NCBI RefSeq assembly: GCF_026810225.1 | Contig: NZ_CP113865.1 | Span: 1,880,001-1,944,000, forward strand | Direction: 5' to 3' | Length of the DNA stretch: 64,000 nt | Source: Caldicellulosiruptor morganii | Lineage (GTDB): Bacteria; Bacillota; Thermoanaerobacteria; Caldicellulosiruptorales; Caldicellulosiruptoraceae | Shown here: piece by piece, positions 1-64,000 of the stretch | Numbering within the stretch: the first letter of the stretch is position 1 | Layout: the number at the start of each line of letters is the position of its first letter | Notes under the pieces: model-generated | What the model saw: the letters and a program-made list of their open reading frames with translations, nothing else | Database searches by the model: none | Told to the model about the DNA's origin: nothing | Made by a program: the position numbers and the translations under genes

Positions 1-1152
1 TTCTTTGAGAATCTTTGTCACATTTGTATACGTCATTCTCTCTTTGCTTCTGATCACACTTTCAAAGATGTCATGCTTCACAACATTTCCCTGCTTGTCA
101 ATCTCCATAAGAACTGAAAATGTCAACCTGTCAACGTTGGGGTTGAGTGAACAGATGCCATTTGAAAGCTTAAACGGAAGCATTGGGATGACTCTGTCAA
201 CAAGATACACAGACGTTCCGCGCCTGTAAGCTTCCTTGTCAAGATGGGTGTTTGGCTTTACATAGTGGCTAACATCTGCAATATGAACACCTAAAAGATA
301 GTTCCCGTTTGGAAGTTTTTTGATAGACACTGCATCGTCAAAGTCTTTTGCATCCTCACCATCGATTGTAAAGATTGTCCAGTTGCGCAGGTCAACTCTT
401 CCTTCTAAATCCTCTTCTGTCACTTCATCTGGAATATTCTCAACTTCTTTTAATACCTCTTTTGGGAACTCCTCGTCAAGTTCATATTTTTTAATTATTG
501 AAAGAATGTCAACACCTTTGGCATTTTCATACCCCAAAATCTCAATAATTTTCCCCTCAGGGTTTCTTCTTTTTTCAGGATACCTGGTAATCTCAACAAC
601 AACCTTCTGACCCGTTTTAGCCTTGTTCTTCCCGCTTTTTGGAATATAGATGTCATATGTTATCCTCTGGTCATCTGGAATGACAAAACCAAAGTTTTTG
701 CTATCCTCATACCTTCCAACAACTTTTGTGATACCTCTTTGCAAAATCCTCTCAATAAACCCCTCTACCTTTTTGCCCTCAACAGGCGGAAGAGAAAGTA
801 CCTTTACAAGCACCCTGTCGCCATGCATAGCACCGTTCATGTTCTCTGGTGAGATATAAATGTCGGGTACATTGGGGTTGTCAGGAATCAAAAAACCATA
901 GCCGCGCGGGTTTACCTCAAGCATTCCTGCAAACAGGTTCATCTCCTCAGCAAGACCGAACCTGCCACGCTTTGTCCTTACAATCTTGCCCTCTTGTTCT
1001 AATTCATCTAATATCTTTTTGAGAAGCTTTTCATCCTTTTCCTGCCAGCTTAAAATCTCAAGGATTTCTGAAAATGTCATGGGATGATAGCTTTCTTCCT
1101 GAAAAAGATTTAAAACCTCCTGTTTCTTTTCCTCATACTTTATCTTTTTCAC
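1..1152 (-). CDS. rnr: Ribonuclease R, N-terminal part (cut by window edge)
   Basis: RNase R is a processive 3'-5' exoribonuclease that degrades structured RNA. Only the first 384 residues are present; the C-terminal catalytic end and S1 domain lie beyond base 1. Translation from a GTG at 1152 gives a winged-helix-like N-terminus (about residues 1-65), two cold-shock segments (motifs RGYGFLIPD and NFGFVIPD) and the start of the RNB domain with the metal-binding motif DGEDAKDFDDAVS near residues 260-275, then HIADVSHYV. The ORF runs off the edge. It follows secG and an HD-domain gene; secG-rnr adjacency is common in Firmicutes. The GTG start is preceded by AAAGGAT. Family call is secure. Confidence 0.95.
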   Translation of the reverse strand, partial: MKKIKYEEKKQEVLNLFQEESYHPMTFSEILEILSWQEKDEKLLKKILDELEQEGKIVRTKRGRFGLAEEMNLFAGMLEVNPRGYGFLIPDNPNVPDIYISPENMNGAMHGDRVLVKVLSLPPVEGKKVEGFIERILQRGITKVVGRYEDSKNFGFVIPDDQRITYDIYIPKSGKNKAKTGQKVVVEITRYPEKRRNPEGKIIEILGYENAKGVDILSIIKKYELDEEFPKEVLKEVENIPDEVTEEDLEGRVDLRNWTIFTIDGEDAKDFDDAVSIKKLPNGNYLLGVHIADVSHYVKPNTHLDKEAYRRGTSVYLVDRVIPMLPFKLSNGICSLNPNVDRLTFSVLMEIDKQGNVVKHDIFESVIRSKERMTYTNVTKILKE

Positions 1153-1182
1153 AGGATTATCACATCCTTTTATTTTTTAAGT

Positions 1183-1740
1183 TTACAAACCAAGCTCATT
1201 AGATATTTTTTGCATAGCTCTGATTGCTATACCTAAAAACTCTTCAAGTTCAAGCCCAAGGTCAGAACATGCTCTCATCTGATCTCTGTTTGCACCCTTT
1301 GCAAAGCTTTTTTCATTGAACCTGTTTAGCAGAAACGGTACCGTCACATCCGAAAGTTTTTTTGATGGTAGAATCAGCGCACCTGCAACAATGAAACCAG
1401 ATGTCGGGTCAACACAGTAAAGTGCCTTGTCCAAAAGAGAAAGTCTTGGAAGACCGTGTGCGTCGTTGTGAACTTTTACAGCATATACAATGTCCTTATC
1501 AAACCCCAAATCCTCCAAAATTTTTGCGCCAACCAAGCTGTGCGCGCTCGGGTCGTTTTTTGTATCCTCATAATCTATGTCATGAACAAGTCCACAAATA
1601 CCCCACTTATCCATATCTTGTTCAAAATAACATGCAAGCTCGCGCATGATAGCCTCGCAAGCCAAACAGTGTTTGAAAAGATTCTGTGTCTTTATTCTCT
1701 TTTTAAGCTCCTCCAGTGCAACTTCACGTGTGACGCTCAT
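1183..1740 (-). CDS. HD-domain phosphohydrolase-like protein
   Basis: A 185-residue protein with an HD-superfamily metal-dependent hydrolase core: an early His (FKHCLAC), the HDIDYED motif and a later HNDAHG segment fit the H...HD...H pattern. Such proteins hydrolyse phosphate esters or nucleotides; the substrate cannot be told here. The frame stays open upstream to 1824, but the ATG at 1740 (MSVTREVAL) has GGAGGAAG about eight bases before it and is the better start. It sits between secG and rnr on the same strand and is probably cotranscribed. No membrane segment is visible. The domain call is good; the function is unknown. Confidence 0.8.
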   Translation of the reverse strand: MSVTREVALEELKKRIKTQNLFKHCLACEAIMRELACYFEQDMDKWGICGLVHDIDYEDTKNDPSAHSLVGAKILEDLGFDKDIVYAVKVHNDAHGLPRLSLLDKALYCVDPTSGFIVAGALILPSKKLSDVTVPFLLNRFNEKSFAKGANRDQMRACSDLGLELEEFLGIAIRAMQKISNELGL

Positions 1741-1837
1741 TTTAAAATCTTCCTCCTTTTGTATTAAGCGTTTTGTAAGATATTGTGAACATTCATGGTT
1801 AAAATAAAAACCCAAGGTTGACATTCAACCTCAGGTT

Positions 1838-2074
1838 TTACTTTATTACAAAGAATAAAACTATTGATACAACAAAGAAAGCTGCTGCTATAATCCACGT
1901 ATATCTTCCAAGCATAGCATCAAGAGTTCTTCCTTTATACTTTCCAAAAAATGTCTCAGCACCACCTGCAATTGAACCTGAAAGTCCTGCACTCTTGCCA
2001 GACTGCAAAAGCACAATAATTATAAGGGCTATTGCTAAAAGAAGCTCTAATACAGTTAGAATTATCTTTGCCAT
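1838..2074 (-). CDS. secG: Protein translocase subunit SecG
   Basis: SecG is a small membrane subunit of the SecYEG channel. The 78-residue product has the typical layout: an N-terminal hydrophobic helix (ILTVLELLLAIALIIIVLL), the family motif QSGKSAGLSGSIAGGAE in the loop, then KGRTLDAMLGR and a second hydrophobic helix at the C-terminus. The start at 2074 is preceded by AGGAGG at good spacing; an upstream in-frame start at 2116 would add a non-conserved extension. It lies upstream of the HD gene and rnr in one minus-strand operon. Confidence 0.95.
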   Translation of the reverse strand: MAKIILTVLELLLAIALIIIVLLQSGKSAGLSGSIAGGAETFFGKYKGRTLDAMLGRYTWIIAAAFFVVSIVLFFVIK

Positions 2075-2131
2075 TGTGATTAAAAACCTCCTAAAAAATT
2101 TGTATTGACTTGTCAAAAATTCCAGTTCAAA

Positions 2132-2296
2132 TCATAAGTCCACTTCTCTGCACTTTGTTTCAACAAGCTTGATAGCACCTTCTTTGTCCTCACCCAAAAG
2201 CAAATCGCACATCTCTTTTGCCTTGGCATTTGTGAGGAAAACATCTTCTACCTTTTTTCCATCTTTATACTCAATATTAACGTAGAAAATTTTCAA
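2132..2296 (-). CDS. Small hypothetical protein (54 aa) ahead of secG
   Basis: A short open frame begins at TTG 2296 with an AAGGTGAG ribosome site just upstream and ends with TGA at 2132. The product (begins LKIFYVNIEYKDGKK, ends VETKCREVDL) is soluble, rich in Lys and Glu, and has two Cys residues. It lies about 40 bases downstream of a good promoter and immediately before secG in the same direction, so it would be the first gene of the secG operon. I do not recognise a family. The ribosome site, placement and balanced codon use support a real gene, but there is no homology evidence. Confidence 0.6.
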   Translation of the reverse strand: MKIFYVNIEYKDGKKVEDVFLTNAKAKEMCDLLLGEDKEGAIKLVETKCREVDL

Positions 2297-2338
2297 TTAA
2301 CTCACCTTCCCTGCAAAAAGCCATAAAACCACATTACA

Positions 2339-2366
2339 ATTATATCACATGCTGAAAAAAATTCAA
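2339..2366 (-). promoter_or_regulatory. Sigma-A type promoter for the sORF-secG-HD-rnr operon
   Basis: Read on the minus strand: -35 TTGAAT (2366-2361), 16-base spacer, -10 TATAAT (2344-2339). It lies about 43 bases upstream of the TTG start of the small ORF, in the only sizeable gap upstream of the operon. Confidence 0.7.
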
Positions 2367-2603
2367 TCAAAATGATTAATTCAGATATTTTATTCTTCCT
2401 CAAGCAAAAACCAACCGTACATATTGTGTGTTGATTTTTAAAAACATACTGCAAACTGCTACCTTCTATTGATTTAAAAAAAATAAAAATGGAATATTCC
2501 CTCCTTAAAGTAAATAGAGGTTGAATATCATCAATTTTCTGACTGGAAACTCCTCTACCTCAATGTTTACAAAAGAAACCTTTAAATTTGGTTGAAAACT
2601 AAA
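2367..2603. other. Gap with no recognisable gene
   Basis: Between the secG-operon promoter and the next gene on the same strand. No open frame with a ribosome site, no strong hairpin and no RNA gene was seen. The sequence is AT-rich with many stops in all frames. Confidence 0.5.
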
Positions 2604-2945
2604 TTACAACATATTGCTTTTTTTGTAGATTTCCTTCGTTAGTTTATAAATTTCTTGAACGGCATTTTCAAGTCTAAAGTAGTATATTGTATAGAAAAAG
2701 GTCATAACTATCAATATTGCAATTAGTATATACCCACACAGAGATTGTACATTGCTGTATACAAATATAAACGCTAATATTGTAATTAGTCCAAAGAAGA
2801 GTGTAACCAATAAGTGTACTAATCTTTCATGTTGAAAATTTTTTATCATTTGGTCATTATAAATGAAAAATTTTTCGTTTAACTGAATTTCATTATTTAA
2901 TGCTTCTTCTAACAACTTTTTGTGTTCCAATATCAAGTTCAACAT
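2604..2945 (-). CDS. Hypothetical membrane protein with two transmembrane helices
   Basis: A 113-residue product. Residues 1-40 are a charged, helix-prone segment; residues about 43-65 and 67-90 are two hydrophobic stretches (LVTLFFGLITILAFIF and YILIAILIVMTFFYTIYY) forming a membrane hairpin, followed by a charged tail ending KKSNML. The ATG at 2945 has AAGGGTTG upstream, a moderate ribosome site. I do not recognise the family. It borders the AT-rich paralogue island but points the other way. Confidence 0.55.
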   Translation of the reverse strand: MLNLILEHKKLLEEALNNEIQLNEKFFIYNDQMIKNFQHERLVHLLVTLFFGLITILAFIFVYSNVQSLCGYILIAILIVMTFFYTIYYFRLENAVQEIYKLTKEIYKKSNML

Positions 2946-3118
2946 TTTTCAACCCTTATTTTTTACACATTTTAATTGAATTTTTGTAATTAACTGGACA
3001 ATAAAAACTTTGCATAATTCTTCTTTTAGCTAATTTTTATTATATCTCAATGTTGCTAAATTCAAAATATCTTCTAATATCAAATAATCAAAGTTTCTAT
3101 AAACATGTTTTTAAAACT

Positions 3119-3225
3119 TAAAGGCAAAGCTAATTGATGATAAAACAAAAGAAGAGTATAATATTGGTGATTTGGACACTGTCTCTGCACAGTTTGCTAT
3201 AGCTTTGCCTATTGCATTAGGATAA
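3119..3225 (+). pseudogene. Possible C-terminal remnant of an unidentified gene
   Basis: A 35-codon open stretch (NLKAKLIDDKTKEEYN... ending ALPIALG) terminates at TAA 3223-3225 and has a stop in frame just upstream, with no start codon. It reads like a protein tail and lies immediately before the ribosome site of the first island paralogue. It could be chance coding-like sequence; the source family is not recognised. Confidence 0.25.
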
Positions 3226-3238
3226 GGAGGTCAACTAA

Positions 3239-4546
3239 TTGAGGAAAATTTCTTTATTTGATAGTTTAAGAGAATATTTATCGAATTATAATACCAGAGA
3301 ATTTTCAAACTTTTGTCTTTACAAAAATAATAAAATTTTTTGTTGGACTTATAAACATCCATTTAAATTATATCAGATGGGAGTATTTTATATTGATACT
3401 AAAAAATATAAATCTAAATACTTTAAACTTTCCAATGATGTTAAAATTTTATATAATGATATGTGCGAAGATATATTTACAATTCATGGCTCTTTTACTT
3501 CTTGTCTCAAACTCCATATAAAAAAACTGAACTCTGAGTTAGAAGAAGAGGATATAATAGACATTCCCCTCCCTTTAGAACTGGAAGACTTTGATAACAG
3601 CCTTTTTTGTAAAACTAAATATTCAATACATGCAAAATTATTAGATAAAAGATATATCTTTGTGAAATTAATGCTATACTTTGATAAGAATAACAAATTA
3701 GAGATGTTTGAACCATTATTTATTTTTATTGATATTATAGCAAAAAAATATTATCTATTGTCTTCTCGACTATCAAAAAAAATAAAACATATCAACGTGG
3801 TCCAAGTACATCTGTTTGATTCTAAATACTTATTTTTTGAAATTAACAACCTTGGAAGTTCCGAAAAACATGATCTCCTTGTCAATAATAAAGAAGGAAG
3901 TGATATTGTTTCAACCGATCATTTTACTCAAAAGCACATAATTTATCCTATTGAACAATTAAAAGTTGATATTTTAAAAGATACAGTAGATTTCGAAAAA
4001 TACACTTTTACATGTACTCAATTCGATGCTGTTTTACCCTTTTATTTCATTGAGAATGATAACTATTATTATCTTAAAACATATGTTAATGAAAATAAAT
4101 CTGAATTTTACAAAATTAATCTTCTTGAGAAGAATAATTCTTCACATCTTATTTGTACCATCAGGGAAAAAATATTAGAAAATTCTAGTTATACCAATTA
4201 CAAAATTATTAAAGTAAAGAAGATTGATAAAAAAGATGTTCTTTACATTGCAAGAGAAATAGTTGAAAATCAAGAAATAAGTATTATAGAAGCTCTCTAT
4301 TTAGGAAAAAAAATAGTTACTAAGAATTACAACACATTTAAGTTTAACAAAAAAGAAAGATGTATAGATATTTGTGAAAGTGATGGCTACCTTGTAACAA
4401 TGGAATATTTGGAGCCTAATAACACCATTTTTAAGTTTTTTTCACTTTATGATAAAAGATTACTACTACAAACCGAACCTTGTTCAAATATTTTGTATTT
4501 TAATAATCCTCTAGATAATGAGGAAATCTTGGTTGTACCATATTGA
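3239..4546 (+). CDS. Hypothetical protein, island paralogue A (435 aa)
   Basis: First of three related large proteins in this island. It starts at TTG 3239 after AAGGAGG, an excellent ribosome site. No signal peptide or membrane helix is evident; the chain is rich in Lys, Asn, Phe and Tyr with short beta-strand-like blocks (YYLKTYVNENKSEFYKINL, LFDSKYLFFEI) repeated at intervals, which could be a beta-propeller-like fold (inference only). It shares with paralogues B and C the motif (I/F)xYPxxxxxxDI and a block around ENDxxYYLKTYxxxNKSE. No function is known to me. Base composition is clearly more AT-rich than the housekeeping genes around the island. Confidence 0.7.
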   Translation: MRKISLFDSLREYLSNYNTREFSNFCLYKNNKIFCWTYKHPFKLYQMGVFYIDTKKYKSKYFKLSNDVKILYNDMCEDIFTIHGSFTSCLKLHIKKLNSELEEEDIIDIPLPLELEDFDNSLFCKTKYSIHAKLLDKRYIFVKLMLYFDKNNKLEMFEPLFIFIDIIAKKYYLLSSRLSKKIKHINVVQVHLFDSKYLFFEINNLGSSEKHDLLVNNKEGSDIVSTDHFTQKHIIYPIEQLKVDILKDTVDFEKYTFTCTQFDAVLPFYFIENDNYYYLKTYVNENKSEFYKINLLEKNNSSHLICTIREKILENSSYTNYKIIKVKKIDKKDVLYIAREIVENQEISIIEALYLGKKIVTKNYNTFKFNKKERCIDICESDGYLVTMEYLEPNNTIFKFFSLYDKRLLLQTEPCSNILYFNNPLDNEEILVVPY

Positions 4547-4695
4547 TATAAAGTTTCTAATCATTGGTATTCTTTGAATTACAGTCGTTTTCTAGTTGTC
4601 AAAAGTGGTTTGGACAACAATTAGAATAATGTATGCAAAATAAGCTTGTGACGCCAAAAAGTCAAAAATAGAAATATCAATTGAGGTGTAAATAA

Positions 4696-6096
4696 GTGGG
4701 TAATGTAACTTTTGTAGGACATTTGTTTATTCCACAAAAAAGCATATTGTCTGAAAATCCATTAAAAATTTGTTCTAAGACGAGACTTTTGTACCACGAA
4801 GATACTTTATTTATTGCAACAAGAGAGGAAAATTCTTCTAATCTAAAAATTACAAATTTGCTAATATACACTCTTGAAGCAGATAAACGTCTTCACCTTT
4901 TGACTGAATACAGTTTAAAAATACCAATAGATAATATTATTGGTATTGATAAGACAAAAATGATTGTCTATGGTTTGTCTATAGAGCAAAACTCTTCGGC
5001 TTTTTGCATATTAAAAATAGATATATTAAACCATGCCGAAGTAAACTTATATGAAATAAAACTGCTACAGTTTCGGAAAACTGAATCTAAAATTTCCTTA
5101 AATCAGATAGAATGTTTCTGTCAAACTAAGATTCTTGATGGTAAATATTCTATTTTTACAATAGATTGTTTGATAGAAACAATGAATAAAAAGAAAAAAG
5201 ATAAATCTTATCTTTTCTTCTTTGACTCAACAGTTGAGAAAATTTATTACCTTTCATACATTTCTGAAAAGTTTATAAAAGAAATTGAAATAGTTCAGAC
5301 AACCTTGTTGGGAGGAAAATATATTCTTTTTCAAACTGGTAGAATTGGTGATTCTGAAAAATTTGATATTATCTTTGAGGCAATACAAGAAAAAAAAGAA
5401 AATTTTGAGCTTTCTAATTTCCGTGTTAATCAAAAGATGATAATTTATCCTCTCAGGAAATTTTTTGAAGACATTTCTATTCGTAATGTTGATCTCGAAA
5501 GATATTGTTTTGAGAGAATGGATTTCAATGTTGTTGTGCCAACTTGTTGCAGATGGTTCGAAAATGATGAGTTTTTCTATATAAAGACTTTTATAACTCA
5601 AAACAAGTCAGAACTAATAAGAGTCAAAGTTTCTAGGTGTAAAAACAAAAGAAACCGTCTGTAGCCTTGATGAGAGAATTTTAAGTGATTCAATGTTCGT
5701 AAAAGAACGTATATTGGACAGCAATAAAATTCCAAAAAAAGAATTTATTTTATATTTTATATTGTGAAAGCCAATAAAATAAATTCGTATTGTTTTAAAG
5801 TTACTATTTTGTTTTTTGGAAAAAGGATAATTAAGAGGGACTTTTATTTTGAATTTGAGGGAAATGAAAATATCATTAAATTAAATTTAAAAAAAGATTA
5901 CATAATTACATGTAAAATGCATTTTAATGAAGAAGATATATTGCAAAATCCCGACCATCTTTATTTAACTTACAAGTCTTATAGTTGCTCTAATAAACAG
6001 TTTATTGATTCTCAAGATCAAGTTCACATGCTATATAAAGATATGGTTTTAGATAATCCTTATAATCAAATGGAGACACTGATATATTTTTACTGA
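4696..6096 (+). pseudogene. Island paralogue B, broken by two compensating frameshifts
   Basis: Starts at GTG 4696 after GAGGTG. The first open frame runs to a stop at 5664, but similarity to paralogue A moves to the +1 frame near 5620-5630 (TVCSLDERILSDS matches A's LICTIREKILENS) and returns to the original frame near 5750-5760. From there 5764-6096 (ILFFGKRIIKRDF matching A's ALYLGKKIVTKNY) carries the last quarter. The length restored is close to that of paralogue A. The two shifts cancel, so this is a full-length copy with two small indels: a young pseudogene or an assembly error. The 110-codon piece at 5764 is not an independent gene. Confidence 0.7.
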
Positions 6097-6097
6097 T

Positions 6098-6229
6098 TTA
6101 TTCTTGATAGCTAATGAAATTTATAAAGTGCTTTTGAAATTATCTAAAGACATAGGAAAAGAAGGAAAAGACAATATCTTTGGTTATGGTTTAGTAAAAT
6201 TTTGTAATACAAAAATTACAAAGAGGTAG
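6098..6229 (+). pseudogene. C-terminal remnant of a subtilisin-like (S8) protease
   Basis: A frame ending with TAG at 6227-6229 encodes FLIANEIYKVLLKLSKDIG then KEGKDNIFGYGLVKF and a short tail. The pattern 'helix - K/DLG - xGxD - xxGYGLV' is the typical C-terminal end of subtilase catalytic domains. No catalytic Asp, His or Ser region precedes it; upstream sequence is paralogue B. It is therefore a fragment of a deleted protease gene. Identification rests on this one motif. Confidence 0.5.
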
Positions 6230-6305
6230 CTAAACAAACTTTTCAAAGCTACTTCTTGTCTTTTAACAAAGCAGTCAAATACTTTTATTTAGGAGGATAA
6301 AAATA

Positions 6306-7652
6306 ATGAACATTGATGTTGTTTATATCCAAGATTTATCATCCGAAATGCATAATGTTTTAAAAAATAATCAATTGGGTAGTTTACCAATAGAGTGCAA
6401 AAATTTCTTATTAAGAAGTGTATTAAACCGAAGCACATATAAATCTGTTGGTATATGTTTTATTGATATCTCAAATCTTCAACTTAAAACTTACCTGTTT
6501 AAAAAAGAATTAGATAAAATCATTTATTTTGATGAAATAAATAATACACTATATGGGTATTACTGGAATATTGCAGATGACTATGTTAAAATTACTGTCA
6601 GGAGTATTAACCTGCTAAATAGAGACGAAAAAGACATTTTTGAAATTCCTATTGTTGAATTAAAGCTATGGGAAAATCACTTAAAACAGGAAGGTATAAG
6701 TAATTTCATTGTGCCTCCCCTTCTTTTTTTTGAAATGGTAAATTTTCGCTATATAATAACTATACACGACAAGTTCTATGCTTCCAACTCTAATAATAAA
6801 TGGCAAATTTATGTAATAGACCTTTTTGAAAATAAATTCTATAGTTACATTTACGATAATGATCCTAAAAAGCCGTTTCCTATATCCTATATAAGGTATT
6901 TTCCTGTTAGCAACGCTGATGGTTTTATATTTATTAAATTTGGACAAATTGACGCTGAGGAAAAGGAAATGTATTGGCTACCAGAAAATTCAAAAATGAC
7001 TCGACACTTTTGGGAGGCTTTTGCATTTTATCCACTGAATAAATTTATTGAAGACATTAAAAATCAAAAATTATTTTTAGACGCTTATATTGTTGAACGT
7101 GTCTCAGAAAATTTTTCTTTTCGCTTTTTAGATGATATTGAATCGATAAAAGATTTGTGCTTCTACTATATTAAGAAATCTATAAAAACTAATTTATCCA
7201 GACTTATAAAATTAGAACTTAAAAATTATACAAAAGAGATAATGCAAACTTCAATCAATCTTGATAATAAATTCCTGCACTATAATAATGGTTTACTAAC
7301 GACTATTTCTTTATCAATTGAAGAAATAAATGATAAACAAAATCTGTTAAGAATAAGTAAAGAATTTTTAAATGGTAACAATACAAAAAGTGTAAATATT
7401 CTCCTGAGCAAAGAAGAGCAATTTATGCCAGATATCATGTACAAGTACATCTTAAAACATGGTCTTTTTTTAACTTTCTCCCCTCGTTTTGACTATAGAG
7501 ATATTCCAAAGCATTATAAAATAAAGGTATATTCATTAGATTCTTCTTCAGCTTTTCTTGAATTTACCACAAAATATCCCCTTTCAAGTCCTTTTACAAT
7601 TACACTTGTTGAAAAAAGTAGAACTAAAGATAAATTTTTATTAATTATATAA
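6306..7652 (+). CDS. Hypothetical protein, island paralogue C (448 aa)
   Basis: Starts at ATG 6306 with AGGAGG nine bases upstream. The product is a divergent relative of paralogues A and B: it keeps the block FAFYPLNKFIEDI, equivalent to IIYPIEQLKVDI in A and IIYPLRKFFEDI in B, followed by an FYYIKK...SRLIKLEL segment aligned with YYLKT...SEFYKINL. No signal peptide, membrane helix or known catalytic motif is visible. It is AT-rich like its relatives and ends 23 bases before a strong terminator. Function unknown; the conserved copy number suggests selection on the family. Confidence 0.7.
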   Translation: MNIDVVYIQDLSSEMHNVLKNNQLGSLPIECKNFLLRSVLNRSTYKSVGICFIDISNLQLKTYLFKKELDKIIYFDEINNTLYGYYWNIADDYVKITVRSINLLNRDEKDIFEIPIVELKLWENHLKQEGISNFIVPPLLFFEMVNFRYIITIHDKFYASNSNNKWQIYVIDLFENKFYSYIYDNDPKKPFPISYIRYFPVSNADGFIFIKFGQIDAEEKEMYWLPENSKMTRHFWEAFAFYPLNKFIEDIKNQKLFLDAYIVERVSENFSFRFLDDIESIKDLCFYYIKKSIKTNLSRLIKLELKNYTKEIMQTSINLDNKFLHYNNGLLTTISLSIEEINDKQNLLRISKEFLNGNNTKSVNILLSKEEQFMPDIMYKYILKHGLFLTFSPRFDYRDIPKHYKIKVYSLDSSSAFLEFTTKYPLSSPFTITLVEKSRTKDKFLLII

Positions 7653-7674
7653 TACCAAATTTTAATTGTTAAAT

Positions 7675-7743
7675 AAAAAAGCTCTCATTCTTGGCATCTA
7701 TTTCTATTTATAAGCTTTATAACCAAGATAAGAGAGCTTTTTT
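7675..7743. terminator. Bidirectional terminator between island and dapF
   Basis: Arms GCTCTCATTCTTGG (7681-7694) and CCAAGATAAGAGAGC (7723-7737) pair, with AAAAAA on the left and TTTTTT on the right, so the stem can end transcription from both the plus-strand paralogue C and the minus-strand dapF operon. Confidence 0.8.
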
Positions 7744-7765
7744 CTGTAATTTCTAAAAATAATCT

Positions 7766-8602
7766 TTAATCCAAATACTCTCCAACAAAAACCTCCTCGG
7801 CAGGTCCTGTCATGAATACTGTGCCATCATCTTGCCACTCTATTTCAAGCATGCCAAAATAAAGGTGGACGTTTACCTTCTTTTCTGTAAAACCGTTCAA
7901 GTTTGATGCTATCACAGAGGCACAAGAGCCTGTTCCACATGCAAATGTAGCTCCGGCTCCTCTTTCCCACGTTCTCACCTTAATATTATTCTTGTCAATC
8001 ACCTGAACAAAATTGACATTTGTTTTCCTTGGAAATACCTCATGCCTTTCTATTTTAGGACCTAAAGTATAAATGTCAACCTTTTCTACATCATCAACAA
8101 ACAACACTGTGTGAGGAACACCCATCAACAGAGATGTAATCTTATACTCTTTACCATCAACCTCTATTGATGTATTTATAGCATCGCTTTCTGGGTCGCC
8201 TTGCATAGGAATATCCTTTCTTTTAAAGCTTGGTTTTCCCATGTTGACCTTTACCTTCTCCACAAGCCCATATTCATTTAAAATAAGCTCTGGTTCTATT
8301 ATTCCTGCCAATGTCTCAACCTTGAATTTGTCTTTTTTTACTATTCCTCTTTCAAACACATATTTAGAAAAGCACCGAATTCCATTTCCACACATCTCAG
8401 CCTCAGACCCGTCTGAGTTTATAATTCTCATCCTGATATCAGCAAGCTTCGAATCTAAAACAAGCAGCAGTCCGTCTGCTCCAACACCAATGTGTCTGTG
8501 GCACATCCTCTTTGCAAGAGAGTTGTAATCAATATCCTCTTTGCCTCTTGCATCTATTACAATAAAGTCATTGCCAAGTCCGTGCATCTTGGAAAAAAGC
8601 AT
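7766..8602 (-). CDS. dapF: Diaminopimelate epimerase
   Basis: Interconverts LL- and meso-diaminopimelate in the lysine and peptidoglycan pathway, in the cytosol. The 278-residue product has the family start (FSKMHGLGNDFIVID), the first catalytic Cys in EMCGNGIRCF, the second in ACGTGSCAS, and the substrate loop ERGAGAT; both catalytic Cys are intact. Length is normal. The ATG at 8602 has AGGAGGT upstream. It is the last gene of a minus-strand operon with the DUF711 gene and ends 23 bases before a terminator. Confidence 0.97.
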   Translation of the reverse strand: MLFSKMHGLGNDFIVIDARGKEDIDYNSLAKRMCHRHIGVGADGLLLVLDSKLADIRMRIINSDGSEAEMCGNGIRCFSKYVFERGIVKKDKFKVETLAGIIEPELILNEYGLVEKVKVNMGKPSFKRKDIPMQGDPESDAINTSIEVDGKEYKITSLLMGVPHTVLFVDDVEKVDIYTLGPKIERHEVFPRKTNVNFVQVIDKNNIKVRTWERGAGATFACGTGSCASVIASNLNGFTEKKVNVHLYFGMLEIEWQDDGTVFMTGPAEEVFVGEYLD

Positions 8603-8627
8603 TTTTTGTACCTCCTTTTCAAAATTT

Positions 8628-9986
8628 TTAGTTTCTAAGCGAAATTATAGGTGGTGGAACTCTTCCTCCACGTTCAATCAACCTTTTTGGTGAGCTTCTA
8701 TTTATTTTCATCACTTTTGAACCTCCCAAAAGCCCACCAAAGTTAACCTCATCGCCTTCTTTTTTACCATACGCAGGAATGACTCTCACAGCAGTTGTTT
8801 TGTTATTATATACACCAATTGCTATCTCATCTGCTATCATCCCTGAAATCAATTCAGGTTCAACATCTCCCGGCACAACAATCATATCAAGCCCAACAGA
8901 ACAAACACTTGTCATAGCTTCAAGTTTTTCCAACGTAAGCGAACCACTTTCAACCCCTTTTACCATTCCACTGTCTTCTGAGACAGGAATAAACGCACCA
9001 GATAAACCCCCTGTAAATGTTGCAGCCATTGCACCGCCTTTTTTAACTGCATCATTTAAAATTGCTAAAGCAAATGTTGTTCCATACCCTCCAACCTTAT
9101 CTATCCCAATTTCTTCAAGTATCTCCGCAATACTGTCACCTACCTTCGGAGTTGGCGCAAGAGACAAATCTACAATCCCTGCAGGAATACCAAGTTTCTT
9201 GCAAGCATACTGCAAAACAAGCTGACCGGCCCTTGTTATTTTAAATGCCATCTTTTTTATTGTCTCATAAATCTCATCAATTGAAGCGTCTTTCTTCTCT
9301 TCCAATGCTCTTTTCACAACACCAGGGCCTGAGATTCCAACATTGATGCTGCAATCTCCCTCGCCTGTCCCATGAAACGCACCTGCCATAAATGGATTGT
9401 CATCTGGTGCGTTTGCAAACACAACAAACCTTGCACATCCGAAACTGTCTTTGTCTTTAGTTTTTTGTGCAATCTCTTTTATTATAAACCCAAGATGGGC
9501 AATCACATCAAGGTTAATACCCGACCTTGTTGTCCCAACATCAACCGAAGAACATAGTCTATCTGTTGATGCCAACGCATCTGGGATAGAAGATATAAAT
9601 TTCCTTGTATTTTCATCATAGTTTTTGTGAACAGCAGCAGAGTAACCACCTATCAGGTCAACCTCAAGTTCTTTGGCAATATCATCAATGGCAGTTGCAA
9701 CCTTTATGAGGTCTTCATATGAATAAGAAAAGGTCAAAAGAGAAATAGGTGTTAGCGCAACCCTTCTGTTGACAATTGGAAGTCCAAACATATCCTCAAT
9801 CTCATTTGCCACATTTTTGAGATTCCCCGCATATTTTATAATCTTTTTTCTCATGTTATCAATAAACCTTTGGGGAATGTCAGAGCTACAATCAAAAAGG
9901 CTTATCCCCACTGTGATTGTTCGAATATCTAAATTGCTTTGCTTCACCATATTGATGGTTTCAATTATCTCCTGCGATGTAAACAT
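8628..9986 (-). CDS. PFL family protein, DUF711/UPF0210 (452 aa)
   Basis: A member of the UPF0210/DUF711 family, related in fold to glycyl-radical enzymes. Recognisable blocks include [25 protein letters not shown] near the N-terminus, [47 protein letters not shown] and a C-terminal [19 protein letters not shown]. Length is typical for the family. No experimentally assigned activity is known to me. It directly follows the ACT-domain gene, a conserved pairing in many bacteria that suggests joint function, possibly amino-acid-responsive. Family call firm, function unknown. Confidence 0.9.
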
Positions 9987-10018
9987 TCTGCTTTCATCTC
10001 CTCAAAAAAGTAAAATTA

Positions 10019-10288
10019 CTATATCCTGTTTATGCTATTGAAAAGGTCTTCGTGCTGCATATTTACATCAACGCCTATTTCCTGCCCTTTTTTTATGAGA
10101 AGATCTTTCAGTTCAGAAAACTTCAATTTGCAATCTTGAAGGTCAACAAGCATTATCATTGTAAAAAATCCCTGCATAATTGTCTGGCTTATATCAAGAA
10201 TATTTACATTGTTCTGGGCAAGTAAGCTCGAGATTGCCGCAATTATGCCAACTTTATCTTTACCCACAACCGTTATTATTGCTCTCAT
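10019..10288 (-). CDS. ACT domain protein, UPF0237 family
   Basis: An 89-residue stand-alone ACT-domain regulator. It opens MRAIITVVGKDKVGIIAAIS, the usual ligand-binding strand-helix of ACT modules, followed by NVNILDISQTIMQGFFTMIM and a second ACT-like half. ACT domains bind small ligands, often amino acids. The start at ATG 10288 has GGGGGAAAG just upstream and matches family length; the longer frame to 10303 lacks a ribosome site. It precedes the DUF711 gene by about 30 bases, the usual pair. Confidence 0.9.
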   Translation of the reverse strand: MRAIITVVGKDKVGIIAAISSLLAQNNVNILDISQTIMQGFFTMIMLVDLQDCKLKFSELKDLLIKKGQEIGVDVNMQHEDLFNSINRI

Positions 10289-10333
10289 AATTCTTTCCCC
10301 CAAAAAATTTTTTAATAAAGGGCTTTTTGAACT

Positions 10334-11257
10334 TCAAAGCCTTTCTAAAACTTGAGTGTACTCAGGAATTGCAGGAATAGCACCTTTTTTGGTTGCACAG
10401 AGAGCCCCTGCTATGTTTGCCTTTCTTACAATTTTAATAATTTCATCTTCTGAAAGATTTTCAACTGGCAAAAACTTTGAAATTTCGTACAAAACCATGC
10501 CGACAAAGCAGTCTCCACATCCTGTTGTGTCAACCACATCAACTTTTATTGTATCAACAAAATATGACTTCTCCTTAAAGAAAACCATACTACCTTTTTC
10601 GCCAAATGTCACAAGAAAAATCTTTACCTTATCTTTTATTCTATTATAAAAGTTATTTACGTCCTTTTCATATAGCAAAACCTCTTCCTCAGACATCTTC
10701 AGAATATCAACAAACCCACTCTCAACAGGTTCAATCATGGTATCCAAAGCCTTTTTTTGGCTTTCCCAAAGGCTACTTCTGTAATTTGGGTCATATGAGA
10801 TGACGCTGCCACTTTGTCTTGCAATCTTTAAAAGCTCTAAGGTGGTTCTTTTGTTTTGTTCATATGTCATTGAAAGTGAGCCAAAGTGAAATATATCAGC
10901 TGACTTTACGATATTCATATCAATATCTTCCACTCTCAGGTAAACATCTGCACCATATTTTCTTGAGAACGAAAAAGACCTTTCACCCCTGCTATCAAGC
11001 TTTACAAACGCAAGTGTCGTAAAATATTCATCTGTTATTTTAACATTTGAAATGTCAACACCACAGGCAGAAAGGCTATCTATAATCATTTTTCCAAACA
11101 TGTCATTCCCAACTTGTGAAATTAAATAGGACGTTCCTCCAAACTTTGAGATAGCCGCTGCAACATTTGCCGGTGCACCACCCGGGTTTGCTTCAAAAAG
11201 GTTTTCTTTTACATTCAAAAAATCTATCAAAACCTCTCCGTAGCAGACAACTTTCAA
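10334..11257 (-). CDS. PfkB-family sugar kinase, probable fructokinase
   Basis: Phosphorylates a sugar with ATP. The 307-residue protein has PfkB signature 1 (GGAPANVAAAISKFGG, about residues 31-46) and signature 2 near the C-terminus (DTTGCGDCFVG), including the catalytic Asp. The usual TGAGD is TGCGD here, a Cys in place of Ala. The sequence resembles bacterial fructokinases (ScrK-type) from start to end, but the substrate is not proven. It is the first gene of the operon kinase-ACT-DUF711-dapF, with a promoter and palindrome immediately upstream. Confidence 0.85.
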   Translation of the reverse strand: MKVVCYGEVLIDFLNVKENLFEANPGGAPANVAAAISKFGGTSYLISQVGNDMFGKMIIDSLSACGVDISNVKITDEYFTTLAFVKLDSRGERSFSFSRKYGADVYLRVEDIDMNIVKSADIFHFGSLSMTYEQNKRTTLELLKIARQSGSVISYDPNYRSSLWESQKKALDTMIEPVESGFVDILKMSEEEVLLYEKDVNNFYNRIKDKVKIFLVTFGEKGSMVFFKEKSYFVDTIKVDVVDTTGCGDCFVGMVLYEISKFLPVENLSEDEIIKIVRKANIAGALCATKKGAIPAIPEYTQVLERL

Positions 11258-11292
11258 AAACTAGTAGCCCCCTTTTCTTTGAGTATAACATT

Positions 11293-11322
11293 ATTATAGA
11301 ACATTTAGTGTTCATAAGTGAA
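11293..11322 (-). promoter_or_regulatory. Promoter for the sugar-kinase operon
   Basis: Minus-strand -35 TTCACT (11322-11317), 18-base spacer, -10 TATAAT (11298-11293), 36 bases before the kinase ATG. A perfect-armed palindrome fills most of the spacer (separate entry). Confidence 0.55.
11299..11313. promoter_or_regulatory. Palindromic operator candidate GAACA-N5-TGTTC
   Basis: GAACATTTAGTGTTC, with 5-base perfect arms, lies exactly between the -35 and -10 hexamers of the kinase promoter. A repressor bound here would block RNA polymerase. The regulator is unknown; LacI- or GntR-type sugar regulators are possibilities only. Confidence 0.45.
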
Positions 11323-11431
11323 TAAGATATAGAGGGATAAATAAACCTTGTGAGAAACCTTTTAATATACTCTTAAGCATACTTTTTAAAAGTTCTTTAC
11401 AGAAGAAGTGTCAAAATTTTTTATAGCATAT

Positions 11432-11457
11432 TAAAAAATAAGGGGCTCTTCTGCCCC
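11432..11457 (-). terminator. Terminator after the immunity gene
   Basis: On the minus strand GGGGC (11457-11453) and GCCCC (11446-11442) form a hairpin with a 6-base loop, followed by TTATTTTTT. It sits directly downstream of the toxin-immunity operon. Confidence 0.75.
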
Positions 11458-11459
11458 TC

Positions 11460-12056
11460 TCAAAAGATCTCAATATCATGCACACTATCAATGCTTATAT
11501 TCTTTACCTTCTCCTTCTCAAACACATCCTTTACCCTCTTTGTAACTATTAAAGATACACCACCAAGCAGGTTAAAATCACTGCCGTCCCAGTCCTCAGG
11601 CTCAAAATACCATCCAAACTTCCTTATCTTCTTAGTCCCATTTAGCCTCTCCTCTACTACCTCTCGATATAAATCCCTCCTTCTTCTCAATATATTGCTC
11701 ACAACACTTATTCCCCAGTAACCTTCGCTTATTACGCCCTTCTTCTTATCCTTTATCACTACCTTAAATTTCCTCCACCCCGTAAACCCATACCTCTCCA
11801 AAATCCCTATCACCCTGCCCGTCACTACCAGTATACCACTTCCTGTGGTAAGAACATCTGATAACCTTTTATTCCTTATCCTCCAAAACTCTATCGCACC
11901 TTCTTTTTCCACAATCTCATGCCCTCGTCTTAATATCTCTAAATATTTACCACTTAAATAGTCTTCCTGTCGCATTTCTACTTGCATTGAACGCCAACTA
12001 GGTATAAGATGATAAAAATTGTCATAAAAGCTAAAATCTAACCCTTGTAAACCCAT
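11460..12056 (-). CDS. Imm11-like (DUF1629) immunity protein candidate
   Basis: A 198-residue soluble protein with no signal peptide, so it would stay in the cytosol. The C-terminal block WDGSDFNLLGGVSLIVTKRV resembles the end of Imm11 (DUF1629) immunity proteins, where a WDGSDFF-type motif is followed by 'IVTxRVK' and a short strand. It starts at ATG 12056 inside the last 26 bases of the toxin frame, so the two are translationally coupled. Position right behind a nuclease-like toxin tip is the standard immunity location. Its role in neutralising this toxin is inferred; the domain match was made by eye. Confidence 0.65.
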   Translation of the reverse strand: MGLQGLDFSFYDNFYHLIPSWRSMQVEMRQEDYLSGKYLEILRRGHEIVEKEGAIEFWRIRNKRLSDVLTTGSGILVVTGRVIGILERYGFTGWRKFKVVIKDKKKGVISEGYWGISVVSNILRRRRDLYREVVEERLNGTKKIRKFGWYFEPEDWDGSDFNLLGGVSLIVTKRVKDVFEKEKVKNISIDSVHDIEIF

Positions 12057-13029
12057 ATCTGCTCGCTATCTCCCTTCCTTTTTCTATCACTTCAATTATA
12101 TCAATATCTTCTATCCTGTTTCCGTGTTTTTCCTTCAAATCGTCCATTTCTTTAAACCATACTTCATTATAATCATACTTTTTCTTCAAATGGTCCTTTG
12201 CATCCCACAGCCCCAAAAACCTCACATCGTGGACATTCAATCTCGCTCTTTTAAATATCGATTCATAAAGACCACCTTCCCCAAATAAACTCTGTGGAAA
12301 TATGTGGTGAACTTGATATGCCTTGTTTGCCAAATCCTTTATGTTATCTATACCCAGATATTTATACAAACAATCTCGATAGTTGGATTCTTTGAAAGCA
12401 CTCACACCCAGCGACTTTGCCAGCTCATCGCCGCTATTTATAAAATATACTAAATCTTCTTTATTTTTTATCTCTCTTGTATTTTTAAAAATCACAGCCA
12501 GTCTTCTTTCGGCATTCTCCAACCCCTCGTGAATACTCAAATAAACTGCCTCTCTGCCATACTCTTCTGATAATTCCATCAGTTTTTTGTAATGTGAGTC
12601 TATATAGATATTTAATCCTTGGGTAAAAAATTCGCCTATCTTATTATACAGTCTTCCTGCCGCTGATATTTCAGAATTCGACAATTTCCTGCAAATTTTT
12701 TCGGCAAACTCAGGTGAATATTTCGCAACAGAGTCCCTGAATTCTTTACTTGAATTTTTCTCTATTTCATCCAAATATTTAAGCCACTTTTCAATATCAT
12801 CTGCTCTTCTTATATCATTAGCATTTAAAGTTAAAAACAGTAACCTTTCAACTTTCTCGATACCTGGAATCTCTTCGCCAGTTATGATGTCTTCGCCTGC
12901 TAATATTTCTATGATATCTTTAATACCACAAGGATCTAATAATCCTAAAATAGCTGAAAATAGAGTTTCGCTTGTTGATGCTCCCTCAAATTTTACGATA
13001 GGCTCTATGTTTCTAAAAACCGTGTATGT
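12031..13029 (-). pseudogene. Polymorphic-toxin C-terminal tip in the -1 frame (PT-TG-like plus HHH nuclease-like)
   Basis: Open frame of 332 codons between a stop at 13032-13030 and TGA/TAA-type end at 12031. Residues after the carrier's end read LGLLDPCGIKDIIEILAGED then IITGEE, closely resembling the PT-TG pre-toxin linker. The C-terminal part has QVHHIFPQSLF, LNVHDVRF, DAKDHLKKKYDYNEVWF, resembling the DUF2380/TIGR02269 toxin family with an HH-type nuclease-like core. There is no ATG, GTG or TTG from 13029 down to the TTG at 12774, beyond the pre-toxin part, so independent translation of the whole tip is unlikely. It is either reached from the carrier by a -1 shift or is a broken gene. 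Confidence 0.7.
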
Positions 13030-16000
13030 CTATCTACAATAACCTTAGGATTTACTTGGCGTAAAATTGAGCAATATTTGTGCCCTTCAAATACACAATC
13101 ATTTATAAATACTATTGTTTTGTGATAATAAGCATGTATTCCAATGCTATTGTTTCTAAATGCACAGGATAAAAATAGAATGTTTTTTGAGCCTCTTTGC
13201 AGTGTTCTAAATGCCGGTTCATCTTTGCTGTTATTGCAGTTTTCGAATATACATTCATCAAACCTCAAATTTGCATCCTTGCTGTCAACTATAACAGGGG
13301 CACTATAAAATATGCTCTTATTTATCCTGACAGGTTTGATATTTGCGCAAAGCCACAGCCCGGCTGTTGAGCAGCTATGGAATGTGGTATTTGAAATCAA
13401 AAGCTGGGAACCCTGCGGAGAACAAACCGGGCTTACATATACACCCGTCTTCACATTCTTAAGTGTGCAACCATCTATCTTAACATATCCCTTGTGTCCT
13501 ATGCTTAAAAAACCCGCAAATGAAGAAAGCTCTATATTCGTAATTTCGCATCTGGGTTGGTTACCACACTCCATTGGGGCTACTACCGCAAAAATGGTCA
13601 TTCTTGAAGTATATTCTCTAATTGCTTTGAGTGTATTGGACTTTGATGAATTATTTGGATTTCCTATTTTCACATAAGTTTTTTTGTTAGGTCCACCTAT
13701 TTTTAAAGAGCCGTAAACTTTAAACAATTCAGGGTATTTGCTGTTAACATAAATAGTTGAGCCCTCACAAATTATTAACTCTTCATCCGGTTCAATCAGA
13801 AGTTTTTCATCATTTCTTGAGCAAAAAACTATGTTTTTATTCAACATTGTAACTTTGCTTCTTTTTCTGGAATTATTTAAAGTTTGCTGCTTTTTGTAAA
13901 GAGAGTATGTTGTTGTTAAGATTACATCCTCAACTGTGTTTCTTTTCACATAAAGCGGAAGCTCTTCTCTTAAATAGAGGAGTGCTTCTTCATAGTCACA
14001 TCCCCACAAAGTTGTTTCAGTGTTAGGATCAAAAGCTTCATCACCAGGAAATAGATAAAACTCAACACTATCACTCAAACCATCTTCATCGCTATCAACA
14101 ACAACCGGATTTGTCCCTGCTTCTATTTCCTCAAGATCGCTCAAAAGGTCGCAGTCGGTATCATAATCGATAGGAGATGTTTTGTATTTAAGTACCTCAT
14201 CGTAATCTGAAAGTCCATCCTCATCACTATCAACTTTGGTAGGATAGCTTACAAAATCCCAAATTTCTAAATTTTCCAGCAATCCACCCCATGGAAGTTC
14301 CAGTGTTATTTTCTGGGAGTTCTTTAGCTCCTCAGAGTCAGTAAGTCCATCTCCATCAGTGTCGGTAACACTGTCGTTTAAATCTGGAGCTTTTTTAAGT
14401 TTGATTATATCCAGATTGGACAAAACAATCCAGCTGCCATCATTGACATATTGGTTTGCTAAATCAATTAACTTTTCAAGTGTTGAAGAAAAGTCAGAAT
14501 AGATGTCTGCAAAAATACCTTTTGTTTGGCTGGAAAAAGCAAAATACAATTCTTCAAACGACGTAGGACTTACAACTGAAACAATAATATTATCACTTTT
14601 GAGTCTTTCTATTATCTCATCTGCTGACTTTATTCCAAACCTGTTCTCAAGCTTATAGTTGGCATCTGTTAAAACAACTATGAATTTTGTGCTGTTTTCT
14701 CTAAAGCCAAGCAACCTTGCAGTTTCAAGAGCATCAATCAGTGTCTCAGGTGTATCGCCACCACCATCAACTTTTATACTGCCGAGTGCATTTTTGAAGT
14801 CATCTGCTGATGAGAAAAATCCATGACCTACTGTTGAATTTGGACCATCACATGTTATATCTTTGTATGTTACAAGCCCCAAATTTACACTAATATCTTT
14901 TGTTTTTAGCTTATCTACAAAATTGTTAATGTTTTGCTTGACAGCATCTATTTCGTCTGACATTGAACCTGTTGTGTCTATAACAAACACAATATCAGCC
15001 TGCCCGGAAGGTGAAACAGTCCCACTTTTTAAACCAGTGATGTCTAAATATTTCTTAAGATTTATAAGATAGTATACACTGAAATGATTTGTTTCAACAG
15101 TAATAGTTTTTGAACTCTCATTATATGTTGCCTTTGGTAAGCTAAACTTGCCGCCTTTGGTATCATAGCACACAACCGCAAAATGGCTCAGCTGATCTCC
15201 CTCTAAAACAGTGTCATTTAACCTAAATTGAAGCTGGGCTACTTCAAACGGTTCAAAACATTCAATTTTAACAGGTTCTCCTACTATAAAGCCATTTGCA
15301 AAAAATGTGGATGAATTATAAACTTTTTGGACAACAACACTGTTGACTATTTCACCCTTTGCTTTTATCTTGAGTCCAAAGACAACCTGTTCATTTTGAT
15401 TAACACTTCTTAGCCTTTCGCCTGACACAACTTGGTAGATACTTTCTTCTCCATCAATCACGCCATTGCCGTCACTGTCTTTGCTAAGTGGATTTAAACC
15501 ACTATCTACTTCTGTTTTATCAAACAAACCATCTTCGTCAGTATCTACTTTTATTGGATTTGTTTTTGAGATAAATATTTCATCATAATCACTAATTCCA
15601 TCAAAATCTGTGTCTGCAAAAATTGGAGATGTAAAAGTCTTTTCTTCAGACAAATTATCAAGCTTATCATTGTCAAAATCTTCTTTGGAATCAATAATGC
15701 CATCACTGTCAGAATCAGAAATGAGTGGGTCTGTTTTCGAAATTTCAAGTTCAAAATAATCACTCAGTCCGTCATTATCAGAATCCTTAGAAAGTGGATT
15801 TGTGCCAAGCTCTGCTTCATAACTATCTTCAAGCCCATCTCGGTCACTATCCTGCACTTTGGAGTTCAAACCCTGCATGCTCTCTTTCTTGTCATTTATG
15901 CCATCAAAATCGCTGTCGAGGTTGCGAACATCTACTATTTCTTCGTTTGAATGACTCTCTCCAAAGCTGTTGTAAGCATACACCACGTAATAATATCTGC

Positions 16001-17525
16001 CATCTTCATAACATGTTGTATCTACAAAACTTGTATTTTTTGTCTTTGCTATTTCTTTGTAATTCTCTTCAGTTTCTGCTTTTCTCTTTACAACATAATA
16101 TTCAGCATTGCAAACTTCATCCCATTCAAGATAAACATCTCCATAGACACTGTCTGCCATAAGAACAAATGGATAAGGATACTTGTCGTGGACAACAATC
16201 CTGCAAACATCAAAACTTCCTGTCTCAGGCAGATTTGCCTTAACCCTTGTCTCTCCTACTGAAACTCCTTTTACATTGCCCTGTGAGTCCACCTCAGCAA
16301 TATCAGGATTTAAGCTAATCCACTCAATCTTGCCTTTATACCCTACAGGTTCAATTATATATTCTATCTTTCTGCTTTTGCCAATCTCTACATCCAAACG
16401 AGTCTTTGCAAAAGAAATCTGATATGGCACACCAGACTCTACAACAGTGACTTTACATACAGCCTTATATCCTCCATCCTTAGTTTGTGCAATTATATTT
16501 GTGGTTCCGGCTGCAACTCCTGTTACCATACCTTTTTGGTCTACTTCGGCAATTGAAGGGTTTTCGCTGCTAAAAATTACTTCTTGATTATCCGCCCACT
16601 CTGGAATAACTTTAGCAAATAAATATAAACTCTCACCTATTTCAATTTCCATTTCCTTCGGCTCTAAGCTGATGCTACAAACTTTTTTTGAGAATATCTG
16701 TATGTAATTTAAAACTGTTTTTGAATTACCGTGAAAAGATGTGCTGAGTGTAAGGTATTCATCATTTAAAATTACTTTCTTTTTTATCTGCTGAAATTCA
16801 CCTCTTTTGAGTTTCAAATTTAAACAGAACTCCTGCCCTTCCACAATAACTGTGTTACATGTGTCCTTATTTGCACTCCCCACACTTATTACAACATCAT
16901 AAGCTCCATTGGGAAGTTTTATCTGCCATTTATTGTTATGTTCTAATATCACGCCGGTACAAACAAGAGGGTCTTTGCAAGCATTATCCCTGAAGGTTTT
17001 CGCCTTCTTTTCAAATCCAAAATCAAGCCCGAATTGATTTGAAAAAACTTCACCACTGTCTGGTATAAAACCTTCTGTTAAAATATTATTTTGTCCTTTT
17101 ATATACGGCTGAAAATTAATAGATATAAGAGAAGAGTTAAAATCTAAATTTGCAGCCTCTTTGTAAGCTATAGCCCTTTTTTCTTTTCCCGAAATGTTTT
17201 TTATCTCCCAAATCACCCTGTCACCAGTAAATAATGTTGAAAAAGCAGTTGCATGTTTCCCCGGTTCAAATCTGTAAATACAGTCACCTCTTTTGATATC
17301 GCCAAATAGTTTAGAGTGCCCTTTCGGAAGCATTATTGTACTCTTATTCGGATTTTCATATCCCCATGTTGCTTTATACTGGTTATTGTCAAGCCTCTCA
17401 ACTTTTGTCACAAATATTGAAATGTCTTTTAGAACTTTATCTGAATACGAAAAAGCTTGATAGGAAAGAAAAATTGAAATTAAAAAAGACAAAAGCATAA
17501 CAAAAGATATTACTCTTTTTGGCAT
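13005..17525 (-). CDS. Secreted multidomain toxin-carrier protein (Big2, Fn3, TSP3, VWA, beta-helix)
   Basis: A 1506-residue exported protein. Residues 1-26 are a signal peptide (MPKRVISFVMLLSFLISIFL). Two Big2 Ig-like domains lie at about 280-445 (SISLEPKEMEIEIGESL; WISLNPDIAEVDSQGNVKGV), an Fn3-like domain at about 450-530, Ca-binding thrombospondin type 3 repeats (DSDxDGxxD) at about 536-695 and 1042-1165, and a VWA domain at about 843-1035 with MIDAS motif DTTGSMS. A right-handed beta-helix-like region fills about 1250-1500. The order resembles surface proteins that display a toxin tip. The frame stops at 13005, 25 bases after the toxin frame opens. Not a typical metabolic or S-layer protein. 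Confidence 0.85.
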   Translation of the reverse strand: MPKRVISFVMLLSFLISIFLSYQAFSYSDKVLKDISIFVTKVERLDNNQYKATWGYENPNKSTIMLPKGHSKLFGDIKRGDCIYRFEPGKHATAFSTLFTGDRVIWEIKNISGKEKRAIAYKEAANLDFNSSLISINFQPYIKGQNNILTEGFIPDSGEVFSNQFGLDFGFEKKAKTFRDNACKDPLVCTGVILEHNNKWQIKLPNGAYDVVISVGSANKDTCNTVIVEGQEFCLNLKLKRGEFQQIKKKVILNDEYLTLSTSFHGNSKTVLNYIQIFSKKVCSISLEPKEMEIEIGESLYLFAKVIPEWADNQEVIFSSENPSIAEVDQKGMVTGVAAGTTNIIAQTKDGGYKAVCKVTVVESGVPYQISFAKTRLDVEIGKSRKIEYIIEPVGYKGKIEWISLNPDIAEVDSQGNVKGVSVGETRVKANLPETGSFDVCRIVVHDKYPYPFVLMADSVYGDVYLEWDEVCNAEYYVVKRKAETEENYKEIAKTKNTSFVDTTCYEDGRYYYVVYAYNSFGESHSNEEIVDVRNLDSDFDGINDKKESMQGLNSKVQDSDRDGLEDSYEAELGTNPLSKDSDNDGLSDYFELEISKTDPLISDSDSDGIIDSKEDFDNDKLDNLSEEKTFTSPIFADTDFDGISDYDEIFISKTNPIKVDTDEDGLFDKTEVDSGLNPLSKDSDGNGVIDGEESIYQVVSGERLRSVNQNEQVVFGLKIKAKGEIVNSVVVQKVYNSSTFFANGFIVGEPVKIECFEPFEVAQLQFRLNDTVLEGDQLSHFAVVCYDTKGGKFSLPKATYNESSKTITVETNHFSVYYLINLKKYLDITGLKSGTVSPSGQADIVFVIDTTGSMSDEIDAVKQNINNFVDKLKTKDISVNLGLVTYKDITCDGPNSTVGHGFFSSADDFKNALGSIKVDGGGDTPETLIDALETARLLGFRENSTKFIVVLTDANYKLENRFGIKSADEIIERLKSDNIIVSVVSPTSFEELYFAFSSQTKGIFADIYSDFSSTLEKLIDLANQYVNDGSWIVLSNLDIIKLKKAPDLNDSVTDTDGDGLTDSEELKNSQKITLELPWGGLLENLEIWDFVSYPTKVDSDEDGLSDYDEVLKYKTSPIDYDTDCDLLSDLEEIEAGTNPVVVDSDEDGLSDSVEFYLFPGDEAFDPNTETTLWGCDYEEALLYLREELPLYVKRNTVEDVILTTTYSLYKKQQTLNNSRKRSKVTMLNKNIVFCSRNDEKLLIEPDEELIICEGSTIYVNSKYPELFKVYGSLKIGGPNKKTYVKIGNPNNSSKSNTLKAIREYTSRMTIFAVVAPMECGNQPRCEITNIELSSFAGFLSIGHKGYVKIDGCTLKNVKTGVYVSPVCSPQGSQLLISNTTFHSCSTAGLWLCANIKPVRINKSIFYSAPVIVDSKDANLRFDECIFENCNNSKDEPAFRTLQRGSKNILFLSCAFRNNSIGIHAYYHKTIVFINDCVFEGHKYCSILRQVNPKVIVDRHTRFLET
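13014..13020 (-). promoter_or_regulatory. Slippery-like heptamer G_TTT_TTA at the carrier/toxin frame junction
   Basis: On the minus strand, G TTT TTA (13020-13014) in the carrier frame would, after a -1 slip, read GTT TTT and continue in the toxin frame, avoiding the carrier TAG at 13007-13005. Both frames are open only between 13029 and 13005, and this is the most slip-prone run there. It is also a simple T-run where one lost T would break the gene. Confidence 0.4.
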
Positions 17526-17554
17526 CCTCTATACCCCACCATTTTTTTAATTTT

Positions 17555-17584
17555 ATAATATCATATCCAGTTTATTTTTGTAAA
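17555..17584 (-). promoter_or_regulatory. Promoter candidate for the toxin-carrier operon
   Basis: Minus-strand -35 TTTACA (17584-17579), 18-base spacer, -10 TATTAT (17560-17555), about 30 bases before the carrier ATG. Confidence 0.45.
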
Positions 17585-17661
17585 TATAGCTTGAAACAAA
17601 TTAAAACTTAAGGTATGATAAAAATATGTAAATATTCGAAAGAGGTGAAAATAAATAATAC

Positions 17662-18795
17662 ATGCTTTTTGATGTTTTCTTCCAAAAATATGTTGAGGTT
17701 TTATCTGGAAAAAAATATAATAACGGTTTGTTCTATGTTGAGTTTCTTGAAAAAGAAATAGAAAATACTCAGCTGGAAATTTACCAAAAAGTATATTATG
17801 GTTCTGTAAATAAAGTTTTAGGATATTACATTCCTGACAAGCAGATAGGTTTTTTAAGAATTAAAATTGAAGCAGTTTTGCAGTTAATGCTTGAAATTTT
17901 AAAACTTGTTTACCAAAATGGTTTCACAATAAGTTCAGAAAAAGAACTTGCCCAAGTTGTTTATATTATTTTAAAAACCATTTATTCTCGCTTCGAATTT
18001 TACCACTTCTGTGATGTTTTTGCCAGAATAAATAACTGTAGTCGAATATGGCAGAAAGAAGAAGCTTTTGCTATTGCTTATTCTTATAATTTGATTATGG
18101 AAGAGAAAAAGAGTATTAAATTTCTGAAAAGAATGAACAAAAATCTTTTTGAATTTTTAATTGACAAGCTGTTCAATTACAGACCTGTAGAAAGCAATTA
18201 CGACTGGTATGGATATACTAACAAAAATACTTTTGACAGTGCTTTCAGAAATTATATATATAGTAACAATCCGCATGCAAAAACAGTTGCAGTTAATTTA
18301 TTTTTCCCTGATTCCTTTTATGGTTTATGTGCTGGTATGAGAAGAAAACGAATAGAAATATGGAGCCCTAATGAAGTCTTTTTACTTGCTTGTAAAGAAA
18401 TTAACAAAGCTTTGAAAGAATCCCCAGTGACCTTTGAAATTTCTTATTTGAATATGTTACTTAAAGAGTTTGCTCGTTCTTATCTGGGTGAAAACATGTT
18501 TAAATGGCAAGATGAAGGATTTATTATTGATAAAAAGAACGGTTATTTAATTATCGACCCTGCTTCGACTGCTCTTTATTTTCAACTTCCAATTGAGATA
18601 TTTAACAAGGTTAAATATGATAGTTTCTGTTATGCGAGAGCAAGAGTAGACTTAAATAGTGAAGAAGTGAAAGACAGTAAATATCTTTATTTTGTATTTA
18701 TGTTAATACGAAAAGCTTCCACTCTGCACTATATCAAAGTATTGTCACACAGTCTTTATGAAGCTGAAAAAAGGAAACATAAAAATAGAGAATAA
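17662..18795 (+). CDS. Hypothetical protein (377 aa) divergent from the toxin carrier
   Basis: Starts at ATG 17662; AGAGGTG lies about 15 bases upstream, rather far. The chain is mainly alpha-helical by appearance (LRIKIEAVLQLMLEILKLVY; many Glu/Lys-Phe/Tyr blocks), without signal peptide, membrane helix or a motif I recognise. Length and unbroken frame support a real gene. It is transcribed away from the carrier, sharing a roughly 135-base intergenic region, so co-regulation with the toxin locus is possible but unproven. AT-rich and accessory-like. Confidence 0.65.
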   Translation: MLFDVFFQKYVEVLSGKKYNNGLFYVEFLEKEIENTQLEIYQKVYYGSVNKVLGYYIPDKQIGFLRIKIEAVLQLMLEILKLVYQNGFTISSEKELAQVVYIILKTIYSRFEFYHFCDVFARINNCSRIWQKEEAFAIAYSYNLIMEEKKSIKFLKRMNKNLFEFLIDKLFNYRPVESNYDWYGYTNKNTFDSAFRNYIYSNNPHAKTVAVNLFFPDSFYGLCAGMRRKRIEIWSPNEVFLLACKEINKALKESPVTFEISYLNMLLKEFARSYLGENMFKWQDEGFIIDKKNGYLIIDPASTALYFQLPIEIFNKVKYDSFCYARARVDLNSEEVKDSKYLYFVFMLIRKASTLHYIKVLSHSLYEAEKRKHKNRE

Positions 18796-19029
18796 GAAAA
18801 TTATTTGCTTTTTGAAGTATTAATATTCTAATGTCCTGAATTTAACTTTATTGGTATAATTTAATATTGTTAAATGCCATTTTGTTTTGGCAATTAGAGG
18901 AAATTGACAGGTGTTAATAGTTAAACGAAATTAAAAACTTTGGACAATACCTCTGTTTCTTGAAAAGTAGTTTGCTGTTGATGTCATGTTTTTTTCATTT
19001 TCGACACTTTAAGTTTTCAGAATTCAAAG
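18796..19029. other. Gap before the IS1182-like element
   Basis: AT-rich, no open frame with a ribosome site and no strong terminator hairpin. It ends at the left inverted repeat of the transposon. Confidence 0.5.
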
Positions 19030-19047
19030 TTGATTCTGGTGTAAAAA
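19030..19047 (+). repeat. Left terminal inverted repeat of the IS1182-like element
   Basis: TTGATTCTGGTGTAAAAA; matches the right end in 17 of 18 positions. Confidence 0.8.
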
Positions 19048-19768
19048 GCCTTTTTTCTTTATGAAGAAGTATAAATATAAAATTAGAATTGAATAAATAA
19101 ACATAAAAATATATGTAGTACAAATTTTTATAGAATTATGTTAGAATCAAAGGAGCAAAAATTACGACAAATGGGGTGTTGTACTTGTTTAGAGAAAATA
19201 ACAACCATCTCCAACAATCATTATTTGAAAGTGTTAACTTCATGGATTCAAGGATAAAGGCTAAACTTGAAAAATCATGGGCTCCCATATTTTATAAATA
19301 CGTGTTCTGCAACATCGATGAAAAACCCTTTTCAGTTTTATACAGTGATACAGGAAGGGCTAACTTCCCGGTTAACATACTTCTTTCTTTGGAATACATA
19401 AAACACCTTAAAAACTACTCTGATGATGAACTTATCGAAAATTTCAACTTCAATTACCTGATAAATTATGCTGTAGGAATAAGAACATTAGGAGGTATGA
19501 ACCTTTCAGAGAAAACCTTGTATGACTTTAGAACAAGGATATACAAATACCTCATAAAACATCCTGAACAAGAGGACTTAATATTCGGGCAGTTTTTAAA
19601 TCTTACCATGATTTTTGCCAAAGAAGCAGGTATATGCATGAAAGAACAGCGGATAGACTCCACCATGTTCATGTCAAACATCAAAAAAGCAGGAAGAGTT
19701 GCCCTTGCCTTTGATGTACTTTACAGGGCAGTAAAATCCATTCCTGAAGACAGACTTTCAGAGAACCT

Positions 19769-19775
19769 AAAAAAG
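19769..19775 (+). promoter_or_regulatory. A_AAA_AAG slippery heptamer in the IS1182-like transposase
   Basis: In the first transposase frame the codons read CTA AAA AAG, giving the classic -1 slippery heptamer. A -1 step leads directly into the second frame, which carries the homologous continuation. A 7-A run instead of 6 would restore the frame without frameshifting. Confidence 0.6.
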
Positions 19776-20334
19776 TTCTCAACCCTGAATTTAGGACAGA
19801 AGTGATACACAAAACCAAGCCTTCAGAAGGCGAAAGCAGGCTGGAAATGCTCTTGAATCTTTGCCAAGAAACAAAAGAAACAATTGAAAACATTTCTGAA
19901 CTAAAAAACTCCGATGCGTATAGGATCCTTGAAAGATTTTTGTCGGAACAGGCGTACTACGACGAACAAACCAAGAAGCTCAAGGCCAAAGATAGCAAAA
20001 GTATACCCAGCGATTCTCTTCAGTCAGCATATGATGAGGATGCTACTTATCGCAAGAAGGGGAACAAAGCTGAAAGCGGATATGTTTTAAACCTTAGCGA
20101 AACCTGTGCAAAAGAAAATTCTTTTCAGCTCATAACAGACTATACGGTAGAAAAGAACATAAAGAGTGATGTAGAGCTTTTAAAAGAGAGACTACCTATT
20201 GTAAAACAGAATACAAAATGTCAAGAAGTCTATGTAGACGGTGGTTATTACTCCAAAGAAGTAGTACAAATTGCAAAAGAGAACTGTGTAGAAGTTCATT
20301 TTACTGATTTAAACGGTAGGAAGCCTGTTAGGAT

Positions 20335-20341
20335 GTCAGTG
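20335..20341 (+). repeat. Target duplication of the IS21-like element, left copy
   Basis: GTCAGTG, repeated at 22816-22822 on the other side of the element. Confidence 0.85.
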
Positions 20342-20468
20342 TGTTAATGATAAAATAAAATCATCAGAAATGACATCAAAAATTCCCCACCTGCTACTTA
20401 AAAAGAAGCCTTCTGTAGTGTAGAATGGAAAGTATGGAAAAACTACAGAAGGAGAAGATAATAAGAAA

Positions 20469-21962
20469 ATGTTGGGGGTTGCAATGCACACAACAATCTA
20501 CACTCTTTTCAAACAGGGATACAACAAAAGTCAAATAGCAAGGTTGTTAAACGTGGATAGAAAAACTGTTAGAAAAGTAATCCAAGACATTGAACAGAAA
20601 GGAGAAGTTGAGAGAAAATCAAAAAATTCAGTATTGGATAATTACAGGCAATTCATTGAGGCAAAAGTTAACAAAGGACTTTCAGCAAAGAAAATATATC
20701 AAGATCTACAAGCGGAATTTGGTTTTGAAGGAAGCTACTCGAATGTAAGAAGATATGTCCAAAAGGTAAAACAAAAGATAGCAAATTCAAAGGTGTACAT
20801 GGTTTTAACAACGCTACCTGCAGAAGAAGCTCAAGTTGATTTTGGATATATAGGTAAGATAAAAGTTGATGGGAAATTCAAAAAAGCATGGGTATTTACA
20901 ATGGTTTTAAGTTATTCAAGATATATGTATGCAGAGATAGTATTTGACCAGACAGTTGAAACATTTATACAGTGTCATAAGAACGCATTTAAGTATTTTG
21001 GTGGAGTAGTAGAAGTTGTGAAGATAGACAATTTAAAAGCAGGTGTATTGAATGTTGATTTTTATGAAGCGCAAATACAAAAGGATTATGCAAGTTTTGC
21101 AAGCCACTATGGATTTTTACCTCAGCCATGCAGGGTATACACACCGACTGATAAAGGCAAGGTAGAATCGGCAGTTAAGTATGTTAAGCAAAACTGTTTT
21201 TCTGGGGAAGAATTTAAGGATATTGATGAGGCGAGGGAGCATTTAAAAAACTGGCTTGATGATGTAGCAAATGTGAGAGTACATGGCACAACCAAGAAAG
21301 TTCCCAAAGAAGTTTTCCTCTCAGAAGAGAAAGAAAAGTTAATAGCTCTTCCTATTGAGGAATACCACATATCAAGGAGCTCAATTCATAAAGTAACTAC
21401 TAACTGTCATCTCATATACAAAGGGAACTATTATTCAGTGCCATATGAGTATGCAGGATATGAAGTAGAGGTAGTTGAGATGGGCAGTTTTTTGAGGGTG
21501 TTCTTTGAAGGTAAAGAAATAGCCCTTCATCAAATTGTCAAAAACAATGAGAAGGGCAAATACGTAACCAACAAAGAACACTATCCCTCGTCTAAGAATA
21601 TAACAATTGAGGATATATAGTCAAGACAGAGGGATAAAATGGCAGAAATTGGTAATTGGGCGTTGGAGTTTTTTGAGGAATTTATTAAGCAAGAAGGATT
21701 TAAAAAGTATGATTACAGAAGCATAAGCGGGATAATAGCCTTGAAAGAAAGATATGGAGCGGAGGCAGTGGACAATGCGTGTAAAAGAGCTTTAAGTTTT
21801 ACAGGATTGAGTTATAAGGTTGTCAAGAACATATGCGAAAAAGGGATAAGCGATTTGCCTGTATATGAAGATGAGAGTTACATTAATGAGGGTACAACAG
21901 AGCTTTACAGGGATATCAAGGAATATAACAAATTGCTTGAGATGGGAGAATTGCAAAGATGA
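20469..21962 (+). pseudogene. istA: IS21-family transposase IstA with an in-frame TAG
   Basis: The integrase-type transposase of IS21 elements, reading 497 codons in one frame from ATG 20469, but with TAG at 21618-21620 between NITIEDI and SRQRDKMAEIG. The N-terminal helix-turn-helix (GYNKSQIARLLNVDRKTVRKV) and the rve core (EAQVDFGYIGKIKVDG, KIDNLKAGV, YTPTDKGKVESAVKY) are intact. The 107-codon downstream piece is not a separate gene; it keeps the frame and the C-terminal portion of IstA. This nonsense change probably inactivates the element unless read through. Confidence 0.85.
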
Positions 21963-22750
21963 ATGATCTTTTGTTGGGAAAACTAAAAGATTTGAAATTA
22001 TCTGGGATAATAAAGAGTTTTGATTTAAGAGTAGAGGAAGCTATTAAGAATAACTTTTCTTATCAAGAGTTTTTTGAGATATTGATAAATGATGAAGTGA
22101 GTAACAGGAGAATAAACAGTAATCAAAAGAGGATAAGCAAAGCGAGGTTTCCATGGCACAAGACATTAGAAGAATACAATTTTAGTTATCAGCCTTCAAT
22201 TAATAAGAGGTTTATATACAATTTGGCGACCTGTGAATTTGTCCGCAAGAAAGAGAATGTGGCCTTCATAGGACCGCCAGGGACAGGAAAAACACACCTT
22301 GCAATAGCAATAGGACTAAAAGCTGTAGCACTTGGATATAGAGTTTTGTTTACCACAGCAAATGAGATGTTAGAAGAGTTGTATATTTCAAGAGCGGATA
22401 ATTCGTATCAACAAAAGCTAAAAAACTATGTTAATGTGGATTTGTTGATAATAGATGAGCTGGGCTTAAGGAAATTTAATCAAAGCAGTGTAGATGATTT
22501 TTATGAGATAATATCGAAGAGGTATGAGAGAGGATCGATAATAATAACCACAAACAAGGTATTTGAAGAGTGGCCGAGGATATTTTATGACCCAGTTTTA
22601 GCGACAGCGATTTTAGATAGATTTGTACATCACTGTCATTTTGTAGTTATCAAAGGTGAAAGTTATAGGATGAAGCAAAGGGAGGGTGCTATAAAAGCTT
22701 TAACAGATGATTCCAAGAATGAGTCAAATCAGTTAGATAATGATAATTAA
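21959..22750 (+). CDS. istB: IS21-family ATP-binding helper IstB
   Basis: AAA+ ATPase (263 residues) that assists IstA in target selection and is related to DnaC. Walker A GPPGTGKTHLAIAIG (about residues 102-116) and Walker B LLIIDELG (about 162-169) are intact, followed by a sensor-like IIITTNK. It overlaps the end of istA by four bases (ATGA), the usual coupling in this family. The protein looks complete even though its partner carries a stop. Confidence 0.93.
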   Translation: MNDLLLGKLKDLKLSGIIKSFDLRVEEAIKNNFSYQEFFEILINDEVSNRRINSNQKRISKARFPWHKTLEEYNFSYQPSINKRFIYNLATCEFVRKKENVAFIGPPGTGKTHLAIAIGLKAVALGYRVLFTTANEMLEELYISRADNSYQQKLKNYVNVDLLIIDELGLRKFNQSSVDDFYEIISKRYERGSIIITTNKVFEEWPRIFYDPVLATAILDRFVHHCHFVVIKGESYRMKQREGAIKALTDDSKNESNQLDNDN

Positions 22751-22815
22751 ATTTTTTTGAAAACAGGTGGGGAAAAAATATTATCAAAAGTGGGGAAAAG
22801 GTATTGACAATAACA

Positions 22816-22822
22816 GTCAGTG
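22816..22822 (+). repeat. Target duplication of the IS21-like element, right copy
   Basis: GTCAGTG, identical to 20335-20341; its last bases continue in frame into the transposase C-terminal part. Confidence 0.85.
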
Positions 22823-23431
22823 AGCGAATATGAAATAGATGAAGAGACGAAAGTGATAAAAAAATGCCCAAGGGGAATAATACCCATTCATGCAAGTGTT
22901 AAGAAAGGGCAGACGGTAGCCCATTTTCCAAAAGAAGCCTGTGCAAAGTGTGAATTAAAAAATCAATGTTATTGCAAAGAGCAGAAAAAAGATTATGTGG
23001 TGAGGGTAAATCTAAAATCGATAGAAGCAACCAAACAACGGGAAAAGATAGAATGCAGGTGTGAGGAAAACAAGAGCAAAAGAGCAGCAATAGAAGGTAC
23101 TAATTCAGCCTTGAAGAGGGGTCATGGTCTTTCGAAACTTCGAGTAAGGGGACTTGTAAAATGTAGAGTAAACGTAGGTTTAAAGGTATTGGCCCAGAAT
23201 TTTAAGCGTTTTGCAAGATACATGTTGGAGCGAGCTAAAAAAGCTATTGGAGAGAGCCAGGGGGGAAGTGCGCCCGTATTGGTACAATAAATGGTAATAA
23301 CGTATTATAGAGGTAATACATAAGTTTTTCTCGGCAGATTTTAGACTGGATTTTTGTTATCATGGGCATAAATTACCACAATTTACCTGAATAAATTTTC
23401 AAAATACAGAAAAGCAGATTCTAAAATTGAG

Positions 23432-23449
23432 TTTTTACACTAGAATCAA
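23432..23449 (-). repeat. Right terminal inverted repeat of the IS1182-like element
   Basis: Reverse complement TTGATTCTAGTGTAAAAA, one mismatch from the left repeat. Confidence 0.8.
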
Positions 23450-23463
23450 AGTTTAGTAAATCC

Positions 23464-23502
23464 AAAAAAATTGGTGCACAGAAAGTCTTCTCTGTGCACC
23501 AA
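23464..23502 (-). terminator. Strong terminator downstream of speD
   Basis: Perfect 12-base arms TTGGTGCACAGA (23471-23482) and TCTGTGCACCAA (23491-23502) with an 8-base loop; on the minus strand the stem is followed by TTTTTTT. It lies about 190 bases after the speD stop. Confidence 0.75.
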
Positions 23503-23689
23503 AATATTTTATTAAGTAAAGGGGGTCTTTCTGTTAAATATTTTTCCCTTTTTGTATTCTTTCATACATCAAAAACCTCAAAATGTAATACAATTTAAAA
23601 AGGCATATCCTCCTTATAGAGTTCCCAGTTCCACATCCCTTCAAAACTTTAACACAACCTTCTATACCATCAACAAAAAGGAGGTATTA
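23503..23689. other. speD 3' region, no gene recognised
   Basis: Between the terminator hairpin and the speD stop. A minus-strand AAGGAGGATATG occurs here but opens only a four-codon frame. No other structure was seen. Confidence 0.4.
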
Positions 23690-24064
23690 TTACAGGTTTG
23701 CTACCTTGACAGGTTGCTCAAACAAACCTCTTTTCATCTCTGTAGTTGTCATATGGCTTGCTTTGAGCATCTCTGTGATGTAATTGCAAGCCTGCCATGG
23801 GTCAACCCTATCACCACATGTGAAAACATCCACAGCCGCATATCCAAGCTCTGGCCATGTATGGATTGTCAAATGTGACTCCGAAATTACCACAACACCA
23901 CTAACACCCTGTGGTGAAAATTTGTGAAACGCTACCTCTCTTACCTCTGCTCCTGCTTTGAGCGCTGACTCTACCATTATCTTTTCAATCAGCTCGCGGT
24001 TGTTGAGAATGTCCCTATCACAACCGTATAGCTCTGCAATAATGTGTCTGCCCAATGCGTGCAT
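23690..24064 (-). CDS. speD: S-adenosylmethionine decarboxylase proenzyme
   Basis: Makes decarboxylated SAM, the aminopropyl donor for spermidine and other polyamines. The 124-residue short-type proenzyme cleaves itself between Glu62 and Ser63 in [14 protein letters not shown] to form the pyruvoyl group; His68 and Cys83 (FTCGD) of the family are present. Start at ATG 24064 ([16 protein letters not shown]) is preceded by AAGGAGGTAG; the frame extends upstream to 24100 without support. A promoter lies about 50 bases upstream. It appears monocistronic. Confidence 0.97.
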
Positions 24065-24112
24065 CTTCTCTACCTCCTTCTTGGAATTTACTTTCTTCAA
24101 GTGACAGAATCT

Positions 24113-24140
24113 ATTTTAGCAAATTTGTCTTAAAAGTCAA
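24113..24140 (-). promoter_or_regulatory. Promoter for speD
   Basis: Minus-strand -35 TTGACT (24140-24135), 16-base spacer, -10 TAAAAT (24118-24113). Confidence 0.6.
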
Positions 24141-24249
24141 TATATTTTTTTAAAAAATATCATTTTCCTTCAAATTTTAAAATTAGCCCTCGTTTTCTCA
24201 CTAACTTATAAGATTTTCTTTTCTTTATGCTATTATATGCAGGAAATTT

Positions 24250-25050
24250 TTAAAACTCAACATTGAATACTCTTTCAATAGCATGTGCAAAGCCGCCATC
24301 ATCACAGCTCAAAGTTACAAAGTCGGCCACCTGTTTTAGCTTTTCTGTAGCATTCTCAACCGCAACCCCAACACCTGCATACTCAATCATTGAAATGTCA
24401 TTGTCACCATCGCCAATGGCCATAACCTCTTCTCTTTTAATGTTATAATAGCCGGCTAAAAACCTCAAAGCATTGCCCTTGGAAGCATTCACATCAGTAA
24501 ACTCCAGGAAAAAAGGTTTGGAAAACATAATGTTGAACTTCTTTAAAAATTCTGAAGGAAGATTGTCTTTGATTCTTTTCAACCTCTGGTGTTCATCAAA
24601 GAACAAAACCTTTGTGACACTTTTGTTTACAAAATCATGTAAATCATCCACCTTTACAGGCTCAAGTCCTGTTAAGTTTCTGTAATATTCTACCTTTTCA
24701 TTGAAAACCTCAACATACCACACATTGTCAATGTATATGTGAACATGAATATTCTCCTGCTTTGCAAGTTTTATGAGCTTCTTTGCATCATCGGGTTGTA
24801 TCTCAAATCCATATAGCTTCCTGTCAGTTCCGGGGTCATATATCAAAGCACCCTGGTAAGTAATCATGGGGTTAAGATTGCCAAGATCATATGCAATCTT
24901 CTTCACAGAAGGATAGGGTCTGCCCGATGCTAATATTAAAATCACTCCTTTTTGTTTTAAAAATTCAATAGCTCTGAGATTTTTCTCGGCAATTTTTAAG
25001 TCCTTTGAAAGAAGAGTATCATCAAGGTCTGTTGCAACCAGCTTAACCAT
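24250..25050 (-). CDS. HAD-superfamily Cof-type phosphatase
   Basis: A 266-residue Cof/YidA-type hydrolase. Motif I DLDDTLL at the N-terminus with the nucleophilic Asp, motif II LASGRP, and motif IV GDGDNDISMIEYAG are all present; the C2 cap lies between. Such enzymes dephosphorylate sugar phosphates or nucleotides with broad range. It stands alone between two terminated units, so context gives no substrate. Paralogous in type to the gene at 38040-38879. Confidence 0.92.
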   Translation of the reverse strand: MVKLVATDLDDTLLSKDLKIAEKNLRAIEFLKQKGVILILASGRPYPSVKKIAYDLGNLNPMITYQGALIYDPGTDRKLYGFEIQPDDAKKLIKLAKQENIHVHIYIDNVWYVEVFNEKVEYYRNLTGLEPVKVDDLHDFVNKSVTKVLFFDEHQRLKRIKDNLPSEFLKKFNIMFSKPFFLEFTDVNASKGNALRFLAGYYNIKREEVMAIGDGDNDISMIEYAGVGVAVENATEKLKQVADFVTLSCDDGGFAHAIERVFNVEF

Positions 25051-25101
25051 CCTGCAAATATTACCCCTTTCTCTTTAAATTGTAGGTTAGTAAAAAGTTA
25101 A

Positions 25102-25151
25102 TAAAAAACGGTTTGGATATTCATGCTTCAAAAAGCATCAATACCCAAACC
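25102..25151 (-). terminator. Terminator of the aminotransferase-serA-DUF1015 operon
   Basis: Long imperfect hairpin with GGTTTGG (25110-25116) pairing to CCAAACC (25144-25150) and inner AGCAT/ATGCT pairing; on the minus strand it is followed by GTTTTTTATT. Confidence 0.7.
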
Positions 25152-25195
25152 TGACATTTAGATTTTATTTAAAAACACTGTGATTCATAATTTAT

Positions 25196-26470
25196 CTAAC
25201 TTTGATGTACAAATATCACATTGCCGGTCATAAGCTTTGGATAGAAGTATGTGGACTTTTGAGGCATCTTTTCGCCACTCAATGACACTTCTTTTAACTC
25301 TTCAACAAGTGTAGGATTTAATATAAATCCATATTTTCCGCCACCATCCACCATATTAATCAATTCTCTATCTGACTTTGTGTATTTAAGATTTCTCTGA
25401 TGCAATATATCTTCGTCAGAAATATTCAATATTTCATTTAACACAAGCTTTTGCAAAACAACAACATCAAGGTTCTTATATGCTTTGCTCCCCTCAATAT
25501 TTTGCAGAGCCTTTTCAGGGTCTTTCAGTTTTATTAAATAGAAGTTTTTGTTGTAAGTATAAACCACAAACGCATACTTTTTGTATGCTGCAAGCTTTTC
25601 CTTTAAAGCCTCATAATCACCTTTTTCTATATCAAAATTTTCTTTTAACCTTTTAACAAAAATATTCTCTTCAACATCTGCTGAAAGAACAACTCTGTGT
25701 GTTGGAAGGATGACTATTCCTTCATCTTCAAGTGCCGTCAATGTTATCATTATATAATTATAATCTGCATCTTTATTGTAGTTTTCTTTCTGCATCATTT
25801 CTTTTTTATACTCCAGAGCTGTCTCATACCTGTGGTGACCATCTGCTATAAAGATCTTCCTGTCTGCAAAGATTTTCCTGAGAGCTTCTATTATACCATC
25901 ATCTGATACAATCCACATTCTTTCAAATGTACCAATCCCATTGTAACTTATGTCTTCCTTTTTCGCTTTGATACCGTCAAGCATTCGCTTTACCTCGAAG
26001 TCTTTGTCCTCATAAAGTCCAAAAATGCTGCTTATGTTTGCACGTGTGTGTCTGAGAAGATTGAGTCTTTCCTGCTTTGGTTTGGAAAGTGTAAACTCGT
26101 GAGGAATAACAATTCCTTCTTCAAAGCCAACAAGTTCAAGCAAAGCTATCAAACCCGTTCTCTTGTACTGCCTTCCTTCTACTTCAAATTCCTGCTCAAT
26201 TACATACACACTCTCTTTTTCATCAAACCTCAAAATCCCTTTTTCAATCCACTCATCCAGATACTTTCTGGCACGTGTGAACTTGTTGTTCTGAACATTG
26301 TCACCCTCAAATTCTTTCCCATATTCTACCCTTATAATGTTGTACTCGCTCTTTTCATAAAGCTGATCTCTCTCGCTATCCGAGATTATATCATAAGGCG
26401 GACAGATACAGTCATCTAACCTGACCCTGTCTGAATATCTCAAACCCCTAAATGACCTGATATTTGCCAT
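25196..26470 (-). CDS. DUF1015 family protein
   Basis: A 424-residue member of DUF1015, with the family opening RGLRYSDR, CPPYDIISDSERDQLY, a central FIADGHHRYETALEYK block and LPTHRVV. The GHHRYE motif resembles the ParB/serine-kinase-like nucleotide-binding motif; a link to serine kinases of the SerK type has been proposed for related folds, so a phosphotransfer role on serine or phosphoserine is a reasonable guess but unproven. It directly follows serA and a class V aminotransferase in one operon, which strengthens a serine-metabolism link. Confidence 0.9.
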   Translation of the reverse strand: MANIRSFRGLRYSDRVRLDDCICPPYDIISDSERDQLYEKSEYNIIRVEYGKEFEGDNVQNNKFTRARKYLDEWIEKGILRFDEKESVYVIEQEFEVEGRQYKRTGLIALLELVGFEEGIVIPHEFTLSKPKQERLNLLRHTRANISSIFGLYEDKDFEVKRMLDGIKAKKEDISYNGIGTFERMWIVSDDGIIEALRKIFADRKIFIADGHHRYETALEYKKEMMQKENYNKDADYNYIMITLTALEDEGIVILPTHRVVLSADVEENIFVKRLKENFDIEKGDYEALKEKLAAYKKYAFVVYTYNKNFYLIKLKDPEKALQNIEGSKAYKNLDVVVLQKLVLNEILNISDEDILHQRNLKYTKSDRELINMVDGGGKYGFILNPTLVEELKEVSLSGEKMPQKSTYFYPKLMTGNVIFVHQS

Positions 26471-26516
26471 CTCTTACAAAACCCTTTCTTTTCAAGTTTT
26501 CACTGTAGCAGCAATT

Positions 26517-28112
26517 TTATAACTTTGCCATTGTGACTCTCAAAATGCCATCTATAGCTTTGAGCTTTTCTAAAGCCTCATCTGGCAAAGCACCATCAAT
26601 CTCACATACCATAACAGCCTTCTCGCCTTTTTTATTGCGTGAAACCTGCATTGTGGCAATGTTAATTCCGTACTCTCCAACAATTGTACCAATTCTGCCT
26701 ATCATACCCGGCTTGTCAATGTTTTGAATAAGCAGCATGTATTTTTCTGGCTTGAAGTCAACTTTGTATCCAAAGAAATCTATAATCCTTCCCTCATTGT
26801 TGTAAACAGTCCCTGCAAGTTCTAAAACTTTTTCATCTGTTGTAAACCTTGCAGTTATCATATTCTTGAACTTTCCACTTTCCTGCGTCCTGCTCTCAAT
26901 TACCTCAATGCCCTGTTCCTGGGCTAAAACCTGGGAATTCACATAATTTACCGTGTCTTGAACAGAAAACTCAAGATAACCTTTTAAAAGTGCACGTGTA
27001 AGCCATGTTGTCATCTTTTCATCTATCTGCCCGCTATATACAATCTCTATTTTCTTTGCAAATGCTCTTTCTGCCTGAATAAAGATCTTGCCCATCGCCT
27101 CAGCAAGCTCCAAGTAAGGTAAAATCTCATCAAGCTTCTCTTTTTCAAAAGCAGGAAGGTTAACAGCATTTTTGGCAATACCGCCTTTCAAAACTGCTGC
27201 AACCTCTTTTGCAACAGACACAGCAACATTTACCTGCGCCTCCTGAGTTGATGCTCCTAAGTGAGGTGTAATTACAACATTGTCAAGTTCCAAAAGAGGA
27301 TTGTGGTAGTCTTGCTTTTCAAGTTCAAAGTTAGGCTCCTTTTCCAGAACATCAAGTGCTGCTGCTGCAACAATACCCTCTTTTATGGCATTGTAAAGGT
27401 CTTTCTCATTAATAACTCCACCGCGTGCACAGTTTACTATTCTAACCCCTTTTTTCATCTTCCTGAATTCTTTTTCTGAAATTAGATTGTAGGTTTCGGC
27501 TGTTTTGGGTGTGTGAATGGTGATGAGATCAGACTCTTTCAAGAGAGTTTCAAAGTCAACTTTTTCCACACCATATTTTCTGAACTTCTCATCAGAGACG
27601 TAGGGGTCGTATGCAATAACTCTCATTCCGCAGGCTTTTAGCCTTTCAGCAACAAGCGCTCCAATCTTGCCAAAACCAATTATGCCCGCTGTCTTTTCGT
27701 AAAGCTCTACACCCTTGAACTTGTTCCTTCTGAAATCTCCCTGTTTGCAGGACATATACGCCTGTGGAATGTACCTGAATATACTGAATATCAGACCAAT
27801 TGTGAGTTCTGCGGCTGCCATAATATTACCATCAGGTGCATTGACCACAATTATACCCTGTTTTGTTGCAGCCTCAACATCCACATTGTCAATCCCAACA
27901 CCTGCTCTTGCAATCACTTTCAGGTTCCTGCCACATTTTATCATTTCTTCATTTACTTTTGTAGCGCTTCTGACAATCAATGCATCATAATCACCTATAA
28001 TATTGCAAATCTCCTGGTGTGAAAGCCCCACTTTTTCATCAACTTCAATCCCTTCATCTTTTAAAATCTCTATACCCTCTTTTGCAATCCTTTCTGTTAC
28101 AAGCACTTTCAT
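26517..28112 (-). CDS. serA: D-3-phosphoglycerate dehydrogenase
   Basis: Oxidises 3-phosphoglycerate to 3-phosphohydroxypyruvate with NAD, the first step of serine synthesis. The 531-residue long form has the substrate domain (DALIVRSATKVNEEMI), the NAD-binding Rossmann segment (GIIGFGKIGALVAERL, about residues 142-157), catalytic Arg, Glu and His (ARGGVINEKDL, ITPHLGAST), an intervening ASB domain, and a C-terminal ACT domain from about residue 455 (LLIQNIDKPGMIGRIGT) that usually senses serine. It begins five bases after the aminotransferase stop and precedes DUF1015. Confidence 0.97.
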   Translation of the reverse strand: MKVLVTERIAKEGIEILKDEGIEVDEKVGLSHQEICNIIGDYDALIVRSATKVNEEMIKCGRNLKVIARAGVGIDNVDVEAATKQGIIVVNAPDGNIMAAAELTIGLIFSIFRYIPQAYMSCKQGDFRRNKFKGVELYEKTAGIIGFGKIGALVAERLKACGMRVIAYDPYVSDEKFRKYGVEKVDFETLLKESDLITIHTPKTAETYNLISEKEFRKMKKGVRIVNCARGGVINEKDLYNAIKEGIVAAAALDVLEKEPNFELEKQDYHNPLLELDNVVITPHLGASTQEAQVNVAVSVAKEVAAVLKGGIAKNAVNLPAFEKEKLDEILPYLELAEAMGKIFIQAERAFAKKIEIVYSGQIDEKMTTWLTRALLKGYLEFSVQDTVNYVNSQVLAQEQGIEVIESRTQESGKFKNMITARFTTDEKVLELAGTVYNNEGRIIDFFGYKVDFKPEKYMLLIQNIDKPGMIGRIGTIVGEYGINIATMQVSRNKKGEKAVMVCEIDGALPDEALEKLKAIDGILRVTMAKL

Positions 28113-28117
28113 AATGA

Positions 28118-29287
28118 CTATTCTACCTCCTTGGCAATTTCCTGAAGCACCGCTTTTGTCGCCTCTCCAACTTCAAAATTCTTATATCCGCACTCCAAAA
28201 GTGCAAGCTCAAAACACTCTATTGTTTTAAGAAGGTCAAACTCGTCAACATATCCCATATGACCAATTCTTATAATCTTGCCTTTAAGCGATGCCTGCCC
28301 TCCTGTTACCATTATATCATATTTTTGATTCATTATCTTTCTTACCTTTTCTATGTCAACACCCTCTGGAGACCTGATTGCAGTGATGACAGCAGAGGAG
28401 TACTCTTTCTTGGGTAGAAGTTCTAAATTTAGCTTTTCAGCGGCAAGCTGTGTAAGATGTGCAAGCTTTTTATGTCTTTTGAAGTTGTTTTCAAGCCCGT
28501 AGTCAAGTATGAGCTTAAGTCCGGCATCAACAGCTCTTATTAATGTCACTGCAGGAGTAAATGGGGTATCCTGGCTCTCTTTTAAAAGATTGTCCTGGTA
28601 CTTTTTGAAGTCCCAGTAGAATTTTCTCAACTTTGAAGTTTTGTAAAACTCCCATGCCCTGTCAGATACAGAAACAAAAGCAAGACCGGGCGGTGACATT
28701 AAAGTTTTTTGAGAGCCTGTGACAACAACGTCAACTCCCCATTCATCAGTTTTTAAATCAATTGCACCAAGTGAACTTACAGCATCAACAATTAAAATCT
28801 TGTCTGTATTTCTGAGATACCTTGCAAGTTTTTCTATGGGATTTGTGACACCCGTTGATGTTTCGTTGTGAGTTATGAAAACGCCCTTTATGTCCTTATT
28901 GCTTTCAATTATTCCAATTACTTCATCTATGTCTGCAACATCGCCGTAGTTATATTTTTTCTCAATGACATTCAAACCAAATGTTTTGCATATATTTATA
29001 AACCTGTCACCAAAAACCCCCACTGACACAACCAAAACAGTATCGCCTTCAGAAAAGAAGTTGACAGCACTTGCTTCCATTGCACCGGTACCCGATGCTG
29101 CAAAAGTAAGTACATTGTTTTTGGTTTGAAACACCTTTTTCAGGTTTTCATTCACCCTTGAGAAAATCTCGCCAAATTCTTTTGTTCGATGATGAATAAT
29201 CTGCTGTGACATGGCAGATATTACTTCCGGTGGAAGTGGAGTTGGACCAGGCGTCATTAAAAGCTTTGGTTTTCTCATATTTACCAT
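28118..29287 (-). CDS. Class V aminotransferase (serine-pyruvate/alanine-glyoxylate type)
   Basis: PLP-dependent aminotransferase of 389 residues. The start MTPGPTPLPPEV block, the PLP-Asp region VDAVSSLGAIDL and the Schiff-base Lys in VVTGSQKTLMSPPG are all present. Members of this group pair with SerA in Thermotoga and many clostridia and may take the place of SerC or interconvert serine and hydroxypyruvate/glyoxylate. It is the first gene of the aminotransferase-serA-DUF1015 operon, downstream of a consensus promoter. Exact substrate is inferred. Alternative start three codons downstream. Confidence 0.92.
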   Translation of the reverse strand: MVNMRKPKLLMTPGPTPLPPEVISAMSQQIIHHRTKEFGEIFSRVNENLKKVFQTKNNVLTFAASGTGAMEASAVNFFSEGDTVLVVSVGVFGDRFINICKTFGLNVIEKKYNYGDVADIDEVIGIIESNKDIKGVFITHNETSTGVTNPIEKLARYLRNTDKILIVDAVSSLGAIDLKTDEWGVDVVVTGSQKTLMSPPGLAFVSVSDRAWEFYKTSKLRKFYWDFKKYQDNLLKESQDTPFTPAVTLIRAVDAGLKLILDYGLENNFKRHKKLAHLTQLAAEKLNLELLPKKEYSSAVITAIRSPEGVDIEKVRKIMNQKYDIMVTGGQASLKGKIIRIGHMGYVDEFDLLKTIECFELALLECGYKNFEVGEATKAVLQEIAKEVE

Positions 29288-29327
29288 TCTACCCCTTTCA
29301 ACAAAACTGAATAATTATTTAAGTTTG

Positions 29328-29356
29328 ATTATATCCAATCTACCCGGCAATGTCAA
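29328..29356 (-). promoter_or_regulatory. Consensus promoter for the serA operon
   Basis: Minus-strand TTGACA (29356-29351), 17-base spacer, TATAAT (29333-29328): both hexamers match the sigma-A consensus perfectly. The leader is only about 35 bases, leaving no room for a riboswitch or T-box. Confidence 0.85.
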
Positions 29357-29454
29357 TAATTTGACAATCTTATTATTATACATTTTAAACACTATCAGGC
29401 CAGAACTTTTTGTCAATAAACAACAATTATCCTGCTGAACAACAAAAACAAATA

Positions 29455-29488
29455 AACAAAAAGCCGGCAGATTTATTTCACCGGCTTT
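29455..29488 (-). terminator. Terminator after the acidic zinc-ribbon gene
   Basis: AAAGCCGG (29460-29467) pairs with CCGGCTTT (29481-29488) around a short loop; on the minus strand it continues GGCTTTTTGTTTATTTG. Confidence 0.75.
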
Positions 29489-29507
29489 CTTCAAATTTTA
29501 AATCTTA

Positions 29508-30002
29508 CTATTTCTCCTGTCTGCCATCTTTATCTTCTTCTTCATCCCAGTCTTCATCTTCATAATCCTGGTCATCGTCTTCTTCTTCATCATAGTCTTC
29601 TTCAAGAAGCTCATCAATATAGATTACTTCATTGCAATTTGGACATTCAATCTCGTCCTCATTTAAGTACTCATCTTCTTCTAAGTAGAATGTTACCTTG
29701 CAATTCGGACAGGTAACTTCAACAAAATCTTCATCCTCATCCTCGTCGTCATAGTAGTCATCATAATCCTCATCATCATAATCATAAACCTCATCTTCTA
29801 ACCTTTCCAAGTCTTCGTCGATATTCTCAACCATATCTTCAAGGTCAGCATACTTTACATCCAGTTCATTTATAGCATCCGCAAACTCGTCCAGCACATC
29901 AATGATACTCCTTATAAGTTTCCCTTCTTTCGACTCCTCACTCACTTCAAGCCCATCCGCCAAACCTCTTAAATATGCTACTTTCTCATACAAATTTTCC
30001 AT
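29508..30002 (-). CDS. Acidic CD1247-type protein with a zinc-ribbon
   Basis: A 164-residue, very acidic protein. Residues 1-75 are a helical N-terminal domain (YEKVAYLRGLADGLEV...SIIDVLDEFADAI) found in a clostridial family named after C. difficile CD1247. A central Asp/Glu/Tyr run is followed by a four-Cys zinc-ribbon-like unit (CPNCKVTFYL ... CPNCNEVIYI), then a second acidic tail. It sits downstream of efp on the same strand. Function unknown; the layout suggests protein or nucleic-acid contacts. Confidence 0.85.
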   Translation of the reverse strand: MENLYEKVAYLRGLADGLEVSEESKEGKLIRSIIDVLDEFADAINELDVKYADLEDMVENIDEDLERLEDEVYDYDDEDYDDYYDDEDEDEDFVEVTCPNCKVTFYLEEDEYLNEDEIECPNCNEVIYIDELLEEDYDEEEDDDQDYEDEDWDEEEDKDGRQEK

Positions 30003-30101
30003 AAAATTAGCCTCCTAAAAATTAAAATAACCTTTTTCTATACTTAATATTTACCCATTAAAAGTGGTTTATACACACTCAAAATGCAGTTCTTTAAATA
30101 T

Positions 30102-30659
30102 CTAAACTCTTGACAGGTACTCCTCTGTTGAAGTGTCAATCTTTATCTTATCCCCAACATTGATGAAAAGCGGCACCTGGATAATAGCACCTGTCTCCAC
30201 CTTCGCCGGCTTTGTGGCACCCGTCTGTGTATCACCTTTAAAGCCTGGCTCTGTGTCAATTACCTCAAGTTCAACAAATCTTGGAGGTTCAACACCAAAA
30301 ACGCTACCATTGTGTGAAAGAATTGTAACTGTCATGTTTTCTTTTACAAACTTCAAAGCATCACCAACCATTTCCTGGTTAAGTGCTATCTGCTCATAGG
30401 TCTGGGTGTCCATAAAGTAATAAAGTTCACCATCGTTGTAAAGATATTGCATTTCCCTTCTTTCAATATGTGCAAGCGGCATTCTCTCATCAGGTCTGAA
30501 TGTCTTTTCAATTACTGCACCAGTCTTTATATTTTTTAACTTTGTTCTAACAAAGGCAGCACCTTTACCGGGTTTCACATGCAAAAACTCAACCACCTGG
30601 AATATCTGACCGTCGTATTCTATTGTCAAGCCTTTTCGAAAATCGCCCGCTTCAACCAT
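30102..30659 (-). CDS. efp: Elongation factor P
   Basis: Relieves ribosome stalling at polyproline stretches. The 185-residue protein has the KOW-like N-terminal domain ([15 protein letters not shown]) with the loop [12 protein letters not shown], whose Lys32 is the position modified in other bacteria, then the two OB domains with [11 protein letters not shown] and [17 protein letters not shown]. Length is normal. The start has GGAGGGAAG upstream. It follows rng on the same strand. Confidence 0.98.
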
Positions 30660-30727
30660 TGGCTTCCCTCCATCATAAAATTTTGCTCTTCTATTTTACC
30701 AAAAAATTTATACTTTTTTCAACCAAA

Positions 30728-32443
30728 CTATAACTCTTCTGCAGTCTCTTTGGTCTCATCAAATATCTCCAATATCTTCCCTTTTGACTGCGTACCATAT
30801 ACCTTTTCGATTTTTGCATAGACGTATTTACCTATAAGATCAGAAGCGTTGTCAAACTCTATTCTGTTCTGGTTAACATACCCAATGGCATTCTGGCAGT
30901 TGAAGCTATCTTCCTCTTCAACCAGTGCCAGAACCTCATCACCTTCAGAAAGTGCACCGCACAGCGCCATGTAATGGTCAGCATCTTTTACAGGACATAT
31001 TGTGAATTTATTCATATGGATACTGGAAGAAGCTTTCAGATATATCTTCTTTTTGTACTTCTCCTGAAGTTCCTTTATTCTATCAACCTCACCCTTTCTC
31101 AAAACATCACACACCTTTGTATTCAATTCAACAAAAAACCTTTCCTCAACCCTGTTTTTAAAGTACCACTCAATCTCTTTCAGTATCTTTGAGGCAACCG
31201 TCTCCGGAGAGAGAATTTTACCCGTCCCCTCACAGTACGGACAGCAGGTTTGCAAAGTACAGCTGAGCCTCTGTCTTACTTTCTTTCTTGTCATCTCCAC
31301 AAGCCCAAGCGGAGTTATTCCCACAACAACAGTTTTTGTTTTGTCTTTCTTTAAAGCATCTTTCAAAGTCTCAAGTACAAGCTTTTGATGTTCTGTGTTT
31401 TTCATATCTATAAAGTCAATGACTATAATTCCTCCTATATCACGAAGCCTGAGCTGCCTTGCAATCTCCACCGCCGCTTCAAGATTGGTCTTGAGTATTG
31501 TCTCTGACACGTCATTTTTACCAACAAATTTGCCAGTGTTTACATCTATTGCTGTCAGCGCCTCTGTCTCGTCTATCACTATATACCCACCGCTTTTCAG
31601 CCACACCCGCCTTGACAGAGCTTTTTGCAGTTTCTGTTCAATCTGAAAATACTCAAATATGTTGGTGGCAAGGTTAAAATATTCCACTTTGCTTTTAAGA
31701 CTCGGAGCATATGCGGATAAAAATTCCATTATTTTGTTGTACTTTTTTCTGTCGTTTATAACAAATCTATCAACCTGATTTGTAAACATGTCTCTTACAG
31801 CTTTAAAGACAAGGTCATAGTCCTTATACAGAAGTACAGGTGCACTTTCCTTGCTCTTTTGCTTTATCCTCTGCCAGAGGTTTTTTAAAAACTCAAGTTC
31901 ATTTTTCAATACCTCTTCACTTTTACCTTCTGCTGCCGTCCTGACAATAATGCCCATGCCTTCTGGCTTAAGCCTGCAAGCAATCTCTTTCAGTCTTGTC
32001 CTTTCCTCTTCAAGCTCTATCCTTTTTGAGATTCCTGTATAGTCAGTGTTCGGCAACAGCACCAAATACCTTCCCGGAAGTGTGATATTGGTTGTAACTC
32101 TTGGACCTTTCTGGTCATGCGCCTCTTTTATTACCTGCACAACTATTTCCTGACCGCATCGCAAGGCAAGTGGATTTGTCTTTATCTCATACCACTCATC
32201 TGTATCGCCAAACTCAAGCCTGTTTATATCACCTAAGTACAGAAAGGCATTTTTGTCCTGACCGATATTTATAAAAGCAGCGTCCATGCCGGGTAAAATA
32301 TTTTCAACAACGCCCTTGTATATATTCCCAACTATGCTCTGTTGATCTTGCCTTTCAACGTAAATTTCAACAAGCTCTTTGTCTTCCAACACTGCAACGC
32401 GCGTCTCGCCAAAGCTGACATCAACTATAATTTCACATTGCAT
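30728..32443 (-). CDS. rng: Ribonuclease G/E family endoribonuclease
   Basis: Single-strand-specific endoribonuclease for rRNA maturation and mRNA turnover. The 571-residue protein opens with an S1 domain (about residues 35-120, GNIYKGVVENILPGMDAAFINIG), followed by the catalytic DNase-I-like domain with the metal-binding ITAIDVNTGKFVG and IGGIIVIDFIDM motifs, and a CPYCEGTGK zinc-link motif near residue 410. No long RNase E-type tail, so RNase G is the better name. It overlaps by one base with the DUF2344 gene upstream. Confidence 0.95.
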   Translation of the reverse strand: MQCEIIVDVSFGETRVAVLEDKELVEIYVERQDQQSIVGNIYKGVVENILPGMDAAFINIGQDKNAFLYLGDINRLEFGDTDEWYEIKTNPLALRCGQEIVVQVIKEAHDQKGPRVTTNITLPGRYLVLLPNTDYTGISKRIELEEERTRLKEIACRLKPEGMGIIVRTAAEGKSEEVLKNELEFLKNLWQRIKQKSKESAPVLLYKDYDLVFKAVRDMFTNQVDRFVINDRKKYNKIMEFLSAYAPSLKSKVEYFNLATNIFEYFQIEQKLQKALSRRVWLKSGGYIVIDETEALTAIDVNTGKFVGKNDVSETILKTNLEAAVEIARQLRLRDIGGIIVIDFIDMKNTEHQKLVLETLKDALKKDKTKTVVVGITPLGLVEMTRKKVRQRLSCTLQTCCPYCEGTGKILSPETVASKILKEIEWYFKNRVEERFFVELNTKVCDVLRKGEVDRIKELQEKYKKKIYLKASSSIHMNKFTICPVKDADHYMALCGALSEGDEVLALVEEEDSFNCQNAIGYVNQNRIEFDNASDLIGKYVYAKIEKVYGTQSKGKILEIFDETKETAEEL

Positions 32444-33078
32444 TATATCACCCTTTGATAATTTACTTTTTCCCTTTCCACCTTTATAATCTCATATTCA
32501 ATATTATATTCCTCTGCAAATGTCCTGAGTATATCCTCGGGTTTGATATAACTTCCATTCACAAGCTTAATATGAAATTTAAGCTCTGTAAAATCTTCCT
32601 CTTTGCGGCATTTACAATCCAGAAGATAATCTAAGACGTTTCTGTATGTTATTTTTCCTTCCTTTTCACGCTTTATTTTTGGATTCTTTTTTATAAACTC
32701 TTCAAAGCATTTACAAAAATCTTCCTCAGTTTCTACCAAACATTTATAATGCATATCACTTACTTGTATTTTATCAATTGCTTCTTCAAGTTTCAACACT
32801 TTAAGTCCTTTTGGCAAAATCAGATTTAAGTTCTCTACTATTTTCTGATCAAGATTTTCTTCAACATCAACTTCAAATATCTCCTCTGGTGAACAAAGCC
32901 CAACCGCCATCGGTAAAATGAATGTAATCTTTGGATGGGGGTTAAAGCCTTCAGTAAATTTAAGTCTAACATTCAGCCTTCTGAAACTTCTTTCAAAAAG
33001 CCGCACCATATCTAGGTGCGAGATAAAACATGAAGGCAGATCGCGTGAAAAATAAAATCTATACCTTTTTATCAACAC
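32443..33078 (-). CDS. TIGR03936/DUF2344 radical-SAM-linked protein
   Basis: A 211-residue protein of the DUF2344 family that occurs next to, or fused with, TIGR03960 radical SAM enzymes. Key blocks: RYRFYFSRDLPSCFISHLDMVRLFERSFRR and LKFTEGFNPHPKITFILPMAVG. Start chosen at GTG 33078 because GGAGGA stands just before it; TTG at 33075 is almost as good. The frame continues upstream inside the radical SAM gene without support. It overlaps that gene by 20 bases, so they are coupled. Function unknown; the conserved link to rng suggests tRNA or rRNA modification (inference). Confidence 0.88.
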   Translation of the reverse strand: MLIKRYRFYFSRDLPSCFISHLDMVRLFERSFRRLNVRLKFTEGFNPHPKITFILPMAVGLCSPEEIFEVDVEENLDQKIVENLNLILPKGLKVLKLEEAIDKIQVSDMHYKCLVETEEDFCKCFEEFIKKNPKIKREKEGKITYRNVLDYLLDCKCRKEEDFTELKFHIKLVNGSYIKPEDILRTFAEEYNIEYEIIKVEREKVNYQRVI

Positions 33079-34927
33079 AGATTCCTCCTTTATAAGTAGC
33101 CACCCCACATCCAGTACATCTTTCAAAACATGAAGGTGTTGGTTTTGCCTCATATGCACGATTGCACTCTTTTATCAAAAACTCTTTTGATACACCGGTA
33201 TCTATAATATCCCATGGTAAAATCTCATCAAAGCTCCTTTTCCTGTCTGAATAAAAACTGTAATCAAGATTGGCTTTTTTGAAAGCCTCCTGCCACTTTG
33301 AAAAATCAAAAAGCTCGCTCCAGTCATCAAACTGGCAGCCAAGATCCACTGCCTCTTTCAAAACTCTTGATACTCGCCTGTCGCCTCTTGACAACACAGC
33401 CTCTAACTTGCTCAGATAAAAGTCATGCCACTTGTACTCAACATCCTTTATTTTGCTGAGTTTTCCTCTAAGCATCTTCATCTTTCTTTCCATCTCATCA
33501 ATGCTATCCTGTGCTTCCCACTGAAATGGAGTGTGTGGTTTTGGTACAAAAAATGAGGTAGAAATGGTGATTCTGATTCTTTTTTTAAAACCCAGATCGG
33601 AATAAATTTGTCTGATATTTTTTGCAATTTCGTATATCCCTGAAATATCTTCATCGGTTTCAGTGGGAAGCCCCAGCATAAAATAAAGCTTAATATTTTG
33701 AAATCCTCTTTCAAACGCAAGCTTTACAGTGGAATATATCTCCTCTTCTTTAATATTTTTATTTATAACATCCCTGAGTCTCTGTGTACCTGCTTCGGGT
33801 GCAAATGTCAACGTGGGTTTTCTAACCTTTTCTATCTGCTTAAGAAGCTCTAAAGATGTAGAGTCAAGCCTGAGAGAAGGAAGAGAAATATTCACCTTTT
33901 TGCTTTCTGCAAATTGCAAAATATTCTTTGCCAGATTTTCTATGTTTGGATAATCACTTGTACTGAGCGAAATAAGTGAAAGCTCGTTGCACCCTGTATT
34001 TTCAATCAGATCTTTTGAATACTCTATAATCTTTTCCTCACTTCTAAACCTCACCGGTCTGTAAATCACACCTGCCTGGCAAAATCTGCATCCACGTCCA
34101 CATCCCCTGAAAACCTCCACAACCGCTCTGTCATGGACAACTTCAATTAAAGGTGTAATTATGCTCTCCGGAAAGTATACACTGTCCATGTCTCTTACAA
34201 TTCTCTTTTTCACCTTAGAAGGTGCATAGTCTGTCTTTGGTAGAATACCTTTTATTGTCCCATCTTCATTGTATTTGACCTCATAAAGCGATGGAACATA
34301 GCAACCCTCAATATTGCTGCATTCAAGCAAAAATTCTTCTTTTGACATATCAGAAAATTTATATTTTTTGAAAAGATCAATAAACTCTAAAATAACTTCT
34401 TCTCCTTCACCAATTATAAACACATCTATAAATTCCCACAGTGGCTCGGGATTATAAGTACATGGTCCTCCCGCAATGACAACTGGCATACCTTTTGGTC
34501 TATCCTTGCTCTCAAGAGGAATTCTGGAAAGTCTTAGCATCCTGAGCACATTTGTGTAACTCATTTCATATGAAAGTGAAAAACCTATTATATCAAATTC
34601 ATCCAGGGTTGTGAATGTTTCGAGAGAAAAAAGTTTTATACCCTCTTTTTGCATCCTATTTTGCATATCAATCCATGGCATAAAAGCACGTTCACAATAT
34701 ACATCCTCTCTCTGGTTCAAAAGATGATACAAAATTTTTAGCCCGAGGTGTGACATACCAATTTCATATACGTCAGGAAAACAAAACGCAAATCTTATAT
34801 CAACCTTATTCGGGTCTTTTTCTACCATGTTTATCTCATTTCCGATATATCTTCCTGGCTTTTCAATGCTGTATAGCAGCTTGAATACTTTATCTTTAAC
34901 AACCACTCTCTTCCCACATCCTTTCAC
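33059..34927 (-). CDS. TIGR03960 family B12-binding-like radical SAM protein
   Basis: A 622-residue radical SAM enzyme. The N-terminal half has a B12-binding-like Rossmann region (IRFAFCFPDVYEIGMSHLGL, VVIAGGPCTYNPEP); the radical SAM core has the CxxxCxxC cluster motif CGRGCRFC near residue 275 followed by QAGVIYRPVRFRS, and a TFAPEAGTQRLRDVIN segment. The C-terminus has four further Cys (CFERCTGCG). It is coupled to the DUF2344 gene and to rng. The substrate is unknown. The GTG at 34927 lacks a ribosome site; GTG 34906 (VVKDKVFKLL) is an alternative. Confidence 0.9.
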   Translation of the reverse strand: MKGCGKRVVVKDKVFKLLYSIEKPGRYIGNEINMVEKDPNKVDIRFAFCFPDVYEIGMSHLGLKILYHLLNQREDVYCERAFMPWIDMQNRMQKEGIKLFSLETFTTLDEFDIIGFSLSYEMSYTNVLRMLRLSRIPLESKDRPKGMPVVIAGGPCTYNPEPLWEFIDVFIIGEGEEVILEFIDLFKKYKFSDMSKEEFLLECSNIEGCYVPSLYEVKYNEDGTIKGILPKTDYAPSKVKKRIVRDMDSVYFPESIITPLIEVVHDRAVVEVFRGCGRGCRFCQAGVIYRPVRFRSEEKIIEYSKDLIENTGCNELSLISLSTSDYPNIENLAKNILQFAESKKVNISLPSLRLDSTSLELLKQIEKVRKPTLTFAPEAGTQRLRDVINKNIKEEEIYSTVKLAFERGFQNIKLYFMLGLPTETDEDISGIYEIAKNIRQIYSDLGFKKRIRITISTSFFVPKPHTPFQWEAQDSIDEMERKMKMLRGKLSKIKDVEYKWHDFYLSKLEAVLSRGDRRVSRVLKEAVDLGCQFDDWSELFDFSKWQEAFKKANLDYSFYSDRKRSFDEILPWDIIDTGVSKEFLIKECNRAYEAKPTPSCFERCTGCGVATYKGGICVDKKV

Positions 34928-34945
34928 AAAAATATAATAAATAAT

Positions 34946-34971
34946 AAGCTACAGGTAAGCCTGTAGCTTTT
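34946..34971 (-). terminator. Terminator between degV and the radical SAM operon
   Basis: AAGCTACAGG (34946-34955) and CCTGTAGCTT (34960-34969) form a 10-base perfect stem with a 4-base loop; the minus-strand continuation is TATTATTTATT. Confidence 0.65.
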
Positions 34972-34990
34972 TATCAAAGAGTTTTTCATT

Positions 34991-35833
34991 TTACTCCTCA
35001 AAGAATATAAACGCAACCGTGCCTGGTCCAACATATGTGCCAATAACACTTCCGATTTGTGTAACAATAAGCTCACCCGGCATCAGCTCACTTTTTATCA
35101 AATCCACATACTCCTGTGCCTCATCCAGGCTACCTGCATACGAAAGCCCACAAAGTTGTTTTGTCAGATCAAGCCTTTTACTTTTTACCTCTTCAATTAT
35201 CCTTGGAAGAGCTCTTTTCATACCCCTTACCTTATCAAACGGTTCAACAACGCCATCAACAAGATGAAGGATTGGCTTTATATTCAGAATATTCCCCAAT
35301 GTCGCCTTGGCAGGAGAAATTCGCCCGCCCTTTTTGAGGTATTCCAGGGTTTCAACAGCAAAAAGATGTCTTATAGTCTTTGTCTTTTGCTCAATAATCT
35401 CTGCAATCTCACGCGCACTTTTCCCTTCATCTGCCAATCTTTTTGCAATTACCGCTAAAATCCCTGTACCAATTGACGCAGTTTTCCCATCTATCACAAA
35501 GATCTTACTGCTATCTAACATGTCCCGTGCAATACAAGCCGAGTTATATGTGCCAGAAAGTTTTGCTGAAAGATGAATTGAAACAACTTCATTACCCTTC
35601 TCAAGCTCAGCTTTAAAAACCTCCAAAAACTGCTGGGGACCGGGCTGTGAAGTACGCGGAAGTTCACTCACACTCTTTAATTTCTGGTAAAAACCCACCG
35701 GGTCTATTTCCAGCCAGTCTTTGTAAGCTTCTTCTCCAAAGTAGACTGTAAGTGGCACCATTTTGATCCCAAATTCCTCATACATACGGGGACTTAAATC
35801 AGCTGTCGAATCTGTCACAATTGTAACACCCAT
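34991..35833 (-). CDS. DegV family fatty-acid-binding protein
   Basis: Cytosolic DegV/FakB-type protein that binds fatty acids for a FakA-type kinase. The 280-residue chain has the opening VTIVTDSTADLSP, ligand-loop motifs RTSQPGP and SIHLSAKLSGTYNSA, and C-terminal IGSVIGTYVGPGTVAF, all conserved family blocks. The start at 35833 has AAGGGGG upstream. Monocistronic, followed by its own terminator. FakA is not in this window. Confidence 0.95.
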   Translation of the reverse strand: MGVTIVTDSTADLSPRMYEEFGIKMVPLTVYFGEEAYKDWLEIDPVGFYQKLKSVSELPRTSQPGPQQFLEVFKAELEKGNEVVSIHLSAKLSGTYNSACIARDMLDSSKIFVIDGKTASIGTGILAVIAKRLADEGKSAREIAEIIEQKTKTIRHLFAVETLEYLKKGGRISPAKATLGNILNIKPILHLVDGVVEPFDKVRGMKRALPRIIEEVKSKRLDLTKQLCGLSYAGSLDEAQEYVDLIKSELMPGELIVTQIGSVIGTYVGPGTVAFIFFEE

Positions 35834-35878
35834 TAAAATCCCCCTTAATAATATTTTTTATTCGCATTTTGCTTTTGC

Positions 35879-36343
35879 TCACACAAGGTTGGGAAAGTTA
35901 AGCTGCCTCAGTGCTTCGTAAAGAACAATCGCAACTGCATTTGAAAGATTCAATGACCTTACATCGCTTATCATTGGTATTCTGAAAGTTTTGTGTATAT
36001 TTTGTTCAATCAGCCACTGAGGCAAACCTGCCGTCTCCTTACCAAACATCAAATAGCAATTGTCTGTGTATATCGCCTGGGTATAGTACTGCTTGCCTTT
36101 TGTGGAAAAGTAAAAAACATTTGCATCTCGATTCTTTTCAAAAAAGTCATTCAAATCTCTGTATATCTTTACATCTAAATACTGCCAGTAGTCAAGCCCT
36201 GCTCTTTTCAAATACTTATCTTCTAAAGAAAAACCAAGTGGTTCTATAAGATGAAGCTTAGCGCCAGTACATGCACAGGTTCTTGCAATATTGCCAGTAT
36301 TGTATGGAATCTCCGGTTCATGAAGTACAATATTTATTGGCAT
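35879..36343 (-). CDS. trmL: tRNA (cytidine(34)-2'-O)-methyltransferase
   Basis: SPOUT-class enzyme that 2'-O-methylates the wobble base of tRNA-Leu. The 154-residue chain shows the SPOUT motifs: PEIPYNTGNIARTCACTGA near the N-terminus, LMFGKETAGLP (motif 2) and IPMISDVRSLNLSNAVAI (motif 3, the SAM-binding knot). Length is typical. It has no clear operon partner; the CheX-like gene lies upstream on the same strand. Confidence 0.95.
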   Translation of the reverse strand: MPINIVLHEPEIPYNTGNIARTCACTGAKLHLIEPLGFSLEDKYLKRAGLDYWQYLDVKIYRDLNDFFEKNRDANVFYFSTKGKQYYTQAIYTDNCYLMFGKETAGLPQWLIEQNIHKTFRIPMISDVRSLNLSNAVAIVLYEALRQLNFPNLV

Positions 36344-36375
36344 ACCCCTAAATCACAAAGCCCCCTTTCATCAGG

Positions 36376-36855
36376 TCAGGTTTCAACAATTGCCACGTCC
36401 ATATCAATTTTATCACCATTGCTAAGAAGAAGCGGAACACATATATTTATCATCTTTGATGTACTCAAAGTCATGTTTTCCCCTATAAGTATTGAGGGGG
36501 GTGTGATTTCAACCTTGAGTCCTTTCTGTGAGAAAAGTGTTGATGTGTTTCCCATTATCATATTAGCCATCTCACCAATTGCGCTTTTTGCAAGATCATC
36601 AAACTCAGCAACAGGATACCCGCCCATCATCATAGACGCAATGTTTTTAGCAGTATCAAGCGACATACAAAAATTAACCTGCCCTTTTATACTCCCTGTC
36701 ATTCCAATTATAACAACCACCTGGTCCACCTTGTATGTGGGGTCTTTGAGATATATTTTCCCCAGTGTAAAATCAATGTTTGCAACCTGCTTTAAAACCT
36801 GCTGACTTGCTTGAATAAACGGATTGATGTATTCTACACTAACTTTACCACTCAT
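36376..36855 (-). CDS. CheX-like chemotaxis phosphatase
   Basis: CheX/CheC-type proteins dephosphorylate CheY-P. The 159-residue product has EYINPFIQASQQVLKQVANI at the start and the phosphatase helix AKSAIGEMANMIMGNTSTLF, matching the E-x2-N active-site pattern (ExxN in GEMANM). ATG 36855 (MSGKVSVEY) has AAGGAAAA upstream; the frame to 36900 lies within a hairpin and is not favoured. It is separate from the main chemotaxis cluster, which starts nearly 9 kb away with cheD/cheC. A hairpin overlaps its ribosome site. Confidence 0.85.
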   Translation of the reverse strand: MSGKVSVEYINPFIQASQQVLKQVANIDFTLGKIYLKDPTYKVDQVVVIIGMTGSIKGQVNFCMSLDTAKNIASMMMGGYPVAEFDDLAKSAIGEMANMIMGNTSTLFSQKGLKVEITPPSILIGENMTLSTSKMINICVPLLLSNGDKIDMDVAIVET

Positions 36856-36863
36856 GTTTTTCC

Positions 36864-36900
36864 TTGCTGCTGTCAGTTTAATTTTTTTGACAGCAGGCAA
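36864..36900 (-). promoter_or_regulatory. Inverted repeat over the cheX ribosome site
   Basis: TTGCTGCTGTCA (36864-36875) and TGACAGCAGGCAA-type arm (36889-36900) pair almost perfectly around an A/T-rich loop. On the minus strand the 3' arm runs into AAGGAAAA, the cheX ribosome site. No U-run follows on either side, so it is unlike a terminator and may control translation. Confidence 0.45.
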
Positions 36901-36916
36901 GATACCCTCCCTTCTT

Positions 36917-38047
36917 TTATTTTAGTATTTTTTCAAATAAAAATGATCGCCTTATGGTAATGGCTTTTGCAGGACAAAGCTCATGACAGCAATAGCACCT
37001 GATACACTTTTCCAAATCAACATACGCTTTTCTACTTCGCATCTCAATTGCCTGAGCAGGGCAGGCATTAAAACACTCTGCGCACCCTATGCAAACATCT
37101 CTGTTGAAAACTGGTCTTGGGGTAAGAAGGTCGTTTATAAACCTTGATACAAAATTGGGAGCTCTTCCTCGAACAAATGAAATCTCAGGTCTGAGCGGTA
37201 CATCAAAATTGCCAACCGCAACCTCCTCCAGCTTCTCACCCACAATCTCGATATCATCCGGATCTAAAAGTCCTTTGGTCTTTGCAACATTCAAAAGAGG
37301 AACATCTTTGGTTTGAAGTCCAATAATTTTGCATGCAACAAAGTCCAGTGCAACTGCATCCTGAGAAATCAAAATAAGTCCAAGACTCCGTGGTTTGCCC
37401 GCAGACGGTCCCTCCCCTTCCATACCAACAATTGCATCCATTATGTTTAAAACAGGGTTTGCAGTGTAATAAATATCAAGTAGCATCTCCATAAACTTTT
37501 CAACTTCCTGAAGTCTGAAATGCAGCTCTGCTTTCTGTCCGCCGGGAACAAGACCAAACAGATTTTTAACAGCTCCTGTGTACACAGCCATCCTGTGAGT
37601 TTTCAGCTTTGGAAGGTTAATCAATCCATCTGCTTCAAAATAGGGTGATATAAATGATATCTTTTTAAGAATACTCTTTTTAAGCTGAACCTCCTTGAAG
37701 GATGTATCATAGTTTAGAATAACCTTTTTGTAACTTTCAAGATCTTTCAGCCCTGCTGCCTGATATATAGCTTCAAGCCTTCTTTTTGTATAGGGTCCAC
37801 CCGGGCTGTCTGCTATTATGATCTCATTTGCTTTTTCCTGAATAATTCTTATAACCGCCTCCACCACAGAAGGATGGGTTGTAACAGCTTCCTCCAGACT
37901 TTTTTTCATAAGTAGATTGGGTTTTAGCAATACCCTGTTAAAAGCGGGAAATTCAAATCCTAATAGATTTATACCTTTTTCAAGTGCACATTTAACATCT
38001 TCCACATTGTATGTATCACATCTCACAATAGCCACTTTTTTAGGCAT
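36917..38047 (-). CDS. DUF362 protein with two 4Fe-4S ferredoxin motifs
   Basis: A 376-residue iron-sulfur protein. The first 290 residues are DUF362 (VAIVRCDTYNVEDV, LLKPNLLMKK, IIADSPGGPY, GLINLPKLKTHRMAVYTGAVKNLFG). The C-terminus carries two ferredoxin motifs: CIGCAECFNACPAQAI and CIRCYCCHELCPAKAI, each a C-x2-C-x2-C-x3-C-P cluster site. An electron-transfer or oxidoreductase role is likely, but no substrate is known. It overlaps the HAD gene upstream by eight bases. Confidence 0.92.
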   Translation of the reverse strand: MPKKVAIVRCDTYNVEDVKCALEKGINLLGFEFPAFNRVLLKPNLLMKKSLEEAVTTHPSVVEAVIRIIQEKANEIIIADSPGGPYTKRRLEAIYQAAGLKDLESYKKVILNYDTSFKEVQLKKSILKKISFISPYFEADGLINLPKLKTHRMAVYTGAVKNLFGLVPGGQKAELHFRLQEVEKFMEMLLDIYYTANPVLNIMDAIVGMEGEGPSAGKPRSLGLILISQDAVALDFVACKIIGLQTKDVPLLNVAKTKGLLDPDDIEIVGEKLEEVAVGNFDVPLRPEISFVRGRAPNFVSRFINDLLTPRPVFNRDVCIGCAECFNACPAQAIEMRSRKAYVDLEKCIRCYCCHELCPAKAITIRRSFLFEKILK

Positions 38048-38879
38048 TTACAAATTCCCCCAGAATAAACTTTTCAATTGCCTTTGCAACACCGTCATTT
38101 TCATAGGAATCTGTTATGTAGTCAGCAATCTTTTTGAGCTCACCAATAGCATTTTCCATTGCAATACCAAGCCCTGCAAACTCAATCATCTGAAGGTCAT
38201 TTTCGTTGTCACCTATCGCCACCACCTCTTTTTTATCTATGTTAAGATAAGAGCAGACAAATTCAAGCGCATTTCTTTTGTTAACCCCTTTTTTCATCAC
38301 TTCCAAAATATTGATATCCGATTTTGTGGTCTCAATACTCTCTACCTTTTCTTCTATCTGTCTTCGAACATAATCAACCTTTTCGGTATCATTATCAATA
38401 ATCACAAATTTGGTTATAAGATTCCCACAGTCTTTTATTCTATCCAGGGAGCTGTCAACCACAATCTCTATTCTCTCATCCTCGGGAAGTTCTTTGTTTT
38501 TTTCATAATAAAATCTTGATGAATAATCAAGCTTCTTGGCTATCATAGTATCCTTGCAGTAATAGTGATAATAGATGTTATTTTCCCTGCATATCTCGGC
38601 AATCTTTATGCTACTGTCATTGTCAAGCCCTATATAATAAATGTCTCTGCTGGATTTCTGGTCTCTTACTATTGCGCCATTGCAGGCTATGACAATTTCA
38701 TCTGATAGTCCCAGTACCTTTGCAAAATGCAAAACACCTTTTAGAATCCTGCCCGAGCAGAGTACAATGTGCACTCCTCTTTGTTTTGCAAGTGTAATTG
38801 CAGTTTTATTCCTTTGAGAGATTTTTTTATTGCCATCCAAAAGTGTCATATCAAGGTCAATTGCAAGCAGTCTGTACAT
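38040..38879 (-). CDS. HAD-superfamily Cof-type phosphatase
   Basis: A 279-residue Cof-type hydrolase with motif I DLDMTLLDG, motif II LCSGRILKG, motif III Lys (KKGVNKRNAL) and motif IV GDNENDLQMIEFAG. Substrate is probably a sugar or nucleotide phosphate, not determined. The gene overlaps the DUF362 gene, so the two are coupled. It is the second HAD of this type in the window, sharing the same domain layout as 24250-25050 with clear sequence divergence. Confidence 0.92.
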   Translation of the reverse strand: MYRLLAIDLDMTLLDGNKKISQRNKTAITLAKQRGVHIVLCSGRILKGVLHFAKVLGLSDEIVIACNGAIVRDQKSSRDIYYIGLDNDSSIKIAEICRENNIYYHYYCKDTMIAKKLDYSSRFYYEKNKELPEDERIEIVVDSSLDRIKDCGNLITKFVIIDNDTEKVDYVRRQIEEKVESIETTKSDINILEVMKKGVNKRNALEFVCSYLNIDKKEVVAIGDNENDLQMIEFAGLGIAMENAIGELKKIADYITDSYENDGVAKAIEKFILGEFVNA

Positions 38880-38934
38880 CTTCCTACTTCACCTTTTAAA
38901 AAGATTTTTGCATGATTGTTACAAATATTATACC

Positions 38935-38971
38935 AAAAAAAAATAAAGGCTGCTATCAGTAGCAGCCTTTA
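38935..38971 (-). terminator. Terminator of groESL
   Basis: AAAGGCTGCT (38945-38954) pairs with AGCAGCCTTT (38961-38970); on the minus strand the stem is followed by ATTTTTTTTT. Confidence 0.85.
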
Positions 38972-38989
38972 TTTCAAACTTTCAATTTA

Positions 38990-40612
<1,623 letters not shown>

Positions 40613-40637
40613 CTATCTACCTCCTTTTTTGTTTTGT

Positions 40638-40925
40638 TTAGTCTTCAATGATTGCCAGGACATCATCCTGTCTGATTATTGTATACTCTTCACCATCAAT
40701 TTTGATTTCTGTTCCTGCATACTTGCTTACAATTACTTTATCTCCTTTTTTAACTACCATTTCTACCTTTTCACCATCCACAATTCCACCAGGACCAACT
40801 TCAATAACCTCTGCAATCTGAGGTTTCTCTTTAACAGTATCTGGCAGAACTATACCGCTCTTTGTTACCTCTTCTCTTTCCTTGAACTTGATTAAAATCC
40901 TGTCGCCAATTGGCTTTATTCTCAT
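40638..40925 (-). CDS. groES: Co-chaperonin GroES
   Basis: The 10 kDa lid of the GroEL chamber, 95 residues. MRIKPIGDRILIKF, the mobile loop around EEVTKSGIVLPDTVKEKP, and GDKVIVSKYAGTEIKIDG are all family blocks. ATG 40925 has GAAGGAGGTCGG upstream; the frame to 40961 adds a non-conserved extension over the regulatory region. First gene of the groESL operon, next to a perfect CIRCE. Confidence 0.98.
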   Translation of the reverse strand: MRIKPIGDRILIKFKEREEVTKSGIVLPDTVKEKPQIAEVIEVGPGGIVDGEKVEMVVKKGDKVIVSKYAGTEIKIDGEEYTIIRQDDVLAIIED

Positions 40926-40954
40926 TCTCTTTCCGACCTCCTTCTCCATTTTTG

Positions 40955-40981
40955 TTAGCACTCATTAGCAGTGAGTGCTAA
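40955..40981 (-). promoter_or_regulatory. CIRCE element (HrcA operator)
   Basis: TTAGCACTC (40955-40963), 9-base spacer, GAGTGCTAA (40973-40981): a perfect match to the CIRCE consensus, so the operon should be repressed by HrcA and induced by heat. hrcA is not in this window. Confidence 0.97.
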
Positions 40982-40992
40982 TCACATTAATT

Positions 40993-41022
40993 ACTATAGT
41001 ATATTCTTCCTTCTCCAATCAA
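40993..41022 (-). promoter_or_regulatory. Promoter for groESL
   Basis: Minus-strand -35 TTGATT (41022-41017), 18-base spacer, -10 TATAGT (40998-40993), just upstream of CIRCE so that the operator covers the start of the transcript. Confidence 0.6.
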
Positions 41023-41107
41023 GTTTGATTTTGCTCAAAATAGGCTCATGATATTCAATTTTTGATGAAAATCCTGAAAAAAGAAAGGTTTTTCTTCAAA
41101 AAACTCT

Positions 41108-41992
41108 TTATTGCTCAAGATTACCCATACTTTTATTTTGCAAAAAGTTGGAGTTCTGCAAAGAAAGTTTTCTAAAGTGAGTTGGAGAAAAACCCGTATA
41201 CTTTTTAAAAATATCATTGAATCTCTGCAAAGACGAAAAGCCACACATAATAGCAATCTCACTTACTTTTAAATTAGACATGGAAAGGTATTCCTTTGCC
41301 TTTTCTATCCTTTTTGAAAGTAAATACTCCTTGGGTAAAACCCCGAAATGATTTTTAAAAAGACGGGAGATGCTGCTTTCTGACAAAAAAAGTTTTTTGG
41401 CAATATCTCCAATTTTAATGTCTTCCATGTAATTCTGGTCTATATATTCTTTTATGAATTTGGCAATCTTTGAATAATCAAAATTCTTTTTTATTTCCAG
41501 ATTGTCTATCTCACGCGTAATATATGCAAAAAGTTCCAGTGATTTTATATAAAGTAAAAGATTTTCTTTATTTTCTTTTGCCTCTTGCAGTATGGATTCC
41601 AAACAAAAAAAGATACTGCTTCTTTTTCTGACGCGCAGATAATAAAAGCGAGAAGAAACCATTTCTATGTGTTTTAAAAAACCGTAGATCTCTTTCAATT
41701 GCTCTATTTTAGCTTTACTCTGAGGCTTTAAATAAAATGCCATAACAATAAACTCTGCTTTGAAACTCCCGACAACCTCAAACTTGTGCCGTGTATGTGG
41801 TTTTATTATAAGCAGGTCACCCGCTTTCAATTCTATTTTTTCTCCCTCAACCCAGAAATCAACATTGCCTTTTTTTACAAATATCAGTTCATAACTGTCA
41901 TGCATGCTGTAATCCATCTTCCATGAACTATCATGTACACGCTCCAACGTCTTTACAATCACCGGCATTATGGCATTAAGCGCTTCTATCAT
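41108..41992 (-). CDS. AraC-family transcriptional regulator
   Basis: A 294-residue regulator. The N-terminal half is a cupin-type sensor (HDSYELIFVKKGNVDFWVEG, LKAGDLLIIKPHTRHKFEV), the C-terminal half has two helix-turn-helix motifs (IGDIAKKLFLSESSISRLFKNHFG and VSEIAIMCGFSSLQRFNDIFKKYTGFSP), the normal AraC pair. The effector is unknown but cupin-type sensors often bind sugars or their derivatives. No obvious target gene is adjacent, since the flagellar genes follow on the same strand and groESL is CIRCE-controlled. Confidence 0.92.
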   Translation of the reverse strand: MIEALNAIMPVIVKTLERVHDSSWKMDYSMHDSYELIFVKKGNVDFWVEGEKIELKAGDLLIIKPHTRHKFEVVGSFKAEFIVMAFYLKPQSKAKIEQLKEIYGFLKHIEMVSSRFYYLRVRKRSSIFFCLESILQEAKENKENLLLYIKSLELFAYITREIDNLEIKKNFDYSKIAKFIKEYIDQNYMEDIKIGDIAKKLFLSESSISRLFKNHFGVLPKEYLLSKRIEKAKEYLSMSNLKVSEIAIMCGFSSLQRFNDIFKKYTGFSPTHFRKLSLQNSNFLQNKSMGNLEQ

Positions 41993-42041
41993 TTTTCAAC
42001 CCCACAGTTTTTTAAATTTAGCTTCAAAGCCCTTTATTCTT

Positions 42042-42362
42042 TTACTCTTTCTTATAAACAATATCAAAAATTTCTTCATAACTCATAGCCTTCTTAAAAG
42101 AAACCTTCCTTCCCGTTATAAAATGCTGTTTGTTAACTTTCTTAGACTTCAAAAACTCTTCAAACGATTTTTTATCCTGTATCACACCATTTTGATAAAG
42201 TAACTCTCCCAAGTTTTCCACATTATTTATATAAATATCAACTCTATCATCAAAATTCAAATGGTTTTGATTGTAGCTTGAACCAAATAAAAAATACATT
42301 GTCAAAACTCCCAAAATCCAGCCAATGCCAATACCAAGGAGTACAAATTTAAACCATCTCAG
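42042..42362 (-). CDS. Small membrane-anchored protein with an MltG/YceG-like segment
   Basis: The frame encodes an N-terminal membrane helix (WFKFVLLGIGIGWILGVL) and a short soluble part (VENLGELLYQNGVIQDKKSFEEFLK ... FITGRKVSFKKAMSYEEIFDIV) that resembles the LysM-like part of MltG, without its catalytic domain. The helix is lost if the first ATG or TTG is used (TTG 42314). To include it, translation must begin near 42362, where CTG follows GGGAGGGAG at good spacing; it overlaps the stop of the DUF6115 gene. The unusual start is inferred. It ends the flagellar-accessory run. Confidence 0.6.
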   Translation of the reverse strand: MRWFKFVLLGIGIGWILGVLTMYFLFGSSYNQNHLNFDDRVDIYINNVENLGELLYQNGVIQDKKSFEEFLKSKKVNKQHFITGRKVSFKKAMSYEEIFDIVYKKE

Positions 42363-42859
42363 ATCTTCTCCCTCCCAACAATCCTTATTGCAAGCTTTGC
42401 CTCACCTTTACCTATGCCAAGCTTTGAAGCAATCTCCTCTAAGCTCAACCCCTGTCTATAAAGCTCAACAGCCCTGTGATATATTTCCTCTTTTGACTTT
42501 TTTGCAGTATTTTCAGCAGAAGTAAAATTCTGTCTGCCATCCACAGGCTGTTTCTCAGCTTCTTTTGAATTTTTATTTTCATTTATTTCTTCAGCAAAAG
42601 CTTTATCTTCCATTCTATCCATTTGCTCTTTTACCCATTTTACTTTGTTTTCTATCCTTTCAATTATATACTCTCCAAAACTATCCAGTTCCTCAATGGT
42701 TTCAACTGCCTCATTCAAAAGCTGTGAAAGTTTCAAAACAGCTTTCTCAGAATCAATCAGGATTTTTTCACTCTTTTCTACATCTTTTTTTATTGACCTG
42801 AGTGAAGCAAAAACCATGATTAACCCCAGTAGCACAAATAAAGCGACATATGCATCCAT
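42359..42859 (-). CDS. DUF6115 domain protein of the flagellar locus
   Basis: A 166-residue protein with an N-terminal membrane helix (VALFVLLGLIMVFASL), a helical coiled-coil-like middle (about residues 22-90), a low-complexity linker and a C-terminal helix-turn-helix-like motif (AVELYRQGLSLEEIASKLGIGKGEAKLAIRI). Such proteins, DUF6115 in clostridial flagellar clusters, are membrane-anchored with a small DNA-binding-like end; function unknown. It shares four bases with the downstream MltG-like gene. Confidence 0.8.
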   Translation of the reverse strand: MDAYVALFVLLGLIMVFASLRSIKKDVEKSEKILIDSEKAVLKLSQLLNEAVETIEELDSFGEYIIERIENKVKWVKEQMDRMEDKAFAEEINENKNSKEAEKQPVDGRQNFTSAENTAKKSKEEIYHRAVELYRQGLSLEEIASKLGIGKGEAKLAIRIVGREKI

Positions 42860-42876
42860 TATATTCCACCCTCATG

Positions 42877-43140
42877 CTAAACTCTTATATCAAAACCCTT
42901 GTTGTTTTTCTTCTGTTTTTTCGCCTGCTGCCTTTCTTTCTCCTGTTTTTGTGCAAGTCTTATTTCTGAAACATCATCCTTGCTTTTTACCTGCTTTAAA
43001 CCTTCCTCTACCTTTACCTGATTCTTCTGCGCATTTATGTGTTTTAGCATATTCTCTTTTTGCTGCTCACCAAGTACAATCTGGGATACCTCCGTAGACT
43101 TGGGATACAGTATCCTGACATCAACAGGGCGGATATTCAT
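42877..43140 (-). CDS. Hypothetical charged protein in the flagellar cluster (87 aa)
   Basis: Soluble, strongly charged protein (MNIRPVDVRILYPKSTEV; then Gln/Lys/Glu-rich helix; Lys-rich C-terminus). ATG 43140 has AAGGGG nine bases upstream; the frame to 43149 puts the ribosome site too close. It lies between fapA and the DUF6115 gene. A probable coiled-coil, with no family recognised beyond its recurrent place in clostridial flagellar loci. Confidence 0.65.
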   Translation of the reverse strand: MNIRPVDVRILYPKSTEVSQIVLGEQQKENMLKHINAQKNQVKVEEGLKQVKSKDDVSEIRLAQKQEKERQQAKKQKKNNKGFDIRV

Positions 43141-43166
43141 ACAAAACATCCCCTTTTTGCTTTTCT

Positions 43167-44561
43167 TTAATCACTGTAGGGAGCTATCTTTATGTCGGCA
43201 TCCTGTCTATAAATTTTGCAATATTTCACAGGTTCTTTTATAATCTTGCAAACATTCCCTATTGTAATTTTAACACCCGGATAAATGACATCCTGCACCT
43301 TTACAACTCCTTCACTTCTCTCCTCAAGTCTTTTCTCTATCTCCTCCTGCTCCTGCTGAAGAGATTTTAACCTCTCCTGAGCTACAATCTTGGATCGAGT
43401 AAACTTTTGGAGCATCTCTCTTTTGTCATCAGTAATTTTGCCTGCTGCCTCAATTTTTTTAAGTACCTCGACTGCCTGATCACACTTTTTTACATTCTCT
43501 TTTAATTCATTGATTTCTCCCTTGATTTCTCTATATCTTTCTATCATAAGAGGGTCCACACCAACTTCAATCTCGGTTGATGTCGAAAGATATGATCCTA
43601 TGGTTTTTGCGTCAACCTCTCTGCCCACCTTGCAGCTTCCACCAACAATTGATGCTTTTGGCCCTACCAGAATTAGCCTGCCACCGCACTTGATATCGCT
43701 GTGTATAATTGCTTCTGCCTGAACATCCTCGGCTGCTAATACAGTTGCATTTTCAATAAACTTTGCAATCACACTCTTTTGAGATACAATTTTGCCCTTG
43801 CCCATGCCTGTTATGCCCTTGTGCAAAATTACAGACCCCTTTGCCTCAATCTCGGCTGCTTCAACAATCCCGTCAACTTCCACATTACCCTCGGCAACAA
43901 CCTTAAACCCGGATAAAACACTCCCCTTTATATGAACATTTCCCACAAAGTTTATATTTCCTGTGGAATTGTCAACATCCGAGGATATTTCCAGAGTGTT
44001 TAGAACAACAACCTTGCCCTCAATTATACAAACCTGTCCATCGCAGGCGGCCTTCAGTGTATGTCCATCTGCGTCAATATAGGTATTCTTTCCGCGCGGA
44101 AGATTTACTTTTTTGCCCTTCTGTCCTCTTATCACCCCTCCAAAAACATCCACACCATTTTCACCATCAACAGGATCAATCATTGTAACAAGTATATCAT
44201 CTTTTCTGACATTTTGCACAATCCCCAGGTCCTTGTAGTCAACCCTTCCATCAGGAAGCTCTTTGGGTTTTATCTCACGCTTTACATCAAAATGATATAT
44301 GAGCTTGCCATCAACCGGCCTGCCGGGAGGCTTTCCCTGCGCAACCACAACAGGTGAACCAAATACAGGATTTTCAACAAGTCTTTTGATTGCCTCTTCA
44401 TCTATGCCATACGTCACCCTGTTTGCTTTAAGCGCATTGATTACATTCTCTGAAGTCAACTCCACTCCATTCTGGTTCTGGATCAAAACAATACTTGCCT
44501 TTAGTTTATCTGAAGTTACCAGAACCTTAATATCTACCTTTTTAAGATTTTCTTCAGACAT
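43167..44561 (-). CDS. FapA/DUF342 family protein
   Basis: A 464-residue DUF342 protein, with the family blocks KPPGRPVDGKLIYHFD, GQKGKKVNLPRGKNTYIDADG and a repetitive beta-helix-like middle (NINFVGNVHIKGSVLSGFKVVAEGNVEVDGIVEAAEI read in short turns), then a long coiled coil at about residues 355-430 and a short C-terminal tail. DUF342 proteins occur with flagellar and polymer-binding functions (FapA) but this one is not characterised. It directly follows sigD in the cluster. Confidence 0.88.
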   Translation of the reverse strand: MSEENLKKVDIKVLVTSDKLKASIVLIQNQNGVELTSENVINALKANRVTYGIDEEAIKRLVENPVFGSPVVVAQGKPPGRPVDGKLIYHFDVKREIKPKELPDGRVDYKDLGIVQNVRKDDILVTMIDPVDGENGVDVFGGVIRGQKGKKVNLPRGKNTYIDADGHTLKAACDGQVCIIEGKVVVLNTLEISSDVDNSTGNINFVGNVHIKGSVLSGFKVVAEGNVEVDGIVEAAEIEAKGSVILHKGITGMGKGKIVSQKSVIAKFIENATVLAAEDVQAEAIIHSDIKCGGRLILVGPKASIVGGSCKVGREVDAKTIGSYLSTSTEIEVGVDPLMIERYREIKGEINELKENVKKCDQAVEVLKKIEAAGKITDDKREMLQKFTRSKIVAQERLKSLQQEQEEIEKRLEERSEGVVKVQDVIYPGVKITIGNVCKIIKEPVKYCKIYRQDADIKIAPYSD

Positions 44562-44607
44562 AAAAATACTCTCCTTTCCCCGCTGAAAAAATTAAATTCC
44601 AATAATT

Positions 44608-45345
44608 TTACTTTATATACTTTTCCAATCGCGACCTCAATTTTAAAAGCGATCTTGTGTGAAGCTGACTCACCCTTGACTCAGAAACACCCAAAATTTT
44701 GGCTATCTCTTTTATTGAAAGCTCTTCAAAATAATAAAGGATTATCACCATCCTTTCATTTTCTGAAAGATTGTCTATCTCCTGCCTGAGCACTTCTTTC
44801 AGCTCCTTATTTTCCACAAACACCTCGGGGCGAGAGACAAAGTCTTCAAGCCCGCCTATTTTTCTTTCATAATTCTGATCAAGAAACCCTTCCAGCGAAA
44901 CAATCATGCCGCTGCTTATCTTTTCCTGCAATTTTTGAAGTTCTATCAATGAAAGTCCCACTCTTTTTGCAACCTCTTCATCTGTAGGAATCTTCCCTTC
45001 CCTTTCTATCTCAATATATGCCCTTTCAATTTCTTTTGCTTTCTGCCTTATACTTCGTGGCACCCAGTCCTGGCTCCTTACACAGTCAATAATAGCACCT
45101 CTTATGCGTGAATATGCATATGTTTCAAACTTGACCCCTTTTTGACTGTCATACTTTTCAATTGCATCCAGAAGCCCAATTGAACCAAAGCTCACCAAAT
45201 CCTCATATTCAACATTTCCACCGAAATACATTGCCATTCTGCCCGCTATCAGCTTCACAAGTGGCATGTATTTTAAGATAAGCTGTTCTTTTATCTTTTG
45301 ATCTTTTGTTCTGGAATATCTCTCCCACAAAACTGCCTCGTCCAT
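44608..45345 (-). CDS. sigD: RNA polymerase sigma factor FliA/SigD/WhiG type
   Basis: Alternative sigma factor for late flagellar, motility and chemotaxis genes. The 245-residue protein has region 2 (LILKYMPLVKLIAGRMAMYF, YEDLVSFGSIGLLDAIEKYD, FETYAYSRIRGAIID), FliA-type SQDWVPRSIRQKAKEIE in region 3 and region 4 HTH (SIKEIAKILGVSESRVSQLHTRSLLKLR). ATG 45345 (MDEAVLW) has GAGGGGA upstream. It sits in the chemotaxis part of the cluster. No anti-sigma FlgM was seen in this window. Confidence 0.96.
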   Translation of the reverse strand: MDEAVLWERYSRTKDQKIKEQLILKYMPLVKLIAGRMAMYFGGNVEYEDLVSFGSIGLLDAIEKYDSQKGVKFETYAYSRIRGAIIDCVRSQDWVPRSIRQKAKEIERAYIEIEREGKIPTDEEVAKRVGLSLIELQKLQEKISSGMIVSLEGFLDQNYERKIGGLEDFVSRPEVFVENKELKEVLRQEIDNLSENERMVIILYYFEELSIKEIAKILGVSESRVSQLHTRSLLKLRSRLEKYIK

Positions 45346-45371
45346 TTTACAAAATCCCCTCAAATACTAAA

Positions 45372-45551
45372 TTAACCATCTTTATCAATAAAATCTTTTA
45401 TAAATTGTCCAAAAACATATCCTATCAATGATATAACAAAAGTAGAAAAAAAAGTATACTCGCCGGACTTTTTCATAACAATGCAGGCTAAAAACACAAT
45501 ACCTCCTTCTATCAATGCCAAAATCTCAGGCAAAATATGTTTCCATTTCAA
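45372..45551 (-). CDS. Small two-helix membrane protein between cheD and sigD (59 aa)
   Basis: A short frame that starts at TTG 45551 with AAAGGAG upstream and stops at TAA 45372-45374. The product (MKWKHILPEILALIEGG ... VISLIGYVFGQFIKDF) has two hydrophobic segments and a charged C-terminus. It fills the gap between cheD and sigD on the same strand, with both neighbours close, which supports a real gene in the operon. No family recognised. Confidence 0.65.
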   Translation of the reverse strand: MKWKHILPEILALIEGGIVFLACIVMKKSGEYTFFSTFVISLIGYVFGQFIKDFIDKDG

Positions 45552-45567
45552 AGCCCAGTCTTCTCCT

Positions 45568-46050
45568 TTAGATAATTTTGGTTCCCTTCCCGATTGTTTT
45601 TATTTCAACTCTACCATCTTCTGAGTAGAATATAATTGTTCTACCATAATTACCACCCGTATCTTCAGCAACAATTGGAATATTCAAATCAGCCAGAACT
45701 TTCTTTGCTGCCTCCACATTGCGCTTTCCAATGTTCATAAATTCACTTCTTGTTACTTCAAACATCTGTGCACCGCCTGCAAGCTTCGCAACCATATTTT
45801 TTTTGTTTGAACCAATACTCTCCATTTTTGAAATCAAAAGAGGAATGCCTGTATCAGCAAACTTTGCAGGATTACTGTTGTTTTTTACACCCCAGCTGTA
45901 GGGAAGCATTATATGTATCATGCCAATTATTTTATTCTTACCATCATAAATACAAACTCCAACACATGAGCCAAGACCAAGTGTGGTAAGTGCATTTGGA
46001 TATTTTGCCACATTTAAATCTGCCATTCCCACTTTAATTGTTTCGATCAT
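45568..46050 (-). CDS. cheD: Chemoreceptor glutamine deamidase CheD
   Basis: Deamidates glutamines in chemoreceptors and activates CheC. The 160-residue protein has the catalytic Cys and His of the family: GLGSCVGVCIYD with the catalytic Cys, and MIHIMLPYS with the His. LAGGAQMF and GGNYGRTI follow. Start at ATG 46050. It follows cheC by three bases, the usual coupling, so the CheC-CheD feedback pair is complete. Confidence 0.96.
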   Translation of the reverse strand: MIETIKVGMADLNVAKYPNALTTLGLGSCVGVCIYDGKNKIIGMIHIMLPYSWGVKNNSNPAKFADTGIPLLISKMESIGSNKKNMVAKLAGGAQMFEVTRSEFMNIGKRNVEAAKKVLADLNIPIVAEDTGGNYGRTIIFYSEDGRVEIKTIGKGTKII

Positions 46051-46053
46051 CTT

Positions 46054-46671
46054 CTATACTACTCCCAGTGCCCTTAGCATTTTTTTGTATGACTCTTCAG
46101 TTGGTATTAAAAAGAAATCAGCAATAATTCTGCTGCTTTGTTCAAAAATCTCTGTTTCTATATAAAGAGCAGTGTCTCCAGTCTCACCAAATTGAATTGC
46201 AGGAAAACTCAGTATCGCTCCTGCCATGTCTTCTGCAAGCTGCGGGACAGATTGAATCATTTTAAATCCTGTGAGTGTAGAAAGCGCTGTTAAATACGCC
46301 CCTGCCAAAATATTCCCTATTTCCATCAAAGCAGATTTTTCTATGTCAGTAAATTCACTATACTCATTTAAAGAGGTACCAAGGAGCATGTTTACCAGAA
46401 CATGCGCTGATGCTTGCGACATCACAAGCATAATAAATCCGTCTATATCACCCTCAACATTCAAAAGTATACCTACAATTGGTATTTCTGCACCACCCAG
46501 AATCTCAGGCACCTGGCGCAAATCCACAATCTTAACAATAGGTACTTTCATATCAATGCGCTTTCCAATCATCATAGCAAGTGCAGAAATTGCATTGCCT
46601 GTCCCGATATTCCCAAGCTCTTTGAGAACATCCAGATACATCTCATTTATCTCGCTATTTGAAAAGTTCAT
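46054..46671 (-). CDS. cheC: CheY-P phosphatase CheC
   Basis: Dephosphorylates CheY-P, stimulated by CheD. The 205-residue protein carries two phosphatase helices with ELGNIGTGNAISAL near the N-terminus and MEIGNILAGAYLTAL in the middle (E-x2-N motifs), plus the VNMLLG block in between. Length is normal. It lies between cheW and cheD and is coupled with both. Confidence 0.96.
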   Translation of the reverse strand: MNFSNSEINEMYLDVLKELGNIGTGNAISALAMMIGKRIDMKVPIVKIVDLRQVPEILGGAEIPIVGILLNVEGDIDGFIMLVMSQASAHVLVNMLLGTSLNEYSEFTDIEKSALMEIGNILAGAYLTALSTLTGFKMIQSVPQLAEDMAGAILSFPAIQFGETGDTALYIETEIFEQSSRIIADFFLIPTEESYKKMLRALGVV

Positions 46672-46676
46672 AAAAA

Positions 46677-47099
46677 TTAAACCTCCTCAGTCTTTTCAAA
46701 CAACACATCTTCCAAGTTTATTATATTTATCAGCATATCGCCTTTTCTTGCGATTGAAAAAGTAAACTCATTCCTGTCTCTTGTAGCAGCATCAAAATCC
46801 TCCTTGGCAAGATAAACCACATCCAAAACCTCATCAATAATCAATCCTACCTTGAACTCATTTTTCCAGTTTATAATCAATATTCTGGTTTCATCACTAA
46901 ATTCTTCTTTTGTTACCCCTATCTTCTCCCGCAGGTCAATCACAGGCACAATCTCCCCGCGCAGATTCACAACACCTTTTATATACTCTTTGGTATTTGG
47001 CACCCGCGTAATTGGCATCATCTTCTCAATGTTCTCTATAAAGCTCACCACAAGAGCGTAATATTCATCAGCCAACCTGAAAACAAGATATTGTTCCAT
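46677..47099 (-). CDS. cheW: Chemotaxis adaptor CheW
   Basis: Links chemoreceptors to CheA. The 140-residue protein is one CheW domain: YLVFRLADEYYALVVSFIENIEKM, ITRVPNTKEYIKGVVNLRGEIVPVIDLREKIG and VGLIIDEVLDVV are conserved. ATG 47099 follows GAGGTGGG. It lies just after cheA, the standard order, 26 bases downstream. No receptor gene is in the window. Confidence 0.97.
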   Translation of the reverse strand: MEQYLVFRLADEYYALVVSFIENIEKMMPITRVPNTKEYIKGVVNLRGEIVPVIDLREKIGVTKEEFSDETRILIINWKNEFKVGLIIDEVLDVVYLAKEDFDAATRDRNEFTFSIARKGDMLINIINLEDVLFEKTEEV

Positions 47100-47124
47100 A
47101 TCTTATCCCACCTCTACTTCCTGT

Positions 47125-49128
47125 TTATACAACCAGTACATTGGGGTCAAGTATCATTGCAACAGACCCATCACCAAGTATTGTTGCGCCGGACACAAGC
47201 CTGACTCCCTCCAAGTATTTCCCGAGCGACTTGATAACTATATCCTGCTGACCTAAAAGCTTATCCACCACAATTCCAGTAAGCTTCTCCCCACGCTTTA
47301 CTATCACAACTGTGTACTTCTTCCTGTCAGGATTCTCTTCAAGTCCCACAATTTTATGTAGATATTTTATTGGAATAACCTGATTTCGAAGCAGAATTAT
47401 CTCCTTGCCCTTCTGCACAACTTTTATATCCTCTTTTGCAACATCAACTATCTCTTTTATCGAAGCAATAGGAATTGCATAAATCTCATCAGCCACAGTT
47501 ACAAGCAGGGCTTGAATTATTGCCAGAGTCAAAGGAAGTCTTATTATAAACTTCGTACCCCTGCCTTTTTCACTCTTTACCTCAACCATCCCGCCAAGTT
47601 GCTCAATTTTGGTTTTAACAACATCAAGCCCCACACCTCTTCCCGAGAGGTTTGTAACCTTGTCCTTTGTGGAAAAGCTCGGTAAAAACAGTAAATCTAT
47701 GATTTCCTGATCAGACAAGTCCAACTGGTCCTCTTTCAAAAGCCCTTTTTCAATGGCTTTTTTCCTTACCTTTTCTATATCAATTCCCTTGCCATCATCT
47801 TCAACCTCTATCACAACATTGTTGCCATCATGGTAAGCAGAGAGTTTTATAAGTCCGCTTCTTGGCTTGCCATTTTTCACCCTTTCCTCCGGATCCTCTA
47901 TGCCATGGTCGGCCGCATTTCTCAAAAGATGAATTAGAGGGTCACCAAGCTCATCAACAATAGTCCTGTCAACTTCTGTATCCTCACCCGACATAACAAG
48001 CTCAAACTCTTTACCAAGCTCTCTTGCCAAATCTCTCATCATCCTTGGAAATCTTGAAAACACCCTCTCAACAGGCACCATTCTCACTTTCATCACAGCA
48101 TCATGCAAACTTGTTGTAATTCTCTCTAAGTATTCTATTGATTCTTCGAACTGTCTGTCGCTATATTTTTTGGTTAGTCCTTCTATCCTGCTCTTTATGA
48201 TTATAAGCTCACTAACCAGATTCATCAAAACATCCAATCTTTCTATATCAACCCTTACTGTCTGAGCTGTCTTTTTAGCAGCTTCCTGTTTCTGATCACG
48301 TACAACCTTAACAGTCTCTGTTATCGCACCAGTCTCCTGCTCTGTCACTTCCTGCTTTGCTTGCACTGCTATTTGCGATGTCTCTTTAATCTCTATCCCT
48401 TTTACTTCTCTTATCTCTGAAATGGACAGTATTCTATCTCTTATCTTTTCAAGCGATTCTTTGCTGACAATTGTAATACTAAATTCAAAATCAAATTTTT
48501 CATCCTCAATATCCTGCACAGATGGTTTTGAATGAATTATCTCGCCCAGCTCTTCAACAGCTTTGAAAACAAGATAAGCCCTGGCAGACTTTAAAAGACA
48601 ATTCGGATCAAGTTCAACATCCAGCCTGTAAACATTAAATCCCTGCGAATTAGCTCTTTCAATAGCTCTAATGACAAATTCATCATACTCAAACTGAGCA
48701 CCCTGGGTTTTATCTTTCAAAGCCACTTCTTCCTGTGGTCTGCCCAGAATACCATTTAAACTGTTCACAAGCGAAATATTCTGCTCAGACCCTTCTGTGC
48801 CTGTTGCCACAATTACATCCAGATATTCTTCCAGTGCATCAATGGTTTTGAAAAGCACATCCATTATATTACTATTTATTCTTAGTTTGCCATCGCGTGC
48901 TGCAGCCAGAACATTCTCCATGGCATGTGTGAGCTTTTGCATATTTACAAATCCCATTGTGCCCGCCATACCTTTTAAAGTATGAGCAGACCTAAAAATT
49001 TCATTGATGAGCTGCAAATCACCCGGATTTTCTTCTAACTTCAGCATGTTGTCGTTTAAACTCTGAATATGGTCCTTTGCCTCCTCTATAAACATACCTA
49101 AGTACTGAGATATATCCATAGCAATCAT
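47125..49128 (-). CDS. cheA: Chemotaxis histidine kinase CheA
   Basis: Autophosphorylates and passes phosphate to CheY. The 667-residue protein has an HPt domain with the phosphorylated His49 in RSAHTLKGMAGTMGF, a CheY-binding P2-like stretch (about residues 155-250), a dimerisation domain (VDIERLDVLMNLVSELIIIKSRIEG), the ATPase with N-box DPLIHLLRNAADHGIE, G1 VEDDGKGID and G2 GRGVGLDVV boxes, and a C-terminal CheW-like domain. Start at ATG 49128 after AAGGAG; ATG 49119 is an alternative. All catalytic motifs are intact. Confidence 0.97.
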   Translation of the reverse strand: MIAMDISQYLGMFIEEAKDHIQSLNDNMLKLEENPGDLQLINEIFRSAHTLKGMAGTMGFVNMQKLTHAMENVLAAARDGKLRINSNIMDVLFKTIDALEEYLDVIVATGTEGSEQNISLVNSLNGILGRPQEEVALKDKTQGAQFEYDEFVIRAIERANSQGFNVYRLDVELDPNCLLKSARAYLVFKAVEELGEIIHSKPSVQDIEDEKFDFEFSITIVSKESLEKIRDRILSISEIREVKGIEIKETSQIAVQAKQEVTEQETGAITETVKVVRDQKQEAAKKTAQTVRVDIERLDVLMNLVSELIIIKSRIEGLTKKYSDRQFEESIEYLERITTSLHDAVMKVRMVPVERVFSRFPRMMRDLARELGKEFELVMSGEDTEVDRTIVDELGDPLIHLLRNAADHGIEDPEERVKNGKPRSGLIKLSAYHDGNNVVIEVEDDGKGIDIEKVRKKAIEKGLLKEDQLDLSDQEIIDLLFLPSFSTKDKVTNLSGRGVGLDVVKTKIEQLGGMVEVKSEKGRGTKFIIRLPLTLAIIQALLVTVADEIYAIPIASIKEIVDVAKEDIKVVQKGKEIILLRNQVIPIKYLHKIVGLEENPDRKKYTVVIVKRGEKLTGIVVDKLLGQQDIVIKSLGKYLEGVRLVSGATILGDGSVAMILDPNVLVV

Positions 49129-49162
49129 CACACTCCTTCTTAAACTGCAATAAAACTTTTTA

Positions 49163-49849
49163 TTACAGTCCTTTGCGTTTTATCTTCTGCTGTTCTTTGA
49201 ATATAAATCTTACAATCCTGTCTATCTCATTCTGCCTTGCCTCTATGAATTTGCATCCATACATAAATTTGTATGCATGATGATCTATCCTTTCCTTTCT
49301 CAGGATTTCGGCTTTCAACACAAGTTCTTCACTCTCAAGAGGAACTTTTGTCAGGATAATATCTTTTGGATTGAACTCCTCTGCTGCCAGAAAGCAAATG
49401 CCTCCACCGCTTATATCTCTGGTAATCGCCTTTACTATCTTACCTTCTGAAAAGTCGTTCTGGAAAGTTTCGTCAGTATTTTTTTCCTGCGGATTCAACA
49501 GCTTTACATATATGTCTAAATTTATTAGGAGTCTGAAAAACATGCGCCTCTGAATCTTCCGGATATCAGATATCTGTTTTATCTTTATCATATATTCTGG
49601 CTCTTTGAACCTGTCTTCAACTGTAGCGTCAAACAGCCACACGCCATCCGGCATCACTTTGTATACTCTAACAATTTCGTCAATATAAAAGGTTACATAT
49701 ATGCCTTCCTTAATAGGTGTAAACACATAAAAATACTCATCTTTTATATCGGCAATCTTGGAAACATATTGTACACCATTCTCCTCCCACGTGCGCCTGT
49801 CTATCCGTACAATCTCAATTTTATCCCCTACCTTAAAAATTCTTTGCAT
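49163..49849 (-). CDS. Flagellar brake protein, PilZ domain (YcgR-like)
   Basis: A 228-residue c-di-GMP effector. The N-terminal part matches YcgR-N/PilZN (VGDKIEIVRIDRRTWEENGVQYVSKI); the C-terminal PilZ domain has the RxxxR motif (RRMFFR) and the DISGGGI motif (D-x-S-x3-G), both intact, so c-di-GMP binding is expected. In other flagellar systems such proteins slow or curb motility. It lies between flhG and cheA within the flagellar operon, so this species probably uses c-di-GMP to control swimming. Confidence 0.93.
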   Translation of the reverse strand: MQRIFKVGDKIEIVRIDRRTWEENGVQYVSKIADIKDEYFYVFTPIKEGIYVTFYIDEIVRVYKVMPDGVWLFDATVEDRFKEPEYMIKIKQISDIRKIQRRMFFRLLINLDIYVKLLNPQEKNTDETFQNDFSEGKIVKAITRDISGGGICFLAAEEFNPKDIILTKVPLESEELVLKAEILRKERIDHHAYKFMYGCKFIEARQNEIDRIVRFIFKEQQKIKRKGL

Positions 49850-49866
49850 AAAAAACCCCCTTTTAT

Positions 49867-50763
49867 TTATCGCTCTCTGAACATTTTAACCACACTTTCT
49901 ACAAACCTTGCAAAGCCTCTTTGCCTGTCTTTGCTTACCATATCCTCATCATGGACAAGTTTTCTGGCAACCTGTTCTACCTGCTTTGAAATACTGCTCC
50001 TTTCATATGATATCATAAAGGGCACCTGTTTGATAACCGATTTTGATACAACAGCATCTTCCTCTATATAACCTATATATTCTACTTCGCGCTGCAAAAA
50101 CCTTTTTATAACCCCGTTTAGCCTGAAAAAAATCTCCTCGGCTTCTTTTGAATTTTGCACTCTGTTTACCAAAATGTTTATTCTGCGTTCAAAATCCCTC
50201 CTGATAATAGCTTTTATTACAGCATATGCATCTGTAATGGATGTGGGCTCTGGTGTGGTCACAACAATTACCTCATCAGCCATCATAACAAACTCCATTA
50301 CATTCTTTGAAATGCCTGCACCGGTATCAATCAATACAATGTCAAAGTATCTGTTAATAGCCTCTGCACATTCAACCAGCCTCAAAAGTCTCTCCTCATC
50401 TAAGTTGGCCAGGTCAACTATGCCAGAGCCACCCGAGATAAATTTAACCCCGTGCGGGCCTTCTTCAATCACCGACATTATCTCTTTTTTACCTTCCAGC
50501 ACATCTTTTACGGTGAATTTTGGTGATGTCCCAAGAAGTACTTCCACATTTGAAAGACCCAGATCTGCATCTATTACAAGTACATTAATACCCATTTTCC
50601 CTAAAGCAATAGCTAAATTTACAGTCAGGTTTGTTTTGCCAACTCCACCTTTCCCACTTGTAATTGTAATTACTTTTGAGCCATTTTCCACATCCTGTAC
50701 AGGCTTTTCAAAGGTATTCACTTTCATAACGAGATTTCTTAAACCTTGTGCCTGGTCTCTCAT
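49867..50763 (-). CDS. flhG: Flagellar number regulator FlhG (MinD/ParA ATPase)
   Basis: A 298-residue MinD-like ATPase that controls flagellar number and placement with FlhF. Deviant Walker A TSGKGGVGKTNLTVNLA, VLVIDADLGLSN and IVLIDTGAGIS motifs are intact. The N-terminus has the short FlhF-activating DQAQGLRNLV motif seen in FlhG. The ATG at 50763 overlaps the end of flhF by four bases, the usual coupling. Confidence 0.96.
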   Translation of the reverse strand: MRDQAQGLRNLVMKVNTFEKPVQDVENGSKVITITSGKGGVGKTNLTVNLAIALGKMGINVLVIDADLGLSNVEVLLGTSPKFTVKDVLEGKKEIMSVIEEGPHGVKFISGGSGIVDLANLDEERLLRLVECAEAINRYFDIVLIDTGAGISKNVMEFVMMADEVIVVTTPEPTSITDAYAVIKAIIRRDFERRINILVNRVQNSKEAEEIFFRLNGVIKRFLQREVEYIGYIEEDAVVSKSVIKQVPFMISYERSSISKQVEQVARKLVHDEDMVSKDRQRGFARFVESVVKMFRER

Positions 50764-51872
50764 AAAACCTTACTCCCTATTATGAGTTTTGCAAAATACT
50801 CTGGATTAAACTGCTGTATGTCATCAGGAACATTTTGACCTGTTGTTACATATGCAATGGGTTTCTGGGTATAATGTCTTATATTCAATATATTCCCATA
50901 GCTTGATACCTCATCAACCTTTGTTATTATGACCTTATAATCCTCTATAAAAGAATATGAGTTTACTATCTCCCTAAAAATACCCGGCTGGGTGGTAGCA
51001 CTCAAAAGCAAAAACACCTCATCGGGAGTTGCCTTTTTGAAAAACGCTTTTAGCTCATCCATATGTTCCTGATTTTTATGGCTTCTGCCTGCCGTGTCAA
51101 CAAGTATTATATCAGAGTCCTCAAAACTTTTTATTATCTGGTCATATTCGTCCACCTCGTACCATACCCGAGTTTTAATGTTCATGATCTCGGCATAAGT
51201 TTTCAGCTGCTCAACAGCAGCAATTCTGTACGTGTCAGCTGTAATGAATCCCACCCTTTTGCCTTCTTCAAACATGAGCTTTGCAGCAATCTTGGCAATT
51301 GTTGTTGTCTTCCCCACACCGGTTGGTCCCACAAAAAACACAACCTGTGGCTTATTTGAATCAAGATTAAAATTCCAGGGCATCCCCAGCATGTTTTTTA
51401 TCTCTCTGTACATACTGTTCACTATATTGTTTATTGAACCATCACCACTGACTTTGCTCAAAAGCTGGTCAAGAATATCATCTTCAACACCATTTCTTTT
51501 CAAATTCTCCCGCATCACATCCAAAAAGTTCCTCCTGGATGCTTCCTTTGTCTCAGGTTCCACATTTGTTTCTTTTATAACTTCTTTTATTGTCCTTTCC
51601 AAAGACTCTATCTTCTTCTCAAGCTCCTTTATTTGAGTCATCTGAAAGCTCAGAGCCAAATTTTCTGACTTTTTAATCTCCTCTTCCTTTTTTATCAGTT
51701 TTTCATCCTCACAGGCTGCAGTCACTTCTATAAGAGGCTTTTTGAAAAAACCCAGCAGTCCTTTTTGTCTCACCTTCTTTGTGGAAAGAATTACTGCATC
51801 TTTTCCAAGGTCTGCCTTTATTCTGATGAGAGCTTCCTGCATATCATGAGCCAAATACCTTTTTACCTTCAT
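50760..51872 (-). CDS. flhF: Flagellar biosynthesis GTPase FlhF
   Basis: SRP-type GTPase of 370 residues that positions the flagellum. MKVKRYLAHDMQEALIRIK start, basic N-terminal helix, then the NG domain with G1 FVGPTGVGKTTTIAKIAA, G2 DTYRIAAVEQLKTYAE, G3 LVDTAGRSHKN and G4 TKVDE, all intact. It lies between flhA and flhG with no gap, as in other clostridia and bacilli. Confidence 0.96.
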   Translation of the reverse strand: MKVKRYLAHDMQEALIRIKADLGKDAVILSTKKVRQKGLLGFFKKPLIEVTAACEDEKLIKKEEEIKKSENLALSFQMTQIKELEKKIESLERTIKEVIKETNVEPETKEASRRNFLDVMRENLKRNGVEDDILDQLLSKVSGDGSINNIVNSMYREIKNMLGMPWNFNLDSNKPQVVFFVGPTGVGKTTTIAKIAAKLMFEEGKRVGFITADTYRIAAVEQLKTYAEIMNIKTRVWYEVDEYDQIIKSFEDSDIILVDTAGRSHKNQEHMDELKAFFKKATPDEVFLLLSATTQPGIFREIVNSYSFIEDYKVIITKVDEVSSYGNILNIRHYTQKPIAYVTTGQNVPDDIQQFNPEYFAKLIIGSKVL

Positions 51873-51874
51873 TT

Positions 51875-53911
51875 TCAGACTTCCACCATCCCAACAGATT
51901 TTATTTGCACACTGGGTAAAATCTCATTGTATGAAAGAACAACAACATCTGGAAAGACGTTCTCAATAAGCCTCCTGAAATAAATCCTAACAATCGGCGA
52001 ACAGACCACGATAGGCTGCGAGGCACTGCTCAGAAGCTTTTCCAGAATATTGCTGAGATTATTGATAAGTCTCTGGATGTAGTCTGGAGGAAGATTTACA
52101 AAACTGCCCTGATCAGTTTTTTGAATAGAGTTCATGATAGCCTCTTCTACCTCAGGTGAAAGTGTTACAGCCTCCAAGGTATTACCCGGGACATACTTCT
52201 TTGTAATATACCTTGCCATTGCCTGTCTTACATACTCTGTGAGAATGTCCACATCCTTTGTAGTGGAAGCCCAGTCAGCAAGGGTCTCTAAGATTGTCAC
52301 CATGTCTCTTATACTAATCCGTTCTTTGAGCAGATTTGCCAGAACCTTCTGTATCTCACCAATTGTCATCAACTTGGGAACAAGTTCGTCCACCAGCACA
52401 GGATTGGTTTCCTTCACATTGTCAATTAGCTTTTGCACATCCTGCCTTGTCAAAAGCTCATGTGCATGTCGCCTTATTATCTCTGTAAGATGTGTGGATA
52501 TAATAGATGGAAGATCCACAACTGTATAACCTGCCATCTCGGCTTTCTCTTTCATTGAAGAAGGTATCCAGATTGCATCAAGGCCAAACGCCGGTTCTTT
52601 TGTAGCTATTCCCTGTATCTGTTCTGTTACAAACCCGGGATTTATAGCAAGAAGACTATCGCTTATAAGCTCTGCCCTTGCAACCTCTACACCTTTTATA
52701 TTTATTCTGTATTCATAAGGACTCAGTGAAATATTATCTCTGAGCCTGATAGTTGGAACAATTATTCCAAGCTCGAGCGCAAGCTGTCTTCTTATCATTA
52801 CAACACGTTCTAAAAGGTCACCACCCTGATCCCTGTCGGCTAAGGGAATTATACCATATCCAAATTCAACCTCAATCGGGTCAACATATAGAAGGTTCAT
52901 CACATTTTCAGGCTTTCTCAGCTCTTCAATTTCCTTTTCCTCTGTTTTCTCAACCTCCATTGTCTCAATCCTCTTCAAGCTTGAATTCATCCTAAAACCC
53001 ATTGACACCATGGTACCAGAGAGAATGAGAAGTGATAGCTTTGGCATCGTAGGAATAAGTGACAGTATCGCCAGAATCCCGCCAACAGTATATAGCACCT
53101 TTGGGTGATATTCAAAAAGCTGCCGGATTAAATTCTCTGAAAGCTTGCTCTCATCGGCTGCTTTTGTCACAACAATACCAGTTGCAGTTGATATCAAAAG
53201 AGCCGGAATTTGTGCTGCAATCCCATCACCAACAGAAAGCAAAAGATACTTCTGTATAGCCTCAGAAACATCTTCACCTCTCATTGCCACACCAATAATA
53301 AGACCACCAATTGCGTTTATAAACGTAATCAAAATGGCTGCAATGGCATCACCTTTTACAAACTTGCTCGCACCGTCCATTGCTCCATAAAAATCAGCTT
53401 CTTTTTGAATCTTGCTTCTTCGAACCCTCGCCTCTTCTTCGGTTATAATCCCGGCATTAAGATCTGCATCAACTGCCATTTGCTTCCCCGGCATAGCATC
53501 AAGTGTAAACCTTGCCGCAACCTCCGAAACTCGCTCTGCACCCCTTGTTATCACAATGAACTGTATAATGATAATTATAAAAAATATTATAACACCAACT
53601 ACTATATTACTACCAATAACAAAGTTGCCAAATGTATAGACAATCCTAACATTCTCACCTTGCCCGGTTAATATCTGCCTTGTTGTTGAAATATTCAGAG
53701 AAAGCCTGAGCAGCGTTGTGAACAAAAGAAGCGACGGAAAAACAGAAAAATCCAGAGCTTCTTTTATATTTATGCTATTGAGAAAAATAACAAGTGCAAG
53801 TGCAAGGTTGACTGCTATCAAAACGTCAAGCAGGCTGGGCGGAACAGGAAGTATCATGGCAAGGACTATCACTATTGCAAATATCGAAATTGTGGCACCT
53901 TTAAAATTCAT
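51875..53911 (-). CDS. flhA: Flagellar export gate protein FlhA
   Basis: Main subunit of the flagellar type III export gate. The 678-residue protein has an N-terminal membrane half with eight predicted helices (MILPVPPSLLDVLIAVNLAL and onward) including the FHIPEP-family block RFTLDAMPGKQMAVDADLNAG, and a cytosolic half that docks substrates. Length normal. It overlaps flhB by four bases upstream and lies two bases before flhF. Confidence 0.98.
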   Translation of the reverse strand: MNFKGATISIFAIVIVLAMILPVPPSLLDVLIAVNLALALVIFLNSINIKEALDFSVFPSLLLFTTLLRLSLNISTTRQILTGQGENVRIVYTFGNFVIGSNIVVGVIIFFIIIIIQFIVITRGAERVSEVAARFTLDAMPGKQMAVDADLNAGIITEEEARVRRSKIQKEADFYGAMDGASKFVKGDAIAAILITFINAIGGLIIGVAMRGEDVSEAIQKYLLLSVGDGIAAQIPALLISTATGIVVTKAADESKLSENLIRQLFEYHPKVLYTVGGILAILSLIPTMPKLSLLILSGTMVSMGFRMNSSLKRIETMEVEKTEEKEIEELRKPENVMNLLYVDPIEVEFGYGIIPLADRDQGGDLLERVVMIRRQLALELGIIVPTIRLRDNISLSPYEYRINIKGVEVARAELISDSLLAINPGFVTEQIQGIATKEPAFGLDAIWIPSSMKEKAEMAGYTVVDLPSIISTHLTEIIRRHAHELLTRQDVQKLIDNVKETNPVLVDELVPKLMTIGEIQKVLANLLKERISIRDMVTILETLADWASTTKDVDILTEYVRQAMARYITKKYVPGNTLEAVTLSPEVEEAIMNSIQKTDQGSFVNLPPDYIQRLINNLSNILEKLLSSASQPIVVCSPIVRIYFRRLIENVFPDVVVLSYNEILPSVQIKSVGMVEV

Positions 53912-55008
53912 CTTACATTCACCTTCTGATAGTTCTTTAGACTGTATACATACGCCAGCACTTCTGCCACTGTTTGATAAAGCTCAGGGGGAATAAAATC
54001 ACCAACCTCGCACATATTATAAAGGCTTCTTGCCAGGTCTTTGTTCTCCACAATCTCAATCCCATATTTTCTGGCTTCCTCTTTGATCTTCTGAGCTATA
54101 TAATCCTTCCCTTTTGCAATAACACGTGGCGCATCAAACTTCTCGGGCTCATACAGAAGTGCAACAGCATAGTGCGTCGGGTTTGTTATAACAACATCTG
54201 CTTTTGGAAGCTGCTGAAACATCCTCTGAAGCGAAACCTTCCTTTGCCTTTCTCTTATCCTTGACTTTATCTGCGGGTTTCCCTCTGTCTGCTTGAACTC
54301 TTCTTTGACCTCTTCTTTGCTCATCATGAGTTTCCTTTCATATTGCAGCTTCTGGAAAATATAATCACCCACTGCCAGTCCAAAAAACATTACCGACATC
54401 CATAAAATGAGGTTTATCGCCGAGTTAAATGAAAACTTGATAACAGAGGTCAGGCTCATATCATACATCTCAAGCAGTTTATCTGCAAATGTTCTGGTAT
54501 ACAGATAACCTGTATATCCTATTATCACTATTTTCAGAATTGATTTTATAAGTTCAACAATAGAGTTAATAGAAAATATCCTTTTAAAGCCCTCAACAGG
54601 ATTTATCTTTTGAAAGCTCATTTTCAAAGATTCAGTTGTAATCAAAAAACCGCTCTGCATCCATTCAACTAAAATCCCTATGGTCATTGCAGCAAGACAA
54701 AAAGGTAAAATCAGCTTTAATGTAATGGTTATTATACTTGAAAAAAGTTTGTTTGCATCGGCTATATCTTCAATACTATAGCTCAGGTTGCTGAAAAAAT
54801 ACCTGCTATAGCCTTTCATAGGATTTACAAAAAGAAAATAACCAAACTTCAAAAAAAGAACACCTGCAAGTAAAACAAAAGCAGAGGTAACCTCTCTGCT
54901 CTTTGCTACCATTCCGCGTTTTCTTGCCTCTTGTCTTTTACGAGGGGTTGCTTTTTCTGTTTTTGTAGCAGTGTCTGCAAATAGCTGAATATCAAAAACC
55001 AATCTCAC
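53908..55008 (-). CDS. flhB: Flagellar export switch protein FlhB
   Basis: Substrate-specificity switch of the export apparatus. The 366-residue protein has four membrane helices in its N-terminal half and the autocleavage motif NPTH (VVITNPTHYAVAL) near residue 275, followed by the FlhB-CC segment. The motif is intact, so cleavage should occur. It overlaps fliR by four bases. Confidence 0.97.
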   Translation of the reverse strand: MRLVFDIQLFADTATKTEKATPRKRQEARKRGMVAKSREVTSAFVLLAGVLFLKFGYFLFVNPMKGYSRYFFSNLSYSIEDIADANKLFSSIITITLKLILPFCLAAMTIGILVEWMQSGFLITTESLKMSFQKINPVEGFKRIFSINSIVELIKSILKIVIIGYTGYLYTRTFADKLLEMYDMSLTSVIKFSFNSAINLILWMSVMFFGLAVGDYIFQKLQYERKLMMSKEEVKEEFKQTEGNPQIKSRIRERQRKVSLQRMFQQLPKADVVITNPTHYAVALLYEPEKFDAPRVIAKGKDYIAQKIKEEARKYGIEIVENKDLARSLYNMCEVGDFIPPELYQTVAEVLAYVYSLKNYQKVNVR

Positions 55009-55787
55009 TTAAAGCCCCCTCTCAAAGCTTCAAATGTATAGGTGCTGAGCCTATCAAGTAAAACAAAAATCATCTTGTTCATAATTGGAAGAACTGTCAC
55101 AAGCACCAGAAAACCCAGAGCAATCTTGACCGGCAGCCCCACCATAAATACATTCATCTGTGGCACTGACCTTGACAATATCCCAAGTATAATATCAACT
55201 ATAAGCATACTCATCAAAATAGGCAAACTAATCTCTATTCCAATCACAAACAGTTCTATAAAGAATGTCACAAATTTCTGTGAAATCCGAGGTAGAATAC
55301 TATGATAATCCAATGGCACCAATTTATAACTGTACACAACTGCCCTTATCAAAATATGGTGATTATCAGTGGCAAAGAATATAACAAGCATGTACAGGTA
55401 CAAAAAGTTTCCAAGCAGTGGCACCTGAACCTCATTCAGGGGGTCAATCACGTTTGCCATCCCAAAACCAATTGCATTATCAACAATCTGACCCGCAAGA
55501 AGAATTGTAGCAAATATCATGTATGATATAAACCCTATTACAAGCCCCACAACAAACTCCCTGGCAACTGTCAGGACAAACTGTATTAGATTCTGGGGCA
55601 AAACATAGTTAAAATTATACGACAGCATTACAATAATACTTAAAAAAAACGCAAAACCTATCTTGAAATATGCAGGAATATTTCTTCTTCCAAATATAGG
55701 AGATGCAATAAAAATCCCACTTATACGCGATAGAACAAGAAAGAGTATATATGAACTATCTAAAAGATAGTTAAAAATCTCCTCCAT
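55005..55787 (-). CDS. fliR: Flagellar export protein FliR
   Basis: Membrane component of the export gate, 260 residues, with about six hydrophobic segments. Blocks LVLSRISGIFIASPIFGRRNIPAYFKIGFA and VPLLGNFLYLYMLVIFF are typical. Order fliO-fliP-fliQ-fliR-flhB-flhA is the standard gate operon. Length normal. Confidence 0.96.
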   Translation of the reverse strand: MEEIFNYLLDSSYILFLVLSRISGIFIASPIFGRRNIPAYFKIGFAFFLSIIVMLSYNFNYVLPQNLIQFVLTVAREFVVGLVIGFISYMIFATILLAGQIVDNAIGFGMANVIDPLNEVQVPLLGNFLYLYMLVIFFATDNHHILIRAVVYSYKLVPLDYHSILPRISQKFVTFFIELFVIGIEISLPILMSMLIVDIILGILSRSVPQMNVFMVGLPVKIALGFLVLVTVLPIMNKMIFVLLDRLSTYTFEALRGGFK

Positions 55788-55799
55788 TTTTTATTTCCT

Positions 55800-56069
55800 T
55801 TACTTCACAAACTGGTTTATATTTGTTAAAAGGTATTTTGTAAATTCCACAGCCTTTGTAAGCATCCAGCTGCCAAATATTAAAAGCGAAATTGCAATTG
55901 CAATAAGCTTGGGTACAAATGTAAGAGTCTGCTCATTAATCTGTGTTGTTGCCTGCAAAACCGAAACAATTATCCCCACAACCATGGATACAATCAAAAT
56001 GGGTCCCGCAATATAAAATGCAGTCAGTATTGCCTGTCTTGCAATCTCCAAAACAACCGATACATCCAT
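55800..56069 (-). CDS. fliQ: Flagellar export protein FliQ
   Basis: An 89-residue export-gate subunit with two membrane helices. Shows VLEIARQAILTAFYIAGPIL and VSVLQATTQINEQTLTFVPKLIAI, conserved in FliQ. It lies between fliP and fliR with short spacing, in the same direction. Confidence 0.96.
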   Translation of the reverse strand: MDVSVVLEIARQAILTAFYIAGPILIVSMVVGIIVSVLQATTQINEQTLTFVPKLIAIAISLLIFGSWMLTKAVEFTKYLLTNINQFVK

Positions 56070-56092
56070 TTAAAGCTTCCCCACACCTTTTT

Positions 56093-56845
56093 CTATTTAA
56101 AACTTCTAATAAGAGACTCAACAACAAGTCCCCAGCCGTCAACAAGTATAAAAAGCAAAATCTTAAATGGCAGAGAAATCATTACAGGTGGAATCATAAG
56201 CATTCCCATCGACATCAAAATACTTGCAACAACCATGTCAATTATTAAAAACGGCACATATATTATAAACCCCATCTCAAAAGCACTCTTGAGTTCACTT
56301 ATAATAAAGGCAGGAATGACAACCCTCAAAGGCAAATTTTTAATATCTGTGTCTGGATTTATATTGCCAAGTTTTACAAAGAGGTCTAAATCCTTTTTCC
56401 GGGTATTTTTAAGCATAAACTCCTTCAAGGGCTTTTCGGCTCTTTTGAGTGCCTCCTGTGATGTAATCTCACCTTTTATGTACGGCTGATAACTCTGTGT
56501 ATAAATCTTATCACCCACAGGCGCCATTATAAAAAAGGTTAAAAATAAAGCAAGCCCAATTAATATCTGGTTTGGTGGCATTTGCTGTGTACCCAGGGCA
56601 TTTCTAACAAACCCCAGCACAATTAAAATCCTGGTAAAAGAAGTCATCATAATTAGAATTGACGGGGCTAAAGTAAGCAGAGTAAGAAATATTATAAGTT
56701 GTATGGCAGCAGATACATCTTTGGGATTGTTCATGCTACCTAAGTTTATGCTAAAACTTGCTGCAAATGCCCGTTCAATTTTGCAAAAGGATATTATTAA
56801 AATTATTAAACCTGTCGATATAATATAGTGAAACTTCTTTTTCAT
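56093..56845 (-). CDS. fliP: Flagellar export protein FliP
   Basis: Export-gate subunit of 250 residues with a signal-like first helix and about four membrane helices. Diagnostic blocks: LTLLTLAPSILIMMTSFTRILIVLGFVRNALGTQQ and PPNQILIGLALFLTFFIM, and the C-terminal SMGMLMIPPVMISLPFKILLFILVDGW region. It overlaps fliO by four bases. Length normal. Confidence 0.97.
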   Translation of the reverse strand: MKKKFHYIISTGLIILIISFCKIERAFAASFSINLGSMNNPKDVSAAIQLIIFLTLLTLAPSILIMMTSFTRILIVLGFVRNALGTQQMPPNQILIGLALFLTFFIMAPVGDKIYTQSYQPYIKGEITSQEALKRAEKPLKEFMLKNTRKKDLDLFVKLGNINPDTDIKNLPLRVVIPAFIISELKSAFEMGFIIYVPFLIIDMVVASILMSMGMLMIPPVMISLPFKILLFILVDGWGLVVESLIRSFK

Positions 56846-57237
56846 CTTTCAGCTTCATCGTCCTTGTCTTTTATGAGAGTATACAGGTTTAAAACTTTAT
56901 CTTTGAGCCCAAACGAAGAGCTTAAATTTTTGTCAAAAACATCTTTAAAACTTATTTCTTCCTCAGCATCTTCTGCCGTTGAAAAATCTGACATCTCAAA
57001 TTCTTTTAAAAAAGTTATACTCTTTTGAGTTTTGCCAAGCAATATGTATCTCTGCCTAACCTTTACCAATACAAGCATACTGTCAGAAGAAAGGGGAAGA
57101 ACATCCACTATCTTTATAAATTCCCCTTTCCTGAAAACCACCTTTTTGCTGTATGCCTTTAATACAAAGTAGGTAAGATATATCAATACACCTACTAATA
57201 CCAGAGAAAATATTACTTTTAAAACAAGTTCCATCAT
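56842..57237 (-). CDS. fliO: Flagellar export assembly protein FliO
   Basis: A 131-residue membrane protein, single N-terminal helix (LVLKVIFSLVLVGVLIYLTYFV) and a cytosolic domain with VDVLPLSSDSMLVLVKVRQRYILLGKTQKSI, the FliO pattern; needed for FliP stability in other species. It precedes fliP with a four-base overlap and follows cheY. The ATG at 57237 is followed by a second ATG; either may be used. Confidence 0.88.
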   Translation of the reverse strand: MMELVLKVIFSLVLVGVLIYLTYFVLKAYSKKVVFRKGEFIKIVDVLPLSSDSMLVLVKVRQRYILLGKTQKSITFLKEFEMSDFSTAEDAEEEISFKDVFDKNLSSSFGLKDKVLNLYTLIKDKDDEAER

Positions 57238-57280
57238 TTAATTTCTCCTTGACATCAAGGTAAAAGCATAAAGATAGCAT

Positions 57281-57643
57281 TTAGCCAAGTACCTTTTTGA
57301 TAGCCTCCACAATTCTATCTGCCTGGAACGGTTTTACAATAAAATCACGTGCACCCGCCTGAATTGATTCTATAACCATTGCTTGCTGACCCATTGCAGA
57401 ACACATTATAATCTTTGCCTGTGGATCAATCTTTTTTATTTCTCTTACCGCCTGTATTCCATCCATCTCCGGCATAGTAATGTCCATCATAACAAGATCG
57501 GGTTTCAGTTCCTTGTACATCTCCACTGCCTTAAGTCCGTTTTCAGCCTCACCCGCTACTTCATACCCATTTTTTGTTATAATGTCTTTGAGCATCATTC
57601 TCATAAACGCTGCATCATCCACTATTAAAATTCTTTTTGACAT
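57281..57643 (-). CDS. cheY: Chemotaxis response regulator CheY
   Basis: A 120-residue single-domain receiver. Phosphorylated Asp54 in DLVMMDITMPEMDG, acidic pair Asp9/Asp10 (IVDDAAFMRMML), Thr/Ser in CSAMGQQ and Lys in DFIVKPF are all present. ATG 57643 (MSKRIL) has AAAGGAGAG upstream; the frame to 57664 is unlikely. It lies between fliY and fliO; CheA would be its kinase and CheC, FliY and CheX its likely phosphatases. Confidence 0.96.
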   Translation of the reverse strand: MSKRILIVDDAAFMRMMLKDIITKNGYEVAGEAENGLKAVEMYKELKPDLVMMDITMPEMDGIQAVREIKKIDPQAKIIMCSAMGQQAMVIESIQAGARDFIVKPFQADRIVEAIKKVLG

Positions 57644-57711
57644 GAATCCCTCTCCTTTTCTCAAGTTCTTTAATGTAAAATTTGTCTTTCAAAAAAATGC
57701 TTATTTATATT

Positions 57712-58842
57712 TTATAATCTATTTGTTGGGTTGACAATATCAGTTATGCGAACACCAAAATTTTCATCAATAACCACAACTTCACCTTTTGCAATCACCT
57801 TACCATTTACAAGAATATCAACAGGCTCGCCCGCAAGCTTGTCAAGTTCTATAATAGAACCTGTTGAAAACTCTAAAATCTCCCTCACAAGCTTTTGTGT
57901 TCTTCCAAGTTCAACAGTAATCTCAAGCGGCACATCCAGAATTAGTTCAATATTCTCAGGATACCTTCTCTCTTCCTCTTCATCAAAGCTCTCAAACTGC
58001 ACCGGTGAGACATTGTACACTCTTTCGCTTTTCTCCTCTCTTCTGGGCTGATAACTTTGTGATGAAGTAACCATTTTCTTTTTCGCACTCTCATCTTTTT
58101 GTGGCCTTTCAGAAGTCCCGGATGGCTGGTGGGAAGATAACGGCTCTTTTTTTTCCTCAGCAGCTGCACCCAGTGTATTGTTTAACATGGCATTGACAAG
58201 CTGTTTTGCAAAGTCCACTGGAATAAGCTGCATTATCTGGCTGTCTATCAAATCCCCTATTGTCATTCTGAATGCAACCTTTACTATTTTATCAGCCTTC
58301 TTTAATTCCGGAATCATCTCTTCGGCATTCCGTGCAAAATCTATCACAAACGCCTCGGGGGGGCTGATATCGATCTTTAAATTCAGCATTGAAGAAAGAG
58401 AAGTAGAAGCAGAACCCACCATCTGATTCATTGCTTCCTGTATAGCAGAAAGCTGAAGATCTGAAAGCTCCTCTGTAAACTCTATCTTCCCTGTCCCACC
58501 CATCATAAGGTCAGCTATTATTTCAACATCTTCCTTCTTTAAAATAAGAAGATTGACTCCATCAAGTCCTTCTTTGTACACAACTTTTATCGCAACATAG
58601 GGCACAGGAAACTCTCTGGGCAGCTCATCCCATCTGAGTACGCTTACAACCGGAGTTGTAATATTTACTTTCTGATTCAAAAGAATACTTAAAGTGGTTG
58701 CCGCTGTGCCCATTGAGATATTGCCTATCTCACCCAGTACGTCTTTGTCCTGATCTGTAACTGTAAGATCCTGTGAAGAAGAAGATTCGCTCATACCCCG
58801 CAAAAGAGCATCTATTTCATCCTGCGAAAGCAGATCGCTCAT
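57712..58842 (-). CDS. fliY: Flagellar motor switch phosphatase FliY (CheC-FliN fusion)
   Basis: Switch protein and CheY-P phosphatase of Gram-positive bacteria. The 376-residue protein has an N-terminal CheY-binding peptide (LSQDEIDALLRGM), two CheC-type phosphatase helices (GEIGNISMGTAATTLS, QEAMNQMVGSASTSLS), a low-complexity linker (about residues 225-285) and a C-terminal FliN/SpoA domain (LILDVPLEITVELGRT). It overlaps fliM upstream by four bases. All domains are intact. Confidence 0.96.
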   Translation of the reverse strand: MSDLLSQDEIDALLRGMSESSSSQDLTVTDQDKDVLGEIGNISMGTAATTLSILLNQKVNITTPVVSVLRWDELPREFPVPYVAIKVVYKEGLDGVNLLILKKEDVEIIADLMMGGTGKIEFTEELSDLQLSAIQEAMNQMVGSASTSLSSMLNLKIDISPPEAFVIDFARNAEEMIPELKKADKIVKVAFRMTIGDLIDSQIMQLIPVDFAKQLVNAMLNNTLGAAAEEKKEPLSSHQPSGTSERPQKDESAKKKMVTSSQSYQPRREEKSERVYNVSPVQFESFDEEEERRYPENIELILDVPLEITVELGRTQKLVREILEFSTGSIIELDKLAGEPVDILVNGKVIAKGEVVVIDENFGVRITDIVNPTNRL

Positions 58843-59843
58843 CTAAATTCCTCCTCCTCTTCCACCCTTGTTATTTTTATTGCTATTCTCTTCTCTTTTC
58901 TTCCAGGAACACCATAAAATTTCAATCTGTTTCCAACAAACACCTCAATTTCTTGATTCTTCTTTCTATCAAGTTTGATTACATCACCTACTTGAAGATC
59001 CAGAAATTCTCTTACTGTGATTTCAGCCTTGCCAAGGATTGCTCTAACAGGCACCTTTGTCTTCTCAATTTTTTTCTGCAAATATCCCCTTGTCTCCTCT
59101 GATGTTTCCTTTGCAGAGGTCGAAAACCAGTACTTTGTGCTAAGCCTTGGCATAATAGGTTCTACAACCATGTAAGGCAAACAAATATTTGTCATACCTT
59201 CTGCTTCGCCCACCTTCATATCAATTGTCACAAGTGCCACAGTCTCGTTTGGCGATACTATCTGTGTAAACTGCGGATTTGTTTCTATTTTTTCAACTCT
59301 CGGTCTTAAATCTATGATGTTTTCCCATGCTTCTCTGAAAAAACTGATAAGTTGCTGCAGTAGTCTTTCAATCAGGACAAGTTCAATCTCAGTAAATGTT
59401 CTTATCTTGTCAATGCCTTTCCCAAAGCCCCCCAGCACTCTGTCTATCATTGCAAAGGCTATTTCGGGTGCCATCTCAAATACAATACTGCCTTTTAAAG
59501 GTGCAAAGTTAACAATTCCCATTACCACCGGGTTTGAAAGTGAATTGCTGAACTCGTAATACGTCAGCTGTTCAACAGAAATCACATCCATTTGCACAAC
59601 CGTTCTTAAATATCCAGATAAAAAAGTGGTGACCATACGAGAATAATTTTCAAAAATTATCTGGAGTGTTCGAAGGTGGTCCTTTGCAAACTTGCTTGGC
59701 CTTTTGAAGTCGTAAACTCTAACATTTCTCTCCTGCTTGGGTTTTTGGACCTCCTCAAGCGAAAGCTCACCTGATGTCAGCGCACGCAAAAGTTCATCTA
59801 TTTCACTCTGCGAAAGTATATCACCCATTTTAAGTTGTTTCAC
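58839..59843 (-). CDS. fliM: Flagellar motor switch protein FliM
   Basis: C-ring subunit that binds CheY-P. The 334-residue protein starts MGDILSQSEIDELLRAL (CheY-binding peptide) at residue 6, has the middle domain with LSGYLRTVVQMDVISVEQLTYYEF and GSIVFEMAPEIAFAMIDRVLGG, and ends in a SpoA domain. GTG 59843 has a close GGCG ribosome site; ATG 59828 begins the conserved part and may be the true start. It lies between fliL and fliY. Confidence 0.96.
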   Translation of the reverse strand: MKQLKMGDILSQSEIDELLRALTSGELSLEEVQKPKQERNVRVYDFKRPSKFAKDHLRTLQIIFENYSRMVTTFLSGYLRTVVQMDVISVEQLTYYEFSNSLSNPVVMGIVNFAPLKGSIVFEMAPEIAFAMIDRVLGGFGKGIDKIRTFTEIELVLIERLLQQLISFFREAWENIIDLRPRVEKIETNPQFTQIVSPNETVALVTIDMKVGEAEGMTNICLPYMVVEPIMPRLSTKYWFSTSAKETSEETRGYLQKKIEKTKVPVRAILGKAEITVREFLDLQVGDVIKLDRKKNQEIEVFVGNRLKFYGVPGRKEKRIAIKITRVEEEEEFR

Positions 59844-59851
59844 CGCCTTTT

Positions 59852-60322
59852 TTACTGAATAATAAACTCACCAAAATTGACATTGTACACTTTATTGTCA
59901 AATATCTCATTTAACCTGTCTTTTATTTCTTTTCTAACCTTCTCTTTCCCTTCCGGCTTCAAAAGTTCATCGGCAGTTTTGCTTCTGAGCACACTATCGA
60001 TTATGTCAGCAATCACTATATTCTTTTCTTTCATAGTTTCAGGCAATTTCTTATCCGTCACTTCCAATTGCACTGTCACCCTGATAATTCTGCCTGCATT
60101 TGTTTGAGTATCCTGAAGATTGCTCATCAGTGCTTTCCCATCATTGACATCATATGTATACAGCTTCTCTGGTTTTTTTACTTCAGGAGCAGACTTGGCA
60201 GCTGGGGTAGTTGGTGATAGGTTTTTCATCACTGTCAGAAAACCAATTCCCATACCAGCCATCATCAAAAGCAACAAAACAAGCAATATGAGAATTATTG
60301 AATTTAGCTTTTCTCCTTTCAT
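59852..60322 (-). CDS. fliL: Flagellar basal-body protein FliL
   Basis: A 156-residue stator-associated membrane protein, with one N-terminal helix (SIILILLVLLLLMMAGMGIGF), a Pro/Ala/Lys-rich linker, and the periplasmic-side FliL domain (AGRIIRVTVQLEVTDKKL ... IKDRLNEIFDNKVYNVNFGEFIIQ). Length normal. Overlaps flbD by four bases upstream. Confidence 0.9.
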   Translation of the reverse strand: MKGEKLNSIILILLVLLLLMMAGMGIGFLTVMKNLSPTTPAAKSAPEVKKPEKLYTYDVNDGKALMSNLQDTQTNAGRIIRVTVQLEVTDKKLPETMKEKNIVIADIIDSVLRSKTADELLKPEGKEKVRKEIKDRLNEIFDNKVYNVNFGEFIIQ

Positions 60323-60546
60323 TGTTCATACTCCTTTTTCACAGATTGTATGTTGAATATAACTCCTTCAAAAATTCTCTTTTTATACTCAATAACCTTC
60401 TCAATTACTTCATCCACCGACTCTTTCACAACAAGCTTAACACCATTTGTAAGCGTGATAACAGTATCAGGTGTTGCCTCAACAAACTCAATAAAATCAG
60501 CATTTACAACAAATTCTTTATTGTTTATTTTCCTTAATTTTATCAT
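60319..60546 (-). CDS. flbD: Flagellar FlbD family protein
   Basis: A 75-residue FlbD/SwrD-type protein with MIKLRKINNKEFVVNADFIE, VEATPDTVITLTNGVKLVVKES and a C-terminal helix. SwrD, the B. subtilis member, helps raise stator power. ATG 60546 follows AAAGGATGG; the ORF to 60591 is not supported. It sits between flgE and fliL, the usual position. Confidence 0.92.
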   Translation of the reverse strand: MIKLRKINNKEFVVNADFIEFVEATPDTVITLTNGVKLVVKESVDEVIEKVIEYKKRIFEGVIFNIQSVKKEYEQ

Positions 60547-60671
60547 ACAAAACCATCCTTTTGAAATATCTGTGGCGCACCTTATTATCATTTTCAGATT
60601 CTTTTCGGGAGGAGCAAACCCATTGCCCCTCCCTTTTCATATCCTCTTTATATATTTATTACCCATTATTT

Positions 60672-62846
60672 TTATCTTTTAATATTTACCAAATCCTGCA
60701 AAAGTTCATCAGATGCAGTTATAACCCTTGCATTTGCCTGATAACCCCTCTGGGTTACAATCATATCTGTAAACTCCCTTGCTAAGTCAACATTGGACAT
60801 TTCCAGCATTCCTTGAGCTATTGTACCTCGAGAACCAGAACCTGGTGTTCCAATCTCAGGATTACCTGAGTTGGCAGTGTTTATATAAAGATTATCCCCA
60901 ATCCTTTGAAGCCCTGCAGGGTTTGCAAATGTTGCAAGAGCAATCTGAGCTATCTTTTGTCTATGACCGTTGGAGTATATACCATTGATAAAACCAGCTG
61001 GATCAATCTCAAAACCCATAAGATCTCCTGCAGTATATCCATCTACCGATAAAATTTTAAGTTCATTGTTCCCATTATACTGGGTGATTTTGCTCAAGTC
61101 AAAAAGCTTATCAGGATCAAATAAATCAAAAACTATATTTTTGACATCTCTTTCAGTTCCATCTCCCAATTTAATAGTAAATTTTTTTTCAGGATTAGCT
61201 GTATAATTATCCTCATAATTACCCAGAACCTTCAAACTATCACTTTTAATACTCCCATCATTGTTAAACTCAAGTAGTCCATATGCTATAAACTTATTAG
61301 ATTTCTCAGGATCAGTATTTTGGTATAATCTTTCATCAATATATTTACCATCTGATCCTCTCATCCCATCAACAATCCATTCCCATTGGTTAACCCCGAG
61401 TTTTACAAACATAAGTTGAAGAGTATGTTCGCTTCCCTGGCTATCAAAAATTTTAAATGATGTGGAATAAATGTCATTTGGAGAAACCTGTTTTAAGACA
61501 TTGTAATCACTTATTGTAAAAGGCAAGCTTTTTTGTAAATATATTGTATCTACTGGCATTTCAGGATTCTGTGAAGGTTTTGTAAGAGTTAATTGAGTAT
61601 TGTTGTTACCTGGTATAATATACTGATTACTAGGATTCCAATCTATTGTTGTGTAGTTTTTACCCCCATCTGTACTGTATTTGTAGTTTTTACCATCAAA
61701 ATATATTTTTAGAGTATCATACCCCTCCAATGAACCATTCAAAATGATTCCTGTGTCTTTTAGAGTTTCATTATTAAATGTTTTTGCTTCAGTCAAAACT
61801 AAATTATCTTCAGCATCACTATTAGGATCAACAGCTTTTTTTTCAAGTGTTAAACCATTACTTAGTACAGCTTTGTTCCCATCCCACTGGGTTATCTCTA
61901 TCCAGTTGGAGTCTCTATCAGTCTTATACATGTACTTCTTATTGGCACTATCATATTTTACAGACAACTGTGTAGCTCCATCACTTCCATAGTAATTCCC
62001 TGTCACCGTTATACCTGTATTTGTTAATGACACTGGATTTGAATTAAAATTTTTATACTGCTTTAACTCTACTGTGTCCTCGGGCACACGAGTAACAACA
62101 GTTGGCTTCTCAAGGGTTAATCCATTTAAATTGAATTTGCCATCAGGATCCCAATTTATTTTAATAAAACTCCTACCACCATCAATACTATATTCATAAA
62201 TGCTACCATCATATCTCACTGTTAAATTTATATCACTTTCACCATTATAGGTTCCATATATTTTTATACCCGTTTTAGATAATAATATTTTCCCTATATC
62301 AAATTCATTATTCAAATTACCACCAAACACTATTTTGGAAGTCGGCTCAGCACCCATTGGATTATAGTTTGTGATATTTATCTTGTCCAGTTTTTTGCTT
62401 ATTTGGTCTGTCTTAGGATCATATGCATACCCCAGAACATACAATCCATTTGCCGTAATAAGATATCCTTCCTTATTTAAACTAAAATTCCCTGCCCTTG
62501 TAAATCGTGGTGCTTTCCCATCACCACCAACCACAAAAAATCCATCACCCTCAATTGCCAAATCAGTTAAATTGTCTGTTCTCTGTAAACTACCTCTTGC
62601 CATATTCAAATCAGTTGATGCAACATTTACGCCTAAACCAATTTGCATAGGGTTAAAACCGCCCCTGCCAGAGGTTGTATCGGGTGCAGAGGCTGCTTTT
62701 ATAACAGACGCAAACACAGATGCAAAAGTCACTCTGCTTGATTTAAAACCAACTGTATTCACATTGGCAATATTATCACCTATTACATCCATCCTGGTCT
62801 GGTGTGCACGAAGCGCTGAAATTGACGAAAACATTGACCTCATCAT
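60672..62846 (-). CDS. flgE: Flagellar hook protein FlgE, enlarged by internal repeats (724 aa)
   Basis: Main hook subunit. The N-terminus MMRSMFSSISALRAHQTRMD and VIGDNIANVNTVGFKSSRVTFASVF, and the C-terminus ELLQDLVNIKR with EFTDMIVTQRGYQANARV, are the conserved rod/hook D0-D1 parts, with a FlgE-D2-like stretch around YSTSFKIFDSQGSEHTLQL. Between about residues 187 and 430 lie three diverged copies of an 80-90 residue unit (pattern TGIxxxGxYxG...YxYSxDGGxxW/FxxIxW...LTLxK). FlgE is usually 260-450 residues. ATG 62846 follows AGGGGGGA; the longer frame to 62894 overlaps a hairpin leader and is rejected. Confidence 0.9.
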   Translation of the reverse strand: MMRSMFSSISALRAHQTRMDVIGDNIANVNTVGFKSSRVTFASVFASVIKAASAPDTTSGRGGFNPMQIGLGVNVASTDLNMARGSLQRTDNLTDLAIEGDGFFVVGGDGKAPRFTRAGNFSLNKEGYLITANGLYVLGYAYDPKTDQISKKLDKINITNYNPMGAEPTSKIVFGGNLNNEFDIGKILLSKTGIKIYGTYNGESDINLTVRYDGSIYEYSIDGGRSFIKINWDPDGKFNLNGLTLEKPTVVTRVPEDTVELKQYKNFNSNPVSLTNTGITVTGNYYGSDGATQLSVKYDSANKKYMYKTDRDSNWIEITQWDGNKAVLSNGLTLEKKAVDPNSDAEDNLVLTEAKTFNNETLKDTGIILNGSLEGYDTLKIYFDGKNYKYSTDGGKNYTTIDWNPSNQYIIPGNNNTQLTLTKPSQNPEMPVDTIYLQKSLPFTISDYNVLKQVSPNDIYSTSFKIFDSQGSEHTLQLMFVKLGVNQWEWIVDGMRGSDGKYIDERLYQNTDPEKSNKFIAYGLLEFNNDGSIKSDSLKVLGNYEDNYTANPEKKFTIKLGDGTERDVKNIVFDLFDPDKLFDLSKITQYNGNNELKILSVDGYTAGDLMGFEIDPAGFINGIYSNGHRQKIAQIALATFANPAGLQRIGDNLYINTANSGNPEIGTPGSGSRGTIAQGMLEMSNVDLAREFTDMIVTQRGYQANARVITASDELLQDLVNIKR

Positions 62847-62891
62847 TTTTCCAAAAATCCCCCTTTTAAATTGCTTAAAATATCTACATCT

Positions 62892-62964
62892 CAAACCTTC
62901 CCTCTGTCAGTCAGGAAGGCCTTTTTCTTCACGGGGGACCTCCCACCTGTCGGGTCCATCCCCC
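62892..62964 (-). ncRNA. Paired-hairpin leader before flgE (candidate structured RNA or leader peptide)
   Basis: On the minus strand, GGACCC and GGGAGGTCC flank a loop to form one stem, and CCTTCC/GGAAGG flank a second stem, in the 124-base gap between the upstream gene and flgE. Inside, GTG follows GGGAGGT at good spacing and opens a 13-codon frame (VKKKAFLTDRGKV). It could be a leader peptide, a regulatory RNA or a repeat element. It does not match the c-di-GMP-I riboswitch motifs I can recognise. Confidence 0.4.
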
Positions 62965-62970
62965 TCTTTT

Positions 62971-63327
62971 TTATAGCATCAAAACTCCATCTATGTTGGT
63001 GAATATGTTATCCCTCAGGCTGTTTACATTTTTTGCTGTCACAAGCACTCTGTTTTTTACATTAACAATGTATACAACATCTCCGTTTAGAACCAATACA
63101 TCATTCTTAAGACCTTTCTGCTCAGCTTTTTCAATGGCCTGCTCAAGCTTTGCCAAAATATTTTTGTCAATATTGATATTCTGGGTATTTATCCTGCTGT
63201 TTGCATGCTTTGAAATCTTGAGGTTTTGAGAAAGCAAATTTGCAAAACTTTGATGGTTATCTTTCTTTTCAGTCTTTGTATAGTTTGGTTTTTCAGAATT
63301 TATATTGCCAATTCTGTTTATGGTCAT
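62971..63327 (-). CDS. TIGR02530 flagellar operon protein
   Basis: A 118-residue protein of the family usually found between flgD and flgE in Firmicutes. Contains NIDKNILAKLEQAIEKAEQKGLKNDVLVLNGDVVYIVNVKNRVLVTA, the conserved part; the N-terminal half is polar and low in complexity. Function is not known but its place is conserved. It overlaps flgD by four bases. Start at ATG 63327. Confidence 0.85.
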   Translation of the reverse strand: MTINRIGNINSEKPNYTKTEKKDNHQSFANLLSQNLKISKHANSRINTQNINIDKNILAKLEQAIEKAEQKGLKNDVLVLNGDVVYIVNVKNRVLVTAKNVNSLRDNIFTNIDGVLML

Positions 63328-63833
63328 TTTGAACTCTCACCCTTTTGCAAAGAGTTCAAAATCTCAAGCAGGTCATCTTTTGTTGGAATTTTACCCATTA
63401 TATCGGCCAAAACTTCTTCTGCATATGTGTGGTAAATCTGCTTGACATTCTCTGTACTAACTTCAACCCCGTTTATATTTAAATACACTTTGCTACCATC
63501 TTTTCTTATGCTGTCAACTCTTCCTTCCAATGTTTTTGATGTATCAGAAGGGTTTGTGGCAACCACATACCTTCCAATTAGCCCCTGGGCTTTTACAAGC
63601 TCAAAAGATTCATTTAAATTCTGCATCTGTTCAAGCGCAGAAAACTGTGCAAGCTGTGCAACAAACTCTTTATCTTCCATAGGTTTTAGCGGGTCCTGGT
63701 ATCTTAGCTGTGTCACCAAAAGATTCAAAAACTCCTGCTTGCCAAGGGTATTTTTTGTAGCAGCCTGAGAAAAAGAGGTATTTGAGCTCTGCCTAAAAAC
63801 TCCTGTCAGATTGTTAATACCTGTCTCCGCCAT
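63324..63833 (-). CDS. flgD: Flagellar hook assembly protein FlgD
   Basis: Hook cap that guides FlgE assembly. The 169-residue protein has the conserved KQEFLNLLVTQLRYQDPLKPMEDKEFVAQLAQFSALEQM block and a C-terminal part with GLIGRYVVATNPS. ATG 63833 (MAETGINNL) follows GAGGTGAA; GTG 63842 is an alternative. It lies just after fliK (partial) and before the TIGR02530 gene and flgE. Confidence 0.95.
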   Translation of the reverse strand: MAETGINNLTGVFRQSSNTSFSQAATKNTLGKQEFLNLLVTQLRYQDPLKPMEDKEFVAQLAQFSALEQMQNLNESFELVKAQGLIGRYVVATNPSDTSKTLEGRVDSIRKDGSKVYLNINGVEVSTENVKQIYHTYAEEVLADIMGKIPTKDDLLEILNSLQKGESSK

Positions 63834-63843
63834 TTTTTTCACC

Positions 63844-64000
63844 TCAAGCTCTCAAGTTTAATACATTCTCGCTCATCTCATATATCAGATCTTCTATCAA
63901 GTAAGCGTCAGTCTCATGCACATCAAAAATAGAGTTTTGCTTCTGGAAAAATCGCTGCTGGTTTTGAAACTTCTGACCACTGCTATTATTTCCAAGGCTC
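63844..64000 (-). CDS. C-terminal end of FliK-like hook-length control protein (cut by window edge)
   Basis: An open minus-strand frame with 51 codons to a TGA at 63846-63844; the beginning lies beyond 64000. The visible tail (NNSSGQKFQNQQRFFQKQ ... YEMSENVLNLRA) is Gln/Asn-rich then helical. Position before flgD is the usual fliK place, so this is the probable identity, but the tail itself is not diagnostic. Confidence 0.5.
   Translation of the reverse strand, partial: SLGNNSSGQKFQNQQRFFQKQNSIFDVHETDAYLIEDLIYEMSENVLNLRA

Follow-up and report, generated by a model that had tools for sequence, protein, structure and literature searches.

Two hairpins ahead of flgE, and in many relatives also ahead of flgG, form a structured RNA that co-occurs with the TIGR02530 protein family

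Introduction

What does the structured gap ahead of the flagellar hook gene flgE do in Caldicellulosiruptor morganii? FlgG, of the distal rod, and FlgE, of the hook, are related axial proteins that are assembled in succession. To our knowledge, little has been established about how Clostridia and many other flagellated bacteria control their supply of rod and hook proteins, beyond transcription and the CsrA-FliW system. In the window (the whole stretch of 64,000 nucleotides analysed here), 124 bases separate the stop codon of a TIGR02530-family gene from the start of flgE at 62846, and they hold two hairpins. A sequence-only reading of positions 62892-62964 had pointed to these hairpins and to a short GTG-initiated frame, and had proposed that RNA folding or leader translation could set the level of hook protein. 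Here we ask whether the RNA, the peptide or neither has been conserved, how far the element reaches and which partner it may have.

Results

The two-hairpin element and its neighbours

Both hairpins before flgE are present, and the fold as well as covariation in relatives bear them out. The sequence-only reading had assigned no strand; the stretch 62892-62964 belongs to the minus strand, like flgE itself. Table 1 lists the parts of the region.

Table 1 Features of the region upstream of flgE in the window
Feature	Coordinates	Strand	Basis or observation
TIGR02530/PF12611 family flagellar protein, 118 aa (candidate RNA partner)	62971..63327	-	profile matches, AlphaFold model, co-occurrence
Hairpin 1	62933..62964 (62964-62933)	-	fold; kept in 13/13 family members; broad covariation
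Hairpin 1 outer stem, GGGGGA/UCCCCC		-	fold
Hairpin 1 asymmetric internal loop, GGA opposite AG(G)	62957-62955 (GGA)	-	fold
Hairpin 1 apical stem, CCC(G)/(U)GGG		-	C-G to U-A in 4/13 family members
Hairpin 2	62894..62921 (62921-62894)	-	fold; covariation
Hairpin 2 stem GGCCUUCC/GGAAGGUU enclosing loop UGACUGACAGAG			broad consensus of loop YGA-N-YGAY-N-GA
13-codon GTG frame	62894..62932; stop codon TGA 62893-62891	-	in 1/13 family members
flgE ribosome-binding site, AAAAGGGGGA	62858..62867	-	sequence; duplex energies
flgE, flagellar hook protein, 724 aa	60672..62846	-	NCBIfam FlgEFG_subfam above cut-off

Among the best-scoring models for the product of 60672..62846 are the FlgE equivalogs, which stay under their own cut-offs. 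By eye, the middle of this protein (minus strand) contains about three similar stretches, each with 'TGI..G' and 'LTLEK/LTLTK' patterns, an internal repeat within the variable region of the hook protein. The 118-aa protein encoded upstream passes the PF12611 cut-off and reaches 81.9 bits against TIGR02530, slightly below the cut-off of 83.2. Hairpin 1 follows its gene closely, the GGA of the internal loop beginning 13 nt past the stop codon.

The 73-nt stretch folds with an energy of -32.0 kcal/mol, equalled by 2 of 200 dinucleotide shuffles (z -2.78). With flanks included (62840-62990, minus strand) z is -1.99, and a slightly shifted plus-strand stretch (62860-63010) gives -0.95. Folding energy by itself is modest evidence, and we judge the hairpins decisively real because of the comparison with relatives described below.

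The possibility of a repeat element, also raised by the sequence-only reading, failed: BLAST and covariance models agree on one copy in the window's own genome, which rules out a dispersed repeat. BLAST found no second copy there, and the covariance model of the genus no other match below E 1. The broad model introduced below gave a sole other near-threshold match (E 0.012, at C1:272091), which we discount as chance: it lies inside a large open reading frame, by eye a type I restriction subunit. Between 62700 and 63100 there is no sigma-70 promoter pattern and no GC-rich stem followed by a T run, and an intrinsic terminator or attenuator is thereby ruled out. At the gathering threshold Rfam 15 yielded no match in the window or in 20 loci, which excludes a known Rfam family; at E<=10 only matches far under the gathering scores appeared, none of them plausible. 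The view that the hairpins fit no recognised riboswitch class thus survives these scans, and as an RNA family the element appears to be new. In a literature search that left most subscription papers and a 2017 survey of 224 RNAs outside, it was not described among the matches listed.

Conservation of the hairpins but not of the 13-codon frame

The region is present in all 11 other genomes of the genus that were searched and in one genome of another genus of the same family. All 13 family members keep both hairpins; the spacers vary. In the 13-sequence alignment 12 cells are changed on both sides of a pair, against 4.1 in shuffles (0/500 reach the observed count), and hairpin 2 has such double changes at 4 of its 9 pairs. 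The number of pairs with double changes, 5, is reached by 24 of 500 shuffles, and the count of further pair types by 313 of 500. The model built from these sequences scores the window's element at 83.7 bits, the window sequence itself being part of the model. In family members 23-50 nt separate the end of the element from flgE, and the ribosome-binding site is left uncovered.

The sequence-only reading had also remarked on a ribosome site and a GTG opening a 13-residue frame. Both the GGAGG and the frame, which ends at TGA (62932-62891), are present in the window, but a role as a leader is not borne out, with the frame found in one of the 13 family members. Reading instead from an ATG in hairpin 1 gives frames of 3 to at least 60 codons among the 13, one row starting with CTG. 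With neither frame conserved, a leader-peptide attenuator is ruled out. Since the hairpins are kept in 13/13 with paired changes and the frame in 1/13, it is the RNA that has been selected and not the peptide; we judge the GTG frame to be incidental to the function.

Reach beyond the genus and covariation in a broad alignment

Of 37 genomes in the class, the 13-sequence genus model picks up 18 at E<=0.1. These include every one of the 12 genus members and one further genome from the family; the other five, of a second family, match weakly (about 24 bits), directly upstream of flgE. To look further, 80 named loci from many groups were fetched via the TIGR02530 protein and the gap between TIGR02530 and flgE was read in each. 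By eye, most have the same design. A strict pattern finds both hairpins in 46 of them, from Lachnospiraceae and other Clostridia, Pectinatus, Pelosinus, Tissierella and Ignavibacteria records. Another 26 carry hairpin 1 only (by a relaxed pattern the stem is present, and the strict hairpin 2 is absent); this relaxed set adds Chloroflexi and Capsulimonas records. The remaining 8 have TIGR02530 and show neither hairpin, hairpin 1 being missed by the relaxed pattern as well (L033, L044, L050, L056, L057, L081, L102 and L110). In L102 and L110, both Lachnospiraceae, TIGR02530 adjoins flgE and the gap contains no recognisable element.

Throughout this set hairpin 1 consists of a stem, a Y-R pair (C-G or U-A; G-C in Ignavibacteria), an internal loop of GGA against purines, CC/GG and a loop, and hairpin 2 of a stem around YGA-N-YGAY-N-GA. 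For alignment, 67 of 103 examined loci were picked by a pattern that holds the conserved loop letters and GGA[CT]C/GG of hairpin 1. Alignment A2 contains 50 of the 67; the 17 dropped are 7 of the 12 rows of the window's genus, 5 from a single nearby genus, 4 named rows that are identical or nearly so, and L089, which has a long loop. Alignment A3 has 45 sequences and equals A2 minus the remaining five rows of the window's genus, in which hairpin 1 is shifted by one base.

In the 45 sequences 92.2% of cells pair. Double-changed cells number 195, against 58.6 +/- 8.1 in shuffles (0/500), and the covariation score is 0.691, against 0.208 in shuffles (0/500) and at most 0.186 in slid controls. Double changes occur at 12 of 15 pairs, a less telling count that 47 of 500 shuffles reach, and at all 6 modelled pairs of hairpin 2. 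Conservation and compensatory stem changes in relatives had been set beforehand as the test of the hairpins, and the 13- and 45-sequence alignments alike supply them. G-U cells outnumber A-C cells by 24 to 12, a modest sign in favour of the sense strand. The loop bases stay constant and the stems change, which we read as the mark of a binding site. The invariance of the loop letters is partly by construction, since the selection pattern includes them; the covarying stems lie outside the pattern.

The window's genus represents a variant: its hairpin 1 has an internal loop larger by one base, its linker is longer, and for this reason the broad model, built without the genus, scores the window's element at only 23.7 bits (E 0.01). 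The element nevertheless fits the two-hairpin definition, having the GGA/purine and YGA-N-YGAY-N-GA loops between an upstream stop codon and flgE or flgG, and aligns with its 12 relatives.

The broad model was also run on 15 whole genomes, mostly of other phyla. Eleven match at E<=1, five of these below 1e-3 (four Ignavibacteria-like records and one Chitinispirillales record); three weaker matches overlap open reading frames, and four genomes have no match. In the class of G290, the genome of Ignavibacteria record L101, a match at E<=0.01 occurs in 29 of 149 genomes, and flanking genes were read for L210 alone. We conclude that the two hairpins form a genuine structured RNA, and that it occupies the same position in many bacteria that are only distantly related.

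A second home before flgG

Of 249 genomes from the phylum, 175 have a match to the broad model at E<=0.1, and many of these have two. Twenty copies away from TIGR02530, hand-picked from among the matches listed and not drawn at random, were fetched, and all 20 precede flgG: every downstream protein exceeds the FlgG cut-off of TIGR02488, and in 18 cases the upstream open reading frame looks FlgF-like by eye. Each of these copies is either on a different contig from TIGR02530 or separated from it by at least about 18 kb. Alignment A5, made of 17 of them (L170, L172 and L179 excluded), has 50 double-changed cells against 14.7 in shuffles (0/500), and its count of further pair types is reached by 10 of 500; having been found with the broad model, the copies are biased towards its structure. 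With few exceptions, the loci examined thus have the element before an axial-protein gene, flgE or flgG. The window's own genome has the flgE copy only, neither the genus nor the broad model finding one before flgG.

Two further placements were seen. Genome G071 has three good copies, one before flgE (L190), one before a flgG-like gene (L201) and one after a flgF-like gene (L207), where the downstream open reading frame does not look flagellar. At L214 (G285:C7:87825) the element lies between a fliE-like end and a flgF/flgG-like gene, a third kind of placement.

The element follows TIGR02530 and not CsrA

Among the same 249 genomes TIGR02530 is present in 182, FlhA in 208 and CsrA in 176. In the FlhA-positive genomes, the element occurs in 167 of 176 with TIGR02530 and in none of 32 without it (Fisher value 7.6e-30, which overstates independence as the genomes are related). 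The 32 are spread over 16 families, four of which (f17, f33, f35 and f46) also contain genera positive for both TIGR02530 and the element. Because these families hold both states, the data suggest that element and protein were gained or lost together more than once. Co-inheritance through adjacency is insufficient to account for the link, because the flgG copies are not next to TIGR02530.

Nine of the 176 are exceptions. Full scoring or the genus model recovers the element in three (G007, G052, G210), and two show it weakly, G055 ahead of flgE and G221 ahead of a flgG-like gene; G068, G192, G226 and G250 have TIGR02530 and FlhA and no convincing element. In the opposite direction, G072 and G126 match the model at E 0.065 and 0.052 without TIGR02530 or FlhA. 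We attribute these two matches to chance: one best match overlaps an open reading frame, and the other precedes an unrelated-looking gene. At L029 (genome G035; family f3, genus g4), flgE comes straight after an apparent flgD end, and both TIGR02530 and the RNA are missing from between them; G014-G016, of the same genus, likewise match neither.

The distribution does not follow csrA. Within the FlhA-positive genomes the element is found in 0 of 23 that have CsrA and lack TIGR02530, and in 23 of 25 that lack CsrA and have TIGR02530, which speaks strongly against CsrA as the defining partner. CsrA was the one rival partner compared, and another co-inherited flagellar gene could encode the ligand.

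A possible RelE-like fold for the TIGR02530 protein

TIGR02530/PF12611 proteins have in common S-x-H-A-x2-R near the start of the domain and an FTNID tail. The AlphaFold model has a mean pLDDT of 75, with blocks of 85-93 over most of residues 41-118, and a helix-helix-four strands topology. In VIA-align, structures of RelE, HigB, ParE and YafQ take most of the top 25 places with Z 5.2-6.4; the same list contains type III pantothenate kinases up to Z 6.0, and Z below 8 may reflect a common arrangement only. Foldseek with the model found nothing at E<=0.001. Of three proteins compared with Pfam DUF4258, two have a weak match over the N-terminal motif (E 0.08-0.15, below the family cut-off); the window's own protein has none. 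In PMC11980606, DUF4258 appears among the BECR-fold families of the RelE/ParE superfamily. Taken together, these comparisons make a RelE-like, RNA-handling fold plausible, at middling confidence, for the predicted model.

A sequence search of the PDB gave four matches at E 0.2-0.45, CHMP3 each time, and none of the PADLOC families matched the protein. A literature search by the names TIGR02530 and PF12611 found no paper, and DUF3766 occurs once in the accessible part of a listing on Geobacter benzene metabolism.

Discussion

The element is probably a cis-regulatory mRNA element bound by a protein. In the reading that we prefer, it acts in cis to tune synthesis of the hook protein, and elsewhere of the rod protein, with TIGR02530 as its likely ligand; we put the chance that this is right at about one in two. 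The element would be transcribed within the flagellar operon, past the upstream stop codon and ahead of the ribosome-binding site of flgE, and in many relatives in the same position ahead of that of flgG. A flagellar RNA-binding protein, for which the neighbouring TIGR02530 product is the best candidate, would bind it by recognising the internal loop with GGA in hairpin 1 and the YGA-rich loop in hairpin 2. Binding would make the hook (and rod) cistron differ from its neighbours in how well it is translated or how stable it is. The TIGR02530 stop codon lies in or at the stem in 46 of 67 loci, with the GGA of hairpin 1 beginning 2-5 nt past it, and there a ribosome terminating the upstream gene would meet hairpin 1 immediately.

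The same closeness to the stop codon in 46 of 67 loci also suits a switch that needs no protein, in which hairpin 1 competes with the flgE ribosome-binding site: the ribosome finishing the upstream gene would open hairpin 1, and the freed arm would pair with the site and lower flgE translation. In the window this alternative pairing, between the 3' arm UCCCCC and the site, is possible by duplex energies, and across the genus, UCCCCC can pair with a GGGGGA site at -17.3 to -19.4 kcal/mol (11 listed). Among flgE sites that carry GGAGG (loci L033-L112), 26 of 48 continue with UC, against 5 of 177 sites of other genes at the same loci (Fisher p 3e-16), and the UC extension is complementary to GACCU of hairpin 1. 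Cis pairing also beats permuted partners, at -11.6 vs -9.6 kcal/mol over 63 loci (0/200) and, without the window's class, at -10.8 vs -10.2 kcal/mol over 44 loci (2/200). Related species nevertheless carry heavy weight in these pairing statistics, the excess over the sites of other genes is modest (p 0.017 on 41 loci, with 54 of 166 other windows equally strong), and none of the 18 flgG sites listed has GGAGGUC. Because of that modest excess and that absence we keep the pairing as a rival or as an addition to protein binding; as the whole explanation it is rather unlikely, leaving as it does the conserved loop of hairpin 2 and the link with TIGR02530 unexplained.

The products of the genes flanking the element are needed in different amounts, and cleavage by an RNase between the cistrons, or a block to exonucleases there, could give flgE or flgG mRNA a half-life unlike that of its operon neighbours. 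An intercistronic site with two stable stems and no terminator pattern would suit such processing, to which we give the same low odds as to the protein-independent switch: a mere barrier needs neither fixed loop bases nor one co-occurring protein family, and if the partner were itself an RNase, the explanation would merge with the protein-bound one. The call between RNA processing and protein-bound control with TIGR02530 is close, and we favour the latter. A small-molecule riboswitch of a class not previously described would fit the conserved loops and the missing Rfam match; the hairpins, though, are small and show no sign of an expression platform, and the targets are two axial genes tied to one protein family, which makes this improbable. 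The GGA would suit CsrA, acting perhaps with FliW, since GGA is the CsrA core motif in the accessible part of PMC4894983 and the window's genome has csrA. This is the least probable of the alternatives: the GGA sits in an internal loop and not in a hairpin loop, and the genomes that have only one of the two proteins separate in favour of TIGR02530.

Returning to a TIGR02530-bound element, a bolder version may be outlined, tentatively and with clearly less confidence than its parent. TIGR02530 may be a domesticated, non-toxin member of the RelE superfamily that reads a dedicated two-hairpin mRNA tag at the stop codon before flgE or flgG; working at the terminating ribosome or close to it, the protein would set how much of the last rod and hook subunits is made, or when. 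Such a protein would provide an assembly checkpoint at the RNA level in several phyla.

With a precisely located site, two target genes and a named protein of uncharacterised function as candidate partner, the element opens a post-transcriptional step in the building of the flagellum to direct testing. If the protein-bound reading is true, TIGR02530/PF12611 would gain its first function.

Several known systems invite comparison. The flg-Rhizobiales RNA motif, which is reportedly linked with flagellar genes, resembles the element in being a structured RNA with a flagellar-gene name. It differs in giving no match in the Rfam scans of the window and the 20 loci, its presence in Rfam 15 being assumed. 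The motif is named in PMC2864571; in the accessible part of that paper the words flagell, flgE and hook have no match, a word search that flg-Rhizobiales itself escaped. The control of flagellin mRNA by CsrA and FliW, as far as the accessible part of PMC4894983 describes it, likewise concerns a flagellar mRNA containing GGA, whereas the presence of our element is not tied to that of CsrA. TIGR02530 may resemble BECR-fold RelE/ParE toxins and DUF4258 in its predicted fold, and there is a weak N-terminal similarity. TIGR02530 departs from the toxins in its place in a flagellar operon and its conserved FTNID tail, and nothing suggests a toxic activity. Autoregulatory leaders of the ribosomal-protein type are structured mRNAs near the gene of their ligand, with covarying stems and fixed loops. 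The element stands apart from them in lying after the gene of its suspected ligand, in having flagellar axial targets and in belonging to no Rfam family, but it shares their main traits: it is found near the gene of the suspected ligand, its stems covary and its loops are fixed.
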